NCBI RefSeq assembly: GCF_000964085.1
Contig: NZ_JZRB01000031.1
Span: 1-48,400 of the forward strand
Source: Luteibacter yeojuensis
Lineage (GTDB): Bacteria; Pseudomonadota; Gammaproteobacteria; Xanthomonadales; Rhodanobacteraceae
Direction of reading: 5' to 3'
DNA length: 48,400 nt
Position 1 is the first letter of the stretch, and each line of letters opens with the position of its first letter. Both the position numbers and the translations under genes were made by a program. Of the stretch, positions 1 to 48,400 are shown in pieces. Under the pieces are notes generated by a model that saw only the letters and a list, made by a program, of their open reading frames with translations, was not told where the DNA came from and did not search any database.

Positions 1-61
1 GCCCCCGCTTGTTCACACAACATCCCTTGCCCCGCCCCTCCCGTAAGCGAACAATAGGCGG

Positions 62-1957
62 ATGAACGACCTTTCCCCGTACCCCTATCTGGCGCAGATC
101 GAATCGCCGGAGGATCTCCGCCGTTTCCCGGTGGACGAGCTACCGGCCATCGCCGATGAACTGCGCCGCTACCTCATCGAGGCCGTGGCCTCGTCGGGCG
201 GCCATTTCGGCGCGGGGCTGGGCGTGGTCGAGCTCACCGTGGCCCTGCACCACGTGTTCGAAACCCCGCGCGACCGCCTGGTGTGGGATGTGGGCCACCA
301 GTGCTACCCGCACAAGATCCTGACGGGCCGCCGCGACCGCATCACCACCATCAAGAAGAAGGATGGCCTGGCCCCCTTCCCGCGCCGCGAGGAGAGCGAG
401 TACGACACCTTCGGCGTCGGCCACTCGTCCACCTCCATCTCGGCCGCGCTGGGCATGGCCATCGCCCTGCAGCGCCGTGGCGACCAGCGCAAGGTCGTCG
501 CCGTCATCGGCGATGGCGCCATGACGGCCGGCATGGCGTTCGAGGCCCTGAACCACGGTGGCGATGTCGAGCCCAACATGCTCGTCATCCTCAACGACAA
601 CGGCATGTCGATCAGCGAGAACGTCGGCGGCATGACCAAGATGATGGCCCGGGCGCTCTCCAGCCGCACGCTCAACGCGTGGCGCGAGCGCGCCAAGAAA
701 GCCATGCCCCGCGAATCCTTCTTCGGCCGCTTCTTCAAGCGCTGGGAGGAACACGCCAAGGGCATGTTCGTGCCGAGCACGCTGTTCGAGGAGCTGGGCT
801 TCCACTACACCGGCCCCATCGACGGCCACAACATGGCCGCGCTGGTGCAGGCGCTGGAAACCGTCAAGGATCTCCCCGGCCCGCAGCTGCTCCATGTCAT
901 GACGACCAAGGGCAAGGGCTACGAACCGGCCGAAAAGGCGCAGATCGAATACCACGCGGTGGGCCCATTCGATCCGGTGGCCGGCCTCGTGAAGAAGGGC
1001 GCGCCCGCCAAGCCCACCTACACCGACATCTTCAGCGACTGGCTCTGTGACCAGGCGGCCGCCGACGAGCGCCTGCTCGGCATCACCCCCGCCATGCGCG
1101 AGGGCTCGGGCCTGGTGCGGTTCTCGAAGGCCTACCCGCAGCGCTACTTCGACGTGGCCATCGCCGAGCAGCATGCCGTCACCCTCGCCGCCGGCATGGC
1201 GGTGGAAGGCGCCAAGCCCGTGGTCGCCATCTACTCGACGTTCCTGCAGCGCGCGTACGACCAGGCCATCCACGACGTGGCCCTGCAGAACCTCGATGTC
1301 ACGTTCGCGATCGACCGCGCCGGCGTCGTCGGCCCCGATGGCGCCACGCACTCGGGCACGTTCGATCTCTCGTTCATGCGCTGCCTGCCCAACATGGTGA
1401 TCATGGCGCCGGCCGACGAGAACGAGTGCCGCATGATGTTGAGCACCGGCTTCGCCTACAACGGCCCCGCCGCCGTGCGCTACCCGCGCGGCACCGGCCC
1501 GGGCGCCAAGCTTTCCGAATCGTTGGAAACCCTGCCCATCGGCAAGGGCGAAGTGCGCCGCCGCGGCCACCACGGCCTGGCCATCCTCTCGTTCGGCACC
1601 ATGCTCGCGCCCGCCGCGGTCATCGCCGCCGAAGTGGACGCCACGCTGGTGAACATGCGCTTCGTCAAGCCGCTCGACGAGGAACTGATCCTCGAGATGG
1701 CGCGCACGCACCAGGCGTTCGTCACCATCGAAGACAACGCCATCGCCGGTGGTGCCGGCGCGGGCGTGGCGGAGTTCCTCGCGGCGAAGGGCATCACGCT
1801 GCCCATCTTCCACCTCGGCCTGCCGGACGAGTACCTGGAACACGGCAGCCGCGAGGAAGTGCTGACCATGGCGGGGCTGGATCTGCCGCAGATCCGCGCC
1901 GCGGTGCGTGGGCGGTTCCCGCAGTTTGTTGCTACGGCCGTGGCTAGCGCGGGCTAA
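62..1957 (+). CDS. dxs: 1-deoxy-D-xylulose-5-phosphate synthase
   Basis: Cytosolic thiamine-diphosphate enzyme that condenses pyruvate with glyceraldehyde 3-phosphate to give DXP, the first step of the MEP isoprenoid pathway and a precursor for thiamine and pyridoxal. The 631-residue length is normal for the family. Visible signatures are the N-terminal SGGHFG (His48), the ThDP/Mg motif [18 protein letters not shown] (about 150-167) ending in LNDN (177-180), and the catalytic IAEQH with Glu369 at the start of the pyrimidine-binding domain, followed by the C-terminal transketolase domain. The ATG at 62 gives the expected N-terminus. No partner gene is visible upstream because the window begins here. 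Its end overlaps the convergent prmC end by 14 bases. Identification is secure from these motifs. Confidence 0.97.
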
Positions 1958-2765
1958 GTCCCGCGCTGGTCACGCGGTCGCGGTCTTCGAGATCGCGCGT
2001 CGTGGCCACGTCGATCCAATGCGATGCATCGAACAGGGCGCGGGCGACCGCGCCCTGGTTGTATCCGTGTTCGAAAAGCAGCCAGCCATTATCGACAAGG
2101 TGTGCCGGCGCACTACCGATGATGCGACGGATATCGTCGAAGCCATCGGCGCCGGATGCCAGCGCACTGCGTGGCTCGAAGCGAAGATCACCCTGCGTGA
2201 GGTGTTCGTCCGTGTCCTCGATGTACGGCGGGTTGCTGGCGATCACGTCGTAGCGTTCGCCGCTGACCGGCGCGAACCAGTCGCCATGGTGGAACGCGAC
2301 GCGCAGGCCGAGCGTGCGCGCGTTGCGTGTCGCGACCTCGAGGGCGGCTTCGCTGGCATCCACGGCGTGCACCGTGGCATCCGGGCGTTCCTTGGCGATG
2401 GCCAGGGCAATGGCGCCACTTCCGGTGCCGAGATCGAGCACGCGGCCGCCGGCCGGCAAGCGGGCGAGTACCAGTTCGACAAGCAGCTCGGTCTCCGGTC
2501 GCGGTATCAGCGTGGCCGGCGTCACCTCCAGCGGCAACGACCAGAAATCGCGGCGGCCGGTGATGTAGGCGACGGGCTCCCCTGCGGCGCGGCGCGCCAC
2601 GAGGGCCTGGAAGCCGGCTTCGCGCGCCGGGTCGAGCGCGTCGTCGGCATGGGCGAAGAACCAGGCCCGGTTCACGCCCAGCGCATGCGCGAGCAACGCC
2701 TCGGCCTCGAGGCGGTCGCCGAGGGCGTGGCTGGCGGAGCGCAGGATCGTGCGGATATCGGTCAT
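1944..2765 (-). CDS. prmC: Peptide chain release factor N5-glutamine methyltransferase PrmC
   Basis: Methylates the glutamine of the GGQ motif of release factors RF1 and RF2 using S-adenosylmethionine, which raises translation termination efficiency. The 273-residue protein has an N-terminal helical domain (1-75), the SAM-binding loop [10 protein letters not shown] (111-120) and the substrate-glutamine motif NPPY (178-181), the hallmark of the HemK/PrmC family. In many proteobacteria prmC follows prfA; here it stands alone, convergent with dxs (14-base overlap at the 3' ends) and divergent from the hydrolase at 2805 with a gap of about 40 bases. The start at 2765 gives a full-length N-terminus. 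Confidence 0.95.
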
Positions 2766-2804
2766 CGGCGCATTCTAGCGGGCCGCCCCGCCTACAATGC
2801 GCCG

Positions 2805-3659
2805 ATGCGCCCCCTCCTCATCGCCGTCGCCCTCCTCTGCCTGACGGCATGCCGGGCCACGTTCTTCGCCAGCCTCAATGCCAGCCAGCCGGCCGAAGGC
2901 GTCGTGGCCCACCCCGGCCTGGTCTACGACCCTGCGCACCAGCTCGCGCTGGACGTGTACACCCCCGCCCACGCGGACCATGCGCCCGTGGTCGTCTACT
3001 TTTACGGCGGCGACTGGCAGGAAGGGAAGCGGCAGTGGGATCGCTGGATGGGCGAGGCGCTGGCGCGCGATGGCATCGTGGCCGTGGTGCCGGATATCCG
3101 CCTGTGGCCGGTCGTGCCCATGGCGGGGTTCCTCGTCGATGCCGCGCACGCGGTGCGCTGGGTGCACGACCATATCGGTGAGTTCGGCGGCGCGCCGGGC
3201 GACGTGTTCCTCATGGGGCATTCCTCCGGGGGCCATATCGCCGCGATGCTGGCCACGGACAAACAGTGGCTGGGGGCGGTGGGCATGCAGCCGCGCGACC
3301 TCGCCGGGTGGATTGGCATCGCGGGCGCCTACGATTTCCTGCCGATCGACGAAGACCCCGATTACGTGGGCATGTTCGGGAACACGCCCACGGAACAGGC
3401 CGCATCGCAGCCGGTGAACTTCGTCGATGGCGACGAGCCGCCCGCGCTGCTGCTGCAGGGCGAGAAGGACACCGAGGTGTACCCGACGGAGGCGCTGTCG
3501 ATGGCGGCGCGCTACAACGATGCCGGCGATCCAGCCGAGCTGAAGCTCTATCCGGGGGTGGGCCACGAAGGCCTGCTGCTGTCGTTCGGGCCCATGAAGC
3601 ACCGCGCCACCGCGCTGGCGGATACCGTCGACTTCATCCGTCGCCACCCCGCGCACTGA
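2805..3659 (+). CDS. Lipoprotein alpha/beta hydrolase (esterase/lipase-like), copy 1
   Basis: A 284-residue alpha/beta hydrolase with a lipoprotein signal peptide (lipobox LTAC, Cys16), so probably membrane-anchored in the periplasm. The oxyanion segment YFYGGDW lies at 65-71, the nucleophile elbow GHSSG places Ser140, and Asp222 (EKDTEV) and His254 (GVGHEG) fit the remaining triad positions. It resembles the BD-FAE/carboxylesterase branch; the substrate cannot be told from sequence. The reading frame stays open far upstream across prmC, but the ATG at 2805 gives the signal peptide and is chosen. A paralogue follows in tandem with the same architecture, pointing to gene duplication. Confidence 0.85.
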   Translation: MRPLLIAVALLCLTACRATFFASLNASQPAEGVVAHPGLVYDPAHQLALDVYTPAHADHAPVVVYFYGGDWQEGKRQWDRWMGEALARDGIVAVVPDIRLWPVVPMAGFLVDAAHAVRWVHDHIGEFGGAPGDVFLMGHSSGGHIAAMLATDKQWLGAVGMQPRDLAGWIGIAGAYDFLPIDEDPDYVGMFGNTPTEQAASQPVNFVDGDEPPALLLQGEKDTEVYPTEALSMAARYNDAGDPAELKLYPGVGHEGLLLSFGPMKHRATALADTVDFIRRHPAH

Positions 3660-3700
3660 CCGCTGCATCCGTCTTCACGCGGCGTACGTAAACGTTGGGT

Positions 3701-4540
3701 ATGACCCGACTCCTGCTTACGTCACTCATCGCCCTGCTCCTCACTGGCTGCCAGGCCGCCCTCTTCACCGTCGTCAACGCGCGCCAGCCCTCGGCGGGCG
3801 TGGTCGCGCATCGCGACATCCCGTTCGACAACGGCCTCTCGCTCGACGTGTATTCGCCGCCCGATGCCACGCATGCACCCGTCGTGGTGTTCTTCTATGG
3901 CGGCAGCTGGAAGAGCGGCAAGCGGCAGTGGTACCGATGGGTGGGCGAGGCGCTGGCCGCACGTGGCATGGTCGTGGTGGTGCCGGACTACCGCACTTGG
4001 CCGAAAGCGAAGCTCGATGGTTTCATGGACGATGCCGCGCACGCGGTGGCATGGTCGCGCGGGCATGCGGCAGCCTACGGCGGCGATGCGTCGCACCTGT
4101 TCGTGATGGGGCATTCGGCGGGTGCGCACATCGCGGCGCTGCTCGCCACGGATAAGCATTGGCTTGAAGCCGTCGGCATGCGGCCGCGCGACCTATCGGG
4201 GTTCATCGGTCTGGCGGGGCCGTACGACTTCCTGCCGCTGACGGACGACAGCTTCATCGACATGTTCGGCAAGACGCCCGCGGAGCAGGCGCGGTCGCAG
4301 CCGGTGAACTTCGTCGATGGCGATGAACCGCCTGCCTTGCTTCTGCAAGGTGATGCGGACACCACCGTGAAGCCGTCGAACGCGACCTCGCTGGCGGACC
4401 GCTACCGGGCGCGGGGCGAGGCCGTGGCGCTGAAGATGTACCCCGGCGTGAAGCACATCGGCATCTTGCTGGCGTTGGGGCCTTCGAAGGGCAAGGCGCC
4501 GGTGCTCGAGGATGTGGTCACCTTCATCAACGCAAATTAA
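3701..4540 (+). CDS. Lipoprotein alpha/beta hydrolase (esterase/lipase-like), copy 2
   Basis: A 279-residue paralogue of the preceding gene, 41 bases downstream on the same strand. The signal peptide ends in the lipobox LLTGC (Cys17). Oxyanion segment FFYGGSW (64-70), nucleophile elbow GHSAG (Ser139), Asp220 and His252 occupy the same positions as in copy 1, and the stretch QPVNFVDGDEPPALLLQG is identical between the two. ATG 3701 is preferred; a TTG two codons earlier is also in frame. Probably co-transcribed with copy 1. The substrate is unknown, and the retained triads suggest both copies are active. Confidence 0.85.
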   Translation: MTRLLLTSLIALLLTGCQAALFTVVNARQPSAGVVAHRDIPFDNGLSLDVYSPPDATHAPVVVFFYGGSWKSGKRQWYRWVGEALAARGMVVVVPDYRTWPKAKLDGFMDDAAHAVAWSRGHAAAYGGDASHLFVMGHSAGAHIAALLATDKHWLEAVGMRPRDLSGFIGLAGPYDFLPLTDDSFIDMFGKTPAEQARSQPVNFVDGDEPPALLLQGDADTTVKPSNATSLADRYRARGEAVALKMYPGVKHIGILLALGPSKGKAPVLEDVVTFINAN

Positions 4541-4545
4541 GACCA

Positions 4546-4566
4546 TGTAGGAGCGCGCTCCCACAG
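4546..4566. repeat. REP-like palindrome, family A (compact copy)
   Basis: TGTAGGAGCGCGCTCCCACAG, read as a short palindrome centred on GGAGCGCGCTCC, lies in the gap between the second hydrolase and the convergent dioxygenase gene. It shares its arms with the GTGGGAGCGCGCTTGCGCGCGAT repeats elsewhere in the window and looks like a shortened copy. Confidence 0.7.
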
Positions 4567-4589
4567 ACGAGCCGGTTTAGCCATGCGTT

Positions 4590-5471
4590 TCAGTAACGCT
4601 TGCGCCCTTCGGCGTTGCCGCCGCGCGCGGCATCAAGCACTTCCGGGTACGGGTAGTTGAGCCCAAGCAGCTGCTTGATGTCGGGGCTTGCCGCTTTCAC
4701 GAACGCCTCGGGCAGCGCCGCCGGCAGGTCTTCCATCGGCTTGATGAACTTGGGCAGGTACTGGGTGATGATGGCCGAGCGGTCGATGGTGCTGCGGTTG
4801 GGCATCGCGCAATGCCACACGGCGCCAAAGAACACGACGGTGTCGCCGGCTTCACCGAGCATGCGTTCGCATCGGTCGAAGAAGCGGTCGTCCTCGTCGG
4901 GGTAGCGCAGCTCGCGCTGCGTGCCGGGCACGTAGGCCGTGGCGCCGGTTTCTTCGGTGAAGGGGTCCAGCATGATCGTCACCTGGCCGTTCAACGGGAA
5001 CGCCGAGCTGATGCGCGCCGGGTGGGTTTCCGGCGAATGGAAATCCCAGTACGGGTAATCGATATGCGGCTCCTGCCCGGGGCCACCCGGCAGGATACGG
5101 TTGGCGGCGATCGAGCCCATGATGAATTCGCTGCCCAGGAAGGCGCGCATCACTGTCATGATGGCCGGGTGCGCGGCCATGCGCGAGAAGATGTCACCCT
5201 TCGCCAGCAGGTTCCACACGCGGCGCTGCAGGTTGATGCGCCCCGCTTTTTCCGCATCGCCCTGGAAATGGGTGACCTTGGCTCCACGGTCGTCGGCGTT
5301 GGATTCGCGCATGACGATGTCGCGCGCCTGCGCGATCTCCGCCTTGGTGAACAGCCCGCGCAAGGTCACCGCGCCGATGCCGTCCAGTAGTTCGTGCACG
5401 ATGGCGTCGGTATCGAGGTTCGCTTCGGTGAAGACGGGTGGCACGACGGCAGGCTGGCGTACGGCGTTCAT
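4590..5471 (-). CDS. Phytanoyl-CoA dioxygenase (PhyH) family Fe(II)/2-oxoglutarate oxygenase
   Basis: A 293-residue member of the PhyH-type non-haem iron, 2-oxoglutarate-dependent oxygenases. The metal ligands fit HIDYPYWDFH (His136-x-Asp138) and the distal His220 in WHCAMPNRS, where Arg226 would hold 2-oxoglutarate. No signal peptide, so cytosolic. The physiological substrate cannot be deduced; the family hydroxylates small molecules and acyl chains. It is divergent from a Gfo/Idh/MocA oxidoreductase, and the shared promoter region contains a perfect LacI-type operator. With the LacI repressor gene at 6825-7817 this suggests one inducible catabolic locus acting on a sugar- or polyol-like compound (inference). 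Confidence 0.85.
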   Translation of the reverse strand: MNAVRQPAVVPPVFTEANLDTDAIVHELLDGIGAVTLRGLFTKAEIAQARDIVMRESNADDRGAKVTHFQGDAEKAGRINLQRRVWNLLAKGDIFSRMAAHPAIMTVMRAFLGSEFIMGSIAANRILPGGPGQEPHIDYPYWDFHSPETHPARISSAFPLNGQVTIMLDPFTEETGATAYVPGTQRELRYPDEDDRFFDRCERMLGEAGDTVVFFGAVWHCAMPNRSTIDRSAIITQYLPKFIKPMEDLPAALPEAFVKAASPDIKQLLGLNYPYPEVLDAARGGNAEGRKRY

Positions 5472-5511
5472 GGCGGGGTCTCCGGGCGGTGGCGAGGCTT
5501 ACGCTATGCCC

Positions 5512-5531
5512 ATTTGCAAGCGCTTGCAAAT
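5512..5531. promoter_or_regulatory. LacI-family operator (perfect 20-bp palindrome)
   Basis: A perfect 20-bp palindrome containing TGCAAGCGCTTGCA, which fits the LacI-family consensus TGnAAnCGnTTnCA with the central CG. It lies 41 bases upstream of the dioxygenase start (minus strand) and 70 bases upstream of the oxidoreductase start (plus strand), so one bound dimer could control both divergent promoters. The only LacI-type regulator in the window is encoded at 6825-7817, immediately after the oxidoreductase, making it the obvious candidate binder. Confidence 0.8.
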
Positions 5532-5562
5532 TGCGGTGCAGCATCGGCAGTATCGGGGGTAT

Positions 5563-5586
5563 CGCGTGCAAGCACGCTCCCACAAA
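5563..5586. repeat. REP-like repeat, family A (degenerate)
   Basis: CGTGCAAGCACGCTCCCACA is a degenerate copy of the CGCGCAAGCGCGCTCCCACA repeat arm found elsewhere in the window. It ends about 15 bases before the oxidoreductase start codon, within its 5' leader. Confidence 0.6.
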
Positions 5587-5600
5587 AGGCGGGGCTGGAT

Positions 5601-6716
5601 ATGGCTTTGGTTCGGATCGGGTTGATTGGCGCGGGGTACATGGGCAAGGCGCATACCATCGCGCTGCAATCGGTCGGGGCCGTTTTTGAGACGGGGCTCA
5701 AACCGGTGTGCGAGATGATTGCCACCTCCACCGCTGAAGGCGCCGCTGAGCACGCCGCCCGGTGGGGCTGGAACCGCTCCACCGGCGACTGGCGGGCGCT
5801 CATCGCCGATCCGCACGTCGACGCCATCATCATCGCCACGCCCCCGCGCACGCACCTGGCCATGGTGCTGGCCTGCGTCGCGGCCGGCAAACCGGTCCTC
5901 TGCGAGAAGCCGCTGGGCTGCGACCCCGCCGAATCCCTGCGCATGGTCGAGGCCGTCGAGCAGGCCGGCCTCGCCAACATGGTGGGCTTCAACTACATCC
6001 GCACGCCGGCCAGCCAGTTGGCGAAGCAGGTCATCGCTTCGGGCGAGATCGGCGACGTGATCCAGGTGACCGCCGAGCACGTCGAGGACTACCTGCACGA
6101 CCCCGCCCTGCCCGCCTCGTGGCGCACGCGCATCAGCACGGGTACCGAGGCCGGCGCGCTGGCCGATGTCGCCCCGCATATCGTCAACGCGTGCCTGCGC
6201 CTCGTCGGGCCCATCAGCAGCCTCGTCGCCGACACGCAGATCGTCCACGCCACCCGCCCCGGCCCGGATGGCCCGGAGGCCATCGAGAACGACGACCAGG
6301 GGCAGATGCTGCTGCGCTTCGCCAACGGCGCCAGCGGCAGCCTCAGCTTCAGCCGCGTGGCCGCGGGAAGAAAGATGGGCTACACGTACCGCATCACCGG
6401 AACCCAAGGAGCCCTGTACTTCGACCAGGAAGACCAGAACGCGCTATGGCTCTACGACGCCGCGCGCGAACCGGCACGGCGAGGCTTCCAGAAGCTGCTG
6501 ATGGGCCCGCCGCACCCGGATTACCTCGCCTTCAACATGGGCTTCGGCCACGGCACCGGCTACAACGACCAGATCGTGATCGAGATGCGCGATTTCCTGC
6601 GTGCGGTGGAGAGCGGCAACGCCGTGTGGCCGACCTTCCGTGATGGGTATGAGGTGGACCGGATCGTCGATGCGGCGTTGGTTTCCGCGCGGGAGCGCCG
6701 CTGGGTCGATCTCTAA
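5601..6716 (+). CDS. Gfo/Idh/MocA family NAD(P)-dependent oxidoreductase
   Basis: A 371-residue dehydrogenase. The N-terminal Rossmann nucleotide-binding site is IGLIGAGYMG (6-15), and the family EKP motif (LCEKPLG, Glu102-Lys103-Pro104) carries the usual catalytic lysine. The C-terminal part is the alpha/beta substrate-binding domain. Such enzymes oxidise or reduce sugars, inositols and derivatives. ATG 5601 puts the Rossmann strand at the N-terminus; the frame stays open upstream but that stretch overlaps the dioxygenase start and the operator. It sits between the operator and a LacI-family gene. The substrate is not predictable here. Confidence 0.9.
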   Translation: MALVRIGLIGAGYMGKAHTIALQSVGAVFETGLKPVCEMIATSTAEGAAEHAARWGWNRSTGDWRALIADPHVDAIIIATPPRTHLAMVLACVAAGKPVLCEKPLGCDPAESLRMVEAVEQAGLANMVGFNYIRTPASQLAKQVIASGEIGDVIQVTAEHVEDYLHDPALPASWRTRISTGTEAGALADVAPHIVNACLRLVGPISSLVADTQIVHATRPGPDGPEAIENDDQGQMLLRFANGASGSLSFSRVAAGRKMGYTYRITGTQGALYFDQEDQNALWLYDAAREPARRGFQKLLMGPPHPDYLAFNMGFGHGTGYNDQIVIEMRDFLRAVESGNAVWPTFRDGYEVDRIVDAALVSARERRWVDL

Positions 6717-6729
6717 ATAGAGGACCCGA

Positions 6730-6797
6730 ATGTGGGAGCGCGCTTGCGCGCGATGTGCTTGCGGCACGACCCATCGCGCGCAAGTGCGCTCCCACAG
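6730..6797. repeat. Inverted pair of REP-like repeats, family A (BIME-like)
   Basis: TGTGGGAGCGCGCTTGCGCG at 6731-6750 continues into CGAT, and its near reverse complement (ATCGCGCGCAAGTGCGCTCCCACA) ends at 6796. Together they form a long imperfect hairpin between the convergent oxidoreductase and LacI genes. The arrangement matches the bacterial interspersed mosaic elements built from two REPs, and could also act as a transcription barrier between the convergent genes. Confidence 0.75.
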
Positions 6798-6824
6798 AAT
6801 ATCAGCAGCACAGAGGGTGGCGTG

Positions 6825-7817
6825 TTAGCGCAGGCTTGAGCGCTCAACCAGCTCGCAAGGAAACAGCTTGCTGCGCGGCACCGCATTCGCATCTTCCACC
6901 CACGCTGCGATGCGTTCGATGGCGTGGAGCACCATCGCGCGGATGGGTTGGCGGATGGTGGTGAGCGAATAGGATGCCCACGCCGCGAGGGGCATGTCGT
7001 CGAACCCCACGATGCTGACCTGGCCCGGCACGTCCACGCCGCGTTCGCGGCAGGCATCGATGGCACCCATGGCCAACACGTCGTCGCCGCAGAACACGCC
7101 ATCGATGGTGGCGTCGTCGTCGAGCAGCGCCAGCATGGCGTCGCGGCCGTGGTCGTGCGTGTAGTTGCCGGCGAACACCGTGCGGCGCAAGGCCTTGCCC
7201 GCGGCCTCGGCGAACCCGTTGGCGCGATCGATGGACGACGCATCGTGCGGGGACCCGCCCAGGTAGGCGAGCTTCTTCAGCCCACGCTGGCGCATCGCCT
7301 CGCCGACCATGCGCCCACCGGCGATGTTGTCGACGGTGGCGACGGGCACGGGTGAGCCCCGCCCCGCCCGGCCGAACACATGGATGACGGGCATGCCCAC
7401 CGCGCGGCACGAGGCCGCGAACCCCGCGGGCGGCGCTGACGTGGCGATGAGCACTGCATCGACGCTGTACTGGCGCATCATGTCGAGCGCGTGGCTGCCA
7501 TCCTCGTCCTCGCCCAGGTTCGCCAGCAGCGGCCGCAGCCCGCGCGCCTGCAGCTCGCGGGTGAACAGGTCGAACACCTCCATGAAGGTGGGGTTCGCGA
7601 AGTGGTTGGAGACCAGGCCGATAAGCGCGGTGCGCCCGGTCATGAGGCTGCGCGCCAGCTGGTTCGGCCGGTAGCCCAGCGACTCGGCCGCGGCCAGCAC
7701 CCGTTCCTTCGTCTTCGCCGATACGCTGGCACCGGGCGTGAACGTGCGCGACACGGCCGAGATGGAAACCCCGGCCATTTCGGCGACATCGCGAGCGGTG
7801 GTGGTGCGGCTATGCAT
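6825..7817 (-). CDS. LacI-family transcriptional repressor
   Basis: A 330-residue DNA-binding regulator. The helix-turn-helix TARDVAEMAGVSISAVSRTF spans about residues 7-26 and the hinge helix PNQLARSL 51-58, followed by a periplasmic-binding-protein-like effector domain. The frame extends further upstream, but the ATG at 7817 places the helix-turn-helix at the very N-terminus as in all LacI proteins. The hinge leucine that wedges into the central CpG is present, consistent with the TGCAAGCGCTTGCA site at 5512-5531. It probably represses the dioxygenase and the oxidoreductase, with a carbohydrate-like inducer; the ligand is unknown. Confidence 0.93.
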   Translation of the reverse strand: MHSRTTTARDVAEMAGVSISAVSRTFTPGASVSAKTKERVLAAAESLGYRPNQLARSLMTGRTALIGLVSNHFANPTFMEVFDLFTRELQARGLRPLLANLGEDEDGSHALDMMRQYSVDAVLIATSAPPAGFAASCRAVGMPVIHVFGRAGRGSPVPVATVDNIAGGRMVGEAMRQRGLKKLAYLGGSPHDASSIDRANGFAEAAGKALRRTVFAGNYTHDHGRDAMLALLDDDATIDGVFCGDDVLAMGAIDACRERGVDVPGQVSIVGFDDMPLAAWASYSLTTIRQPIRAMVLHAIERIAAWVEDANAVPRSKLFPCELVERSSLR

Positions 7818-7852
7818 GGGCCGTAGCGTAACCCAAGCCCGGCCCGGCGGCG

Positions 7853-8263
7853 CTAGGCCACGACGGAGAGGTGGACGGACTGGGCCTGCATGATGTCGAG
7901 CTGCTTGCCGAGGTGTGCGTACCACGCGGCGAGGGGGCTGCCGGTTTGTTCGCTGTACTGGCGGCAGCCGTTGAGCTGGGCGCGGAGGTTGAAGGGGACA
8001 TCGGGGGCGTCATCCATCTGGGTGGCGCCGAGCTGGTTCATGATTCCTGTGACATCGTCCGGCTCGATCGTGTTCGAAAAGATCCGCTCGTTGATATAGG
8101 CCTCGAGCTGGCGAGGCGTGACGTGCGAGAAGTCGATCTTTTTCGACAGGCCCGACCCCATGGACTGGTCGGTACGCGCAGGCGCGCCGGGCGACGACGC
8201 ACTCGGCTTCGCGAACATCATGGCAATGGACTTAGGTACGGCGGACAGCGTCGAAACTTCCAT
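7853..8263 (-). CDS. Hypothetical protein, 136 aa
   Basis: I do not recognise this protein. It is soluble, with no signal peptide or membrane segment. A Ser/Ala/Pro-rich N-terminus (about 1-40) is followed by a more conserved-looking stretch, KKIDFSHVTPRQLEAYINER, and a predicted helical C-terminus. The ATG at 8263 is preferred over an upstream in-frame start because GGAG lies about 8 bases before it; codon use fits its neighbours. It ends 35 bases upstream of the LacI start on the same strand, so the two could be co-transcribed. The layout (variable N-terminus, DF-x-x-[MV]-[ST]-P motif) recalls small hypothetical proteins of plant-associated proteobacteria, but no function is assigned. Confidence 0.6.
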   Translation of the reverse strand: MEVSTLSAVPKSIAMMFAKPSASSPGAPARTDQSMGSGLSKKIDFSHVTPRQLEAYINERIFSNTIEPDDVTGIMNQLGATQMDDAPDVPFNLRAQLNGCRQYSEQTGSPLAAWYAHLGKQLDIMQAQSVHLSVVA

Positions 8264-8510
8264 GCGAGTGCTCCGTGGTGGGGACATCGATGGCAGCACG
8301 TAATGACCCGTTGCGGAAGGCGGGAGGACACGACGGTTGGCATTCCCCTTCACACATTGCAGCGAGCGCCTACAAAGGTGCATCGCCAAGGCATCGGATC
8401 ACGTCGAGCAAATCCCCTACAGGAATTGACGGCCTCCGCCCAATCCACGCGACGCCCTTCCTGCATCAGCATGATTCGCGGCCATGGGGCCGCCCAAGGA
8501 GATTCCTGAA

Positions 8511-8924
8511 ATGAAGATCATGTTCCTTTCGTTGCTCGCTGTTCTCCCGTTCGTTCCCGTGAATGCCAACTCCCTCAGTCGCGCGTACGTTTACAGGGTT
8601 GACTCCGCTTTGGCTGGCTCGGAAATCATCACCGGGCGTAGCAGCACCACGCGTGACCACGGCGGTGCCTGGATGCGGATCCAGACCGACGATGTCGGTT
8701 ACGGCAACAACCCGCAGGCGCGCCTCCTGGGCAACGCGCTTCGCGAGATCAAAACCGAGCCGTTGTGCAACAGCCATGGTTCGCTGGCGCCGTGCAACCG
8801 CGGCACGGTCGTCGGCTACCGCCGCACGTGGGATGCCAGTGGGCACCAGGGAGGCAACTTCGAGTACATGGTGATTCCGAACGGCACGGGTGGCCCCGTG
8901 CGGTTGAATTTCCAGGTGCGGTAG
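8511..8924 (+). CDS. Small secreted protein, possibly DUF4879 family
   Basis: A 137-residue exported protein. The first 20 residues form a signal peptide (hydrophobic core FLSLLAVLPFVPV, cleavage near VNA-NS). The mature part has a paired cysteine pattern (CNSHGSLAPC) and the motifs DHGGAWM, GYGNNPQA and GGNFEYM. From memory this resembles the DUF4879 family (Bacillus YolA-like secreted proteins); I could not verify that. AAGGAG nine bases before ATG 8511 decides the start; the frame is open for nine codons further upstream. It is followed by a strong hairpin terminator. No partner gene is evident and its role is unknown. Confidence 0.7.
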   Translation: MKIMFLSLLAVLPFVPVNANSLSRAYVYRVDSALAGSEIITGRSSTTRDHGGAWMRIQTDDVGYGNNPQARLLGNALREIKTEPLCNSHGSLAPCNRGTVVGYRRTWDASGHQGGNFEYMVIPNGTGGPVRLNFQVR

Positions 8925-8934
8925 CTTGCATGAA

Positions 8935-8966
8935 AAAGGCCGGGCGACTTTCGTCGCCCGGCCTTT
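8935..8966. terminator. Bidirectional intrinsic terminator
   Basis: An 11-bp perfect stem, GGCCGGGCGAC (8938-8948) with GTCGCCCGGCC (8953-8963), and a TTTC loop. It is flanked by TTT on the plus side and five A's (8933-8937) that read as a T-tract on the minus strand. It can end transcription of the secreted-protein gene at 8511 and, from the other side, of the aminopeptidase gene. Confidence 0.85.
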
Positions 8967-8970
8967 AGGA

Positions 8971-8998
8971 GCATCGCGCGCAAGCGCGCTCCCACAAA
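8971..8998. repeat. REP-like repeat, family A (single copy)
   Basis: ATCGCGCGCAAGCGCGCTCC followed by CACAAA. A single copy of the family A repeat between the terminator and the 3' end of the aminopeptidase gene. Confidence 0.75.
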
Positions 8999-9023
8999 CA
9001 GCAAAGATAGTCCAGACCGTCGG

Positions 9024-11702
9024 TTATTTGATGGTCTTCGGATCCTGCTTGTCCTTCAGGGCCGAGCACAGCAGGATCGCTTCGCTGGTCTGGGCCAGGC
9101 CGCGTTCGGCGCCGCTCACCTGGGCCAGGCGGGGCTTGAAGAACTCGCTGAGGCGGTCGGCCTCGGCCTTCGAGCAACCACCGCCCGCGGCGAGCGAGGG
9201 CAGCTTGCCGCCGGCGAAGCTGCCGGTGCGTGCGACGATCTTGTCGTAGTTCGTGGTGAACCACTTCCACTGGTCGTTGCGGGTGGATTCGCTGTCGCGG
9301 CCGCCCATGAGCACCATCGCCATCTCGCCAACCTTCACGTCCTTGCCCAGGGCGAAGTCACGCGCCTTGTTGGCCACGGCCGGGTCGGTTGCTTCCGACA
9401 AGGCCACCAGCATGGCGTTGCGCTTGGCCGGGTCGGAGGTCTTCGGGATCTCGGCGATCAGCGCATCGACGGCCGGGGCACCATGCTCCTGCACCGACAC
9501 GCCAAGGGCGGTGGCGAGCAGGTCGGAGTCGGCGGCTTCGAGGTCGAGGTGGCCGTCCTTCGTCTTCAGCGCGGCATCGCCCTGCTTCAGCATCTCGGCG
9601 CGCACATCCTTGTCACCGATATCCTTGTCGGCAAGGAAGGCCACCAGCACGTTGCGGGTCAGCGTGTCGTTATCCTTCTCGCCGGCCTTCTTGCGGTAGC
9701 CAAGCGGGGCCAGCTTCGGCTTGTAGGCGTCGATGGCCCACTTGCGCAGCGTGGCGCGCTGGGCATCGGTGCTGGCCTCGTGGTCCATGATCCAGGTGAA
9801 GGTGTTCATCGGCGCGGTGAACACCTCGCGGGTGCCCGACGCCGTGATCGGCTTCAGCGCGGCGAGCACGTCGCCCGCGTCGAGGTCGCCGTGCTGGAAG
9901 CCGGCGCGCACGGCGTCGGCGTAGGCCAGCTGCTCGGCATCGCTCAGCTTGCCCACCACCTTGGCCAGGTTGGCCAGGTCGGCCTTGCCTTCGGCGAAGC
10001 GGTAGTAGCCGCGGCCGTTGGCGTTCGGCATCACCCACGTGCCCTTGGCGGCGCCGTCGAGCACCATGCTGCCTTCGGCGGTGTTGAAGATTTCGCACTT
10101 CACCTTGTCGCCGCCGGCCACGCCGTAGCGGACGCACATGGGCACGCCCCACACGCGGTTCGCATCACCGGTGCTGCCCAGCGGCAGGTAGCGGCTCTGC
10201 TTCATGTGCAGCACGGTCTTGCCACCGTCGGTCTTCACCTCGGTGACCACGTAGGGCACGCCCGACTGGTCGAGGAACGAGTTGAAGGCCTTCTTGAAGT
10301 CATCGCCCTGGCCCGCGGCTTCGGCGATCGAATCGACGAGGTCGTCGGCCGTGGCGTTGGCGAACTTGTGCTTCTGGATATAGGCGCGCATGCCCTTCTG
10401 GAACACGGGCTCGGAGACGAAGCCTTCGAACATGCCCAGCACCGCCGCACCCTTCTGGTAGGTGATGCCGTCGAACGCGGTTTCGATGTCGCCGTTGCCG
10501 GTGATTTCCTGGCGGATCTTGCGGGCGCTGACGAGGCTGTCATTGCCCATGGCACCCTGGGCGCCACGCACGCGGTCGAGGTCGGCGCGGTATTCCGGGT
10601 GCACCTTCTGCGTCACCTTCTGCTGCATCCAGGTGGCGAAGGCTTCGTTGAGCCACAGGTCGTTCCACCACGCCATGGTGACGGTATCGCCCGTCCACTG
10701 GTGGGCCAGCTCATGCGCGTTGACGTTGAACGAGCCGCGCACGTAGTTGGCGGCCGAATCCGGGTCGATCAGCAGCAGCCAGTCACGGAAGGTGACAAGG
10801 CCGGCGTTCTCCATCGCGCCTGCGCTGAAGTCGGGCGCGGCGAGCAGGTCGAGCTTGTCGAACGGGTAGCCGAAGCCGTAGTAATCCTCGAGCGTGTGGA
10901 TGATCGAGTTCGTCTCGCCCAACACGTGCTGCATGCGGTGGCCTTCGCCCTTGGCGGCGATGCCGCGCAGCGGGGTGGCGGTGGCGCGGTACTGGGTCGG
11001 CGTGATATCCGGGCCCTTCACCACGTCCCACGGGCCGACGGCGAACGCGACCAGGTAGGTCGGCAGCGGCTTGGTGGTGGAGAACGTCAGCGTCTTCCAG
11101 CCGGCGCCGGCCTTCTCTTCCTTCACCTGCGCGGTGTTGGCCACGCCCTGGTCATCGGCGGGGATGGTGAGACTGATGTCGTACGGGGTCTTGAAACGCG
11201 GCTCGTCGAAGCCCGGGAACGCATAGCGGGCCGATACCGGCTCCATCTGCGTCATCGCGTAGGGGATGCCCTCGTGCGAGACCTTGTACAGGCCCTGCAG
11301 CTGCTTGTTCAGCGGCGCGGTGAAGTCGATGGCGACGGTGATCTCGCCCTCGAGCTTGCCGCCCAGGTCGAGGCGGGCCACGCCTTCCTTCTCGGCGGCG
11401 ACGGTGTACTTGCCGGTGTGCTTCTTGCCGGCGGCGTCGGTGACGACGACCTTGGACACCTTCAGCTCCTTGCCGTGGATCCAGACGAAGTCCGACGGCT
11501 GGGTGAGCTTGAGCTTGATGGTGGTCGAGCCGGAATAATCTTCCTGCTTCGGGTCCACCTTGAAGGCGAGCTTGTAGCTTTCCGGCTGGGCCCACTCGGG
11601 GAGGTGGCCAAGCGGCGGCGCGGCGTCCGTGCCGGCGGCGAGCGCGGCGCCACAGCAGGCGGCGAGCGCGGTGAGGATGAGGGGACGGACGATACGACGC
11701 AT
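9024..11702 (-). CDS. Exported M1-family zinc aminopeptidase (PepN/ERAP-like)
   Basis: An 892-residue metallopeptidase that removes N-terminal amino acids from peptides. A signal peptide covers about residues 1-22 (LILTALAACCGAALA), so it is periplasmic or secreted, unlike cytosolic E. coli PepN. The substrate-recognition motif GAMEN lies at 295-299 and the zinc site HELAH at 330-334, with the third ligand Glu353 in NEAF 18 residues on: the complete M1 signature. The C-terminal half fits the ERAP1-like helical-repeat domain. It is a single-gene unit, with the bidirectional terminator and a REP repeat beyond its 3' end. Probably feeds on peptides outside the inner membrane. Confidence 0.93.
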   Translation of the reverse strand: MRRIVRPLILTALAACCGAALAAGTDAAPPLGHLPEWAQPESYKLAFKVDPKQEDYSGSTTIKLKLTQPSDFVWIHGKELKVSKVVVTDAAGKKHTGKYTVAAEKEGVARLDLGGKLEGEITVAIDFTAPLNKQLQGLYKVSHEGIPYAMTQMEPVSARYAFPGFDEPRFKTPYDISLTIPADDQGVANTAQVKEEKAGAGWKTLTFSTTKPLPTYLVAFAVGPWDVVKGPDITPTQYRATATPLRGIAAKGEGHRMQHVLGETNSIIHTLEDYYGFGYPFDKLDLLAAPDFSAGAMENAGLVTFRDWLLLIDPDSAANYVRGSFNVNAHELAHQWTGDTVTMAWWNDLWLNEAFATWMQQKVTQKVHPEYRADLDRVRGAQGAMGNDSLVSARKIRQEITGNGDIETAFDGITYQKGAAVLGMFEGFVSEPVFQKGMRAYIQKHKFANATADDLVDSIAEAAGQGDDFKKAFNSFLDQSGVPYVVTEVKTDGGKTVLHMKQSRYLPLGSTGDANRVWGVPMCVRYGVAGGDKVKCEIFNTAEGSMVLDGAAKGTWVMPNANGRGYYRFAEGKADLANLAKVVGKLSDAEQLAYADAVRAGFQHGDLDAGDVLAALKPITASGTREVFTAPMNTFTWIMDHEASTDAQRATLRKWAIDAYKPKLAPLGYRKKAGEKDNDTLTRNVLVAFLADKDIGDKDVRAEMLKQGDAALKTKDGHLDLEAADSDLLATALGVSVQEHGAPAVDALIAEIPKTSDPAKRNAMLVALSEATDPAVANKARDFALGKDVKVGEMAMVLMGGRDSESTRNDQWKWFTTNYDKIVARTGSFAGGKLPSLAAGGGCSKAEADRLSEFFKPRLAQVSGAERGLAQTSEAILLCSALKDKQDPKTIK

Positions 11703-11799
11703 GGCAGGTGGGACTCCCTGTAGGTAATCCCTTACATCCTGCGGAGCGGGGTGACCTTCGACACAGTGCCGGAAGGCACCCCTCCCTTACCGCACCGCG

Positions 11800-12159
11800 T
11801 CACGCCTCGACGATGGGCTTGAACCCGCCCCAGAACATCCGCTTGCCGTCGAAGGGCATGGCCTTGGGGTCCTTGTACTTGTCAAACCTCGGATCTTCCA
11901 TGACTTTTTTCATGATCCGGTCGCGGTCCCGGCGGCTTTTGTAGACGACCCAGGCGAAGACAACGATCTCACCCGGCTTGAGCTTCACGGCCTGCGGGAA
12001 GGACGTGACCTTGCCGGGCTGGACATCGTCAGCGACGCATTCGGTGTAGGCGAGCGCCCCGTGCTCCATCCAGACTTTGGCGCCGAGCCGCGCCATCTTC
12101 TTGTACTCGGCCAGGTTGGCCTCGGGCACCGGCAGAACGAAACCATCGACATAGCTCAT
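11800..12159 (-). CDS. DUF1428 family protein (YbaA-like)
   Basis: A 119-residue cytosolic protein matching the DUF1428/YbaA family along its length. Recognisable segments are YVDGFVLPVP at the N-terminus, the central PGKVTSF and VVFAWVVY, and the C-terminal MPFDGKRMFWGGF. The fold is a dimeric alpha/beta barrel of the ferredoxin-like kind; the biochemical role is not established. A GGAGGG ribosome-binding site precedes the ATG at 12159. Probably monocistronic. Confidence 0.9.
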   Translation of the reverse strand: MSYVDGFVLPVPEANLAEYKKMARLGAKVWMEHGALAYTECVADDVQPGKVTSFPQAVKLKPGEIVVFAWVVYKSRRDRDRIMKKVMEDPRFDKYKDPKAMPFDGKRMFWGGFKPIVEA

Positions 12160-12208
12160 GGCACACCCTCCGCTTGGTTAGGTGGGCGGAGCATGTGCCG
12201 GAAAAACG

Positions 12209-12235
12209 AAAGGCCGCGTTAAACCGCGGCCTTTT
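12209..12235. terminator. Intrinsic terminator, downstream of ahpD
   Basis: The 7-bp GC stem GGCCGCG (12212-12218) with CGCGGCC (12225-12231) is flanked by AAA and TTTT, so it can work on both strands. On the minus strand it lies beyond the ahpD stop and before the DUF1428 gene, separating the two. Confidence 0.75.
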
Positions 12236-12331
12236 GTAGGAGCTCACCCTGTGAGCGATGCTTTTAAGGCGGCGCCGCAGGGGTGTGGATTGGGGCGAGG
12301 AGATGTCGCCCACAGGGTGGGCTCCTACAGG
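12236..12331. repeat. Inverted pair of REP-like repeats, family B
   Basis: TGTAGGAGCTCACCCTGTGA (12235-12254) runs on into GCGATGC, and its near reverse complement (GATGTCGCCCACAGGGTGGGCTCCTACA) ends at 12330. Two facing copies of a repeat whose core is GGAGCCCACCCTGTGGGCGA, here as an imperfect pair. The same pair recurs at 13039-13136, so the ahpD gene is bracketed by them. Confidence 0.75.
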
Positions 12332-12357
12332 GAGCCGACCCCGTGTTGCGGAATTTC

Positions 12358-12900
12358 TCAGCCCGCGGCGTCGGCCTGCTCGAGCACCACGGCCACCGCG
12401 TGGATCACCGAGGCGATGCGCACGGCGCTCTGGATGCCTTGGACGCTGACGCCGCCATCGCGCAGCACCTTGTCGTGCGAGTCGATGCACATGCCGCAAC
12501 CATTCACGGCCGACACCGCCAGCGAAACGAGTTCGAAGTCGTTCTTCGCCTCGCCCTTGTAGGCGCCGATGACGTTCATGCGCAGCTTGGCCGGCATGGT
12601 GTCGTACTCGGGGTGCGAGACCAGGTGCTGGAAGCGGTAGTAGATGTTGTTCATGCCCATGATCGCGGCCGAACCCTTGGCGGCGGTGAGCTGCTCGGCG
12701 CTGGCGTGCTCGGCGGCGAACGCGGCGACGGCTTCCGTCAGCGGCTTGAAGCGGGCGGCATAGGCGGAGCCCATGGCGATCATGGCGATCTGCGCCTTGT
12801 TCAGGCCCGGCGCGCCGGCTTCGCTGAGCACGGAATCGAGGTTGAGCTTGAGGTCCTTGGCGTAGTCGGGCAGCTGGCTGCGAAGGTCGGCGAGGCTCAT
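12358..12900 (-). CDS. ahpD: Alkyl hydroperoxidase AhpD
   Basis: A 180-residue carboxymuconolactone-decarboxylase-family thiol peroxidase that recycles AhpC. The active site is complete: Glu123, Cys135 and Cys138 in NGCGMC, and His142. This is the same Glu-12-Cys-3-Cys-4-His spacing as in mycobacterial AhpD. In mycobacteria AhpD couples AhpC to lipoamide and dihydrolipoamide dehydrogenase in place of AhpF. No ahpF is present in this window and ahpC is the next gene upstream on the same strand, so the same coupling is likely here (inference). About 300 bases holding a repeat pair separate it from ahpC. Confidence 0.92.
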   Translation of the reverse strand: MSLADLRSQLPDYAKDLKLNLDSVLSEAGAPGLNKAQIAMIAMGSAYAARFKPLTEAVAAFAAEHASAEQLTAAKGSAAIMGMNNIYYRFQHLVSHPEYDTMPAKLRMNVIGAYKGEAKNDFELVSLAVSAVNGCGMCIDSHDKVLRDGGVSVQGIQSAVRIASVIHAVAVVLEQADAAG

Positions 12901-13038
12901 CGGTGTGCTCCTGGTAACTGGTTAAGGATGAAGGGAAAGTGTCGCGGAATGGCTCGGCGCACAGGCGCCGGTTCACGCGAAGGCCCGCCGGTTGGCGTGC
13001 CGTGGGAATGCGGGGGTGTTGCAAGGGTGACTCAGGGT

Positions 13039-13136
13039 TGTAGGAGCCCACCCTGTGGGCGACGCCTTTTGCGGAAGAGCCGAGGGCCCTGGGGCGTTAC
13101 CGCAAAAGATGTCGCGCACAGGGTGCGCTCCTACAG
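13039..13136. repeat. Inverted pair of REP-like repeats, family B
   Basis: TTGTAGGAGCCCACCCTGTG (13039-13058) continues as GGCGACGCCTTTT, and the facing copy (AAAAGATGTCGCGCACAGGGTGCGCTCCTACA) ends at 13135. It sits between ahpC (stop 13199) and ahpD (start 12900). The transcript could fold into a long hairpin that lowers read-through into ahpD or protects the ahpC message. The remainder of the 298-base gap (12901-13198) shows no gene. Confidence 0.75.
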
Positions 13137-13198
13137 ATTGCCCGCGCCGCGCGGGGGAGGGAGCTATGCGGCGCGGGACTTTGACTGCTCAAAGTGCC

Positions 13199-13747
13199 TT
13201 AGGCGACCTTCAGGGTCTCTTCGCCGGCCTTCCAGTTGCAGGCGCACAGCTCGTCGGTCTGCAGGGCGTCGAGGACGCGCAGCACTTCGTCCGGGTTACG
13301 GCCGACCGAACCGGCGGTGACGTAGGCGAACTGGATTTCGCCGTTCGGATCGACCAGGAAGGTAGCGCGCTGGGCGACGCCGTCGTTGGTGAGGATGCCG
13401 AGGGCCGAGGTGAGCTCCTTCTTGATGTCCGCCAGCATCGGGAACTTGAGGTCCTTCAGGTCGGCGTGGTCCATGCGCCAGGCGCGGTGGACGAATTCGC
13501 TGTCGGTCGAGGCGGCCAGGATCTGGCAGTCACGGTCGGCGAACTGCTCGTTGAGGTCGCTGAAGCCCTTGATCTCGGTCGGGCAGACGAAGGTGAAATC
13601 CTTCGGGTAGAAGAACACGAGCTTCCACTTACCCTCGTACGACTTGTCGGAGATCGTGGTGAAGGCGTCTTCGATCTTGTTGGCCAGCGGGCCACCGTCG
13701 ACGGCCAGCAGGTTGAATTCGGGGAACTTATCGCCAATGGTCAGCAT
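13199..13747 (-). CDS. ahpC: Alkyl hydroperoxide reductase AhpC (typical 2-Cys peroxiredoxin)
   Basis: A 182-residue peroxiredoxin that reduces hydrogen peroxide, organic peroxides and peroxynitrite. The peroxidatic Cys55 is in DFTFVCPTE. The C-terminus carries two nearby cysteines, Cys168 and Cys170 (LCACNW), the arrangement known from mycobacterial AhpC, which pairs with AhpD. A GGAG ribosome-binding site precedes ATG 13747. It is transcribed away from oxyR; an OxyR-type site lies in the shared upstream region, so induction by peroxide is expected. ahpD follows downstream. Confidence 0.96.
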   Translation of the reverse strand: MLTIGDKFPEFNLLAVDGGPLANKIEDAFTTISDKSYEGKWKLVFFYPKDFTFVCPTEIKGFSDLNEQFADRDCQILAASTDSEFVHRAWRMDHADLKDLKFPMLADIKKELTSALGILTNDGVAQRATFLVDPNGEIQFAYVTAGSVGRNPDEVLRVLDALQTDELCACNWKAGEETLKVA

Positions 13748-13844
13748 GATTCGACTCTCCAGAGTGAGGGTGGGTGTAAAGGGGTTGCCCGCCTGGGGAA
13801 GCGAGCGATAGAGAGAGGTTAACGAAGCCGGACATATATCTCAA

Positions 13845-13881
13845 ATCGATTGTAGGCATCAATGTGATAGACTGTGGCTAT
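13845..13881. promoter_or_regulatory. OxyR-type binding site between ahpC and oxyR
   Basis: A near-perfect half of the OxyR tetramer site, ATAG-n7-CTAT at 13867-13881, preceded with the same 7-base spacing by two weaker quarter-sites at 13856-13859 (GCAT) and 13845-13848 (ATCG). The block lies 98-134 bases upstream of the ahpC start and ends 25 bases before the oxyR start, the usual place for activation of ahpC and autorepression of oxyR. Confidence 0.7.
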
Positions 13882-13906
13882 CGCAACGCCTCTCGGGATC
13901 GTGCAG

Positions 13907-14869
13907 ATGAACCTTCGAGACCTTTCTTACCTGGTGGCCCTGGCCGAGCACCGTCACTTCGGCCGTGCCGCCGAGGCCAGCTTCGTCAGCCAGCCCACGC
14001 TGTCCACCCAGATCCGCAAGCTCGAGGACGAGCTGGGCGTGGCCCTGGTGGAGCGAACCCCCCGCAAGGTGCTGCTGACCGAAACCGGCCGCGAGATCGC
14101 CCGCCGCGCGCGCGGGGTGCTGTCGCAGGTGGACGAGATCAAGGCCATCGCGCAGCGCACCCGCGACCCGGAATCGGGCACCATCCGGCTCGGCATCTTC
14201 CCCACCCTGGGGCCCTACCTGCTGCCGCATGTCATCCCCCGCCTGCGCGACCGCTTCCCCCGGCTGGAGCTGCTGCTGCGCGAGGAGAAGACCGAGCAGG
14301 TGCTGCACATGCTGCGCGAGGGCACGCTGGATGCCGGCATCCTCGCCCTGCCCGTGCACGACGATTCGCTGCACACCGAGTTCCTGTTCGAGGAGCCCTT
14401 CGTGCTGGCCGTGCCAAGCGGCCACGAGCTGGCCACCCGGCATGGCCGGCTGCGCATGGACGACCTGGCCGAGCAGAACCTGCTGCTGCTGGAGGATGGC
14501 CACTGCCTGCGCGACCAGGCGCTGGAGGTGTGCCACCTCGCCGGCGCCGGCGAGAAATCGGGGTTCCGCGCCACCAGCCTGGAAACGCTGCGCCAGATGG
14601 TCTCGGCCAACGTGGGCATCACCCTGCTACCCACGCTGGCGGTGAAGCCGCCCGTGGCGCAGTCGACCAACGTGCAGCTCATCGAGTTCGAGGAGCCGGC
14701 ACCCAGCCGCCGCATCGCCATGTTGTGGCGCAAGAGCTCGGCCATGACCCCGTTCTTCGAGGCGCTGGCCGAGGTGGTGCGCGGCGTGCCCGGTGAGCTT
14801 TTCAACGCCCAGGGGTGCGCCACCGGTCAACCGTCCGGCCCGTCAGCCGTTGCCCACTCGATTCCCTGA
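13907..14869 (+). CDS. oxyR: Hydrogen-peroxide-sensing LysR-type regulator OxyR
   Basis: A 320-residue LysR-family activator. The N-terminal winged helix-turn-helix includes FGRAAEASFVSQPTLSTQIR (18-37). The regulatory domain carries the redox pair Cys200 and Cys209 in GHCLRDQALEVC, matching Cys199 and Cys208 of E. coli OxyR with identical spacing and the same GHCLRDQA context, so disulfide switching by peroxide is expected. ATG 13907 is chosen because the helix-turn-helix then begins at residue 3-5. Divergent from ahpC with an OxyR-type site between. Controls ahpC and probably ahpD. Confidence 0.96.
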   Translation: MNLRDLSYLVALAEHRHFGRAAEASFVSQPTLSTQIRKLEDELGVALVERTPRKVLLTETGREIARRARGVLSQVDEIKAIAQRTRDPESGTIRLGIFPTLGPYLLPHVIPRLRDRFPRLELLLREEKTEQVLHMLREGTLDAGILALPVHDDSLHTEFLFEEPFVLAVPSGHELATRHGRLRMDDLAEQNLLLLEDGHCLRDQALEVCHLAGAGEKSGFRATSLETLRQMVSANVGITLLPTLAVKPPVAQSTNVQLIEFEEPAPSRRIAMLWRKSSAMTPFFEALAEVVRGVPGELFNAQGCATGQPSGPSAVAHSIP

Positions 14870-14881
14870 CGGTTCCCACTG

Positions 14882-15493
14882 ATGCGTCCCTGGCTTGTCG
14901 CCCTGCTGGTCGTGCTCTGCAGCTGGGGCGGCTACCACTGGTACCGCCACCGGCCGGTGCATAACGCGCCGGGCATCGTCGCGGGCGACGTGCCCGACCA
15001 GGAAGACCTGAGCCGCGGCACGGAGCTGTCGCGCGGCCATTTCAAGCTGGAGCCCCGGGCCAGGTTCGCCATGACCGGCCGCGTGCTCTCGCGCGAGGAT
15101 TACCAGCTGGACGACCTGGCGCCCATCGCGCCCACCGACCTCGCCATGGGCTGGGGCCGGATGTCGGATTCGGCGGTGCTGGACAAGATCCGCATCTCGC
15201 AGTCGAACCGGTTTTACTTCTGGTACACCGATAACTTCCCGATCCCGCGCCACGAGATCGAGGACAGCAGCGCCAACATGCACATGATCCCCGCGAACGA
15301 TTCCGCCGCCCGGCAGCTGCGCGACGTGCGCCCGGGCGAGGTCATCCACTTCGAGGGCTTCCTCGTCGACATCAAGCGCGACGATGGCTGGCACTGGGAT
15401 ACCTCGCTGACGCGCGAGGACACCGGCGCGGGTGGCTGCGAGATCGTGCTGGTAGAGAGCCTGGCCGAGGAACGCCCGCGCCCCGCTCAGTAA
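14882..15493 (+). CDS. Exported or membrane-anchored protein of unknown function, 203 aa
   Basis: An N-terminal hydrophobic segment (about 4-18, WLVALLVVLCSWGGY) acts as signal or anchor; the rest is predicted periplasmic. Conserved-looking stretches are MGWGRMSDS, IRISQSNRFYFWY, SANMHMIPAND and GWHWDTSLTRED with a single Cys near the end. Similar hypothetical proteins occur in pseudomonads and other gammaproteobacteria (recollection, unchecked). No catalytic motif is recognised. It begins 12 bases after oxyR on the same strand and could be part of its transcript. Its 3' end overlaps the convergent apt gene by 7 bases. Confidence 0.75.
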   Translation: MRPWLVALLVVLCSWGGYHWYRHRPVHNAPGIVAGDVPDQEDLSRGTELSRGHFKLEPRARFAMTGRVLSREDYQLDDLAPIAPTDLAMGWGRMSDSAVLDKIRISQSNRFYFWYTDNFPIPRHEIEDSSANMHMIPANDSAARQLRDVRPGEVIHFEGFLVDIKRDDGWHWDTSLTREDTGAGGCEIVLVESLAEERPRPAQ

Positions 15494-16005
15494 CTGGCGA
15501 GGGCGTGCAACGGCGCGGTGCCACCCCAGCGCGCGCGCCCGTTGAGGCCCGGCAGCTCGATGGCCACGCTGGCGCCCACCACCTCGGCGCCCAGGCGCTC
15601 GACCAGGCGGCGCGCGGCATCGAGGGTACCGCCCGTGGCCAGCACGTCATCGACGATGATGACGCGCTCGCCCGGCGCCAGCGCGTTGGTGCCGATCTCG
15701 AGCCGGTCGAGCCCGTATTCCAGGCCGTAATCCATGCCCACCACCGGCGGCGGCAGCTTGCCGGCCTTGCGCAGGGGCACGAAGCCGGCGCTGAGCGCCT
15801 GGGCCATGGCCGCGCCGAAGATGAAGCCGCGCGATTCGATGCCGCACACGGCGCCGATGCCCTGCTCGCGCCACGGGGCGCACAGCGCGTCGATGCATTC
15901 GGCGAAGGCGGCCGGATCGGCCAGCAACGGCGTGATGTCCTTGAACATGATGCCCGGGCGCGGGAAATCCGGCACATCGCGGACAAGGTCGAAAATGGCC
16001 TGCAT
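15487..16005 (-). CDS. apt: Adenine phosphoribosyltransferase
   Basis: A 172-residue purine-salvage enzyme that makes AMP from adenine and PRPP in the cytosol. The PRPP-binding signature VIIVDDVLATGGT lies at 115-127, and the N-terminal DVPDFPRPGIMFKDITPLL is the typical adenine-binding hood. Length and start are those of the family. The DUF2007 gene begins upstream on the same strand with a 26-base gap, so the two are probably co-transcribed. Confidence 0.96.
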   Translation of the reverse strand: MQAIFDLVRDVPDFPRPGIMFKDITPLLADPAAFAECIDALCAPWREQGIGAVCGIESRGFIFGAAMAQALSAGFVPLRKAGKLPPPVVGMDYGLEYGLDRLEIGTNALAPGERVIIVDDVLATGGTLDAARRLVERLGAEVVGASVAIELPGLNGRARWGGTAPLHALASY

Positions 16006-16031
16006 GGGGGGGTCCTGTGGGGTGTGCCGGC

Positions 16032-16301
16032 TCAGGCCGGCAGGATGCCGGGGTCGAAGCCGTCCTCGGCGGCGGCCGCGCGGGCCTCGGCCAGGCGCGC
16101 GTCCACGTCGCGGACGATGGCCTCGGCGGTATCGCGCGCGGCCTCGGGCACCATGACGGCGACGAGGCCCATGACGGGCAGCTCACCCATGGCACCGGTG
16201 AGGTACTCGCCGGAAATGAACGCGGGGATCTCCGCCTGCGCGAGCGCATCACGCACCAGGTGGGCGTCGATGAGGTTCTGCGCGTGGTAGACGATCCGCA
16301 T
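16032..16301 (-). CDS. DUF2007 domain protein
   Basis: An 89-residue soluble protein. The N-terminal MRIVYHAQNLIDAHLVRDAL followed by IPAFISGEYL matches the DUF2007 (putative signal-transducing protein) family, a small ferredoxin-like fold. No catalytic residues are visible and the role is unknown. It lies just upstream of apt and divergent from glnS, with 101 bases between the starts. Confidence 0.85.
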   Translation of the reverse strand: MRIVYHAQNLIDAHLVRDALAQAEIPAFISGEYLTGAMGELPVMGLVAVMVPEAARDTAEAIVRDVDARLAEARAAAAEDGFDPGILPA

Positions 16302-16402
16302 GCGGGCAAGCTACCCGGCCCACGGCCCCGCGGCAAGCATCGGCCGCGCGGGAAAGGTAAACTTGGCGGTTTGCGCCGCACCCACGCCAGGGCCACCCCA
16401 CG

Positions 16403-18130
16403 ATGTCGACCGAAACACCCCTCCTGCAGCAGCACTTCATCCGCCAGATCGTCCGCGACGACCTGGCCGCCGGCAAGCACAGCGTCATCCACACGCGCTT
16501 CCCGCCGGAGCCGAATGGCTACCTGCACCTGGGCCACGCCAAGTCCATCTGCCTGAACTTCGGGCTGGCCGGCGAGTTCGCCGGCACGTGCAACCTGCGC
16601 TTCGACGACACCAACCCGTCGAAGGAAGACGTGGAATACGTCGAGGCCATCCAGCGCGACGTGAAATGGCTGGGCTTCGAGTGGGCCGAGCTGCGCCACG
16701 CCTCCGATTACTTCGAGGTGTTCTACCAGGCCGCGCTCAAGCTCATCCGCGGCGGCCTGGCCTACGTGGACGACCTCTCGGCCGACGAGGTGCGCGAGTA
16801 CCGCGGCACGCTGACCGAGCCGGGCCGCAACTCGCCCTACCGCGAGCGCACGGTGGAAGAAAACCTCGACCTGTTCCAGCGCATGCGCGCCGGCGAGTTC
16901 GCCGACGGCAGCAAGACCCTGCGCGCGAAGCTCGACATGGCCTCGGGCAACATCAACCTGCGCGACCCGGCGCTTTACCGCGTGCGCAAGGTGCACCACC
17001 AGAACACCGGCGATGCCTGGCCCATCTACCCGATGTACGACTTCGCGCATTCGCTCTCCGATGCGGTGGAAGGCATCACGCATTCGCTGTGCACGCTCGA
17101 GTTCGAGGACCACCGCCCGCTGTACGACTGGTGCGTCGACAAGGTCGACCTCGCCAACGACCCGGCGCTGTGGCAGTCGCTCGTCGCCGCGGGCCTGCCC
17201 ACCACGCCGAGCAAGCCCCGCCAGATCGAATTCTCGCGCGGCAACATCAACTACACGGTGATGAGCAAGCGCAAGCTCATCACGCTGGTCTCCGAGAACC
17301 TGGTCGATGGCTGGGACGACCCGCGCATGCCCACCATCGCCGGCATGCGCCGCCGCGGCTTCACGCCCGCGGGCATCCGCCTGTTCTGGGAGCGCATCGG
17401 CGTCAGCAAGCAGAACAGCACCATCGACATGGGCGTGCTCGAGGGCTGCATCCGCGAAGACCTGGATGCGAAGGCCCCGCGCCGGCTCGCCGTCATCGAT
17501 CCGCTCAAGCTCACCATCACCAACCTGCCGGCCGACCACGCCGAGACGCTCACGTTCGCGAACCACCCAAAGGACGACACCTTCGGCTCGCGCAGCGTGC
17601 CGTTCTCGCCCTCGCTATGGATCGAGCGCGAGGATTTCGCCGAGGTACCGCCGAAGGGCTTCCACCGGCTGAAGCCGGACGGCGAAGTGCGCCTGCGCGG
17701 CGTCGGCATCGTCCGCTGCGACGAACTGGTCAAGGATGCCGCGGGCGAGGTCGTCGAGCTGCGCTGCACCCTCGACCTCGAGTCGCGCACCGGCATGCCG
17801 GGTTCCGATCGCAAGGTGAAGGGCACCATCCACTGGGTGAGCGCGCGCGATGCCGTGCCGGCCGTGGTGCGCCTGTACGATCGCCTCTTCGACGTCAACG
17901 ACCCGGACGACGACAGCGACGGCAAGACCTACAAGGACCACCTCAACCCGGGCTCGCGCCGCGTGGTGCACGGCTACGTGGAGCCGGCCGCCGCCGGGCT
18001 GGAACGCGAAGACCGGGTGCAGTTCGAGCGCCTGGGTTTCTTCGTCGCCGACATGCACGACCACACGCACGCCGCACCGGTGTTCAACCGCGTGGTGACG
18101 CTGCGCGATTCGTGGGCGAAGCAGGCGTGA
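16403..18130 (+). CDS. glnS: Glutaminyl-tRNA synthetase
   Basis: A 575-residue class I aminoacyl-tRNA synthetase that charges tRNA-Gln. The HIGH-type motif appears in [15 protein letters not shown] (HLGH 42-45) and the KMSKS-type loop as VMSKR (286-290). The C-terminal anticodon-binding beta-barrels follow, and length is as in E. coli GlnS. Presence of GlnS indicates direct charging of glutamine. Its TGA stop shares one base with the ATG of the next gene (TGATG). Confidence 0.97.
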
Positions 18131-18687
18131 TGCTTTACGCCCAGGTGCACCTCACCCTGCCCGCGTGGGTGCATGAGCACGTCGACACGGGCAAGGCGTA
18201 CGAGGGCGACGCGGCGAAGGTGCAGCTCGCCATCGATCTCTCGGCGCGCAACGTCGAGGCGGTCTCGGGCGGGCCCTTCGGCGCCGCGGTGTTCGATGGC
18301 AATGACCGCATCATCAGCGTCGGCGTCAACCGCGTGGTGCCGCAGAGCTGCTCCGTGGCGCACGCCGAGATGATGGCCTACATGCTCGCGCAGCAGCGCA
18401 CGCAGCGTTTCCGCCTCAACGAGGGCGGCGGCCACGTCACCCTGGCCACCAGCTCGCAGCCCTGCTGCCAGTGCTTCGGCGCCACCGTGTGGGCCGGCAT
18501 CGATACGCTGCTCATCGGCGCCCGCGCGGCGGACGTGGAAGAACTCACCACCTTCGACGAAGGCCCCCTCCCTGCCGACTGGGTGGGCGAGCTCACCCGC
18601 CGCGGCATCGCGGTGCGTACCGATATCCTGCGCGACGAGGCCCGGGCCGTGCTGCGCCACTACGGCGAGATCGGCGCCGCGTACTAG
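18130..18687 (+). CDS. Nucleoside/nucleotide deaminase (CDA fold)
   Basis: A 185-residue zinc deaminase. The zinc and proton-shuttle motif HAE (His78-Ala-Glu80) and the PCxxC motif (Pro111-Cys112-Cys-Gln-Cys115) are intact. The closest types are guanine deaminase/tRNA-adenosine-deaminase-like proteins that act on free bases or nucleosides; the substrate is not certain. Translation is likely coupled to glnS because ATG 18130 overlaps the glnS stop. The unusually long N-terminal lead before the deaminase core (about 45 residues) is worth noting. Confidence 0.88.
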   Translation: MLYAQVHLTLPAWVHEHVDTGKAYEGDAAKVQLAIDLSARNVEAVSGGPFGAAVFDGNDRIISVGVNRVVPQSCSVAHAEMMAYMLAQQRTQRFRLNEGGGHVTLATSSQPCCQCFGATVWAGIDTLLIGARAADVEELTTFDEGPLPADWVGELTRRGIAVRTDILRDEARAVLRHYGEIGAAY

Positions 18688-18786
18688 GCCGCAAGGCCAC
18701 CGGGCGCGGTGGCACGCCCGCCCGGTAACTGCGCTAGGCTTAGGCCTCGCGCCGGCCCAGGGGGGGTAAGGCGCCCGGGGGATGGC

Positions 18787-20694
18787 ATGCGCGACGGTTC
18801 GGCTTCGTGGCTTGAAAAGGTATGGCGTCGCACCTCGCTGGTGCAGCGCCTGACCTGCGTCGCCCTTGCCCCGACGGCCATCAGCGCCGTCCTGCTCGTC
18901 ACCCTGCTCACCCGCCACCAGATGGATACGCTCCACGAGATGGGCCGTTCCACGGCGGACGCCATCGCGCAGCAGGCCGCCACGGTCTCCGGCGATGCCC
19001 TGCGCAGCGAGCAGCGCCGCGAGCTGGGCCGCATCGCCCAATCCATCGTGCAGCTGCCGCAGGTCTCCCGCGTCCGCATCGCCGACCGCGATGGCGAGAT
19101 CCTGGCCGACCGCGTGAACGGCTCGGTGGAGGACGACGACAGCCTCACCGTCTCGCGCGACGTGCTCGACCCGGTGACCCAGCGCGTCGTCGGTGCCGTC
19201 ACGGTCGATGTCAGCGTGGAGGATGCCGTGGCCGCCCAGCGCGCCAGCGTCCACAACGCCCTGGTCTGGCTCACCCTCAGCCTGCTTATCGCCGTGATGA
19301 TCGGCTGGTCGGCCGCGCGATGGATGAGCGCCCCGCTGCGCAACCTCGCCATCGCCGTGCGCCAGCTCGGCCTGGGCGACCGCACGGTGGTGGTGCCGGT
19401 CACCGACGACACCGAGATCGGCGACCTGCAGCGCGGCTTCAATGGCGCCGCCTCGAAGCTGCTGCACGCCCAGATCGGCATGGAGCGCGAGATCGCCACC
19501 GCCACCGACGAGCTGGCCCGCAAGAACGCGGCGCTGGAGGCCGCCAGCGTGGCCAAGGCGCGGTTCCTCGCCGCCGCCTCGCACGACCTGCGCCAGCCGC
19601 TCTACGCGCTCACGCTGTTCTCGTCCGGCCTGGCCGTGGACGAGTTCGACCCGGTGCGCCTGAACCGCATCGCGCACATCCAGGAGTGCGTCGAGTCGCT
19701 CGACCACCTGTTCAGCGAGCTGCTCGACCTCTCCCGCCTCGATACCGGCGCCATGAAGGCCGCGCCCCGCGACCTTTCGCTGGACGAGGTATTCGAAGAA
19801 GTAAGCGTCAACTTCCGCATGGTGGCCGAGCAGCACGACCTGCGCCTGGTGGTCCGCACCACCGACCTGTGGGTGAACACCGACCGCACGATGCTGGCCC
19901 GCATCCTCAACAACCTGGTGAGCAACGCCCTGCGCTACACCCGCTGCGGCGGCGTGCTCGTCGGCGCCCGCCGCCGCGAGGATGGCCAGGTGCGCATCGA
20001 CGTGTGGGATACCGGCCTGGGCATCCCAAAGGAGCATGTCGACCACATCTTCGACGAGTTCTACCGGGTGGAAAGCGGGCCCGAGGCCGGCCGCCCCGAG
20101 GGCACGCGCCGCGGCCTGGGCCTGGGCCTGTCCACCGTGCAGCGCCTGGCGGGCCTACTGGGTACGCGGGCCACCGTCACGTCGAAGCCCGGTCGGGGCA
20201 GCGTCTTCTCCCTCACCCTGCCCGAGGTGCTGCCCAACCCGCTGCCCGAGGCGCCCCCCGTGGCCGCGCCCGAGCCGGGCGTCCCGCGCGACGTGGCGGG
20301 CATGCGCGTGCTGGTGATCGACGACGAGCCCAGCATCCTGGCCGGCATCAGCTTCCTGCTGGGCAGCTGGGGGTGCGAGGTGATGACCGCCGAAGACGCA
20401 CAGCAGGCCATGGAGGCGGTGCACATGTGGATGCAGCCGCCCGACCTGGTCATTTCCGACCTGCGGCTGCGCGAGGGCACCGGGCTGGACGTGCTGGCCC
20501 TGCTCGATCGCTATTACCGGCGCCGTCCCGGCGACCCGCCGCCCTTCGCCCGGGTGCTGATCACGGGCGAGACCCGGGGCGATTTCCTGGCCAGCGTGGA
20601 TACCACCACGAAGGTCTTGTACAAGCCGGTATCCCCCGAACGGCTCCACGATGTAATGGTTTCCGCGTGGTCTGTCCATCATGCAGCCGTCTGA
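18787..20694 (+). CDS. Hybrid sensor histidine kinase with C-terminal receiver
   Basis: A 635-residue inner-membrane sensor. Two transmembrane segments (about 23-42 and 159-177) enclose a periplasmic domain of about 115 residues, then a HAMP linker (178-230) and coiled coil. The HisKA phospho-acceptor is His266 in ASHDLRQPLYAL. The ATPase domain shows the N box NNLVSNALRYT, G1 DTGLGI (408-413) and G2 GLGLGL. A Pro-rich linker (about 480-500) leads to a receiver with Asp558 in VISDLRL. It is followed 87 bases on by a LuxR-type response regulator. Phosphotransfer could go to that regulator or end on its own receiver. The stimulus is unknown. Confidence 0.93.
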   Translation: MRDGSASWLEKVWRRTSLVQRLTCVALAPTAISAVLLVTLLTRHQMDTLHEMGRSTADAIAQQAATVSGDALRSEQRRELGRIAQSIVQLPQVSRVRIADRDGEILADRVNGSVEDDDSLTVSRDVLDPVTQRVVGAVTVDVSVEDAVAAQRASVHNALVWLTLSLLIAVMIGWSAARWMSAPLRNLAIAVRQLGLGDRTVVVPVTDDTEIGDLQRGFNGAASKLLHAQIGMEREIATATDELARKNAALEAASVAKARFLAAASHDLRQPLYALTLFSSGLAVDEFDPVRLNRIAHIQECVESLDHLFSELLDLSRLDTGAMKAAPRDLSLDEVFEEVSVNFRMVAEQHDLRLVVRTTDLWVNTDRTMLARILNNLVSNALRYTRCGGVLVGARRREDGQVRIDVWDTGLGIPKEHVDHIFDEFYRVESGPEAGRPEGTRRGLGLGLSTVQRLAGLLGTRATVTSKPGRGSVFSLTLPEVLPNPLPEAPPVAAPEPGVPRDVAGMRVLVIDDEPSILAGISFLLGSWGCEVMTAEDAQQAMEAVHMWMQPPDLVISDLRLREGTGLDVLALLDRYYRRRPGDPPPFARVLITGETRGDFLASVDTTTKVLYKPVSPERLHDVMVSAWSVHHAAV

Positions 20695-20781
20695 GGCAAA
20701 TGGCCTGCTTGCCGCCGGGTGCCGGGAGGGCTATGGTCGTTGGAACGGGGATGCTCGTGGCAGTGCGAGCGGAGGAGTGGC

Positions 20782-21468
20782 ATGCGAGTTTTGATCGCGG
20801 ACGATCATCGGCTGATCATCGAGGGCGTGAAGCTGAAGCTTCGCGAGCTTGGCGATTCGGTCGAATTCGTCGAGGCAGAAACGGTGGCGCAGTTGCGCAG
20901 CCTCCTGGCAAAGACACCGCTCCCGGATGTCGCCCTCATCGACATGGCCATGCCCGGCGCCGATGGCGTCGAGCACATCAAGGAGGCCGTGGCGACCTTG
21001 CGCGACCCCTCCGATGATGGCGCATCGCCGGCACGCCCGGTGGTGGTGCTTTCCGGCACGGAGGATCCATCGGCCATCCGCCATGTGCTCGATCTTGGCG
21101 TCCAGGGCTATATCCCGAAATCGTCGCCACCCGATGTCATCCTGAACGCGGTGCGCCTCGTCGTGGGCGGCGGCATCTACGTGCCGCCGGAGGCCATGAA
21201 GGCCGCCTCGACCGCGCCCGTGACGCCGGCGTTCGCCACGGTCGGCGGCGACGGGCTCACCACGAAGGAACGCCTGGCCACGGTGCTCACCGACCGGCAG
21301 ATCGACGTGTTGAAACTGCTGGCGAAGGGCCGGCCCAACAAGTTGATCGCGCGCGAACTGGGCATCAGCGAAGGCACGGTCAAGATCCACCTGGCCGCCA
21401 TTTTCCGCGCACTGCACGTGCGCAACCGCCTCGAGGCCCTCGTGGCCGCGCAGCATCTCGGGGACTGA
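20782..21468 (+). CDS. NarL/FixJ-type response regulator
   Basis: A 228-residue two-component regulator. The receiver domain (1-125) has the acidic pair in IADDHR and phospho-acceptor Asp54 in ALIDMAMPG. A linker of about 45 residues leads to the LuxR-type helix-turn-helix (LTDRQIDVLKLLAKGRPNKL through GISEGTVKIHLAAIF, about 170-215). GGAGGAG ahead of ATG 20782 decides the start. It lies between the hybrid kinase and a PhnD-type binding protein on the same strand and is the likely output of one or both neighbouring kinases. Confidence 0.93.
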   Translation: MRVLIADDHRLIIEGVKLKLRELGDSVEFVEAETVAQLRSLLAKTPLPDVALIDMAMPGADGVEHIKEAVATLRDPSDDGASPARPVVVLSGTEDPSAIRHVLDLGVQGYIPKSSPPDVILNAVRLVVGGGIYVPPEAMKAASTAPVTPAFATVGGDGLTTKERLATVLTDRQIDVLKLLAKGRPNKLIARELGISEGTVKIHLAAIFRALHVRNRLEALVAAQHLGD

Positions 21469-21564
21469 CACGCGACACGGTTTTGTCCTGGTGCCGGCGT
21501 ACGCTGGTGCCGGGGCGGCAGGGAGCGCCGGGGGACGACACGTCACACCACGCGAGGCTGTCGC

Positions 21565-22599
21565 ATGCGGGCAGGCAGGGCTGGCACGGCACGGGTGCGT
21601 CACGGGGGCTGGCTGGCCCCGGCACTCTTCCTGATATTCCTGGTGGTTTCCCCCCATGCCGGTGCCGGTGGCACCGACATCGACCCCAATGCGCCCCTCA
21701 CCTTTGGCATCCTGCCCATCGGCGGCCCCGCCGAATCGCTCGAGGCCTGGCGGCCCATGCTCGACGACCTGCACAAGGCGCTCGACCGCCCCGTGCGCGC
21801 GGTTTCCGTCACCACGTACGAAGGCATCGCGCAGGCCATCAGCGAACAACGGGTGGATATCGCCTTCCTTTCCGGCCGTCTGGCGCTGGACGCCGTCGTG
21901 GGCCAGAACATGCAGGTGATCGGGCAGCTCACCCGTGGCGATGGCTCGCGCGGCTATTACGCCGTGCTGCTGGTGGCGGCCGATTCGCGGATCACCAACC
22001 TCGACCAGTTGTTCGCCCGGCCGGGCCAGTGGCGCTTCGCCCGGGGCGAGGCGCTGTCGGTCTCGGGCTACCTCGTGCCGGAGACGCAGCTGTTCGCGGC
22101 GCGCGGCGTCGACTCCGATACGTTCTTCGCCAAGGTGCATGTCGACAACCACCAGAACAACGCCCTGGCCGTGGCCAACGGCGAGGTGGACGTGGCGACC
22201 AACAACAGCGCCGACCTCGAGCGCTTCCAGCAGCACTTCCCCGAGCAGTTCGCGCGCCTGCGCGTGCTGTGGAAATCGGCCCTGATACCGCATGCGGTGA
22301 TCGTCATCCGCAACGACCTGCCGCTGGCGCTGCGGGAGAAAGTGGCCGCGTTCATCACGGGCTACGGCAAGGGCAAGGATGGCGCCCGGGAGGAGGCCAA
22401 CCTCAAGCTCATCCACGATATCAGCGGCTTCGCGCCAGCGACCAACGCGTGCCTCATCCCCTTTTCCGACATCGAATACACGCTTGAAAAGCGCCGCGCC
22501 ACGACGGCGCAGTGGGTCAGCGAGAGCGCCCGCGAGGCGCGCTTCAAGAAGATCGAGGCCGACCACGACGCACTGGTCGGCCGATTGCGCGGGAAATAG
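21565..22599 (+). CDS. PhnD-type periplasmic binding protein, no transporter nearby
   Basis: A 344-residue phosphate/phosphonate-type substrate-binding protein. The N-terminus is basic then hydrophobic (LAPALFLIFLVVS), with export cleavage near residue 34. The mature part follows the family order: LTFGILPIG, TTYEGIAQAISEQRVDIAFL, YYAVLLVAA, GEVDVATNN and a final helical region. The conserved ligand-binding phosphonate motif cannot be confirmed by eye. No permease or ATPase gene is near; instead two histidine kinases flank it. Such orphan binding proteins can act as sensory partners, so a role in signal perception is plausible (inference). Confidence 0.85.
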   Translation: MRAGRAGTARVRHGGWLAPALFLIFLVVSPHAGAGGTDIDPNAPLTFGILPIGGPAESLEAWRPMLDDLHKALDRPVRAVSVTTYEGIAQAISEQRVDIAFLSGRLALDAVVGQNMQVIGQLTRGDGSRGYYAVLLVAADSRITNLDQLFARPGQWRFARGEALSVSGYLVPETQLFAARGVDSDTFFAKVHVDNHQNNALAVANGEVDVATNNSADLERFQQHFPEQFARLRVLWKSALIPHAVIVIRNDLPLALREKVAAFITGYGKGKDGAREEANLKLIHDISGFAPATNACLIPFSDIEYTLEKRRATTAQWVSESAREARFKKIEADHDALVGRLRGK

Positions 22600-22707
22600 C
22601 CCGCACTAGCCAGAAGGCATAGGCCGCTTGTCTTAGCTCCCCTTGTCTATCGCGTAGCGCGCGGCCGTTTCATAGATTCGTCATGAGACTACGCCCAAGG
22701 CCGCTGC

Positions 22708-24096
22708 ATGAAAGCGTCATCCCCACCGCTTGGCCGGTTGCCGCCGACCAGTGAGCGGCGGGTCCGCAAGGGCCTGCTGCCGTTGGTGGCCGTCGCCCTC
22801 GCGCTCACGGCCACCATGGGCGTGATGCTGCTGCGTGGCATCACGCAGGAGACGCGCAGCATCGCGCGGATCCAGGCCGTGCGCCTGGCGGGTGCCATCA
22901 CGGCGACCAACGGGGACGATGCGACGCGGGACGCGCTGGCGCGTACCCTGTCGCGCAGCTCGCCAACCGCGCTGGCCATCCTCCACCGCAACGAGGGCAC
23001 CGACCTCGTCATCGACAGTGGCCGCCCGCTGCGCGCGGGCCACCAGGTGCACGTACGCGTGGCCACGCCGCTAGGTGAACTGGAAACCATCACCGACACC
23101 TCGGCCTTGCGCGAGCGGCGCCTTGCCGCATTGCTGATGATGATGCTGCTGGGCGTGGGCATCGTCGCCGTGTACCTGGCCTGCAAACGCGTGATGGAGC
23201 GTGAGCTGGTCGATTCGGTCGAGGCGGTGAAGGCGCGGATCGACGAAGAACTCCGGGCCCGGAACGATCGCGGCCTGGGTGATGGCGAGTCGCTGGAGCT
23301 GGCCGTTGGCCGGCTGCTCGGCGAACTGCGCGAGCTGCGCGCGCGCCACGACGCCGCGCTGGGCGAAGCGTTCCGCCAGCGCATGCAGGAAATGGCGCGG
23401 CAGACGCGCTTCATCGAACAGGTGGGCGACCATTTCCGCCAGCCGCTGCAGGCCTTGTCGCTTTTCGTCGGCGGCATGCAGCCGGGTGACGACCTGCGCC
23501 AGCGTGCGGTGCAGGGCCAGATGCGCACGAACGTCACGCGGCTCAATGAACTGCTCGAGGGGCTGCTCGACCTGGCCAGGTTCGATGCGGGTGCCATCGA
23601 GCCGTCGAGCCATGAGCTGGTGGCGGCCGACCTCTTCATCCGCGAGCGCGACGCGATCGCCAACGACGCCGAGCGGCTCAGCGTCGATATCCGCTGGCGC
23701 GGTGGCCGCCTGCCCTTGCGCGGCGACCCCAACCTGCTTGCCGAGCTGATCCACCGGCTGGTATCCAACGCGGTCATCAGCACGCCCCACGGCCGCGTGC
23801 TGGTGGCCATGCGCCGCCGCGGCGATGCCGTGCGCATCGAGGTGCGCGACAACGGCATGGGCCTGGAACCACGGCAGCAGGAGCGGCTCTTCGACGAGTT
23901 CACCCGGCTGCCGGGCCACCCCGGCTACGGGCTTGGGCTGGCCGTGGCGCGACGCATCACCGACCTGCTGGGCGGCACCATCGGCGTGCGCTCCAGCCCG
24001 GGCCGCGGCACGTTGTTCTGGGTCGAGCTGGAAGGCGCCGCCGTGGGCGGTGCGCACCGCGTCGCCGACCTGCTCAGCCACCACGCCGCGCTGTAA
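22708..24096 (+). CDS. Sensor histidine kinase, no receiver domain
   Basis: A 462-residue membrane kinase. Transmembrane segments at about 22-43 and 139-159 enclose a periplasmic region of roughly 95 residues. The H box is unusual: VGDHFRQPLQALSLF, with His242 and Phe where the hybrid kinase has HDLRQP. The ATPase domain retains LVSNAV (N box), DNGMGL (G1) and GYGLGL (G2). Divergence at the HisKA core and the N box is notable but key residues are kept. No response regulator follows; the one at 20782 is the nearest. It lies 108 bases after the PhnD-type gene. Confidence 0.9.
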   Translation: MKASSPPLGRLPPTSERRVRKGLLPLVAVALALTATMGVMLLRGITQETRSIARIQAVRLAGAITATNGDDATRDALARTLSRSSPTALAILHRNEGTDLVIDSGRPLRAGHQVHVRVATPLGELETITDTSALRERRLAALLMMMLLGVGIVAVYLACKRVMERELVDSVEAVKARIDEELRARNDRGLGDGESLELAVGRLLGELRELRARHDAALGEAFRQRMQEMARQTRFIEQVGDHFRQPLQALSLFVGGMQPGDDLRQRAVQGQMRTNVTRLNELLEGLLDLARFDAGAIEPSSHELVAADLFIRERDAIANDAERLSVDIRWRGGRLPLRGDPNLLAELIHRLVSNAVISTPHGRVLVAMRRRGDAVRIEVRDNGMGLEPRQQERLFDEFTRLPGHPGYGLGLAVARRITDLLGGTIGVRSSPGRGTLFWVELEGAAVGGAHRVADLLSHHAAL

Positions 24097-24178
24097 AAAC
24101 GCCGACCGCGCCCCTGTGCGCGGCACGGCCGTCGGCGTACGCTTGCGGCACTGGGCAGCAGCCGTCGGAGGCAAGGTC

Positions 24179-25123
24179 GTGGCGAGCGTCAACTGGTCGG
24201 ACACCGCGCCCGTGGTGGCGTTCCTCGGCGTGTTCGCCGGCGCGATCGGCCTGCCCGTCCCCGCCATGCCCACGTTGATCGTGGTGGGTAGCACGCTGGT
24301 GGCGGCCCGCGACCCGATGCTCATCCTCGCCACGTTCATCGCCGCCCTGGCCGGCGCCTTCGCGGGCGATACGGCATGGTTCCTCACCGGCCGCCGCTTC
24401 GGCTACCGCGTGCTCGACAGCCTCTGCCGCATCTCCCTGTCGCCCGATACCTGCGTGCGCCGCGCCAGCGGCTTCTTCGAGAAACGGGGCGTGAAGCTGC
24501 TGCTGGTGTCGCGGTTCATCCCGGGTCTTTCCCTGGTGGCCATCCCCATCGCCGGCGCAGGCGATACACGCTTCAGCCGCTTCACCCTCTACGACCTGGC
24601 CGGCGCGGCGCTTTGGATCGTCGTCGGGCTCTCGGCCGGCATGCTGTTCTACCGGCAGATCGACGCCGTGCTCGCGGTGCTGAAGGAGTTTGGGTTCGGG
24701 CTGGCGACCCTTGCCGTCATCGGCCTGGCGCTGTGGGTGGCGTTCCGCTACCTGCGCCGCGCTCTGCTCATCGCGCGCCTGCGCAAAAGTCGCATTTCGG
24801 TCGACGAGCTGGCCGTGCTGCTGGCCAGCGACCCCGGTGCGCTCATCGTCGACGTCCGCAGCCTGTCCAATCGCCGCGACGACCCCTTCGTCATCCCCGG
24901 CTCGCGGCTGTTCGACCTGGCCAGCGCCAGCGCCGACCTGGCCACCCTGCCCCGCAACACCGCGGTGGTGATCTATTGCTCATGCCCAAACGAAGTATCG
25001 GCCGCCAAGGTGGCCGAGCGCCTGACCAAGCTGGGCTTCGCCAACGTACGCCCGCTCACGGGCGGTATCACGGCATGGCGCGACGCGGGCCGCGACGTCG
25101 AGGCCATCGTGCTGGCCACCTGA
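24179..25123 (+). CDS. DedA-family membrane protein fused to a rhodanese domain
   Basis: A 314-residue fusion. Residues about 10-195 form the DedA/SNARE-associated domain, with GDTAWFLTGRRFG (63-75) and the conserved SRFIPGLSLVAIPIAG (111-126), implicated in undecaprenyl-phosphate or lipid flipping and proton-dependent membrane homeostasis in other DedA proteins. Residues about 203-310 are a cytoplasmic rhodanese-like domain with a candidate active Cys267 in IYCSCPNE. The start is taken as GTG 24179 with GGAGG seven bases upstream; earlier frame belongs to the kinase region. Last gene of the signalling run, just before tRNA-Lys. Confidence 0.88.
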   Translation: MASVNWSDTAPVVAFLGVFAGAIGLPVPAMPTLIVVGSTLVAARDPMLILATFIAALAGAFAGDTAWFLTGRRFGYRVLDSLCRISLSPDTCVRRASGFFEKRGVKLLLVSRFIPGLSLVAIPIAGAGDTRFSRFTLYDLAGAALWIVVGLSAGMLFYRQIDAVLAVLKEFGFGLATLAVIGLALWVAFRYLRRALLIARLRKSRISVDELAVLLASDPGALIVDVRSLSNRRDDPFVIPGSRLFDLASASADLATLPRNTAVVIYCSCPNEVSAAKVAERLTKLGFANVRPLTGGITAWRDAGRDVEAIVLAT

Positions 25124-25136
25124 GCCTTGCCTTGGG

Positions 25137-25165
25137 TTGTGCCACCCCGGCGGGGGCACTAAACT
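25137..25165 (+). promoter_or_regulatory. Promoter of tRNA-Lys
   Basis: TTGTGC (25137-25142) and TAAACT (25160-25165) separated by 17 bases form a good sigma-70 promoter. The expected start site is about 10 bases upstream of the mature tRNA. Confidence 0.65.
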
Positions 25166-25183
25166 AGTCGGCTACTTGCGCAT

Positions 25184-25259
25184 GGGTCGTTAGCTCAGTC
25201 GGTAGAGCAGCGGACTTTTAATCCGTAGGTCGACGGTTCGAATCCGTCACGACCCACCA
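25184..25259 (+). tRNA. tRNA-Lys (anticodon TTT)
   Basis: A 76-base tRNA with encoded CCA (25257-25259). Acceptor arms GGGTCGT and ACGACCC pair fully; the D arm GCTC...GAGC, anticodon stem GCGGA/TCCGT with loop CTTTTAA (anticodon TTT at positions 34-36) and T arm GACGG-TTCGAAT-CCGTC are all intact. A sigma-70 promoter precedes and a hairpin terminator follows. In related bacteria it lies next to queC; here about 2 kb of accessory DNA intervenes. Confidence 0.98.
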
Positions 25260-25306
25260 TTTTGCCCAAGGCCAGCCATTCCCCGTGCCGTTCCCGGCCG
25301 GGTCGC

Positions 25307-25336
25307 ACGCCACCGCCTAGCCGGTGGCGTCGCCTT
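25307..25336 (+). terminator. Intrinsic terminator after tRNA-Lys
   Basis: A 9-bp stem, ACGCCACCG (25307-25315) with CGGTGGCGT (25322-25330), and a six-base loop, followed by CGCCTTTT. It ends the tRNA transcript about 50-75 bases beyond the mature 3' end. Confidence 0.8.
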
Positions 25337-25484
25337 TTCCAGGCCATGGATATTCGCGCGACTTCCGGTTCGCCTACACGACGTGTCGGCATTCACGTCA
25401 TGCCATCGGGCGACATTCTCACAAACCTGCACTGGCATTCCGAGTACGCTGGTCTCCCTTCACCGTGCACGAAAGGAGGCCGTC

Positions 25485-25838
25485 ATGCAGGCACGTGAGT
25501 CGTTTTACCGGTTGAGTGAACTCAACACCGTCCTGGAAAAAGTCGCGACCCGAAGCGAGTTGCAGGCGCTCTCCGCGCGTGTCGATGATCGCTTCGAGCA
25601 GGTCGATAAGCGCTTCGAGCAAGTCGATAAGCGCTTCGTACAGGTGGAGGCGCGGCTTGATCGCGTCGAAACGCGGATGGATCAGATGACGGCCACGTTG
25701 GCCACGCTCGAAGATCGCTCGCGGCACGGCGCGACGCGTTCGTGGGTGCTCAGTGGTGCCGTCTGCGCGCTCGTCGGCCTACTCGGCTGGCTTAGCCGCG
25801 GGCAGTTGTTCGCGGGGCTGCAGTCCGCCGGCCTTTAA
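25485..25838 (+). CDS. Small coiled-coil protein with C-terminal membrane anchor
   Basis: A 117-residue protein not recognised as a named family. Residues about 15-80 form a coiled coil made of near-perfect tandem heptads (RFEQVDK, RFEQVDK, RFVQVEA, RLDRVET, RMDQMTA), also visible as a direct repeat in the DNA (cgcttcgagca...gtcgataag). Residues about 88-108 (SWVLSGAVCALVGLLGWL) form a single membrane span near the C-terminus. AAAGGAGG ahead of ATG 25485 is a strong ribosome-binding site and decides the start. Similar small coiled-coil/tail-anchor proteins occur near prophages and mobile regions. It lies in the accessory stretch between tRNA-Lys and the bacteriocin; a link with the bacteriocin is not shown. 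Confidence 0.75.
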   Translation: MQARESFYRLSELNTVLEKVATRSELQALSARVDDRFEQVDKRFEQVDKRFVQVEARLDRVETRMDQMTATLATLEDRSRHGATRSWVLSGAVCALVGLLGWLSRGQLFAGLQSAGL

Positions 25839-25872
25839 CGTCAGGCGTACCGGGTCACATCCGGCACGTCAT

Positions 25873-25924
25873 CGAAGGACTACACAGCGCGCTGCATTGC
25901 ACCGTCAGGGCGTGTAGTCCTTCG
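25873..25924. repeat. 13-bp perfect inverted repeat upstream of the bacteriocin gene
   Basis: CGAAGGACTACAC (25873-25885) and GTGTAGTCCTTCG (25912-25924) are exact reverse complements with a 26-base spacer. No T-run follows, so it is a weak terminator candidate; it could be an RNA leader hairpin or a binding site for the bacteriocin gene, which starts 67 bases later, or the end of the upstream gene. The intergenic stretch 25839-25990 holds nothing else recognisable except AAGGAG at 25978-25983. Confidence 0.7.
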
Positions 25925-25990
25925 CCGCTTCTGGCGCCACTACGCAAAACCTAGCATCTCACCTTCGTTCACGAACCAAGGAGATGCGCC

Positions 25991-26935
25991 ATGTCGGTCA
26001 CCCCACTCGCTCCTGTGCCGGTCTTCGGCTACACCAGTGATCCTTTCTACGGGCTTGGAAACAACGCGGCGTACAACGGCACCCGAGTCCAACCTGGGCC
26101 GATCATGCCTCCCAGCATGGCCGGGCTGCCGCCCATGAACCACGAGTTCTACGGAAAATGTGCGATGACCAACGGCGAGAAGGTCTTCGAGGCGGCACTG
26201 CGCGGTGATCCGCTCGGCACCCTCACCGCTTTCTTCGAAGGACTCAGCGCACGAGACGGCCACTTCGCACTCGGCCAACTCTTCATCTGGAACAACCTCC
26301 AGGTTGTCCTCGGGGAAGGGTACAACCGGCCTATCGCCGCCAACGAGGCCGGCCTACTCGCTCCGAACGGGCGCTTGGCCATCACCCATCTTGCGGGTCT
26401 TTACGTTACACGCGCTGGCAACGCACCAGTTGAAATCAAGAACCCTGCATTCGACTTCTGGGGCACGCCCTTGATGTCCATTGCGGGCATCTACTATTGG
26501 GTTGCGGGTGGCGGAAAGTCGCGCCGCGTCCGCATTGCTTCGCTGGGGCTGCACCTCGTTCCGCGCGACTTCGAACCGGTGCAAGACATTCTTCAGAATG
26601 CGCTGAATGGCCCCGGCCTCTACGAGATTTCGGGCCCATTCGAGCACAACACGTTTGATCACGGAATTCAGGACGTCTGGGCCGCTGGATTGATCGGGCG
26701 TGTCAAGGGATGGGTAACCGGCAAACTGGAGATCCGAGCGGACCATAGCTATCAGTTCAACGGCAGTTTTACGCTCGCGCCTGACACCTACGACGCAGGC
26801 GCTGGCAATCGTCCTTTTGCACAGGAGGCCCTTACGAGCTTTCTCGCAGGAATCGGGAACACACTCGGGTACAAAGATTACGATATCGAATTCGTCGGCG
26901 AGCAGGCTGTCGAGGGCTCGGGGGTGCGGTGGTGA
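25991..26935 (+). CDS. Colicin-M-family bacteriocin (lipid II-degrading)
   Basis: A 314-residue protein whose C-terminal half lines up with colicin M. Shared landmarks in order: an Ala/Tyr/Trp-rich helix (IAGIYYWVAGGGK) then RIASLGLHL (compare colicin M NIANIGLKI), VQDILQNAL, a GKLEIRADHSYQFNG strand pair (compare GTLTISANGSWTYNG), the catalytic D-x-Y-D at Asp265, Tyr267 and Asp268, and a tail QEALTSFLAGIGNTLGYKDY. Colicin M cleaves undecaprenyl-pyrophosphate-linked peptidoglycan precursor in the periplasm of the target. There is no signal peptide, as for colicins. The N-terminal 60 residues are Pro/Gly-rich and likely serve uptake; no colicin-type ETLTV TonB box is seen. The His-Arg pair after D-x-Y-D is altered. 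ATG 25991 follows AAGGAG by seven bases. The next gene is a Cmi-like immunity protein, overlapping by 4 bases. Confidence 0.85.
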   Translation: MSVTPLAPVPVFGYTSDPFYGLGNNAAYNGTRVQPGPIMPPSMAGLPPMNHEFYGKCAMTNGEKVFEAALRGDPLGTLTAFFEGLSARDGHFALGQLFIWNNLQVVLGEGYNRPIAANEAGLLAPNGRLAITHLAGLYVTRAGNAPVEIKNPAFDFWGTPLMSIAGIYYWVAGGGKSRRVRIASLGLHLVPRDFEPVQDILQNALNGPGLYEISGPFEHNTFDHGIQDVWAAGLIGRVKGWVTGKLEIRADHSYQFNGSFTLAPDTYDAGAGNRPFAQEALTSFLAGIGNTLGYKDYDIEFVGEQAVEGSGVRW

Positions 26936-27288
26936 AGGTCCATGTGCTCGCGCGTGCCACCATCGTCGTGTTGGCATGGCTTCTCGGTGGATGCCACCCG
27001 ACCCCGCCGGTTACGGCGGAATGCAGGGCGTGGACACCTGCGGACGTGAGGCAGCACGTCCTCAACCATCTTCGACGAAAGAACGAGTTCGGCACCAAAA
27101 ACCCGGGCGCACTGACCGCCGATGACGTCATCGCCATCGGGCCCGTGTCGCTTGGCAAGGCAAGCGGGCTCTGGACATTCCCCTTCCGTGTTGAGGGCAC
27201 CCGCGACTACAACGCGCTGGTGGATTGCGAGGGTTACACGGAATTGACCGGCGTGCCTGTCCCGCCGAGTTCTTCGATCAAGCATTGA
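26932..27288 (+). CDS. Cmi-like immunity lipoprotein for the colicin-M-type bacteriocin
   Basis: A 118-residue protein resembling the colicin M immunity protein Cmi. After a lipoprotein signal peptide (lipobox LLGGC, Cys21) come two cysteines, Cys31 and Cys99, at positions like the Cmi disulfide pair. Segments PFRVEG and DCEGYTEL mirror Cmi PFKAEG and HCEEGYVEY (recalled). Cmi is anchored in the inner membrane facing the periplasm, where colicin M acts; here the anchor would be lipid rather than a transmembrane helix. The start is GTG 26932, whose GTGA overlaps the bacteriocin stop; GTG 26929 is an alternative. The overlap fits obligatory toxin-immunity coupling. Confidence 0.8.
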   Translation: MKVHVLARATIVVLAWLLGGCHPTPPVTAECRAWTPADVRQHVLNHLRRKNEFGTKNPGALTADDVIAIGPVSLGKASGLWTFPFRVEGTRDYNALVDCEGYTELTGVPVPPSSSIKH

Positions 27289-27291
27289 AAG

Positions 27292-27318
27292 GGTTGCCAG
27301 CGCACCGGGCTGGCAGCC
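27292..27318. terminator. Hairpin between the immunity gene and queC
   Basis: GGTTGCCAGC (27292-27301) pairs with GCTGGCAGCC (27309-27318) with one G-T wobble. It lies 3 bases after the immunity stop and 11 bases before the convergent queC stop. There is no T-run on either side, so it may be a Rho-assisted or weak bidirectional terminator. Confidence 0.5.
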
Positions 27319-27329
27319 GCCCCGCGACC

Positions 27330-28013
27330 TCAGACGTAGCGCGTAACGTCCGGCACGCCTGCCTTGGCGAAGCCCTCCGCGCGCAGGCGGCAGGCATCGC
27401 AGTGGCCGCAGGCGCGGCCTTGCGCGTCGGCCTGGTAGCAGCTGACCGTCTCCGCGAAATCCACGCCCAGGCGCACGCCTTCGGTCACGATATCGCCCTT
27501 GCCCATCTTCATCAGCGGCGCGTGGATGCGGATGCCCGCGCCTTCCACGCCGGCCTTCGTCGCTACATTTGCCAGCGTTTCAAAGGCCTCGATGAAGGCC
27601 GGGCGGCAATCGGGGTAGCCGGAGTAGTCCACGGCGTTGACGCCGCAGAAGATGTCGTTCGAGCCGAGCACTTCGGCCCAACCCAGCGCGATCGACAGCA
27701 TGATCGTGTTGCGCGCGGGCACGTAGGTGACGGGGATGCCTTCGCCGCCATCCTCCGGCACGTCGATATCGGCGGTGAGGGCCGAGCCGCCGATGCTGCG
27801 CAGGTCAACGTGCACGGTCTTGTGCGCCACGGCGCCCAGCAGCTTCGAGACGCGCTCGGAGGCCTCCAGTTCGGAGCTGTGGCGCTGGCCATAGGCCACG
27901 CTGAGCGCATAGACCTCGAAGCCCTGTTCGCGCGCCATGGCGATCGTCACGGCGGAATCCATGCCGCCCGAAACGAGGATGACGGCCTTGGGGGTGGGGT
28001 TCGGAGCGTTCAT
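27330..28013 (-). CDS. queC: 7-cyano-7-deazaguanine synthase QueC
   Basis: A 227-residue cytosolic enzyme that makes preQ0 from 7-carboxy-7-deazaguanine with ammonia and ATP in queuosine biosynthesis. The PP-loop SGGMDS is at 15-20 and the zinc site uses Cys192, Cys202, Cys205 and Cys208 (CGHCDAC). The upstream queE gene ends 16 bases before this start, so they form an operon. ATG 28013 is preferred over longer frames that overlap queE. Confidence 0.96.
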
Positions 28014-28029
28014 GCGGGTACCTTGGGTA

Positions 28030-28722
28030 TCAGTGGCCCTGGGCGTCGTTCCACAGCAGCTTGTGCAGCTGCAGCTGGAAGCGCACCGGCAGGCGTTCGG
28101 CGAGGATCCATTCGGCGAGCGCGCGCGGCTCGACCTTGCCCCACACCGGGGAGAACAGCACCATCGATTTTTCGGCCAGGCCGTGCTCGCGCACGACATC
28201 GCGCGACCATTCGAAATCGCCGCGGCTGGCGATCACGAACTTCACCTGGTCATGCGGCAGCAGGTGGTCGAGGTTGCTCCAGAGGTTGCGGGCGCTTTCG
28301 CCCGAATCCGGCGCCTTCAGGTCCATGACCTTGCGGACGCGCGGATCGACCTGCGAGACATCGAGCGCGCCGGAGGTTTCCAGCGAGACCTCGTGGCCGG
28401 CATCGCACAGCTTGCGCAGCAGGATATGGCAGCGCTTCTGCGACAGGGGCTCGCCGCCCGTGACGCAGACGTGCTTCGCGCCGTGGCTGGCCACCTCGGC
28501 CACGATGGCGTCGATGTCGTGCCACTGGCCACCGTGGAAGGAATATTCGGTATCGCACCACACGCAGCGCAGCGGGCAGCCGGTGAGGCGCACGAACACC
28601 GTGGGCCAGCCGATGGCATCGGCCTCGCCCTGCACGGAGTGGAAGATCTCGGTGATCCGCAGGCGTTCCCGGACGGGGGCGGCCGGCGAAACATCCGCCG
28701 GCGTTGCGGTGTTGCCGTTCAT
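28030..28722 (-). CDS. queE: 7-carboxy-7-deazaguanine synthase QueE
   Basis: A 230-residue radical SAM enzyme that rearranges 6-carboxytetrahydropterin to 7-carboxy-7-deazaguanine. The cluster motif is Cys49-x3-Cys53-x2-Cys56 in CPLRCVWCD, with the SAM-binding VTGGEPL further on. This C-x3-C-x2-C spacing is the classical one. It lies between cpoB (4-base gap) and queC in one minus-strand transcript. Confidence 0.96.
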
Positions 28723-28726
28723 ACGC

Positions 28727-29587
28727 TTAGTTGGCCGTCTGGCGCTGCAGGCGGCGCAGGCGTTCCTGTGCGAGGCCAGCGGCCTTCGTGCCGGGATACT
28801 TGGCGGAAACCTGCTTCAGGGTGGCGATGGCCGCGTCCTGCTGCTTCAGTTCGATCTGGCAGTAACCCACCTTGAGCAGGCCGTCGGAGACCTTGTCGCT
28901 CTGCGGGAAATTCTTGACCAGCCGCTGGAAGGCCTCGATGGCCACCTGGTAGTTCATGGTGACGTAGTACGACTCGCCCAGCCAGTAATAGGCGTTGGGC
29001 GCCAGCGCGCTATCCGGGTACTTCACGAGGAAGTCGCGGAAGCCACGGCTGGCCGTGACGTAGTCGCCGCCGCGCAGTGACTTGAAGGCGGCATCGTACG
29101 CGGCCTGCTCGGCCGGGGACGCGGCGCCCGGGTTGCCACCACCGGCGGCCGTGCCGGCGGGCGCGGGGCCCGCGGCGGCCTGCTGCGGGGGCGCCGGGGT
29201 GTTCGCGGCGGCAGGCGCCGGGGGCTGGCCGCCGCCGGCGGCCGCGGTGGGCTGCCCGGCGGGCGCGCCACCCTTTTCGAGACGGCCCAGGCGCGAATCG
29301 ACATCTGCGTACTGTGCCTTCTGGGAATCCTGGAGTTGCTGGTTCTGGTGCTGCAGCTCTTCGATCTGGCCCTGGAGCTGGGCCACCTGCTGCTGCAGGT
29401 CGTTGACCTGGTTCACCAGTTGCGTGGTGCCGGAGTTGGCCTGGTTCTGCTGCTCGAGCCGCGCGACGCGGTCGGCGAGGCTGAGGCGATCCTGGGCGCT
29501 GGCCGTAAACGCAAAAAGCGTGGCGGACGCGATTGCGCCCGCCACGCCAAGCCTGGCCATGTAGCTGTTAGCCAGAGACTTCTTCAT
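28727..29587 (-). CDS. cpoB: Cell division coordinator CpoB (YbgF)
   Basis: A 286-residue periplasmic Tol-Pal-associated protein that links peptidoglycan synthesis and outer-membrane constriction at the division site. It has a signal peptide (about 1-31, ends ASA-QD), an N-terminal coiled-coil trimerisation region (about 34-105, rich in Gln and Leu), a long Ala/Gly/Pro linker (about 106-155), and a TPR domain (from YDAAFKSLRGGDY to the end). The linker is longer and more low-complexity than in E. coli. Its ATG overlaps the pal stop by one base (TAATG). Confidence 0.93.
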   Translation of the reverse strand: MKKSLANSYMARLGVAGAIASATLFAFTASAQDRLSLADRVARLEQQNQANSGTTQLVNQVNDLQQQVAQLQGQIEELQHQNQQLQDSQKAQYADVDSRLGRLEKGGAPAGQPTAAAGGGQPPAPAAANTPAPPQQAAAGPAPAGTAAGGGNPGAASPAEQAAYDAAFKSLRGGDYVTASRGFRDFLVKYPDSALAPNAYYWLGESYYVTMNYQVAIEAFQRLVKNFPQSDKVSDGLLKVGYCQIELKQQDAAIATLKQVSAKYPGTKAAGLAQERLRRLQRQTAN

Positions 29588-30096
29588 TACTTCGCGGTGT
29601 AGACGATCTCAACGCGACGGTTCTTGGCCCAGCAGTCTTCGTTGTGCTCTTTGCACGTCGGCTTTTCCTTGCCGTACGAGGTGACGTTGACCTGGCCAGC
29701 CGAACCGCCAGCGGCCTGGAGGGCGCTGGAGACGGCATTGCCACGGCGCTCGCCGAGGCCCAGGTTGTACTCGCGGGTGCCGCGCTCGTCGGTGTTACCC
29801 TCGAGGGTCATGGCCGACTGCGGACGATCCTGCAGGTACTTGGCGTGGCAAGCGATGATCTGCTGGAATTCCGGCTTCACGTCGTTCTTGTCGAAGTCGA
29901 AGTACACGACGCGCTGACGCAGGCACGCGTCGGTGTCGAGGTCTTCCGGCTTGTACTTGCCATCGTTCATCGGGGCCTGGGTCTGGGCGACCGGCTGCTG
30001 TTCCGGCATGGGAGCCGGCTTGGTGTTCTTCTTCGAGCACGCGGCGGCGCCAACGCAGAGCAGCGCAGCCAGGGTGACGGTAACGGTCTTATTCAT
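29587..30096 (-). CDS. pal: Peptidoglycan-associated lipoprotein Pal
   Basis: A 169-residue outer-membrane lipoprotein that binds peptidoglycan and TolB. The lipobox ends at Cys20 (GAAAC), followed by a Pro/Gln-rich tether and an OmpA-like domain with the peptidoglycan-binding NTDERGTREYNLGLGERR. ATG 30096 has AAGGA eight bases upstream and is chosen over a longer frame. About 252 bases separate it from tolB, so a second promoter is possible there. cpoB follows with a one-base overlap. Confidence 0.95.
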   Translation of the reverse strand: MNKTVTVTLAALLCVGAAACSKKNTKPAPMPEQQPVAQTQAPMNDGKYKPEDLDTDACLRQRVVYFDFDKNDVKPEFQQIIACHAKYLQDRPQSAMTLEGNTDERGTREYNLGLGERRGNAVSSALQAAGGSAGQVNVTSYGKEKPTCKEHNEDCWAKNRRVEIVYTAK

Positions 30097-30348
30097 GGGA
30101 CGTTCCTTCAACAGTTGAGTTCCGACAGTCGTTTTACGGTTTCGGGACAGACACCGCCGGTTGTCCGGCTGTTTTTCTACTTGCTTCCACGTTGACGGGG
30201 CGCTGTCCCGCACCCTACGCCTTCGCTCCGTCAGCCGCTTGTGGGCGAACCGCCGGGAGTTCCTTCATTCATTCGCCCGCAGGAAAGGCGCGGACCAGCC
30301 GCGCCCTCCCGGGACGTTGTCGATGTCGCAGCCCTGACGGGCGCGCCA

Positions 30349-31677
30349 TCAACGCTGTCGGTACGGTCCCCAGGACGGCTCGCGCACGTCGCCGTCCGAA
30401 AGGACGAGACGCTGGCGCACAAGGCCGTCCGCCGAAACCGCATACAGGACGCCACGCGTACCCTGCGATGCGGCATAAAGCAGCATGCTGGCGTTGGGCG
30501 CGAAGCTGGGCGAATCGTCCACGTTACCCGGGGAAACGAAACGCACCTGCCCGCCCAGACTGCGGTCCATGATAGCGATACGATACACGTTCCCGTTGCC
30601 CTGCACCATCGCAATCTGCTTGCCATCGAAGCTGACCGAGGCGCTGGCGTTGAAGCCGCCCTGGAACGTGAGGCGCTGGGCGTTCCCACCCGAGACCGAG
30701 GTCTGGTAGAGCTGGGGCTTGCCGGAGCGGTCGGAGGTGAAAATGATGCTCTGGCCATCCGGGGTGAAGGTGGGTTCCGTATCGATCGCGAAGTTGTTGG
30801 TCACCCGGGTTTCGGTGCGGCTGCCGACGTCGATGACGAAAATCTCCGGGTTACCCACGTAGGACAGGCTCACCGCGAGCTTGCTGCCGTCCGGCGACCA
30901 GGCCGGGGCAGAGTTGATGCCCTTGGGGTGCGAGGCCACGAGGCTACGCGAGCCGGTGGAGATGTTCTGCACATACACGGCCGAATTGCCGCTTTCGAAC
31001 GAGACGTAGGCCAGCTTGCTGCCATCCGGCGACCAGGCCGGCGAGAGCAGCGACTCGCGGGAGCGGGCCACCACCTGCGGGTTGAAGCCATCCGAATCGG
31101 CCACGATGAGCGAATACGTGGTGTTGTTGCCCGTACCCACGGCCGTGACATAGGCGATGCGGGTCCAGAAGGCACCGCGGACGCCGGTGATCTTTTCGTA
31201 GATCTGGTCGGCGATCTGGTGGGCCACGCCACGCAGGTCACCCGTGGGGGCCGTGAACGACTGGGCCAGCAGGCTCTGCTGGCGGTTCACGTCCCACAGC
31301 TCGTATTCCACCTTGACCATGCCACCGCCGGCATCGCTGATGCGGCCGATGGTGAGGTAATCCTGCTTCAGCAGGCGCCAGGTGGCGAACTTGATGTCCG
31401 AGCCCTGCGACGGGGTCTCGACGATATCGTTCTTTTCCAGCGACCGGAACTTGCCCGAGCGGTTGAAATCGGCGCGGATGACGTCGGCGACGTCGGTGGG
31501 CAGCGGGGCCCCGCCGGCCTGGGCGAACGGCACCACTGCGATGGGGGTTGCCGTGGCCACGCCCTTGGCGATCTCCACGTTGAGCGACTGGGCGGCGGCT
31601 GGGCCGGCCACGAGGGCGGCTATCGCCACGAGGGCGGCGGCGAAGCGAAGGATCGTCTTGCGCATGGGCTGATTCAT
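30349..31677 (-). CDS. tolB: Tol-Pal periplasmic beta-propeller TolB
   Basis: A 442-residue periplasmic protein linking TolA in the inner membrane to Pal. The signal peptide is residues 1-29 (ends AAA-QS). An N-terminal alpha/beta domain (about 30-165) is followed by a six-bladed propeller whose repeats are visible as WSPDGSKLAY, WSPDGSKLAV, FTPDGQSIIF and FAPNASMLLY. ATG 31677 is used; 31665 is an alternative. The 115-base gap from tolA is modest, so read-through from tolQRA is likely. Confidence 0.95.
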   Translation of the reverse strand: MNQPMRKTILRFAAALVAIAALVAGPAAAQSLNVEIAKGVATATPIAVVPFAQAGGAPLPTDVADVIRADFNRSGKFRSLEKNDIVETPSQGSDIKFATWRLLKQDYLTIGRISDAGGGMVKVEYELWDVNRQQSLLAQSFTAPTGDLRGVAHQIADQIYEKITGVRGAFWTRIAYVTAVGTGNNTTYSLIVADSDGFNPQVVARSRESLLSPAWSPDGSKLAYVSFESGNSAVYVQNISTGSRSLVASHPKGINSAPAWSPDGSKLAVSLSYVGNPEIFVIDVGSRTETRVTNNFAIDTEPTFTPDGQSIIFTSDRSGKPQLYQTSVSGGNAQRLTFQGGFNASASVSFDGKQIAMVQGNGNVYRIAIMDRSLGGQVRFVSPGNVDDSPSFAPNASMLLYAASQGTRGVLYAVSADGLVRQRLVLSDGDVREPSWGPYRQR

Positions 31678-31792
31678 TGCGACCTGTGGAAATGGAGTGG
31701 CGCCCGCATGGTAAGCGGGCCCCGGTGAACCTGAATGACCCGCATCTGAACCACCCCCGTGGCGCATGGCGGCCATGGGGGCTGGAACATCA

Positions 31793-32731
31793 TTACGGCC
31801 TGAACGTGAAGGTGAGGTTTCGCTCGAAGACGTCCTCGAAGCCCTGGTACGGAAGCGGCTGGGCGCGCAGTACCGCGTTTTCCAGCGATGCCCGGCCCGG
31901 GCCGTCGAACGGGCAACTGGAATCGACCTTGGCGCTCAGCACCTGGCCGCCCGGGATCTGTACCACGTGGACGATACAGGCGCCGTTGCCAATATTCTCC
32001 GGGCGCAACCAGTTCTGCGTCACCGCGTTCTGGATCGCGGCGATATAGGCGGCCTTCTTGCTGTCGTCCTTGCCGTTCTGGCCGGTCTGCGGCTTCTCGG
32101 CGAACGGCAGGTTTTCACGGCCGTCGTCCTTTGCGTTCTGCAGATCCTTGAGTTGCTGCTCGGCCTGCTTCTTCGCCGAATCGGCCTTCTTCGTGTTCTG
32201 GGACGCCGCGTCGAGCTGCTTGAAGATGTCGTCGATCTTCTTCTGCTGCTCTTTCTTCTTCTCCTGCTGCTGGGCGTCGAGTTCGGCCTGGCGCTGGCGC
32301 TGCTTTTCTTCCTGCAGCTGCTTGGCGTCCTCGGCCTTCTGCACGGCATCATCCACGACCTGTTGCTGGTCTTTCAGGTCAGGCTGCTTGGGCGGCGGCG
32401 GCAAGGTCGGGACCGGGACCTTTTCCTGGGGCGGGGTCGGTGGCGGCGTGACCGGCGGCGGCGGCACGGTATCCGGCACCGGCTTTGCCTTGGTCGACTT
32501 CGGTGGCGGGGCACCCGTGGGGCCCACGAGCGTCGCCTCGATGACCTCGCCGGGGAGCTGGATGGGCGCCGGGCACTTCATCGGGTTCCATTCCGCGGGC
32601 ACGCCGAGGGCGTCGGCCCACTTTTCGTAGTCCGAGCAGGGGATCACCGCGATGGCCAGGAAGGCCACGATGCCCAGGTGGAGAAGCGCGGCCAGGACGA
32701 CCGCGCGGGGCGTACCGTTACGGTTTTCCAT
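31793..32731 (-). CDS. tolA: Tol-Pal energiser TolA
   Basis: A 312-residue inner-membrane protein that carries the proton-motive force from TolQR across the periplasm. It has one transmembrane segment (about 10-30), a Pro-rich stretch (75-115), a Lys/Gln/Glu-rich helical domain (about 118-215), and the C-terminal domain III (about 225-312) that contacts TolB and Pal, with a cysteine pair. A cysteine-bearing 25-residue extension just after the anchor is unusual. It overlaps tolR by 14 bases. Confidence 0.93.
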   Translation of the reverse strand: MENRNGTPRAVVLAALLHLGIVAFLAIAVIPCSDYEKWADALGVPAEWNPMKCPAPIQLPGEVIEATLVGPTGAPPPKSTKAKPVPDTVPPPPVTPPPTPPQEKVPVPTLPPPPKQPDLKDQQQVVDDAVQKAEDAKQLQEEKQRQRQAELDAQQQEKKKEQQKKIDDIFKQLDAASQNTKKADSAKKQAEQQLKDLQNAKDDGRENLPFAEKPQTGQNGKDDSKKAAYIAAIQNAVTQNWLRPENIGNGACIVHVVQIPGGQVLSAKVDSSCPFDGPGRASLENAVLRAQPLPYQGFEDVFERNLTFTFRP

Positions 32732-33167
32732 TCTGTGCGGACTGCGGCTGGCTCATGAGGCCAATCTTGGAGATGCCCGCTTCCTGGAGGATCGGGAGGA
32801 TCTGGTACACCTTGCCGTAGCCCACGCGGTCGTCGCCCGCGAGCAGCACCTGCAGCTCGGGGTTGGCGTCGTGGAACGCCGTGATCTTCCTCTTGAAGTC
32901 GTCGATGCTCACCTGCTCGCGCTTGGCGCCGTTGGCCGTGAGGTAGACCTGGCCCTGCTCGTCGACGGAGACGACGATGGGGTCTTTCTTATCCTTCAAG
33001 GACTTGGCGTTGGTCTGCGGCAGCTGGATGTCGACGCCGAGGTTCATCATGGGCGTGGTGACCATGAAGATGATGAGCAGCACGAGCATGACGTCGATGT
33101 ACGGCACGACGTTGATCTCGGATTTCAGCTTCCGCTTGTGGCGGCGGTAGACGTTGCGGGTGGCCAT
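32718..33167 (-). CDS. tolR: Tol-Pal proton-channel subunit TolR
   Basis: A 149-residue inner-membrane protein of the ExbD/TolR family. The single transmembrane helix contains the essential Asp in NVVPYIDVMLVLLIIFMV (Asp25), and the C-terminal periplasmic domain starts after LGVDIQLP. It works with TolQ as an ion-driven motor. The gene begins 9 bases after tolQ ends and overlaps tolA. Confidence 0.95.
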   Translation of the reverse strand: MATRNVYRRHKRKLKSEINVVPYIDVMLVLLIIFMVTTPMMNLGVDIQLPQTNAKSLKDKKDPIVVSVDEQGQVYLTANGAKREQVSIDDFKRKITAFHDANPELQVLLAGDDRVGYGKVYQILPILQEAGISKIGLMSQPQSAQNGKP

Positions 33168-33176
33168 GGCGACGGC

Positions 33177-33860
33177 TCAGGCGACGTCGTCGGCGTGGAT
33201 CTGGCGCTGCAGCACCGAGGAGAATTCTTCCTGGAATACCTCGTAGCGCGACGCGACGCGCTCGACGCGGGTGGCGAAGCGGTTGTAGGCCCACACGGCC
33301 GGGATGGCGGCGAACAGGCCCATGGCCGTGGCGATGAGCGCCTCGGAGATGTGCGGGGCCACGACCGAAATGGTGACGTCCTTCATTTCGCCGAGGCCCT
33401 GGAAGGCGCCCATGATGCCCCACACGGTGCCGAACAGGCCGATATAAGGGCTGATGGAGCCGACGTTGGCCAGGAACTCGAGGTTCTGCTCGAGCTTGCC
33501 GATCTCGCGGGTACCGGCCACGCGCATGGCGCGCTCGGTGCCCTCCATGATGCGGTCGCCATCGGCCACGCGGCGCTGGCGCTGGCGGGCGAACTCGCGG
33601 AAACCGGCCTCGAAGATGTTCTCGATGCCGTGCTGGCCCTCGCGGTTGCCCACTTCGCGGAACAGGGCGGCGAGGTCGCCACCGGACCAGAAGCGGTCCT
33701 CGAAGGTCTCGGCGTTGGTGTGGGCTTCTTTCAGCTGGCCGTACTTGCGGAAGATGATGACCCACGACATGAAGGAAAACGCCAGCAGGAGCAGCATGAC
33801 GAGCTGCACGGGCAGGCTGGCTTCCGTCACCAGCTTGAAAATGTTGAGTCCACCGTTCAT
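33177..33860 (-). CDS. tolQ: Tol-Pal proton-channel subunit TolQ
   Basis: A 227-residue inner-membrane protein of the ExbB/TolQ/MotA family. It has three transmembrane segments (about 15-36, 130-155 and 167-188); the conserved VGSISPYIGLFGTVWGIMGAF covers the second and its preceding loop. It forms the motor with TolR that energises TolA. First of the tolQRA set, 42 bases after ybgC. Confidence 0.96.
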   Translation of the reverse strand: MNGGLNIFKLVTEASLPVQLVMLLLLAFSFMSWVIIFRKYGQLKEAHTNAETFEDRFWSGGDLAALFREVGNREGQHGIENIFEAGFREFARQRQRRVADGDRIMEGTERAMRVAGTREIGKLEQNLEFLANVGSISPYIGLFGTVWGIMGAFQGLGEMKDVTISVVAPHISEALIATAMGLFAAIPAVWAYNRFATRVERVASRYEVFQEEFSSVLQRQIHADDVA

Positions 33861-33902
33861 CGCTTGCAGCTCTCCGCCAGGTATCTGTTGGCTTTTAAAG
33901 AA

Positions 33903-34307
33903 TTAGGTAAGGGGGGATTCGGGGCGGAACAGACCTGGGGGGATCTGGGCCGGTCGCATCGAGTCGAGGTCGACGCACGCCGCGCGCACCGTGGCGCGCA
34001 CCAGCGTCGTGTCCCCGCGCACGATCTCCTGACCGAACAGCATACTTGCTGAACGCCGCTCTTTGACGGCCAGGGTCACCGTTAGTTCATCATCCAGACG
34101 GGCCGGGCGCAGGAAGTCGAGGGTCATGTCCCGGACGACGAAGCCCAGGCCCGTAGACTGGCGCAGGGACAGCTGGTCGATGCCCTGGGCCCGCAGCCAC
34201 TCGGTGCGGGCCCGCTCCATGAAGCGCACGTAGTTGGCGTGGTACACCACGCCGCCGGCGTCGGTATCTTCCCAATAAATGCGGACCGGCCACGAAAAGA
34301 CGCTCAT
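33903..34307 (-). CDS. ybgC: Tol-Pal-linked acyl-CoA thioesterase YbgC
   Basis: A 134-residue hotdog-fold thioesterase. The active-site signature [16 protein letters not shown] holds the catalytic Asp18 region, and the dimeric hotdog helix and strand follow. It hydrolyses short- or medium-chain acyl-CoAs and is encoded with tol genes in most gammaproteobacteria. The ATG at 34307 overlaps the ruvB stop by 4 bases (ATGA), so translation is likely coupled with ruvB. Confidence 0.94.
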
Positions 34308-35344
34308 GGGGTGTCCGAAAAGAGATCGGGCGTGGCCGCCTGCCGCGGCGGCGGGGTAAGCCCCAGGTGCCGCCAGGCCTTGGCCGAGGCCATGCGGCCC
34401 CGCGCCGTGCGGACCAGGAAGCCCTGCTGGATGAGGTAGGGCTCCACCACGTCCTCGAGCGTGCCGCGATCCTCGCTGAGGGCGGCCGCAAGCGATTCGA
34501 CACCGACCGGGCCACCGTCGAAGTTCTCGATGATGATGCCGAGCAGGCGGCGGTCGAGGTCGTCGAAGCCCTCGGCATCCACCTTCAGCATGTCGGTGGC
34601 GGCACGGGCCACCTCGTGGGTGATGCGGCCATCGCCACGCACGTCGGCGTAATCGCGCACGCGGCGCAGCAGGCGGTTGGCGATACGCGGGGTGCCGCGG
34701 GACCGGCGCGCGATCTCCAGCGCGCCCTCGACCTCGCACTCGATGCCGAAGATGCGCGCCGCGCGGCGCACGATGGCCGCCAGCTCGTCCACGCTGTAGA
34801 ACTCCAGGCGCTGGATGATGCCGAAGCGGTCGCGCAGCGGGCCCGTGAGCAGGCCGGCGCGGGTGGTGGCGCCAATCAGCGTGAATGGGGGCAGGTCGAG
34901 CTTGATCGAGCGGGCCGCGGGGCCCTCGCCGATCATGATGTCGATCTGGAAATCCTCCATCGCCGGGTAAAGCACTTCCTCGACCACGGGCGAGAGGCGG
35001 TGGATCTCGTCCACGAACAGGACGTCGTTGGCCTCGAGGTTGGTAAGCAGCGCGGCCAGGTCGCCGGCGCGCTCGAGCACCGGGCCCGAGGTGGAACGGA
35101 CGTTCACCCCCAGCTCGTTGGCGATGACGTGCGAAAGCGTGGTCTTGCCCAGGCCCGGGGGCCCGAAGATCAACACGTGGTCGAGCGCACCACCACGGCG
35201 GCGCGCCGCCTCGATATAGATGGCCATCTGCTCGCGCACCGCCTGCTGGCCGAGGTACTCGGCAAGGCGCTTGGGGCGGATGCTGGCTTCCAGCGCCTCG
35301 TCGTCCATGGCGGCGGCGGAGGAAATGATGCGGTGCTCGGACAT
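34304..35344 (-). CDS. ruvB: Holliday junction branch-migration ATPase RuvB
   Basis: A 346-residue AAA+ motor that drives branch migration with RuvA at Holliday junctions. Walker A GPPGLGKT (61-68) and Walker [11 protein letters not shown] are intact, and the winged-helix C-terminal DNA-binding domain is present (ends near LGLTPPPR). ATG 35344 gives the typical N-terminus MSEHRIIS; an ATG three codons upstream at 35353 is also possible. kup lies between it and ruvA, so the ruvAB pair is split. Confidence 0.96.
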
Positions 35345-35371
35345 GGCGGGCATTATGGCATGCGTCCGTCA

Positions 35372-35412
35372 GTCGGGCGCTCCGCGCCCTGTCAGTCGGC
35401 CACTGCGTGGCC
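35372..35412. repeat. Two direct GTCAGTCGG repeats, each with a short hairpin
   Basis: GTCAGTCGG occurs at 35369-35377 and again at 35391-35399. Each is followed by a short palindrome: GGGCGC-TCC-GCGCCC (35375-35389) and GGCCAC-TGC-GTGGCC (35398-35412). The unit lies in the 118-base gap between kup and ruvB. After it comes a CTTCACCCTTCACCCTTCAC run. It resembles a small tandem hairpin repeat; its function is unknown. Confidence 0.55.
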
Positions 35413-35471
35413 TGCGAATGGCAAGTAAGCGCGATTTGCGCTTCACCCTTCACCCTTCACGATTTACCCCG

Positions 35472-37370
35472 TCAGATCTCTACCTGGGCACCCAGCTCGA
35501 TCAGGCGATTGCCCGGGATCTGGAAGAACGCCGTGGCGGGTAGCGCGTTGCGGGCCAGGAACGCGAACAGCTTGTCGCGCCACAGGGCCATGCCGGGGCG
35601 GCGGGCGTCGGCGACGATGTTTTCGCGCGAGAGGAAGAACGTGGTGTCCATCATGTCGAAATCGAGGCCGCGGCTGCTGGCGCGGGATAGCGACTGCGGG
35701 ATGTTGGGGTCCTCGGCGAAACCGTAGCGCAGCTGCAGGCCGAAGAAGCCGTTGCCGTACTCGATGACTTCCATGCGTTCTTCGTAATCCGCCACCGGGG
35801 TCTCGAGCATCTCGACGGTGAGCAGCACGTTGCGCTCGTGCAGCACCTTGTTGTGCTTGAGGTTGTGCAGCATGGCGTGCGGCACGGCGTTCTGGTTGGC
35901 GGTGAGGAACACCGCAGTGCCCGGCACGATCAGCGGCGGGTGGTCGGCGATGTTGGCCACGAAGGGCTCCAGCGCCAGGCCGCTCTGCTTGATTTCGCGG
36001 ACGACCAGGTCCCTGCCCCGGCGCCACGTGGTCATCATGGTGAAGATGACGACGCCGAGCACCAGCGGGAACCAGCCGCCGTGGGCGATCTTCAGCGCGT
36101 TGGCGCCGAAGAACGACAGGTCGGTGACCAGGAAGATGATGCCCACGGTGATGACCGCCGACCAATGCCAGTTCCAGCGGCGCCGGGCGACGACCAGCGC
36201 CAGCAGGGTGGTCATGGTCATGGTGCCGGTCACGGCGATGCCGTAGGCCGCACCCAGGTTGTTGGAGGAACGGAAGCCCAGCACGGCGAGGAACACCAGC
36301 ACCAGCAGCAGGCGGTTGATCCACGGCACGAAGATCTGGCCCGACATCTCGCGCGAGGTGTGCACCACCGCCATGCGCGGCGAGTAGCCCAGCGACATGG
36401 CCTCGCGGGTCATCGAGAACGCGCCCGAGATGACCGCCTGCGACGCGATGACGGCCGCGGCGGTGGACAGCGCGATCATCGGGTAAAGCAGGTTTTCCGG
36501 CACCAGCTTGTAGAACGGGTTCTCGATGGCGCTCTGGTCGTGCAGCAGCAGCGCGCCCTGGCCGAAGTAGTTGATGAGCAGGGCCGGCAGCACGAAGAAG
36601 AACCACGCGAAGCGGATGGGCTTCTTGCCGAAGTGGCCCATGTCGGCGTAGAGCGCCTCGCCACCCGTGAGCGCCAGCACCACGCCACCGAGGGCGATGA
36701 ACGCCTGCTTGCCGTGCTCCATGAAGAACGACACGGCGTACTTCGGGTTGAGCGCCCACAGCACCTGCGGGTGCTGCACGATCTGGCGGACGCCCAGCCA
36801 TGCCAGCACGAGGAACCACACCACCATGACCGGGGCGAACGCCTTGCCGACGATATCGGTGCCATGGCGCTGGATGGCGAACAGCACGAACAGGATGACC
36901 AGGCAGATGGGCAGCACGTAGGTATCGAGCTCGGGCGCGGCCACTTCCAGGCCCTCCACCGCCGAGAGCACCGACATGGCCGGGGTGATGACGCCATCGC
37001 CGTAGAACAGCGAGGCACCAAAGATGCCGATGGCCGCGAGCACCCAGCGCGCGCGTGGCGAACCGCTGACGCTGCGCTGGGCCAGCGCCATGAGCGCCAT
37101 GATGCCGCCTTCGCCCTTGTTGTCCGCGCGCATCACGAAGGTGACGTATTTCAGCGAGATCACCATGAGCAGCGACCAGAAGATGAGCGAGAGCACGCCC
37201 AGCACGGCCGCGGGCTGCGGCGTCATGCCGTGCGTGCCCAGGGTTTCCTTCATGGTGTAGAGCGGGCTCGTGCCGATGTCGCCGAACACGACGCCGATGG
37301 CGCCCAGCGCCAGTGCCGCGAGTTTCTTGCCGTGCGCGTTGCGCAGTTCTTCAGCGTGGGACATGCCCAT
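35472..37370 (-). CDS. kup: Potassium uptake protein Kup (TrkD)
   Basis: A 632-residue inner-membrane K+ symporter of the KUP/HAK family. It has about 12 transmembrane segments in the first 430 residues and a cytoplasmic C-terminal domain. Family landmarks are LGAIGVVFGDIGTSPLYTMK near the N-terminus, YGDGVITPAMSVLSAVEGL and SQAVISGAFSM. GGAAG ahead of ATG 37370 favours that start over one two codons later. Located between ruvA and ruvB; the same arrangement is recalled from other Xanthomonadales. Needed for K+ uptake at low pH. Confidence 0.96.
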   Translation of the reverse strand: MGMSHAEELRNAHGKKLAALALGAIGVVFGDIGTSPLYTMKETLGTHGMTPQPAAVLGVLSLIFWSLLMVISLKYVTFVMRADNKGEGGIMALMALAQRSVSGSPRARWVLAAIGIFGASLFYGDGVITPAMSVLSAVEGLEVAAPELDTYVLPICLVILFVLFAIQRHGTDIVGKAFAPVMVVWFLVLAWLGVRQIVQHPQVLWALNPKYAVSFFMEHGKQAFIALGGVVLALTGGEALYADMGHFGKKPIRFAWFFFVLPALLINYFGQGALLLHDQSAIENPFYKLVPENLLYPMIALSTAAAVIASQAVISGAFSMTREAMSLGYSPRMAVVHTSREMSGQIFVPWINRLLLVLVFLAVLGFRSSNNLGAAYGIAVTGTMTMTTLLALVVARRRWNWHWSAVITVGIIFLVTDLSFFGANALKIAHGGWFPLVLGVVIFTMMTTWRRGRDLVVREIKQSGLALEPFVANIADHPPLIVPGTAVFLTANQNAVPHAMLHNLKHNKVLHERNVLLTVEMLETPVADYEERMEVIEYGNGFFGLQLRYGFAEDPNIPQSLSRASSRGLDFDMMDTTFFLSRENIVADARRPGMALWRDKLFAFLARNALPATAFFQIPGNRLIELGAQVEI

Positions 37371-37372
37371 GG

Positions 37373-37969
37373 TCAGCTTCCCAGCGCGGCGCGGAGCGCC
37401 TTGCGGATGATGGCTTCGGCGGTATCGCCATCGGCGGCCACCTTGTTGACGAGGCGCGTGGCCTCGGGCGGCTTGTAGCCGAGTTGTTGCAGGGCCACCG
37501 TGGCCTCGCCCACCGGATCGACCGGTGCCGCGATGCCCGCGGCGGCGGCTGGCAGGCGCACGCCGGTGGCGTCCACGCGGTCGCGCAGCTCGACCACCAT
37601 GCGCTCGGCCGTTTTCTTGCCGATGCCGGGGATCTTGGTCAGCGCCACCACGTCGCCGCCGTGGACCAGGCGCGAGAGTTCCTCGGTGGAGACGCCGGAG
37701 AGCACGGCCAGCGCGATCTTCGCGCCGATGCCGCTCACCTTGAGCAGGTTGCGGAACATGGCCCGCTCGGTTTCACGGAGGAAACCATAGAGCGAGACGC
37801 CATCCTCGCGCACCGCGTAATGGGTGAGCAGGGTGACTTCCTGGCCCGTGGCGGGCAGGTCGTAGATGGTCGACATGGGCGCGTCGACGTCATAGCCCAC
37901 GCCACCCACCTCGACGAGGAGGGACGGGGGCTGCTTGCTCACGAGGGTGCCACGCAGGCGGCCGATCAT
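37373..37969 (-). CDS. ruvA: Holliday junction DNA-binding protein RuvA
   Basis: A 198-residue tetrameric protein that holds Holliday junctions for RuvB. It begins MIGRLRGTL with the OB-fold, followed by helix-hairpin-helix motifs ([10 protein letters not shown] and [14 protein letters not shown]) and a C-terminal RuvB-contact domain ([16 protein letters not shown]). Its ATG overlaps the ruvC stop by 4 bases (ATGA). kup starts 2 bases after its end. Confidence 0.96.
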
Positions 37970-38487
37970 CGGCGACGTCTCCATGCCGTGCGCGGGATAC
38001 CCACGCGTTCGATACTGGACCGGGTGTGCGCATGGGCGATGGCGATCGCCAGCGCGTCGGCCGCGTCGGCCTGCAGCGGCCCCTTGAGGCCGAGGATCAT
38101 CCCGATCATGTGCTGGACCTGGGCCTTGTCGGCGCGGCCGGTACCGACCACCGCCTGCTTGACCTCGGTCGCTGCGTATTCGTGCACGACGATTCCCTGG
38201 CTGACCACGGCACACACGGCGGCCCCGCGCGCCTGCCCCAGCTTCAGGGCGGAATCGGCGTTGCGCGCCATGAACACGCGCTCGATCGCGGCTTCGGCCG
38301 GACCGTGCGCGCCAATGATGGCGCACAGCTCGTCAAAGATGCGTTTCAGCCGCAACGGGAACGTGGCCTCGCCGCCGATGACGAGCGCCCCGTGCCACAC
38401 GTGGGCCAGGGCGCCGTTGTCGCCGACGTCGATGACCCCGACACCCGTGCGCTGGCTGCCCGGATCGATGCCGAGGATGCGTGTCAT
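37966..38487 (-). CDS. ruvC: Holliday junction resolvase RuvC
   Basis: A 173-residue dimeric endonuclease that cuts Holliday junctions. The acidic catalytic residues are present: Asp8 in GIDPGS, Glu69 in AIERVF, and Asp141 and Asp144 in [10 protein letters not shown]. The start at ATG 38487 matches the family N-terminus [10 protein letters not shown]. It overlaps ruvA by 4 bases and follows the YebC gene by 16 bases, the conserved yebC-ruvC-ruvA order. Confidence 0.96.
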
Positions 38488-38503
38488 GGCGTGGTGGCGA
38501 GCT

Positions 38504-39250
38504 TTACTCGCCGCCGGCTTCCTGCGGGAGCACCGCGTTGTGGTAGACCTCGTCGACGTCGTCGAGGCCGTTGAGGCGCTCGAGGAGCTTCTCGAACTGC
38601 TCCAGGGCCTCGCCCGTGGGCGTGACCAGCGGGCCGTTCGGGCGCATGACCACGTCGGAACCGTCGATGTCGAAACCGGCGCCGGCCAGGGCCTTGCGCA
38701 TATCCTCAACCGCGATGGGGTCGGCCGCGAGCAGCACCGTGCCGATGCCGTTCTCGATCACGATATCCTCGGCGTTGTTCTCGATGGCGGCTTCCTCGAG
38801 CTTCGCCTCCACGTCGGCATCGCCGCCGGTGTGGACCACCACCTGGCCCACGCGCGTGAACTGGAACGCCACCGAGTTGGTGGTGCCCATGTTGCCACCG
38901 AGCTTGTTGAGCGCCGCGCGCACGTCGGCCACGGTGCGGGTCTGGTTGTCGGTGACGCAATCGATGATGAGCGCCGTGCCCGCCGGGCCGTAGCCCTCGT
39001 AGCGGATCTCGTGCATGTCGGCGCCGCCATCGGCACCCGAGCCGCGCTTGATGGCGCGCTCGATGGTGTCCTTGGTCATGTTGGCGGCCAGGGCCTTGTC
39101 GACGGCGGCGCGCAGGCGCGGGTTGCCGTTGGGGTCGGGCACGCCGCCACGGGTGGCGATGGTGATTTCGCGGATCAGCTTGGTGAACACCTTGGCGCGC
39201 TTGGCGTCTTCGGCATTCTTGCGACCTTCGATGGACGGGCCTCTACCCAT
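38504..39250 (-). CDS. yebC: YebC/PmpR-family DNA-binding regulator or translation factor
   Basis: A 248-residue protein of the YebC/TACO1 family. The N-terminus [20 protein letters not shown] matches the usual MAGHSKWANIKHRK-type basic region, in a variant form, and the conserved [14 protein letters not shown] segment and two further alpha/beta domains follow. Family members have been described both as transcription regulators and as factors relieving ribosome stalling at prolines. First gene of the ruv operon here. Confidence 0.94.
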
Positions 39251-39290
39251 GTGCGTTTCCTGGTGCTACCGGATGGACAGGGGCGGGATT

Positions 39291-39926
39291 CTACACGAGC
39301 GGGGTATCGAAGCGCCCTTCCCGCAGGAAATACGCGGCCTGGCGCGCCACGTCGGCGGAGACGAGCATGCCGGTGTGGCTGGTTTCGAGGATGCAGTGGG
39401 CGGTGAGGCCCGGCAGGCGGGTTTCCTCGACACCCACCGAGCCGTCGTGCTCGGAGCCCACGTCGCCCACCAGCGCGCCCAGGCCCACCTGCTGGCGCCC
39501 GGCGATCATGCCGACCTCGCGCGGGCCTTCCCAGTGGTCGAGCCCGTGCGAGAGCAGCTCGCGCGAGCGGCCTAGCAGCACGTCGCCGCCCCAATGGTGG
39601 GTGAGGCCGCGGGCGGCGCTGCTGCCGTTCAACGGGGAACCCAGGCAGACGATGCGCCCGCCCGGCTCGTCGAGGTCCTGGCAGGCCAGCAGGGCCAGGA
39701 TGCCGCCCAGGCTGTGGCCCACGACATGCACCGGCCCCGGCGCCAGGCCGCGGATGCGCTTGCGCAGCCGGGCGATGGCCTGCTCGGGCGGTGCCACCAC
39801 GCTCATGTACTCGAACTGGTGGACCCGGAAGCCCTCCTCGCGCAGCCGGCGGTTGAGCATGGCCATGGCGAAACCCTTCATCCACAGGCCGTGGAGAAGA
39901 ATGACGTCGGTGGGCATGGCATTCAT
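39291..39926 (-). CDS. Alpha/beta hydrolase, small lipase-like
   Basis: A 211-residue cytosolic alpha/beta hydrolase. The opening strand VILLHGLWMKG and nucleophile elbow GHSLGG (Ser72) are clear. Asp and His candidates lie in the C-terminal half (including ETSHTGML). It resembles PGAP1/lipase-like esterases. The substrate is unknown. Start 39926 (MNAMPTDV) or three codons later. It occupies the place where E. coli has nudB between aspS and yebC. The gap to aspS is 19 bases, so co-transcription is likely. Confidence 0.85.
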   Translation of the reverse strand: MNAMPTDVILLHGLWMKGFAMAMLNRRLREEGFRVHQFEYMSVVAPPEQAIARLRKRIRGLAPGPVHVVGHSLGGILALLACQDLDEPGGRIVCLGSPLNGSSAARGLTHHWGGDVLLGRSRELLSHGLDHWEGPREVGMIAGRQQVGLGALVGDVGSEHDGSVGVEETRLPGLTAHCILETSHTGMLVSADVARQAAYFLREGRFDTPLV

Positions 39927-39945
39927 CGGCTGGCCGGCGGCGGGA

Positions 39946-41718
39946 TCAGGACTTCAACGGCTCCGCGGCATCGACGCGGACATGCAGTTCCTTCAGCTGC
40001 GGGGCCGAGACCGGCGACGGGGCGTCGGTCATCAGGTCTTGCGCGCTGGTGGTCTTGGGGAACGCGATGACGTCGCGGATGGATTCGGTGCCCGCCATGA
40101 GGGCCGCGATGCGGTCGATGCCGAAGGCCAGGCCGCCGTGGGGCGGCGCGCCGAGGCGCAGCGCCTTGAGCAGGAAGCCGAACTTGGCCTCGGCCTCGTC
40201 GGGGCCGATGCCGAGCAGCTCGAACACGGCGCTTTGCATTTCCGGCCGGTGGATACGGATGGAGCCGCCACCGATCTCGTTGCCGTTGAGCACCATGTCG
40301 TAGCCACGGCTGAGCGCCACGGCCGCATTGGCGCGCAGGTCGGCGATATCGTCGATGTTCGGCGCGGTGAACGGGTGGTGCAGCGCCACGAAGCGGCCTT
40401 CTTCCTCGTCCCATTCGAACATGGGGAAGTCGGTGACCCACAGCGGCTTCCAGCTGTTTTCCACCAGGCCGCGGTCGCGGCCGAGCTTCAGGCGCAGGGC
40501 GCCCATGAAATCGGTGACGACCTTCCAGCGGCCCGCGCCGAAGAACACGATGTCGCCACTGGCGGCGCCCGTGAGTTCGAGCACCTTGCCGAGCGCGGCG
40601 TCGTCGAGGAACTTGGCCACCGGCGAAGTGATGCCCTCGCGGCCCTTGGCCAGGTCATCGACCTTGAGCCATGCGAGGCCCTTGGCGCCGTAACGGCCCG
40701 CATACTCGGTGAGGCCGTCGATCTCCTTGCGCGACAGATCAGCGGCACCCGGCACGCGCAGGGCGGCCACGCGGCCGGCCGGGTCGTTGGCCGGGTCGGC
40801 GAACACCTTGAACTCCACGTGCTTCACCGCCTCGGCGATGTCGGTGAGCTCCATCGGGTTGCGCAGGTCGGGCTTGTCGGAGCCGAAGCGGCGCATGGCC
40901 TCTTCGTATGTCATGCGCGGGAAGCGGGCATCGAGCTCGACGCCGCGCACTTCGCGGAACACATGGCGGATGAGGTTCTCGACGAAATCCTGCACGTCGC
41001 GCTCTTCGACGAACGCGAACTCGAGGTCGAGCTGGGTGAATTCCGGCTGGCGGTCGGCACGCAGGTCCTCGTCGCGGAAGCAGCGCGCGATCTGGTAGTA
41101 GCGATCGAAGCCGGCCATCATCAGGATCTGCTTGAACAGCTGCGGCGACTGCGGCAGCGCGTAGAACTGGCCCGGGTGCACGCGGCTGGGCACCAGGTAA
41201 TCGCGCGCGCCTTCCGGCGTGGCCTTGGTGAGGATGGGCGTCTCGATGTCCTGGAAGCCCGCGGTATCGAGGTAGCGGCGCAGCTCGCGGACCAGGGCGG
41301 TGCGCGTGCGCATCATCTTCTGCATCTCGGGGCGGCGCATGTCGAGGTAGCGGTAGGCCATCCGCATGTCCTCGTTCGGGTTCTCGTGCAGCGCGAACGG
41401 CAGGTCGCGCGCGGCGTTGAGGACTTCGACCTTGTCGGCCAGCAGCTCGACGGTGCCCGTCTTCAGCTTGTCGTTGACCGACAGGCGCTTGCGGACCTGG
41501 CCCGTGACGCGCAGCACGTACTCGTAACCCAGCTCGCCGGCGGTGGCGAACGCGGCGGCGTTTTCACGCTCCACCACCACCTGGGCCAGGCCCTCGTGGT
41601 CGCGCAGGTCGATGAAGGCCACGTGGCTCTGCAGGCGCAAGGTGTTGACCCAGCCACACAGGGTGACTTCCTGGCCGACCAGGGACTCGTCGATGAGGCC
41701 GCAAAAATGGGTGCGCAT
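39946..41718 (-). CDS. aspS: Aspartyl-tRNA synthetase
   Basis: A 590-residue class II aminoacyl-tRNA synthetase. The N-terminal OB-fold anticodon domain begins MRTHFCGLI; class II motif 2 [20 protein letters not shown] and motif 3 [10 protein letters not shown] are present, as is the bacterial insertion domain. Start ATG 41718 gives the family N-terminus. A strong terminator lies 27-65 bases upstream of the start codon, so transcription must begin between it and the gene or pass through it. Confidence 0.97.
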
Positions 41719-41742
41719 GCGCTTGGGGCTCCGCGGTGCAAT

Positions 41743-41780
41743 GCAAAAGAAAAGACCCCGGATCGTAGCACGAGCCGGGG
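41743..41780 (-). terminator. Intrinsic terminator upstream of aspS
   Basis: On the minus strand, CCCCGG-C-TCGT-GCT-ACGA-T-CCGGGG forms a near-perfect hairpin (41756-41780) followed by TC-TTTT-CTTTT (41745-41755). It ends transcription of the DUF3011 gene, but only about 27 bases before the aspS start codon. Confidence 0.85.
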
Positions 41781-41792
41781 CCCGCAAAGCCC

Positions 41793-41819
41793 TTGTGGGA
41801 GCGCGCTTGCGCGCGATAG
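41793..41819. repeat. REP-like repeat, family A (single copy)
   Basis: TTGTGGGAGCGCGCTTGCGC continued by GCGATAG. Same family as at 6730 and 45594; between the DUF3011 gene and the terminator ahead of aspS. Confidence 0.75.
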
Positions 41820-41826
41820 CCCGGTA

Positions 41827-42369
41827 TTACCTGCCAATATCAAACTTACCCCGGCACCCACGGTCGGCCCAGATGCCATCCCGCGTGAACCCGTAGCTGT
41901 AGCCCTCGCGGCAATCGCTCTTCGAGGTCTGCTCCACCAGGCGGGCACCGCGGCCGATCGGCCAGCGGCAGTAGACGCGCTTGTTGTCGTTCGAATCGCA
42001 GCTGACGATCTGGCCGCCGCCACCGTAGCCCGGGCGGCCGCCGCCATAACCCGGGCGGTCATCGCCCCAGCCCGGGCGGCCACCGCCACCCCAGCCACCG
42101 GCCTCCTGGAAGATGCCGCGGCAGCCGTCGTCGACCCACAGGCCGCCGCGATCCATGTCCCAGGTGCGCCCACGGACGCAGTCGGTCTTCGAATCCTGGC
42201 GGACAAGGCGCGCATCGCGCCACGGCACGCGGCAGTACGAGCGGCGGCCGTTGTCGCTGTAGCAGTTGACGGTATCGCCGCCACGCTGGGCCTGGGCCAC
42301 GCGCGGGGCCGCCATGAAGATGCCCGCGCCAAGCGTGAGCATCGCGATCAAGCCGATAAGCCGTTTCAT
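41827..42369 (-). CDS. Secreted protein with two DUF3011 repeats
   Basis: A 180-residue exported protein of unknown function. The signal peptide is residues 1-28 (ends AQA-QR). It then has two DUF3011-type repeats, each with four cysteines at nearly equal spacing (36, 46, 64, 83 and 124, 134, 153, 172) and ending GLWVDDGCRGIF or GIWADRGCRGKF. A Gly/Pro/Arg-rich linker with tandem GRPGYGGG units joins them (about 92-119). The cysteine pattern suggests two disulfides per repeat in the periplasm or outside the cell. ATG 42369 gives the signal peptide. Confidence 0.8.
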   Translation of the reverse strand: MKRLIGLIAMLTLGAGIFMAAPRVAQAQRGGDTVNCYSDNGRRSYCRVPWRDARLVRQDSKTDCVRGRTWDMDRGGLWVDDGCRGIFQEAGGWGGGGRPGWGDDRPGYGGGRPGYGGGGQIVSCDSNDNKRVYCRWPIGRGARLVEQTSKSDCREGYSYGFTRDGIWADRGCRGKFDIGR

Positions 42370-42466
42370 GGCGGTGTGTCCTTTCGATGTGTGGGGTGGC
42401 GCAAAAACTAGCGAAAGGAGTCGCAACGCTGATTGAACGGGGCGCAGGAAAACGTTGCCGCCGTTT

Positions 42467-42772
42467 TCAGTCCGGCTTGCTGGTGGGCGCCGGTGCAGGA
42501 GCAGGGGCCGGCGCGGGGGACGGGGACGCCGCCGGGGCGGGCGCGGGCGCCCCGGTGGAGCCCTCGACGAGGTTGCGCTTCTTGTCGCCGTCCTTCTTGA
42601 AGTCGGTCTCGTACCAGCCACCGCCGGCGAGGCGGAACTGCGGGGCGCTCAGCAGCCGGCCCACCCGCGGCTCGCCGCAGTTCGGGCACACCTCGGGGTC
42701 GGGGTCGGACATCTTCTGCAGCCGGTCGAAGCGATGGCCGCAGGCCTGGCACTGGAATTCGTAGATGGGCAT
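42467..42772 (-). CDS. FmdB-family zinc-ribbon protein
   Basis: A 101-residue protein. The N-terminal zinc ribbon has Cys8, Cys11, Cys29 and Cys32 (CQACGHRFD and CPNCGEP) as in the FmdB putative regulatory family, often found beside aspS. The C-terminus is a low-complexity Ala/Pro/Ser tail (about 74-101). Function unestablished. Divergent from the TonB-dependent receptor; the gap is 329 bases. Confidence 0.87.
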   Translation of the reverse strand: MPIYEFQCQACGHRFDRLQKMSDPDPEVCPNCGEPRVGRLLSAPQFRLAGGGWYETDFKKDGDKKRNLVEGSTGAPAPAPAASPSPAPAPAPAPAPTSKPD

Positions 42773-42993
42773 GGCATGGTTTTCGTGGTGCGCAAGGCGG
42801 GCATTATCGGCGCCACGCGCTGGTTTTCAATGCCACGCGCGAAGGCAGGCACCCTGCCCCGTGCGCACGCGAGGACGGACGATTTTCGCAATGCACCAAA
42901 ATAGGCCGAATTAGCCATTTTCGTGCCAATCCTTATTTCAAAGGCTTCCGCGAGGCCTACTTGCCCCAAGGCGGCCCAAAAGAAACTGTCGCA

Positions 42994-43023
42994 TTGACGC
43001 ACCGCAAAAAACACGCCTAGCGT
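42994..43023 (+). promoter_or_regulatory. Candidate sigma-70 promoter for the TonB-dependent receptor
   Basis: TTGACG (42994-42999) and TAGCGT (43018-43023) with an 18-base spacer. A start site near 43030 would place the first leader hairpin at the 5' end of the transcript. Confidence 0.55.
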
Positions 43024-43031
43024 CATCCCCA

Positions 43032-43084
43032 GCACGGCCGCCGGCCGTGCCGCGGGGTGTGCCGCGCCCCGCGAGCCATAGCTC
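43032..43084 (+). other. Three consecutive hairpins in the receptor 5' leader
   Basis: GCACGGCC-GCC-GGCCGTGC (43032-43050), CGCGGGG with CCCCGCG (43051-43057 and 43067-43073), and GAGC-CATA-GCTC (43073-43084) follow directly on one another before the start codon at 43102. Likely folds in the mRNA; no known riboswitch class is recognised. Confidence 0.55.
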
Positions 43085-43101
43085 GCCCTGGGGACCCATC
43101 G

Positions 43102-45591
43102 ATGACGAAAGGCACGACCCTCCGACGCAAGCCCGCCAGCCTCTGGCTGCCCGCCCTCGGGCTGATGATCGTCACACCCGGCTACGCGCAGGACGCCGCG
43201 CCACCACCTGACAAGACCGACGCCCGCCAGCTCGACCAGGTGGTGGTAACGGGCACGCGCGCCACGAACCGCACCGAAGCCAGCTCGCTGGCACCCATCG
43301 ACGTGCTGACGCCGAAGGACCTCACCTCCACGGGCAGCACGGAACTGGCCACGGCGCTGGGCCGCCTGCTGCCCTCCCTGGACTTCCCCCGCCCCGCCAT
43401 CAACGACGGCAACGACGCGATCCGCCCCGCCAGCCTGCGCGGCCTCTCGCCCGACGCCACGCTGGTGCTGGTGGACGGCAAGCGGTACCACACCTCCGCG
43501 CTGGTGAATTACAACCCCTCGGTGGGCCGCGGCTCCGCGCCAGCCGACCTCAACTCGATCCCCATCTCGGCCATCGACCACATCGAGGTGCTGCGCGATG
43601 GCGCCGCCGCCCAGTACGGCTCCGATGCCATCGCCGGCGTCATCAACATCGTGCTGAAGCACGGCGCCGCGAAGGGCGGCAACAGCATCACCGTCAATGG
43701 CGGCACGATGGACAAGGGCGACGGCGACACCAACGGCATCGACGGCTCCATGGGCATCGACCTGGGTGGCAAGGGCGATGACGCGAAGGGCTGGCTGCGC
43801 GTGGCGTGGAACTACCAGAACTCGATGAACACGAACCGCGCCTCGCCGGTGAGCCTGTTCACGCCCGAAGAGGCCGCCGACGGCAACGTCGCGCACCAGC
43901 GCTACGGCGACCCGGCGGTGAAGACCTACCAGGCGCTGACGAACTTCCAGTACGCGGTGGCGCACAACGTCGACCTCTACGGCGTGCTGGCGCTGAGCCG
44001 CCGCGACGTCACCTCGAACGGTTACTACCGCGGCGCCACCAACGCGCGCAACGTGCCCGAGGTGTACCCCGACGGCTTCCTGCCGCAGATCATCAACCAC
44101 ACGAACGACAGCACCGCGATCCTCGGCGTGAAAGGCGTGACCGACGGCGGCTGGCGCTGGGATGCCTCGGGCAACTACGGCATCAACTCGCTGGTGTTCG
44201 ACGTGGGCAACAGCATCAACACCAACCTCTACTACACCACCGGCGCGTCGCCCACCTACTTCAACGCGGGCACGTTCAAGAACTCGCAGGCGCTGGCCAA
44301 CATCGACATCGGCAAGGACTTCAGCGTCGGCTGGCTACCCAACCCGCTGACCCTCGCGTTCGGCGCGGAATACCGCCGCGAGAAATACCAGATCGACGCG
44401 GGTGACCCGGATTCGTACTACTTCAACCAGGCCACGCTCATCCCCGGTACCGATACGCCATACGCGGGTGGCGCGCAGGTTTTCCCCGGCCTGTCGCCAT
44501 CGGCCGCGGGCAGCTTCACGCGGCATAGCGAGGCGGCGTACATCGACCTGGAAACCGACGTGACCGACAAGTTCTCGGCCGGCGTGGCGGGCCGCTACGA
44601 GCATTACAGCGACGCGGGCTCCACGCGCTCGGGCAAGCTCTCGGCGCGCTACCAGTTCACGCCCACGTTCGCGCTGCGCGGCACGCTGTCGAACGGCTTC
44701 CGCGCCCCGTCGCTCGCGCAGCAGAACTACCAGTCGGTGGTGACGATCATCGACCCGAGCACGGGCCAGCTGGCGCAGACCGGCACGTACCGCACCTCCG
44801 ACCCCGCCGCCGTCGCGCTGGGCGCCAAGGCACTCAAACCCGAGAAATCGGCGAACTACGGCGTCGGCGCGGTGTGGGAGCCCATCACCGACCTCAGCGC
44901 CACGCTGGATATCTACCAGATCCGCATCTGGCACCAGATCCTCTACTCCGACACCATCAGCCTGACCGACCCGGTACTGGCCGCGTATTTCAACAGCGTG
45001 GTGCCCGGGCAGCAGGTGACCGCCGTGCAGTACTTCGCCAACGCCGCCACCACGCGCACGCGAGGCGCCGACCTGGTGCTGAACTACCGCATCCCCACCA
45101 CGGATGCCGGCCAGTTCAACCTCATGGCCAGCGCGAACTACAACAAGGTGAAAATCCTGGACGTGGCCGGCACGCCACCCATCCTCCAGGCCAACGCCTC
45201 GGGCCCCATCGAGATGTTCGGCCGCGCTAGCCAGGGCCTGCTGACGAAAGCCACGCCACGCACGAAATACGTGGTGGGCGGCGACTGGTCGCTGTCGGGC
45301 TTCAACGCCCACGCCGACGTCACGCGCTACGGCGCGGTGACCCGCGTAACCACGACACCGGAAACCGACCAGACCTTTTCGGCGCGCTGGATCGTCAACA
45401 CCTCGGTGGGCTACGCGCTCGAACAGTGGACCTTCACGCTGGGCGTCGACAACGTCACCAACCAGTACCCGACGCGCGTGAGCCCGACCGATGCGGGCGA
45501 GGACTATTTCAGCGGGCTGCAGTATTCGGCGCTGTCGCCGTTTGGGTTCAACGGGCGGTATTACTACGCCAAGGTGGGGTTCAAGTTCTGA
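43102..45591 (+). CDS. TonB-dependent outer-membrane receptor
   Basis: An 829-residue outer-membrane transporter. The signal peptide is residues 1-28 (ends GYAQDA), then a TonB-box-like region (LDQVVVTGTRAT, about 38-49), the plug domain (about 55-165) including DHIEVLRDGAAAQYGSDAI, and a 22-strand beta-barrel ending in aromatic Phe (KVGFKF). The substrate is unknown; there is no fused signalling domain at the N-terminus. ATG 43102 gives the signal peptide; an upstream in-frame ATG is disfavoured. Divergent from fmdB, with a promoter and structured leader. Confidence 0.93.
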   Translation: MTKGTTLRRKPASLWLPALGLMIVTPGYAQDAAPPPDKTDARQLDQVVVTGTRATNRTEASSLAPIDVLTPKDLTSTGSTELATALGRLLPSLDFPRPAINDGNDAIRPASLRGLSPDATLVLVDGKRYHTSALVNYNPSVGRGSAPADLNSIPISAIDHIEVLRDGAAAQYGSDAIAGVINIVLKHGAAKGGNSITVNGGTMDKGDGDTNGIDGSMGIDLGGKGDDAKGWLRVAWNYQNSMNTNRASPVSLFTPEEAADGNVAHQRYGDPAVKTYQALTNFQYAVAHNVDLYGVLALSRRDVTSNGYYRGATNARNVPEVYPDGFLPQIINHTNDSTAILGVKGVTDGGWRWDASGNYGINSLVFDVGNSINTNLYYTTGASPTYFNAGTFKNSQALANIDIGKDFSVGWLPNPLTLAFGAEYRREKYQIDAGDPDSYYFNQATLIPGTDTPYAGGAQVFPGLSPSAAGSFTRHSEAAYIDLETDVTDKFSAGVAGRYEHYSDAGSTRSGKLSARYQFTPTFALRGTLSNGFRAPSLAQQNYQSVVTIIDPSTGQLAQTGTYRTSDPAAVALGAKALKPEKSANYGVGAVWEPITDLSATLDIYQIRIWHQILYSDTISLTDPVLAAYFNSVVPGQQVTAVQYFANAATTRTRGADLVLNYRIPTTDAGQFNLMASANYNKVKILDVAGTPPILQANASGPIEMFGRASQGLLTKATPRTKYVVGGDWSLSGFNAHADVTRYGAVTRVTTTPETDQTFSARWIVNTSVGYALEQWTFTLGVDNVTNQYPTRVSPTDAGEDYFSGLQYSALSPFGFNGRYYYAKVGFKF

Positions 45592-45593
45592 AC

Positions 45594-45647
45594 CCATCGC
45601 GCGCAAGCGCGCTCCTACATGTGGGAGCGCGCTCGCGCGCGATGCGC
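45594..45647. repeat. Inverted pair of REP-like repeats, family A
   Basis: CATCGCGCGCAAGCGCGCTC (45594-45613) runs on to CTACA and is followed at once by the facing copy (TGTGGGAGCGCGCTCGCGCGCGATG) ending at 45644. The pair fills the whole gap between the convergent receptor and clpB genes and likely serves as a bidirectional terminator-like hairpin. Confidence 0.8.
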
Positions 45648-48230
<2,583 letters not shown>

Positions 48231-48297
48231 CGAAAGGTGTCTCCCAAAGGTTTTGGCGTGCCCCGGGCCCTCCCCGCAGCCGCCTCTGGTGTCACAG

Positions 48298-48324
48298 ATG
48301 CGGGTGAGAGCATGCGCCTTCAAC
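48298..48324 (-). promoter_or_regulatory. Candidate sigma-32 (heat-shock) promoter of clpB
   Basis: On the minus strand, GTTGAA (48319-48324) and CCCGCAT (48298-48304) are separated by 14 bases, close to the sigma-32 pattern CTTGAA-n11-16-CCCCAT. Transcription would start near 48290, 60 bases before the clpB start. Confidence 0.4.
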
Positions 48325-48400
48325 GGGGAAGGGGGTGTGGAGGCGCACCCCCATCCCCTTTTCACGCCCAACCCGCCATCCTCAACCCACCCACCCCACC

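Follow-up and report, generated by a model that had tools for sequence, protein, structure and literature searches.

The active site of ColM toxins has been printed as the motif DxYD-x5-HR, and in colicin M of Escherichia coli the change of D226, Y228, D229, H235 or R236 to alanine leaves less than 2% of the activity (PMC8469651). The motif nevertheless varies among accepted members of the family (PMC5821083). ColM-beta bacteriocins, which comprise burkhocins M1 and M2 of Burkholderia and proteins of Pseudomonas, Stenotrophomonas and Luteibacter, have the PF14859 domain in common (PMC4661593, PMC5821083). The burkhocin BurM2 carries the motif DKFDADSSNR, kills, and is inactive once the aspartate is changed; according to its authors the histidine corresponding to that of colicin M is absent from burkhocins, and a low G+C content was reported for the burM genes (PMC4661593). 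ColM-beta toxins followed by an immunity gene that lies on the same strand and encodes two cysteines were described in Stenotrophomonas and Luteibacter in 2018 (PMC5821083), and a lipoprotein signal typifies the PmiB immunity proteins of Pseudomonas (PMC5277000). In print, the beta-type immunity lipoproteins form a separate periplasmic immunity domain that is not alignable with Cmi, the immunity protein of colicin M.

The window, which is the whole stretch of 48,400 nucleotides of Luteibacter yeojuensis DNA that was analysed, contains an ORF (25991-26935) and a lipoprotein gene that very probably constitute a toxin/immunity pair of the ColM family. The published descriptions of ColM-beta toxins and of PmiB proteins therefore place the pair within a described kind. 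A sequence-only reading had presented it as a sizeable extension of the family, a view that does not hold, as ColM-beta toxins of Stenotrophomonas and Luteibacter were already in print (PMC5821083). The features are the following, where G011 designates the genome of one other species of the genus, in which a homologous pair was found.

25978..25983, plus strand: Shine-Dalgarno-like AAGGAG ahead of the toxin ATG at 25991, read from the sequence
25991..26935, plus strand: ColM-type toxin gene, 314 aa, ATG start (ORF, PF14859, colicin M in the PDB, G011 homologue)
25991..26461, plus strand: N-terminal part of the toxin, residues 1-157, presumed from its position to serve translocation and receptor binding (conserved in G011)
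26462..26929, plus strand: ColM catalytic domain, residues 158-313 (PF14859 profile positions 130-281 of 281)
26783..26812, plus strand: active-site motif DTYDAGAGNR (DxYD-x4-NR), residues 265-274 (alignment with G011 and nine plasmid or phage relatives)
26932..27288, plus strand: candidate immunity lipoprotein gene, GTG start (ORF, G011 homologue beside the toxin, profile kinship with Cmi/YebF-like proteins)
26983..26994, plus strand: lipobox LGGC with lipidated Cys21, predicted by eye from the sequence

The lipoprotein ORF ends at 27288 and can start at either of two GTG codons, 26929 or 26932. With the GTG at 26932 the two genes overlap by four bases (GTGA, at the toxin stop), as had been proposed; the start at 26929 is also possible. 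No promoter was found by a promoter scan, and PADLOC returned no match for the toxin or the lipoprotein. At 25873-25924, between the toxin gene and the coiled-coil gene that precedes it, there is an inverted repeat of 13 bp without mismatches, its arms 26 bases apart; the arrangement of its 12-bp core occurs once in the genome, and the repeat is possibly a regulatory element or a terminator.

Compared with Pfam, the toxin matched PF14859 (Colicin_M) over residues 158-313 with an E-value of 1.2e-14 and 54.5 bits, twice the curated cut-off of 27, so that the profile search proposed for this protein gave a significant match. Among PDB sequences the best match was colicin M (E 3e-10), followed by pectocin M2 (1.6e-7) and pectocin M1 (1.4e-6), and these matches cover about the same stretch as the Pfam match. 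The resemblance of the C-terminal half to colicin M, first noticed by inspection, is thus well above chance. The same part was matched by PHROG 37466 (E 1.7e-9), and NCBIfam gave no toxin match at E up to 10. When the toxin was compared by tblastn, at E up to 1, with collections of plasmid and phage sequences, 18 plasmid records and 2 phage records (one of them weak) were found; nine relatives from these 20 records were aligned, and their catalytic domains are 23.5-32.2% identical to that of the toxin.

The active site follows the beta layout. The toxin motif, DTYDAGAGNR, and that of the G011 homologue, DTYDVGASNR, align four of the five essential residues (D265, Y267, D268 and R274 of the toxin). 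The D-x-Y-D reported earlier is therefore present, whereas the classical DxYD-x5-HR is not: the spacing is one residue shorter, Asn precedes the Arg, and the counterpart of His235 is absent. Spacing and Asn-Arg ending are those of BurM2. Because BurM2 shares this layout and kills, the motif points to a toxin of the ColM-beta type rather than to a dead enzyme. In the nine plasmid or phage relatives the spacing is x5 throughout; His is present at the motif in five of them and replaced in four (by Phe, Tyr, Lys and Lys), D, Y, D and R being kept. These four are the ColM-type proteins L008, L034, L037 and L038. His235 is thus less universal than the review of the family suggests, since relatives that lack it retain the other residues. 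That the catalytic domain is dead for want of His was considered and made less probable by BurM2 and by the four His-less relatives, which may or may not themselves be active; the missing His is more likely the mark of a type than proof of inactivity.

Searches of Pfam, NCBIfam and PDB sequences with a limit of E 10 left the N-terminal part (residues 1-157) unmatched, and a ferredoxin-like receptor part of the kind present in pectocins was rejected for lack of a Pfam match in this region. The tblastn alignments to colicin-M-type proteins of Klebsiella begin at residue 115. By eye, the toxin contains neither an export signal or signal peptide nor a TonB box of the form D-T-x-x-V. Beta-type boxes differ in print, and a D/G-T-x-x-V stretch was seen by eye in seven of the nine plasmid or phage relatives. 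A structure model of the toxin made from one sequence had a mean pLDDT of 31.3, too low for a comparison of folds.

The lipoprotein resembles the PmiB type in carrying a lipoprotein signal (LGGC, by eye) and two conserved cysteines. It had been said to contain two cysteines, which is true apart from the lipidated one; the total is three (C21 of the lipobox, C31 and C99), of which C31 and C99 are conserved in G011. Its gene (26932-27288) lies on the strand of the toxin, as expected of a two-cysteine periplasmic immunity gene of the ColM-beta type, and the mature domain measures about 97 residues. A Cmi-like character had also been claimed for it. Aligned by hhalign with six immunity-like proteins, it gave a probability of 94.5%, or 92.0% when the signal peptides were removed, and none of 200 shuffles scored as well; with four rows the probability was 75.4% (0/200 shuffles as good). 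With the two Pantoea/Rahnella rows the score was no better than that of shuffles (2/200 as good), the G011 lipoprotein sequence alone gave 10.5% against the four rows, and the lipoprotein against one Cmi-like row gave 4.8%. Cmi ranked first in the comparison of the structure model. With this model and a limit of E 10, Foldseek gave 111 matches, none of them significant (best E 0.74, none at 0.001), and Cmi was absent among the best 50 of these 111.

The Pfam search did not bear out the Cmi-like character: PF13995 (YebF) did not match the lipoprotein even with the limit set at E 10. In a second search, with a limit of E 1, it again left the lipoprotein unmatched but matched four of the eight rows of an eight-row alignment. 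In the PDB, Cmi was matched at E up to 10 neither by the lipoprotein sequence nor by a two-row profile. The eight-row profile does match Cmi in the PDB, a result that was not counted as evidence because the profile itself holds Cmi-like rows. In conclusion, hhalign and the model ranking make a distant kinship with Cmi likely, although a Pfam YebF match is absent. Whether beta-type ColM immunity lipoproteins in general are strongly diverged proteins of the Cmi/YebF fold is a broader proposition, to which we give even odds; the listings from searches of the open-access literature showed no paper that connects the immunity proteins of beta-type toxins with the Cmi fold.

The pair had been placed next to tRNA-Lys. 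The tRNA gene (TTT anticodon) is indeed present, at 25184-25259, but the adjacency is loose, as it lies about 730 bp upstream of the toxin gene and a gene for a coiled-coil protein (25485-25838) stands between them. Downstream of the lipoprotein gene, on the opposite strand, is a gene (27330-28013) that we take to be queC. queC was found in all 23 genomes of the genus, and its neighbourhood was compared in 20 of the 22 others, G007 and G016 being left out. A full tRNA-Lys was present in 18 of these 20 neighbourhoods; one (L057) had none, and in the other (L039, of G011) there was a lone 52-bp 3' part. The interval from tRNA-Lys to queC ranged from 27 bp to 4661 bp among the 20 loci measured, window included, and its cargo differed; the interval (window 25260-27329) is therefore a variable site. 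The coiled-coil gene recurs in 6 of the 20 other loci of the genus, five of which lack the toxin. The G011 pair is flanked by the lone tRNA-Lys end on one side and queC on the other. The last 52 bp of the tRNA stand there alone (L039:3458-3509), no whole tRNA being found at that place, as expected if they were the scar of an element that had integrated in the tRNA upstream. In 500-base steps, the G+C content of the window was 0.600-0.628 over 25250-27249, lower than in the flanks; the remaining steps between 23000 and 29749 gave 0.644-0.738, save 0.626 in the last.

The pair is rare in the genomes swept. The G011 toxin homologue is 69% identical over 314 columns, and the lipoprotein homologue beside it, in the same gene order and at the same site, is 48% identical. 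The toxin gene was found in 2 of 101 genomes of a set of relatives, namely the window's own and another of its genus, and class-wide in 1 of 369, again the window's own. Sweeps with PF14859 gave 2/233 in the family, 1/398 in the order, 1/398 in the phylum and 0/91 in one other genus of the order; these sets overlap, and the matches are the window's genome and, in the family sweep, G011. All 14 control genomes were silent in these sweeps, and the sole positive control was the window, the 0/91 sweep having none. Each species was represented by one genome, and carriers at the strain level are missed by such counts. The lipoprotein was detected in 3 of 232 family genomes. One of these, G132 (E 5.1e-4, residues 14-60), was set aside as a chance match, being antisense within a long transporter-like ORF; the remaining two also carry the toxin, so that among the family genomes the lipoprotein was found solely alongside the toxin. 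No swept genome other than the window's own and G011 contained the pair, and no plasmid matched the lipoprotein at E up to 1. Pattern scans gave 47 and 32 matches in genome contigs and 36 and 145 in viral contigs, none of which is a relative; the patterns were short and built from the two known sequences, so that distant relatives may have escaped them, and records close to the window's genome were possibly left out.

The best explanation of the locus is a bacteriocin of the ColM-beta type with its immunity lipoprotein, and we consider it highly probable. The toxin would be released by lysis of some of the producer cells, no export signal having been recognized by eye. Residues 1-157 would bind an outer-membrane receptor on related bacteria and bring the toxin into the periplasm, and uptake may be narrow in spectrum. 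There the ColM domain, its D265 holding a metal ion, would cleave lipid II where the undecaprenyl chain joins the pyrophosphate, which would stop peptidoglycan synthesis; by analogy with the family, lipid II cleavage is probably the chemistry of the toxin. The producer would be protected by the lipoprotein, pictured as a Cmi-like domain that has a C31-C99 disulphide, is anchored to a membrane from the periplasmic side and blocks the toxin.

Three rival explanations were weighed. The ColM domain might bind lipid II or the membrane without cutting, any toxicity then resulting from binding. The absence of His235 is compatible with this, a pectocin M1 mutant that does not degrade lipid II may still lyse cells (PMC5821083), and according to a review of 2021 cleavage of lipid II had not yet been assayed with any burkhocin (PMC8469651). 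The four other catalytic residues are kept in both homologues, however, and also in the His-less plasmid relatives, which makes binding alone unlikely. As to the lipoprotein, a small lipoprotein gene downstream of a toxin gene is also what is expected of a colicin lysis (release) protein, and the immunity role is here a prediction. Colicin lysis proteins are, however, much shorter than the approximately 97 residues of the mature domain; this length, the likely kinship with Cmi and the existence of immunity proteins, the PmiB proteins, that are likewise lipoproteins and measure about 100 aa (PMC5277000) make a release function very unlikely.

Delivery by a contact-dependent machine, either a type VI secretion system (T6SS) or the bacteria-killing type IV system (T4SS) of Xanthomonadales, rather than as a free bacteriocin, would agree with an N-terminal part unlike those of characterized bacteriocins. 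There is a precedent in the DUF3289 protein, a ColM homologue proposed with its immunity protein DUF943 as a T6SS effector pair (PMC11148199); it has in common with the window toxin a ColM-like domain that is expected to act on the cell wall but belongs to a different Pfam family. The VipB/TssC sheath gene (PF05943) was not found in the window's genome (0/1, the E. coli control being positive), so that a T6SS was not recognized there and the case for a T6SS effector was lowered. In T4SS effectors of the Xanthomonadales group the signal is C-terminal, a place taken here by the end of the toxin's ColM domain. We regard contact-dependent delivery as very unlikely.

Taken as a ColM-beta bacteriocin and its immunity lipoprotein, the pair can be set beside the described systems. 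With the burkhocins it shares a low-G+C gene pair (PMC4661593), whereas the window toxin lacks a signal peptide, as judged by eye, does not continue C-terminally past the domain, and has Tyr at the motif position where they have Phe. The ColM-beta systems of Stenotrophomonas and Luteibacter, likened to it by their published description, have the same downstream two-cysteine immunity gene on the toxin's strand (PMC5821083). PmiB of Pseudomonas, also compared by description, has in common the size of about 100 aa, the lipoprotein signal, the two cysteines and the position beside a beta-type toxin (PMC5277000). With colicin M and Cmi of E. coli the pair shares a homologous catalytic domain and a partner likely of Cmi kinship; the toxin differs from colicin M by the lack of His235 and, by eye, of a TonB box, and the partner differs from Cmi in being a lipoprotein encoded on the same strand, Cmi being anchored by a transmembrane helix and usually encoded on the opposite strand (PMC5821083).

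The locus thus adds a further ColM-beta pair, which two species carry at one and the same place in the chromosome. Among ColM toxins it is nothing unusual as an antibacterial lead. The one new element is the apparent distant kinship of the candidate immunity protein with Cmi. The pair offers a clean case for asking whether a His-less ColM enzyme cuts lipid II, and whether periplasmic ColM immunity proteins have one common fold. Should the beta-type lipoproteins indeed be diverged proteins of the Cmi/YebF fold, a single ancestral toxin-immunity pair would lie behind both alpha and beta toxins, and one mode of blocking would suffice for enzymes whether or not they have the catalytic histidine.
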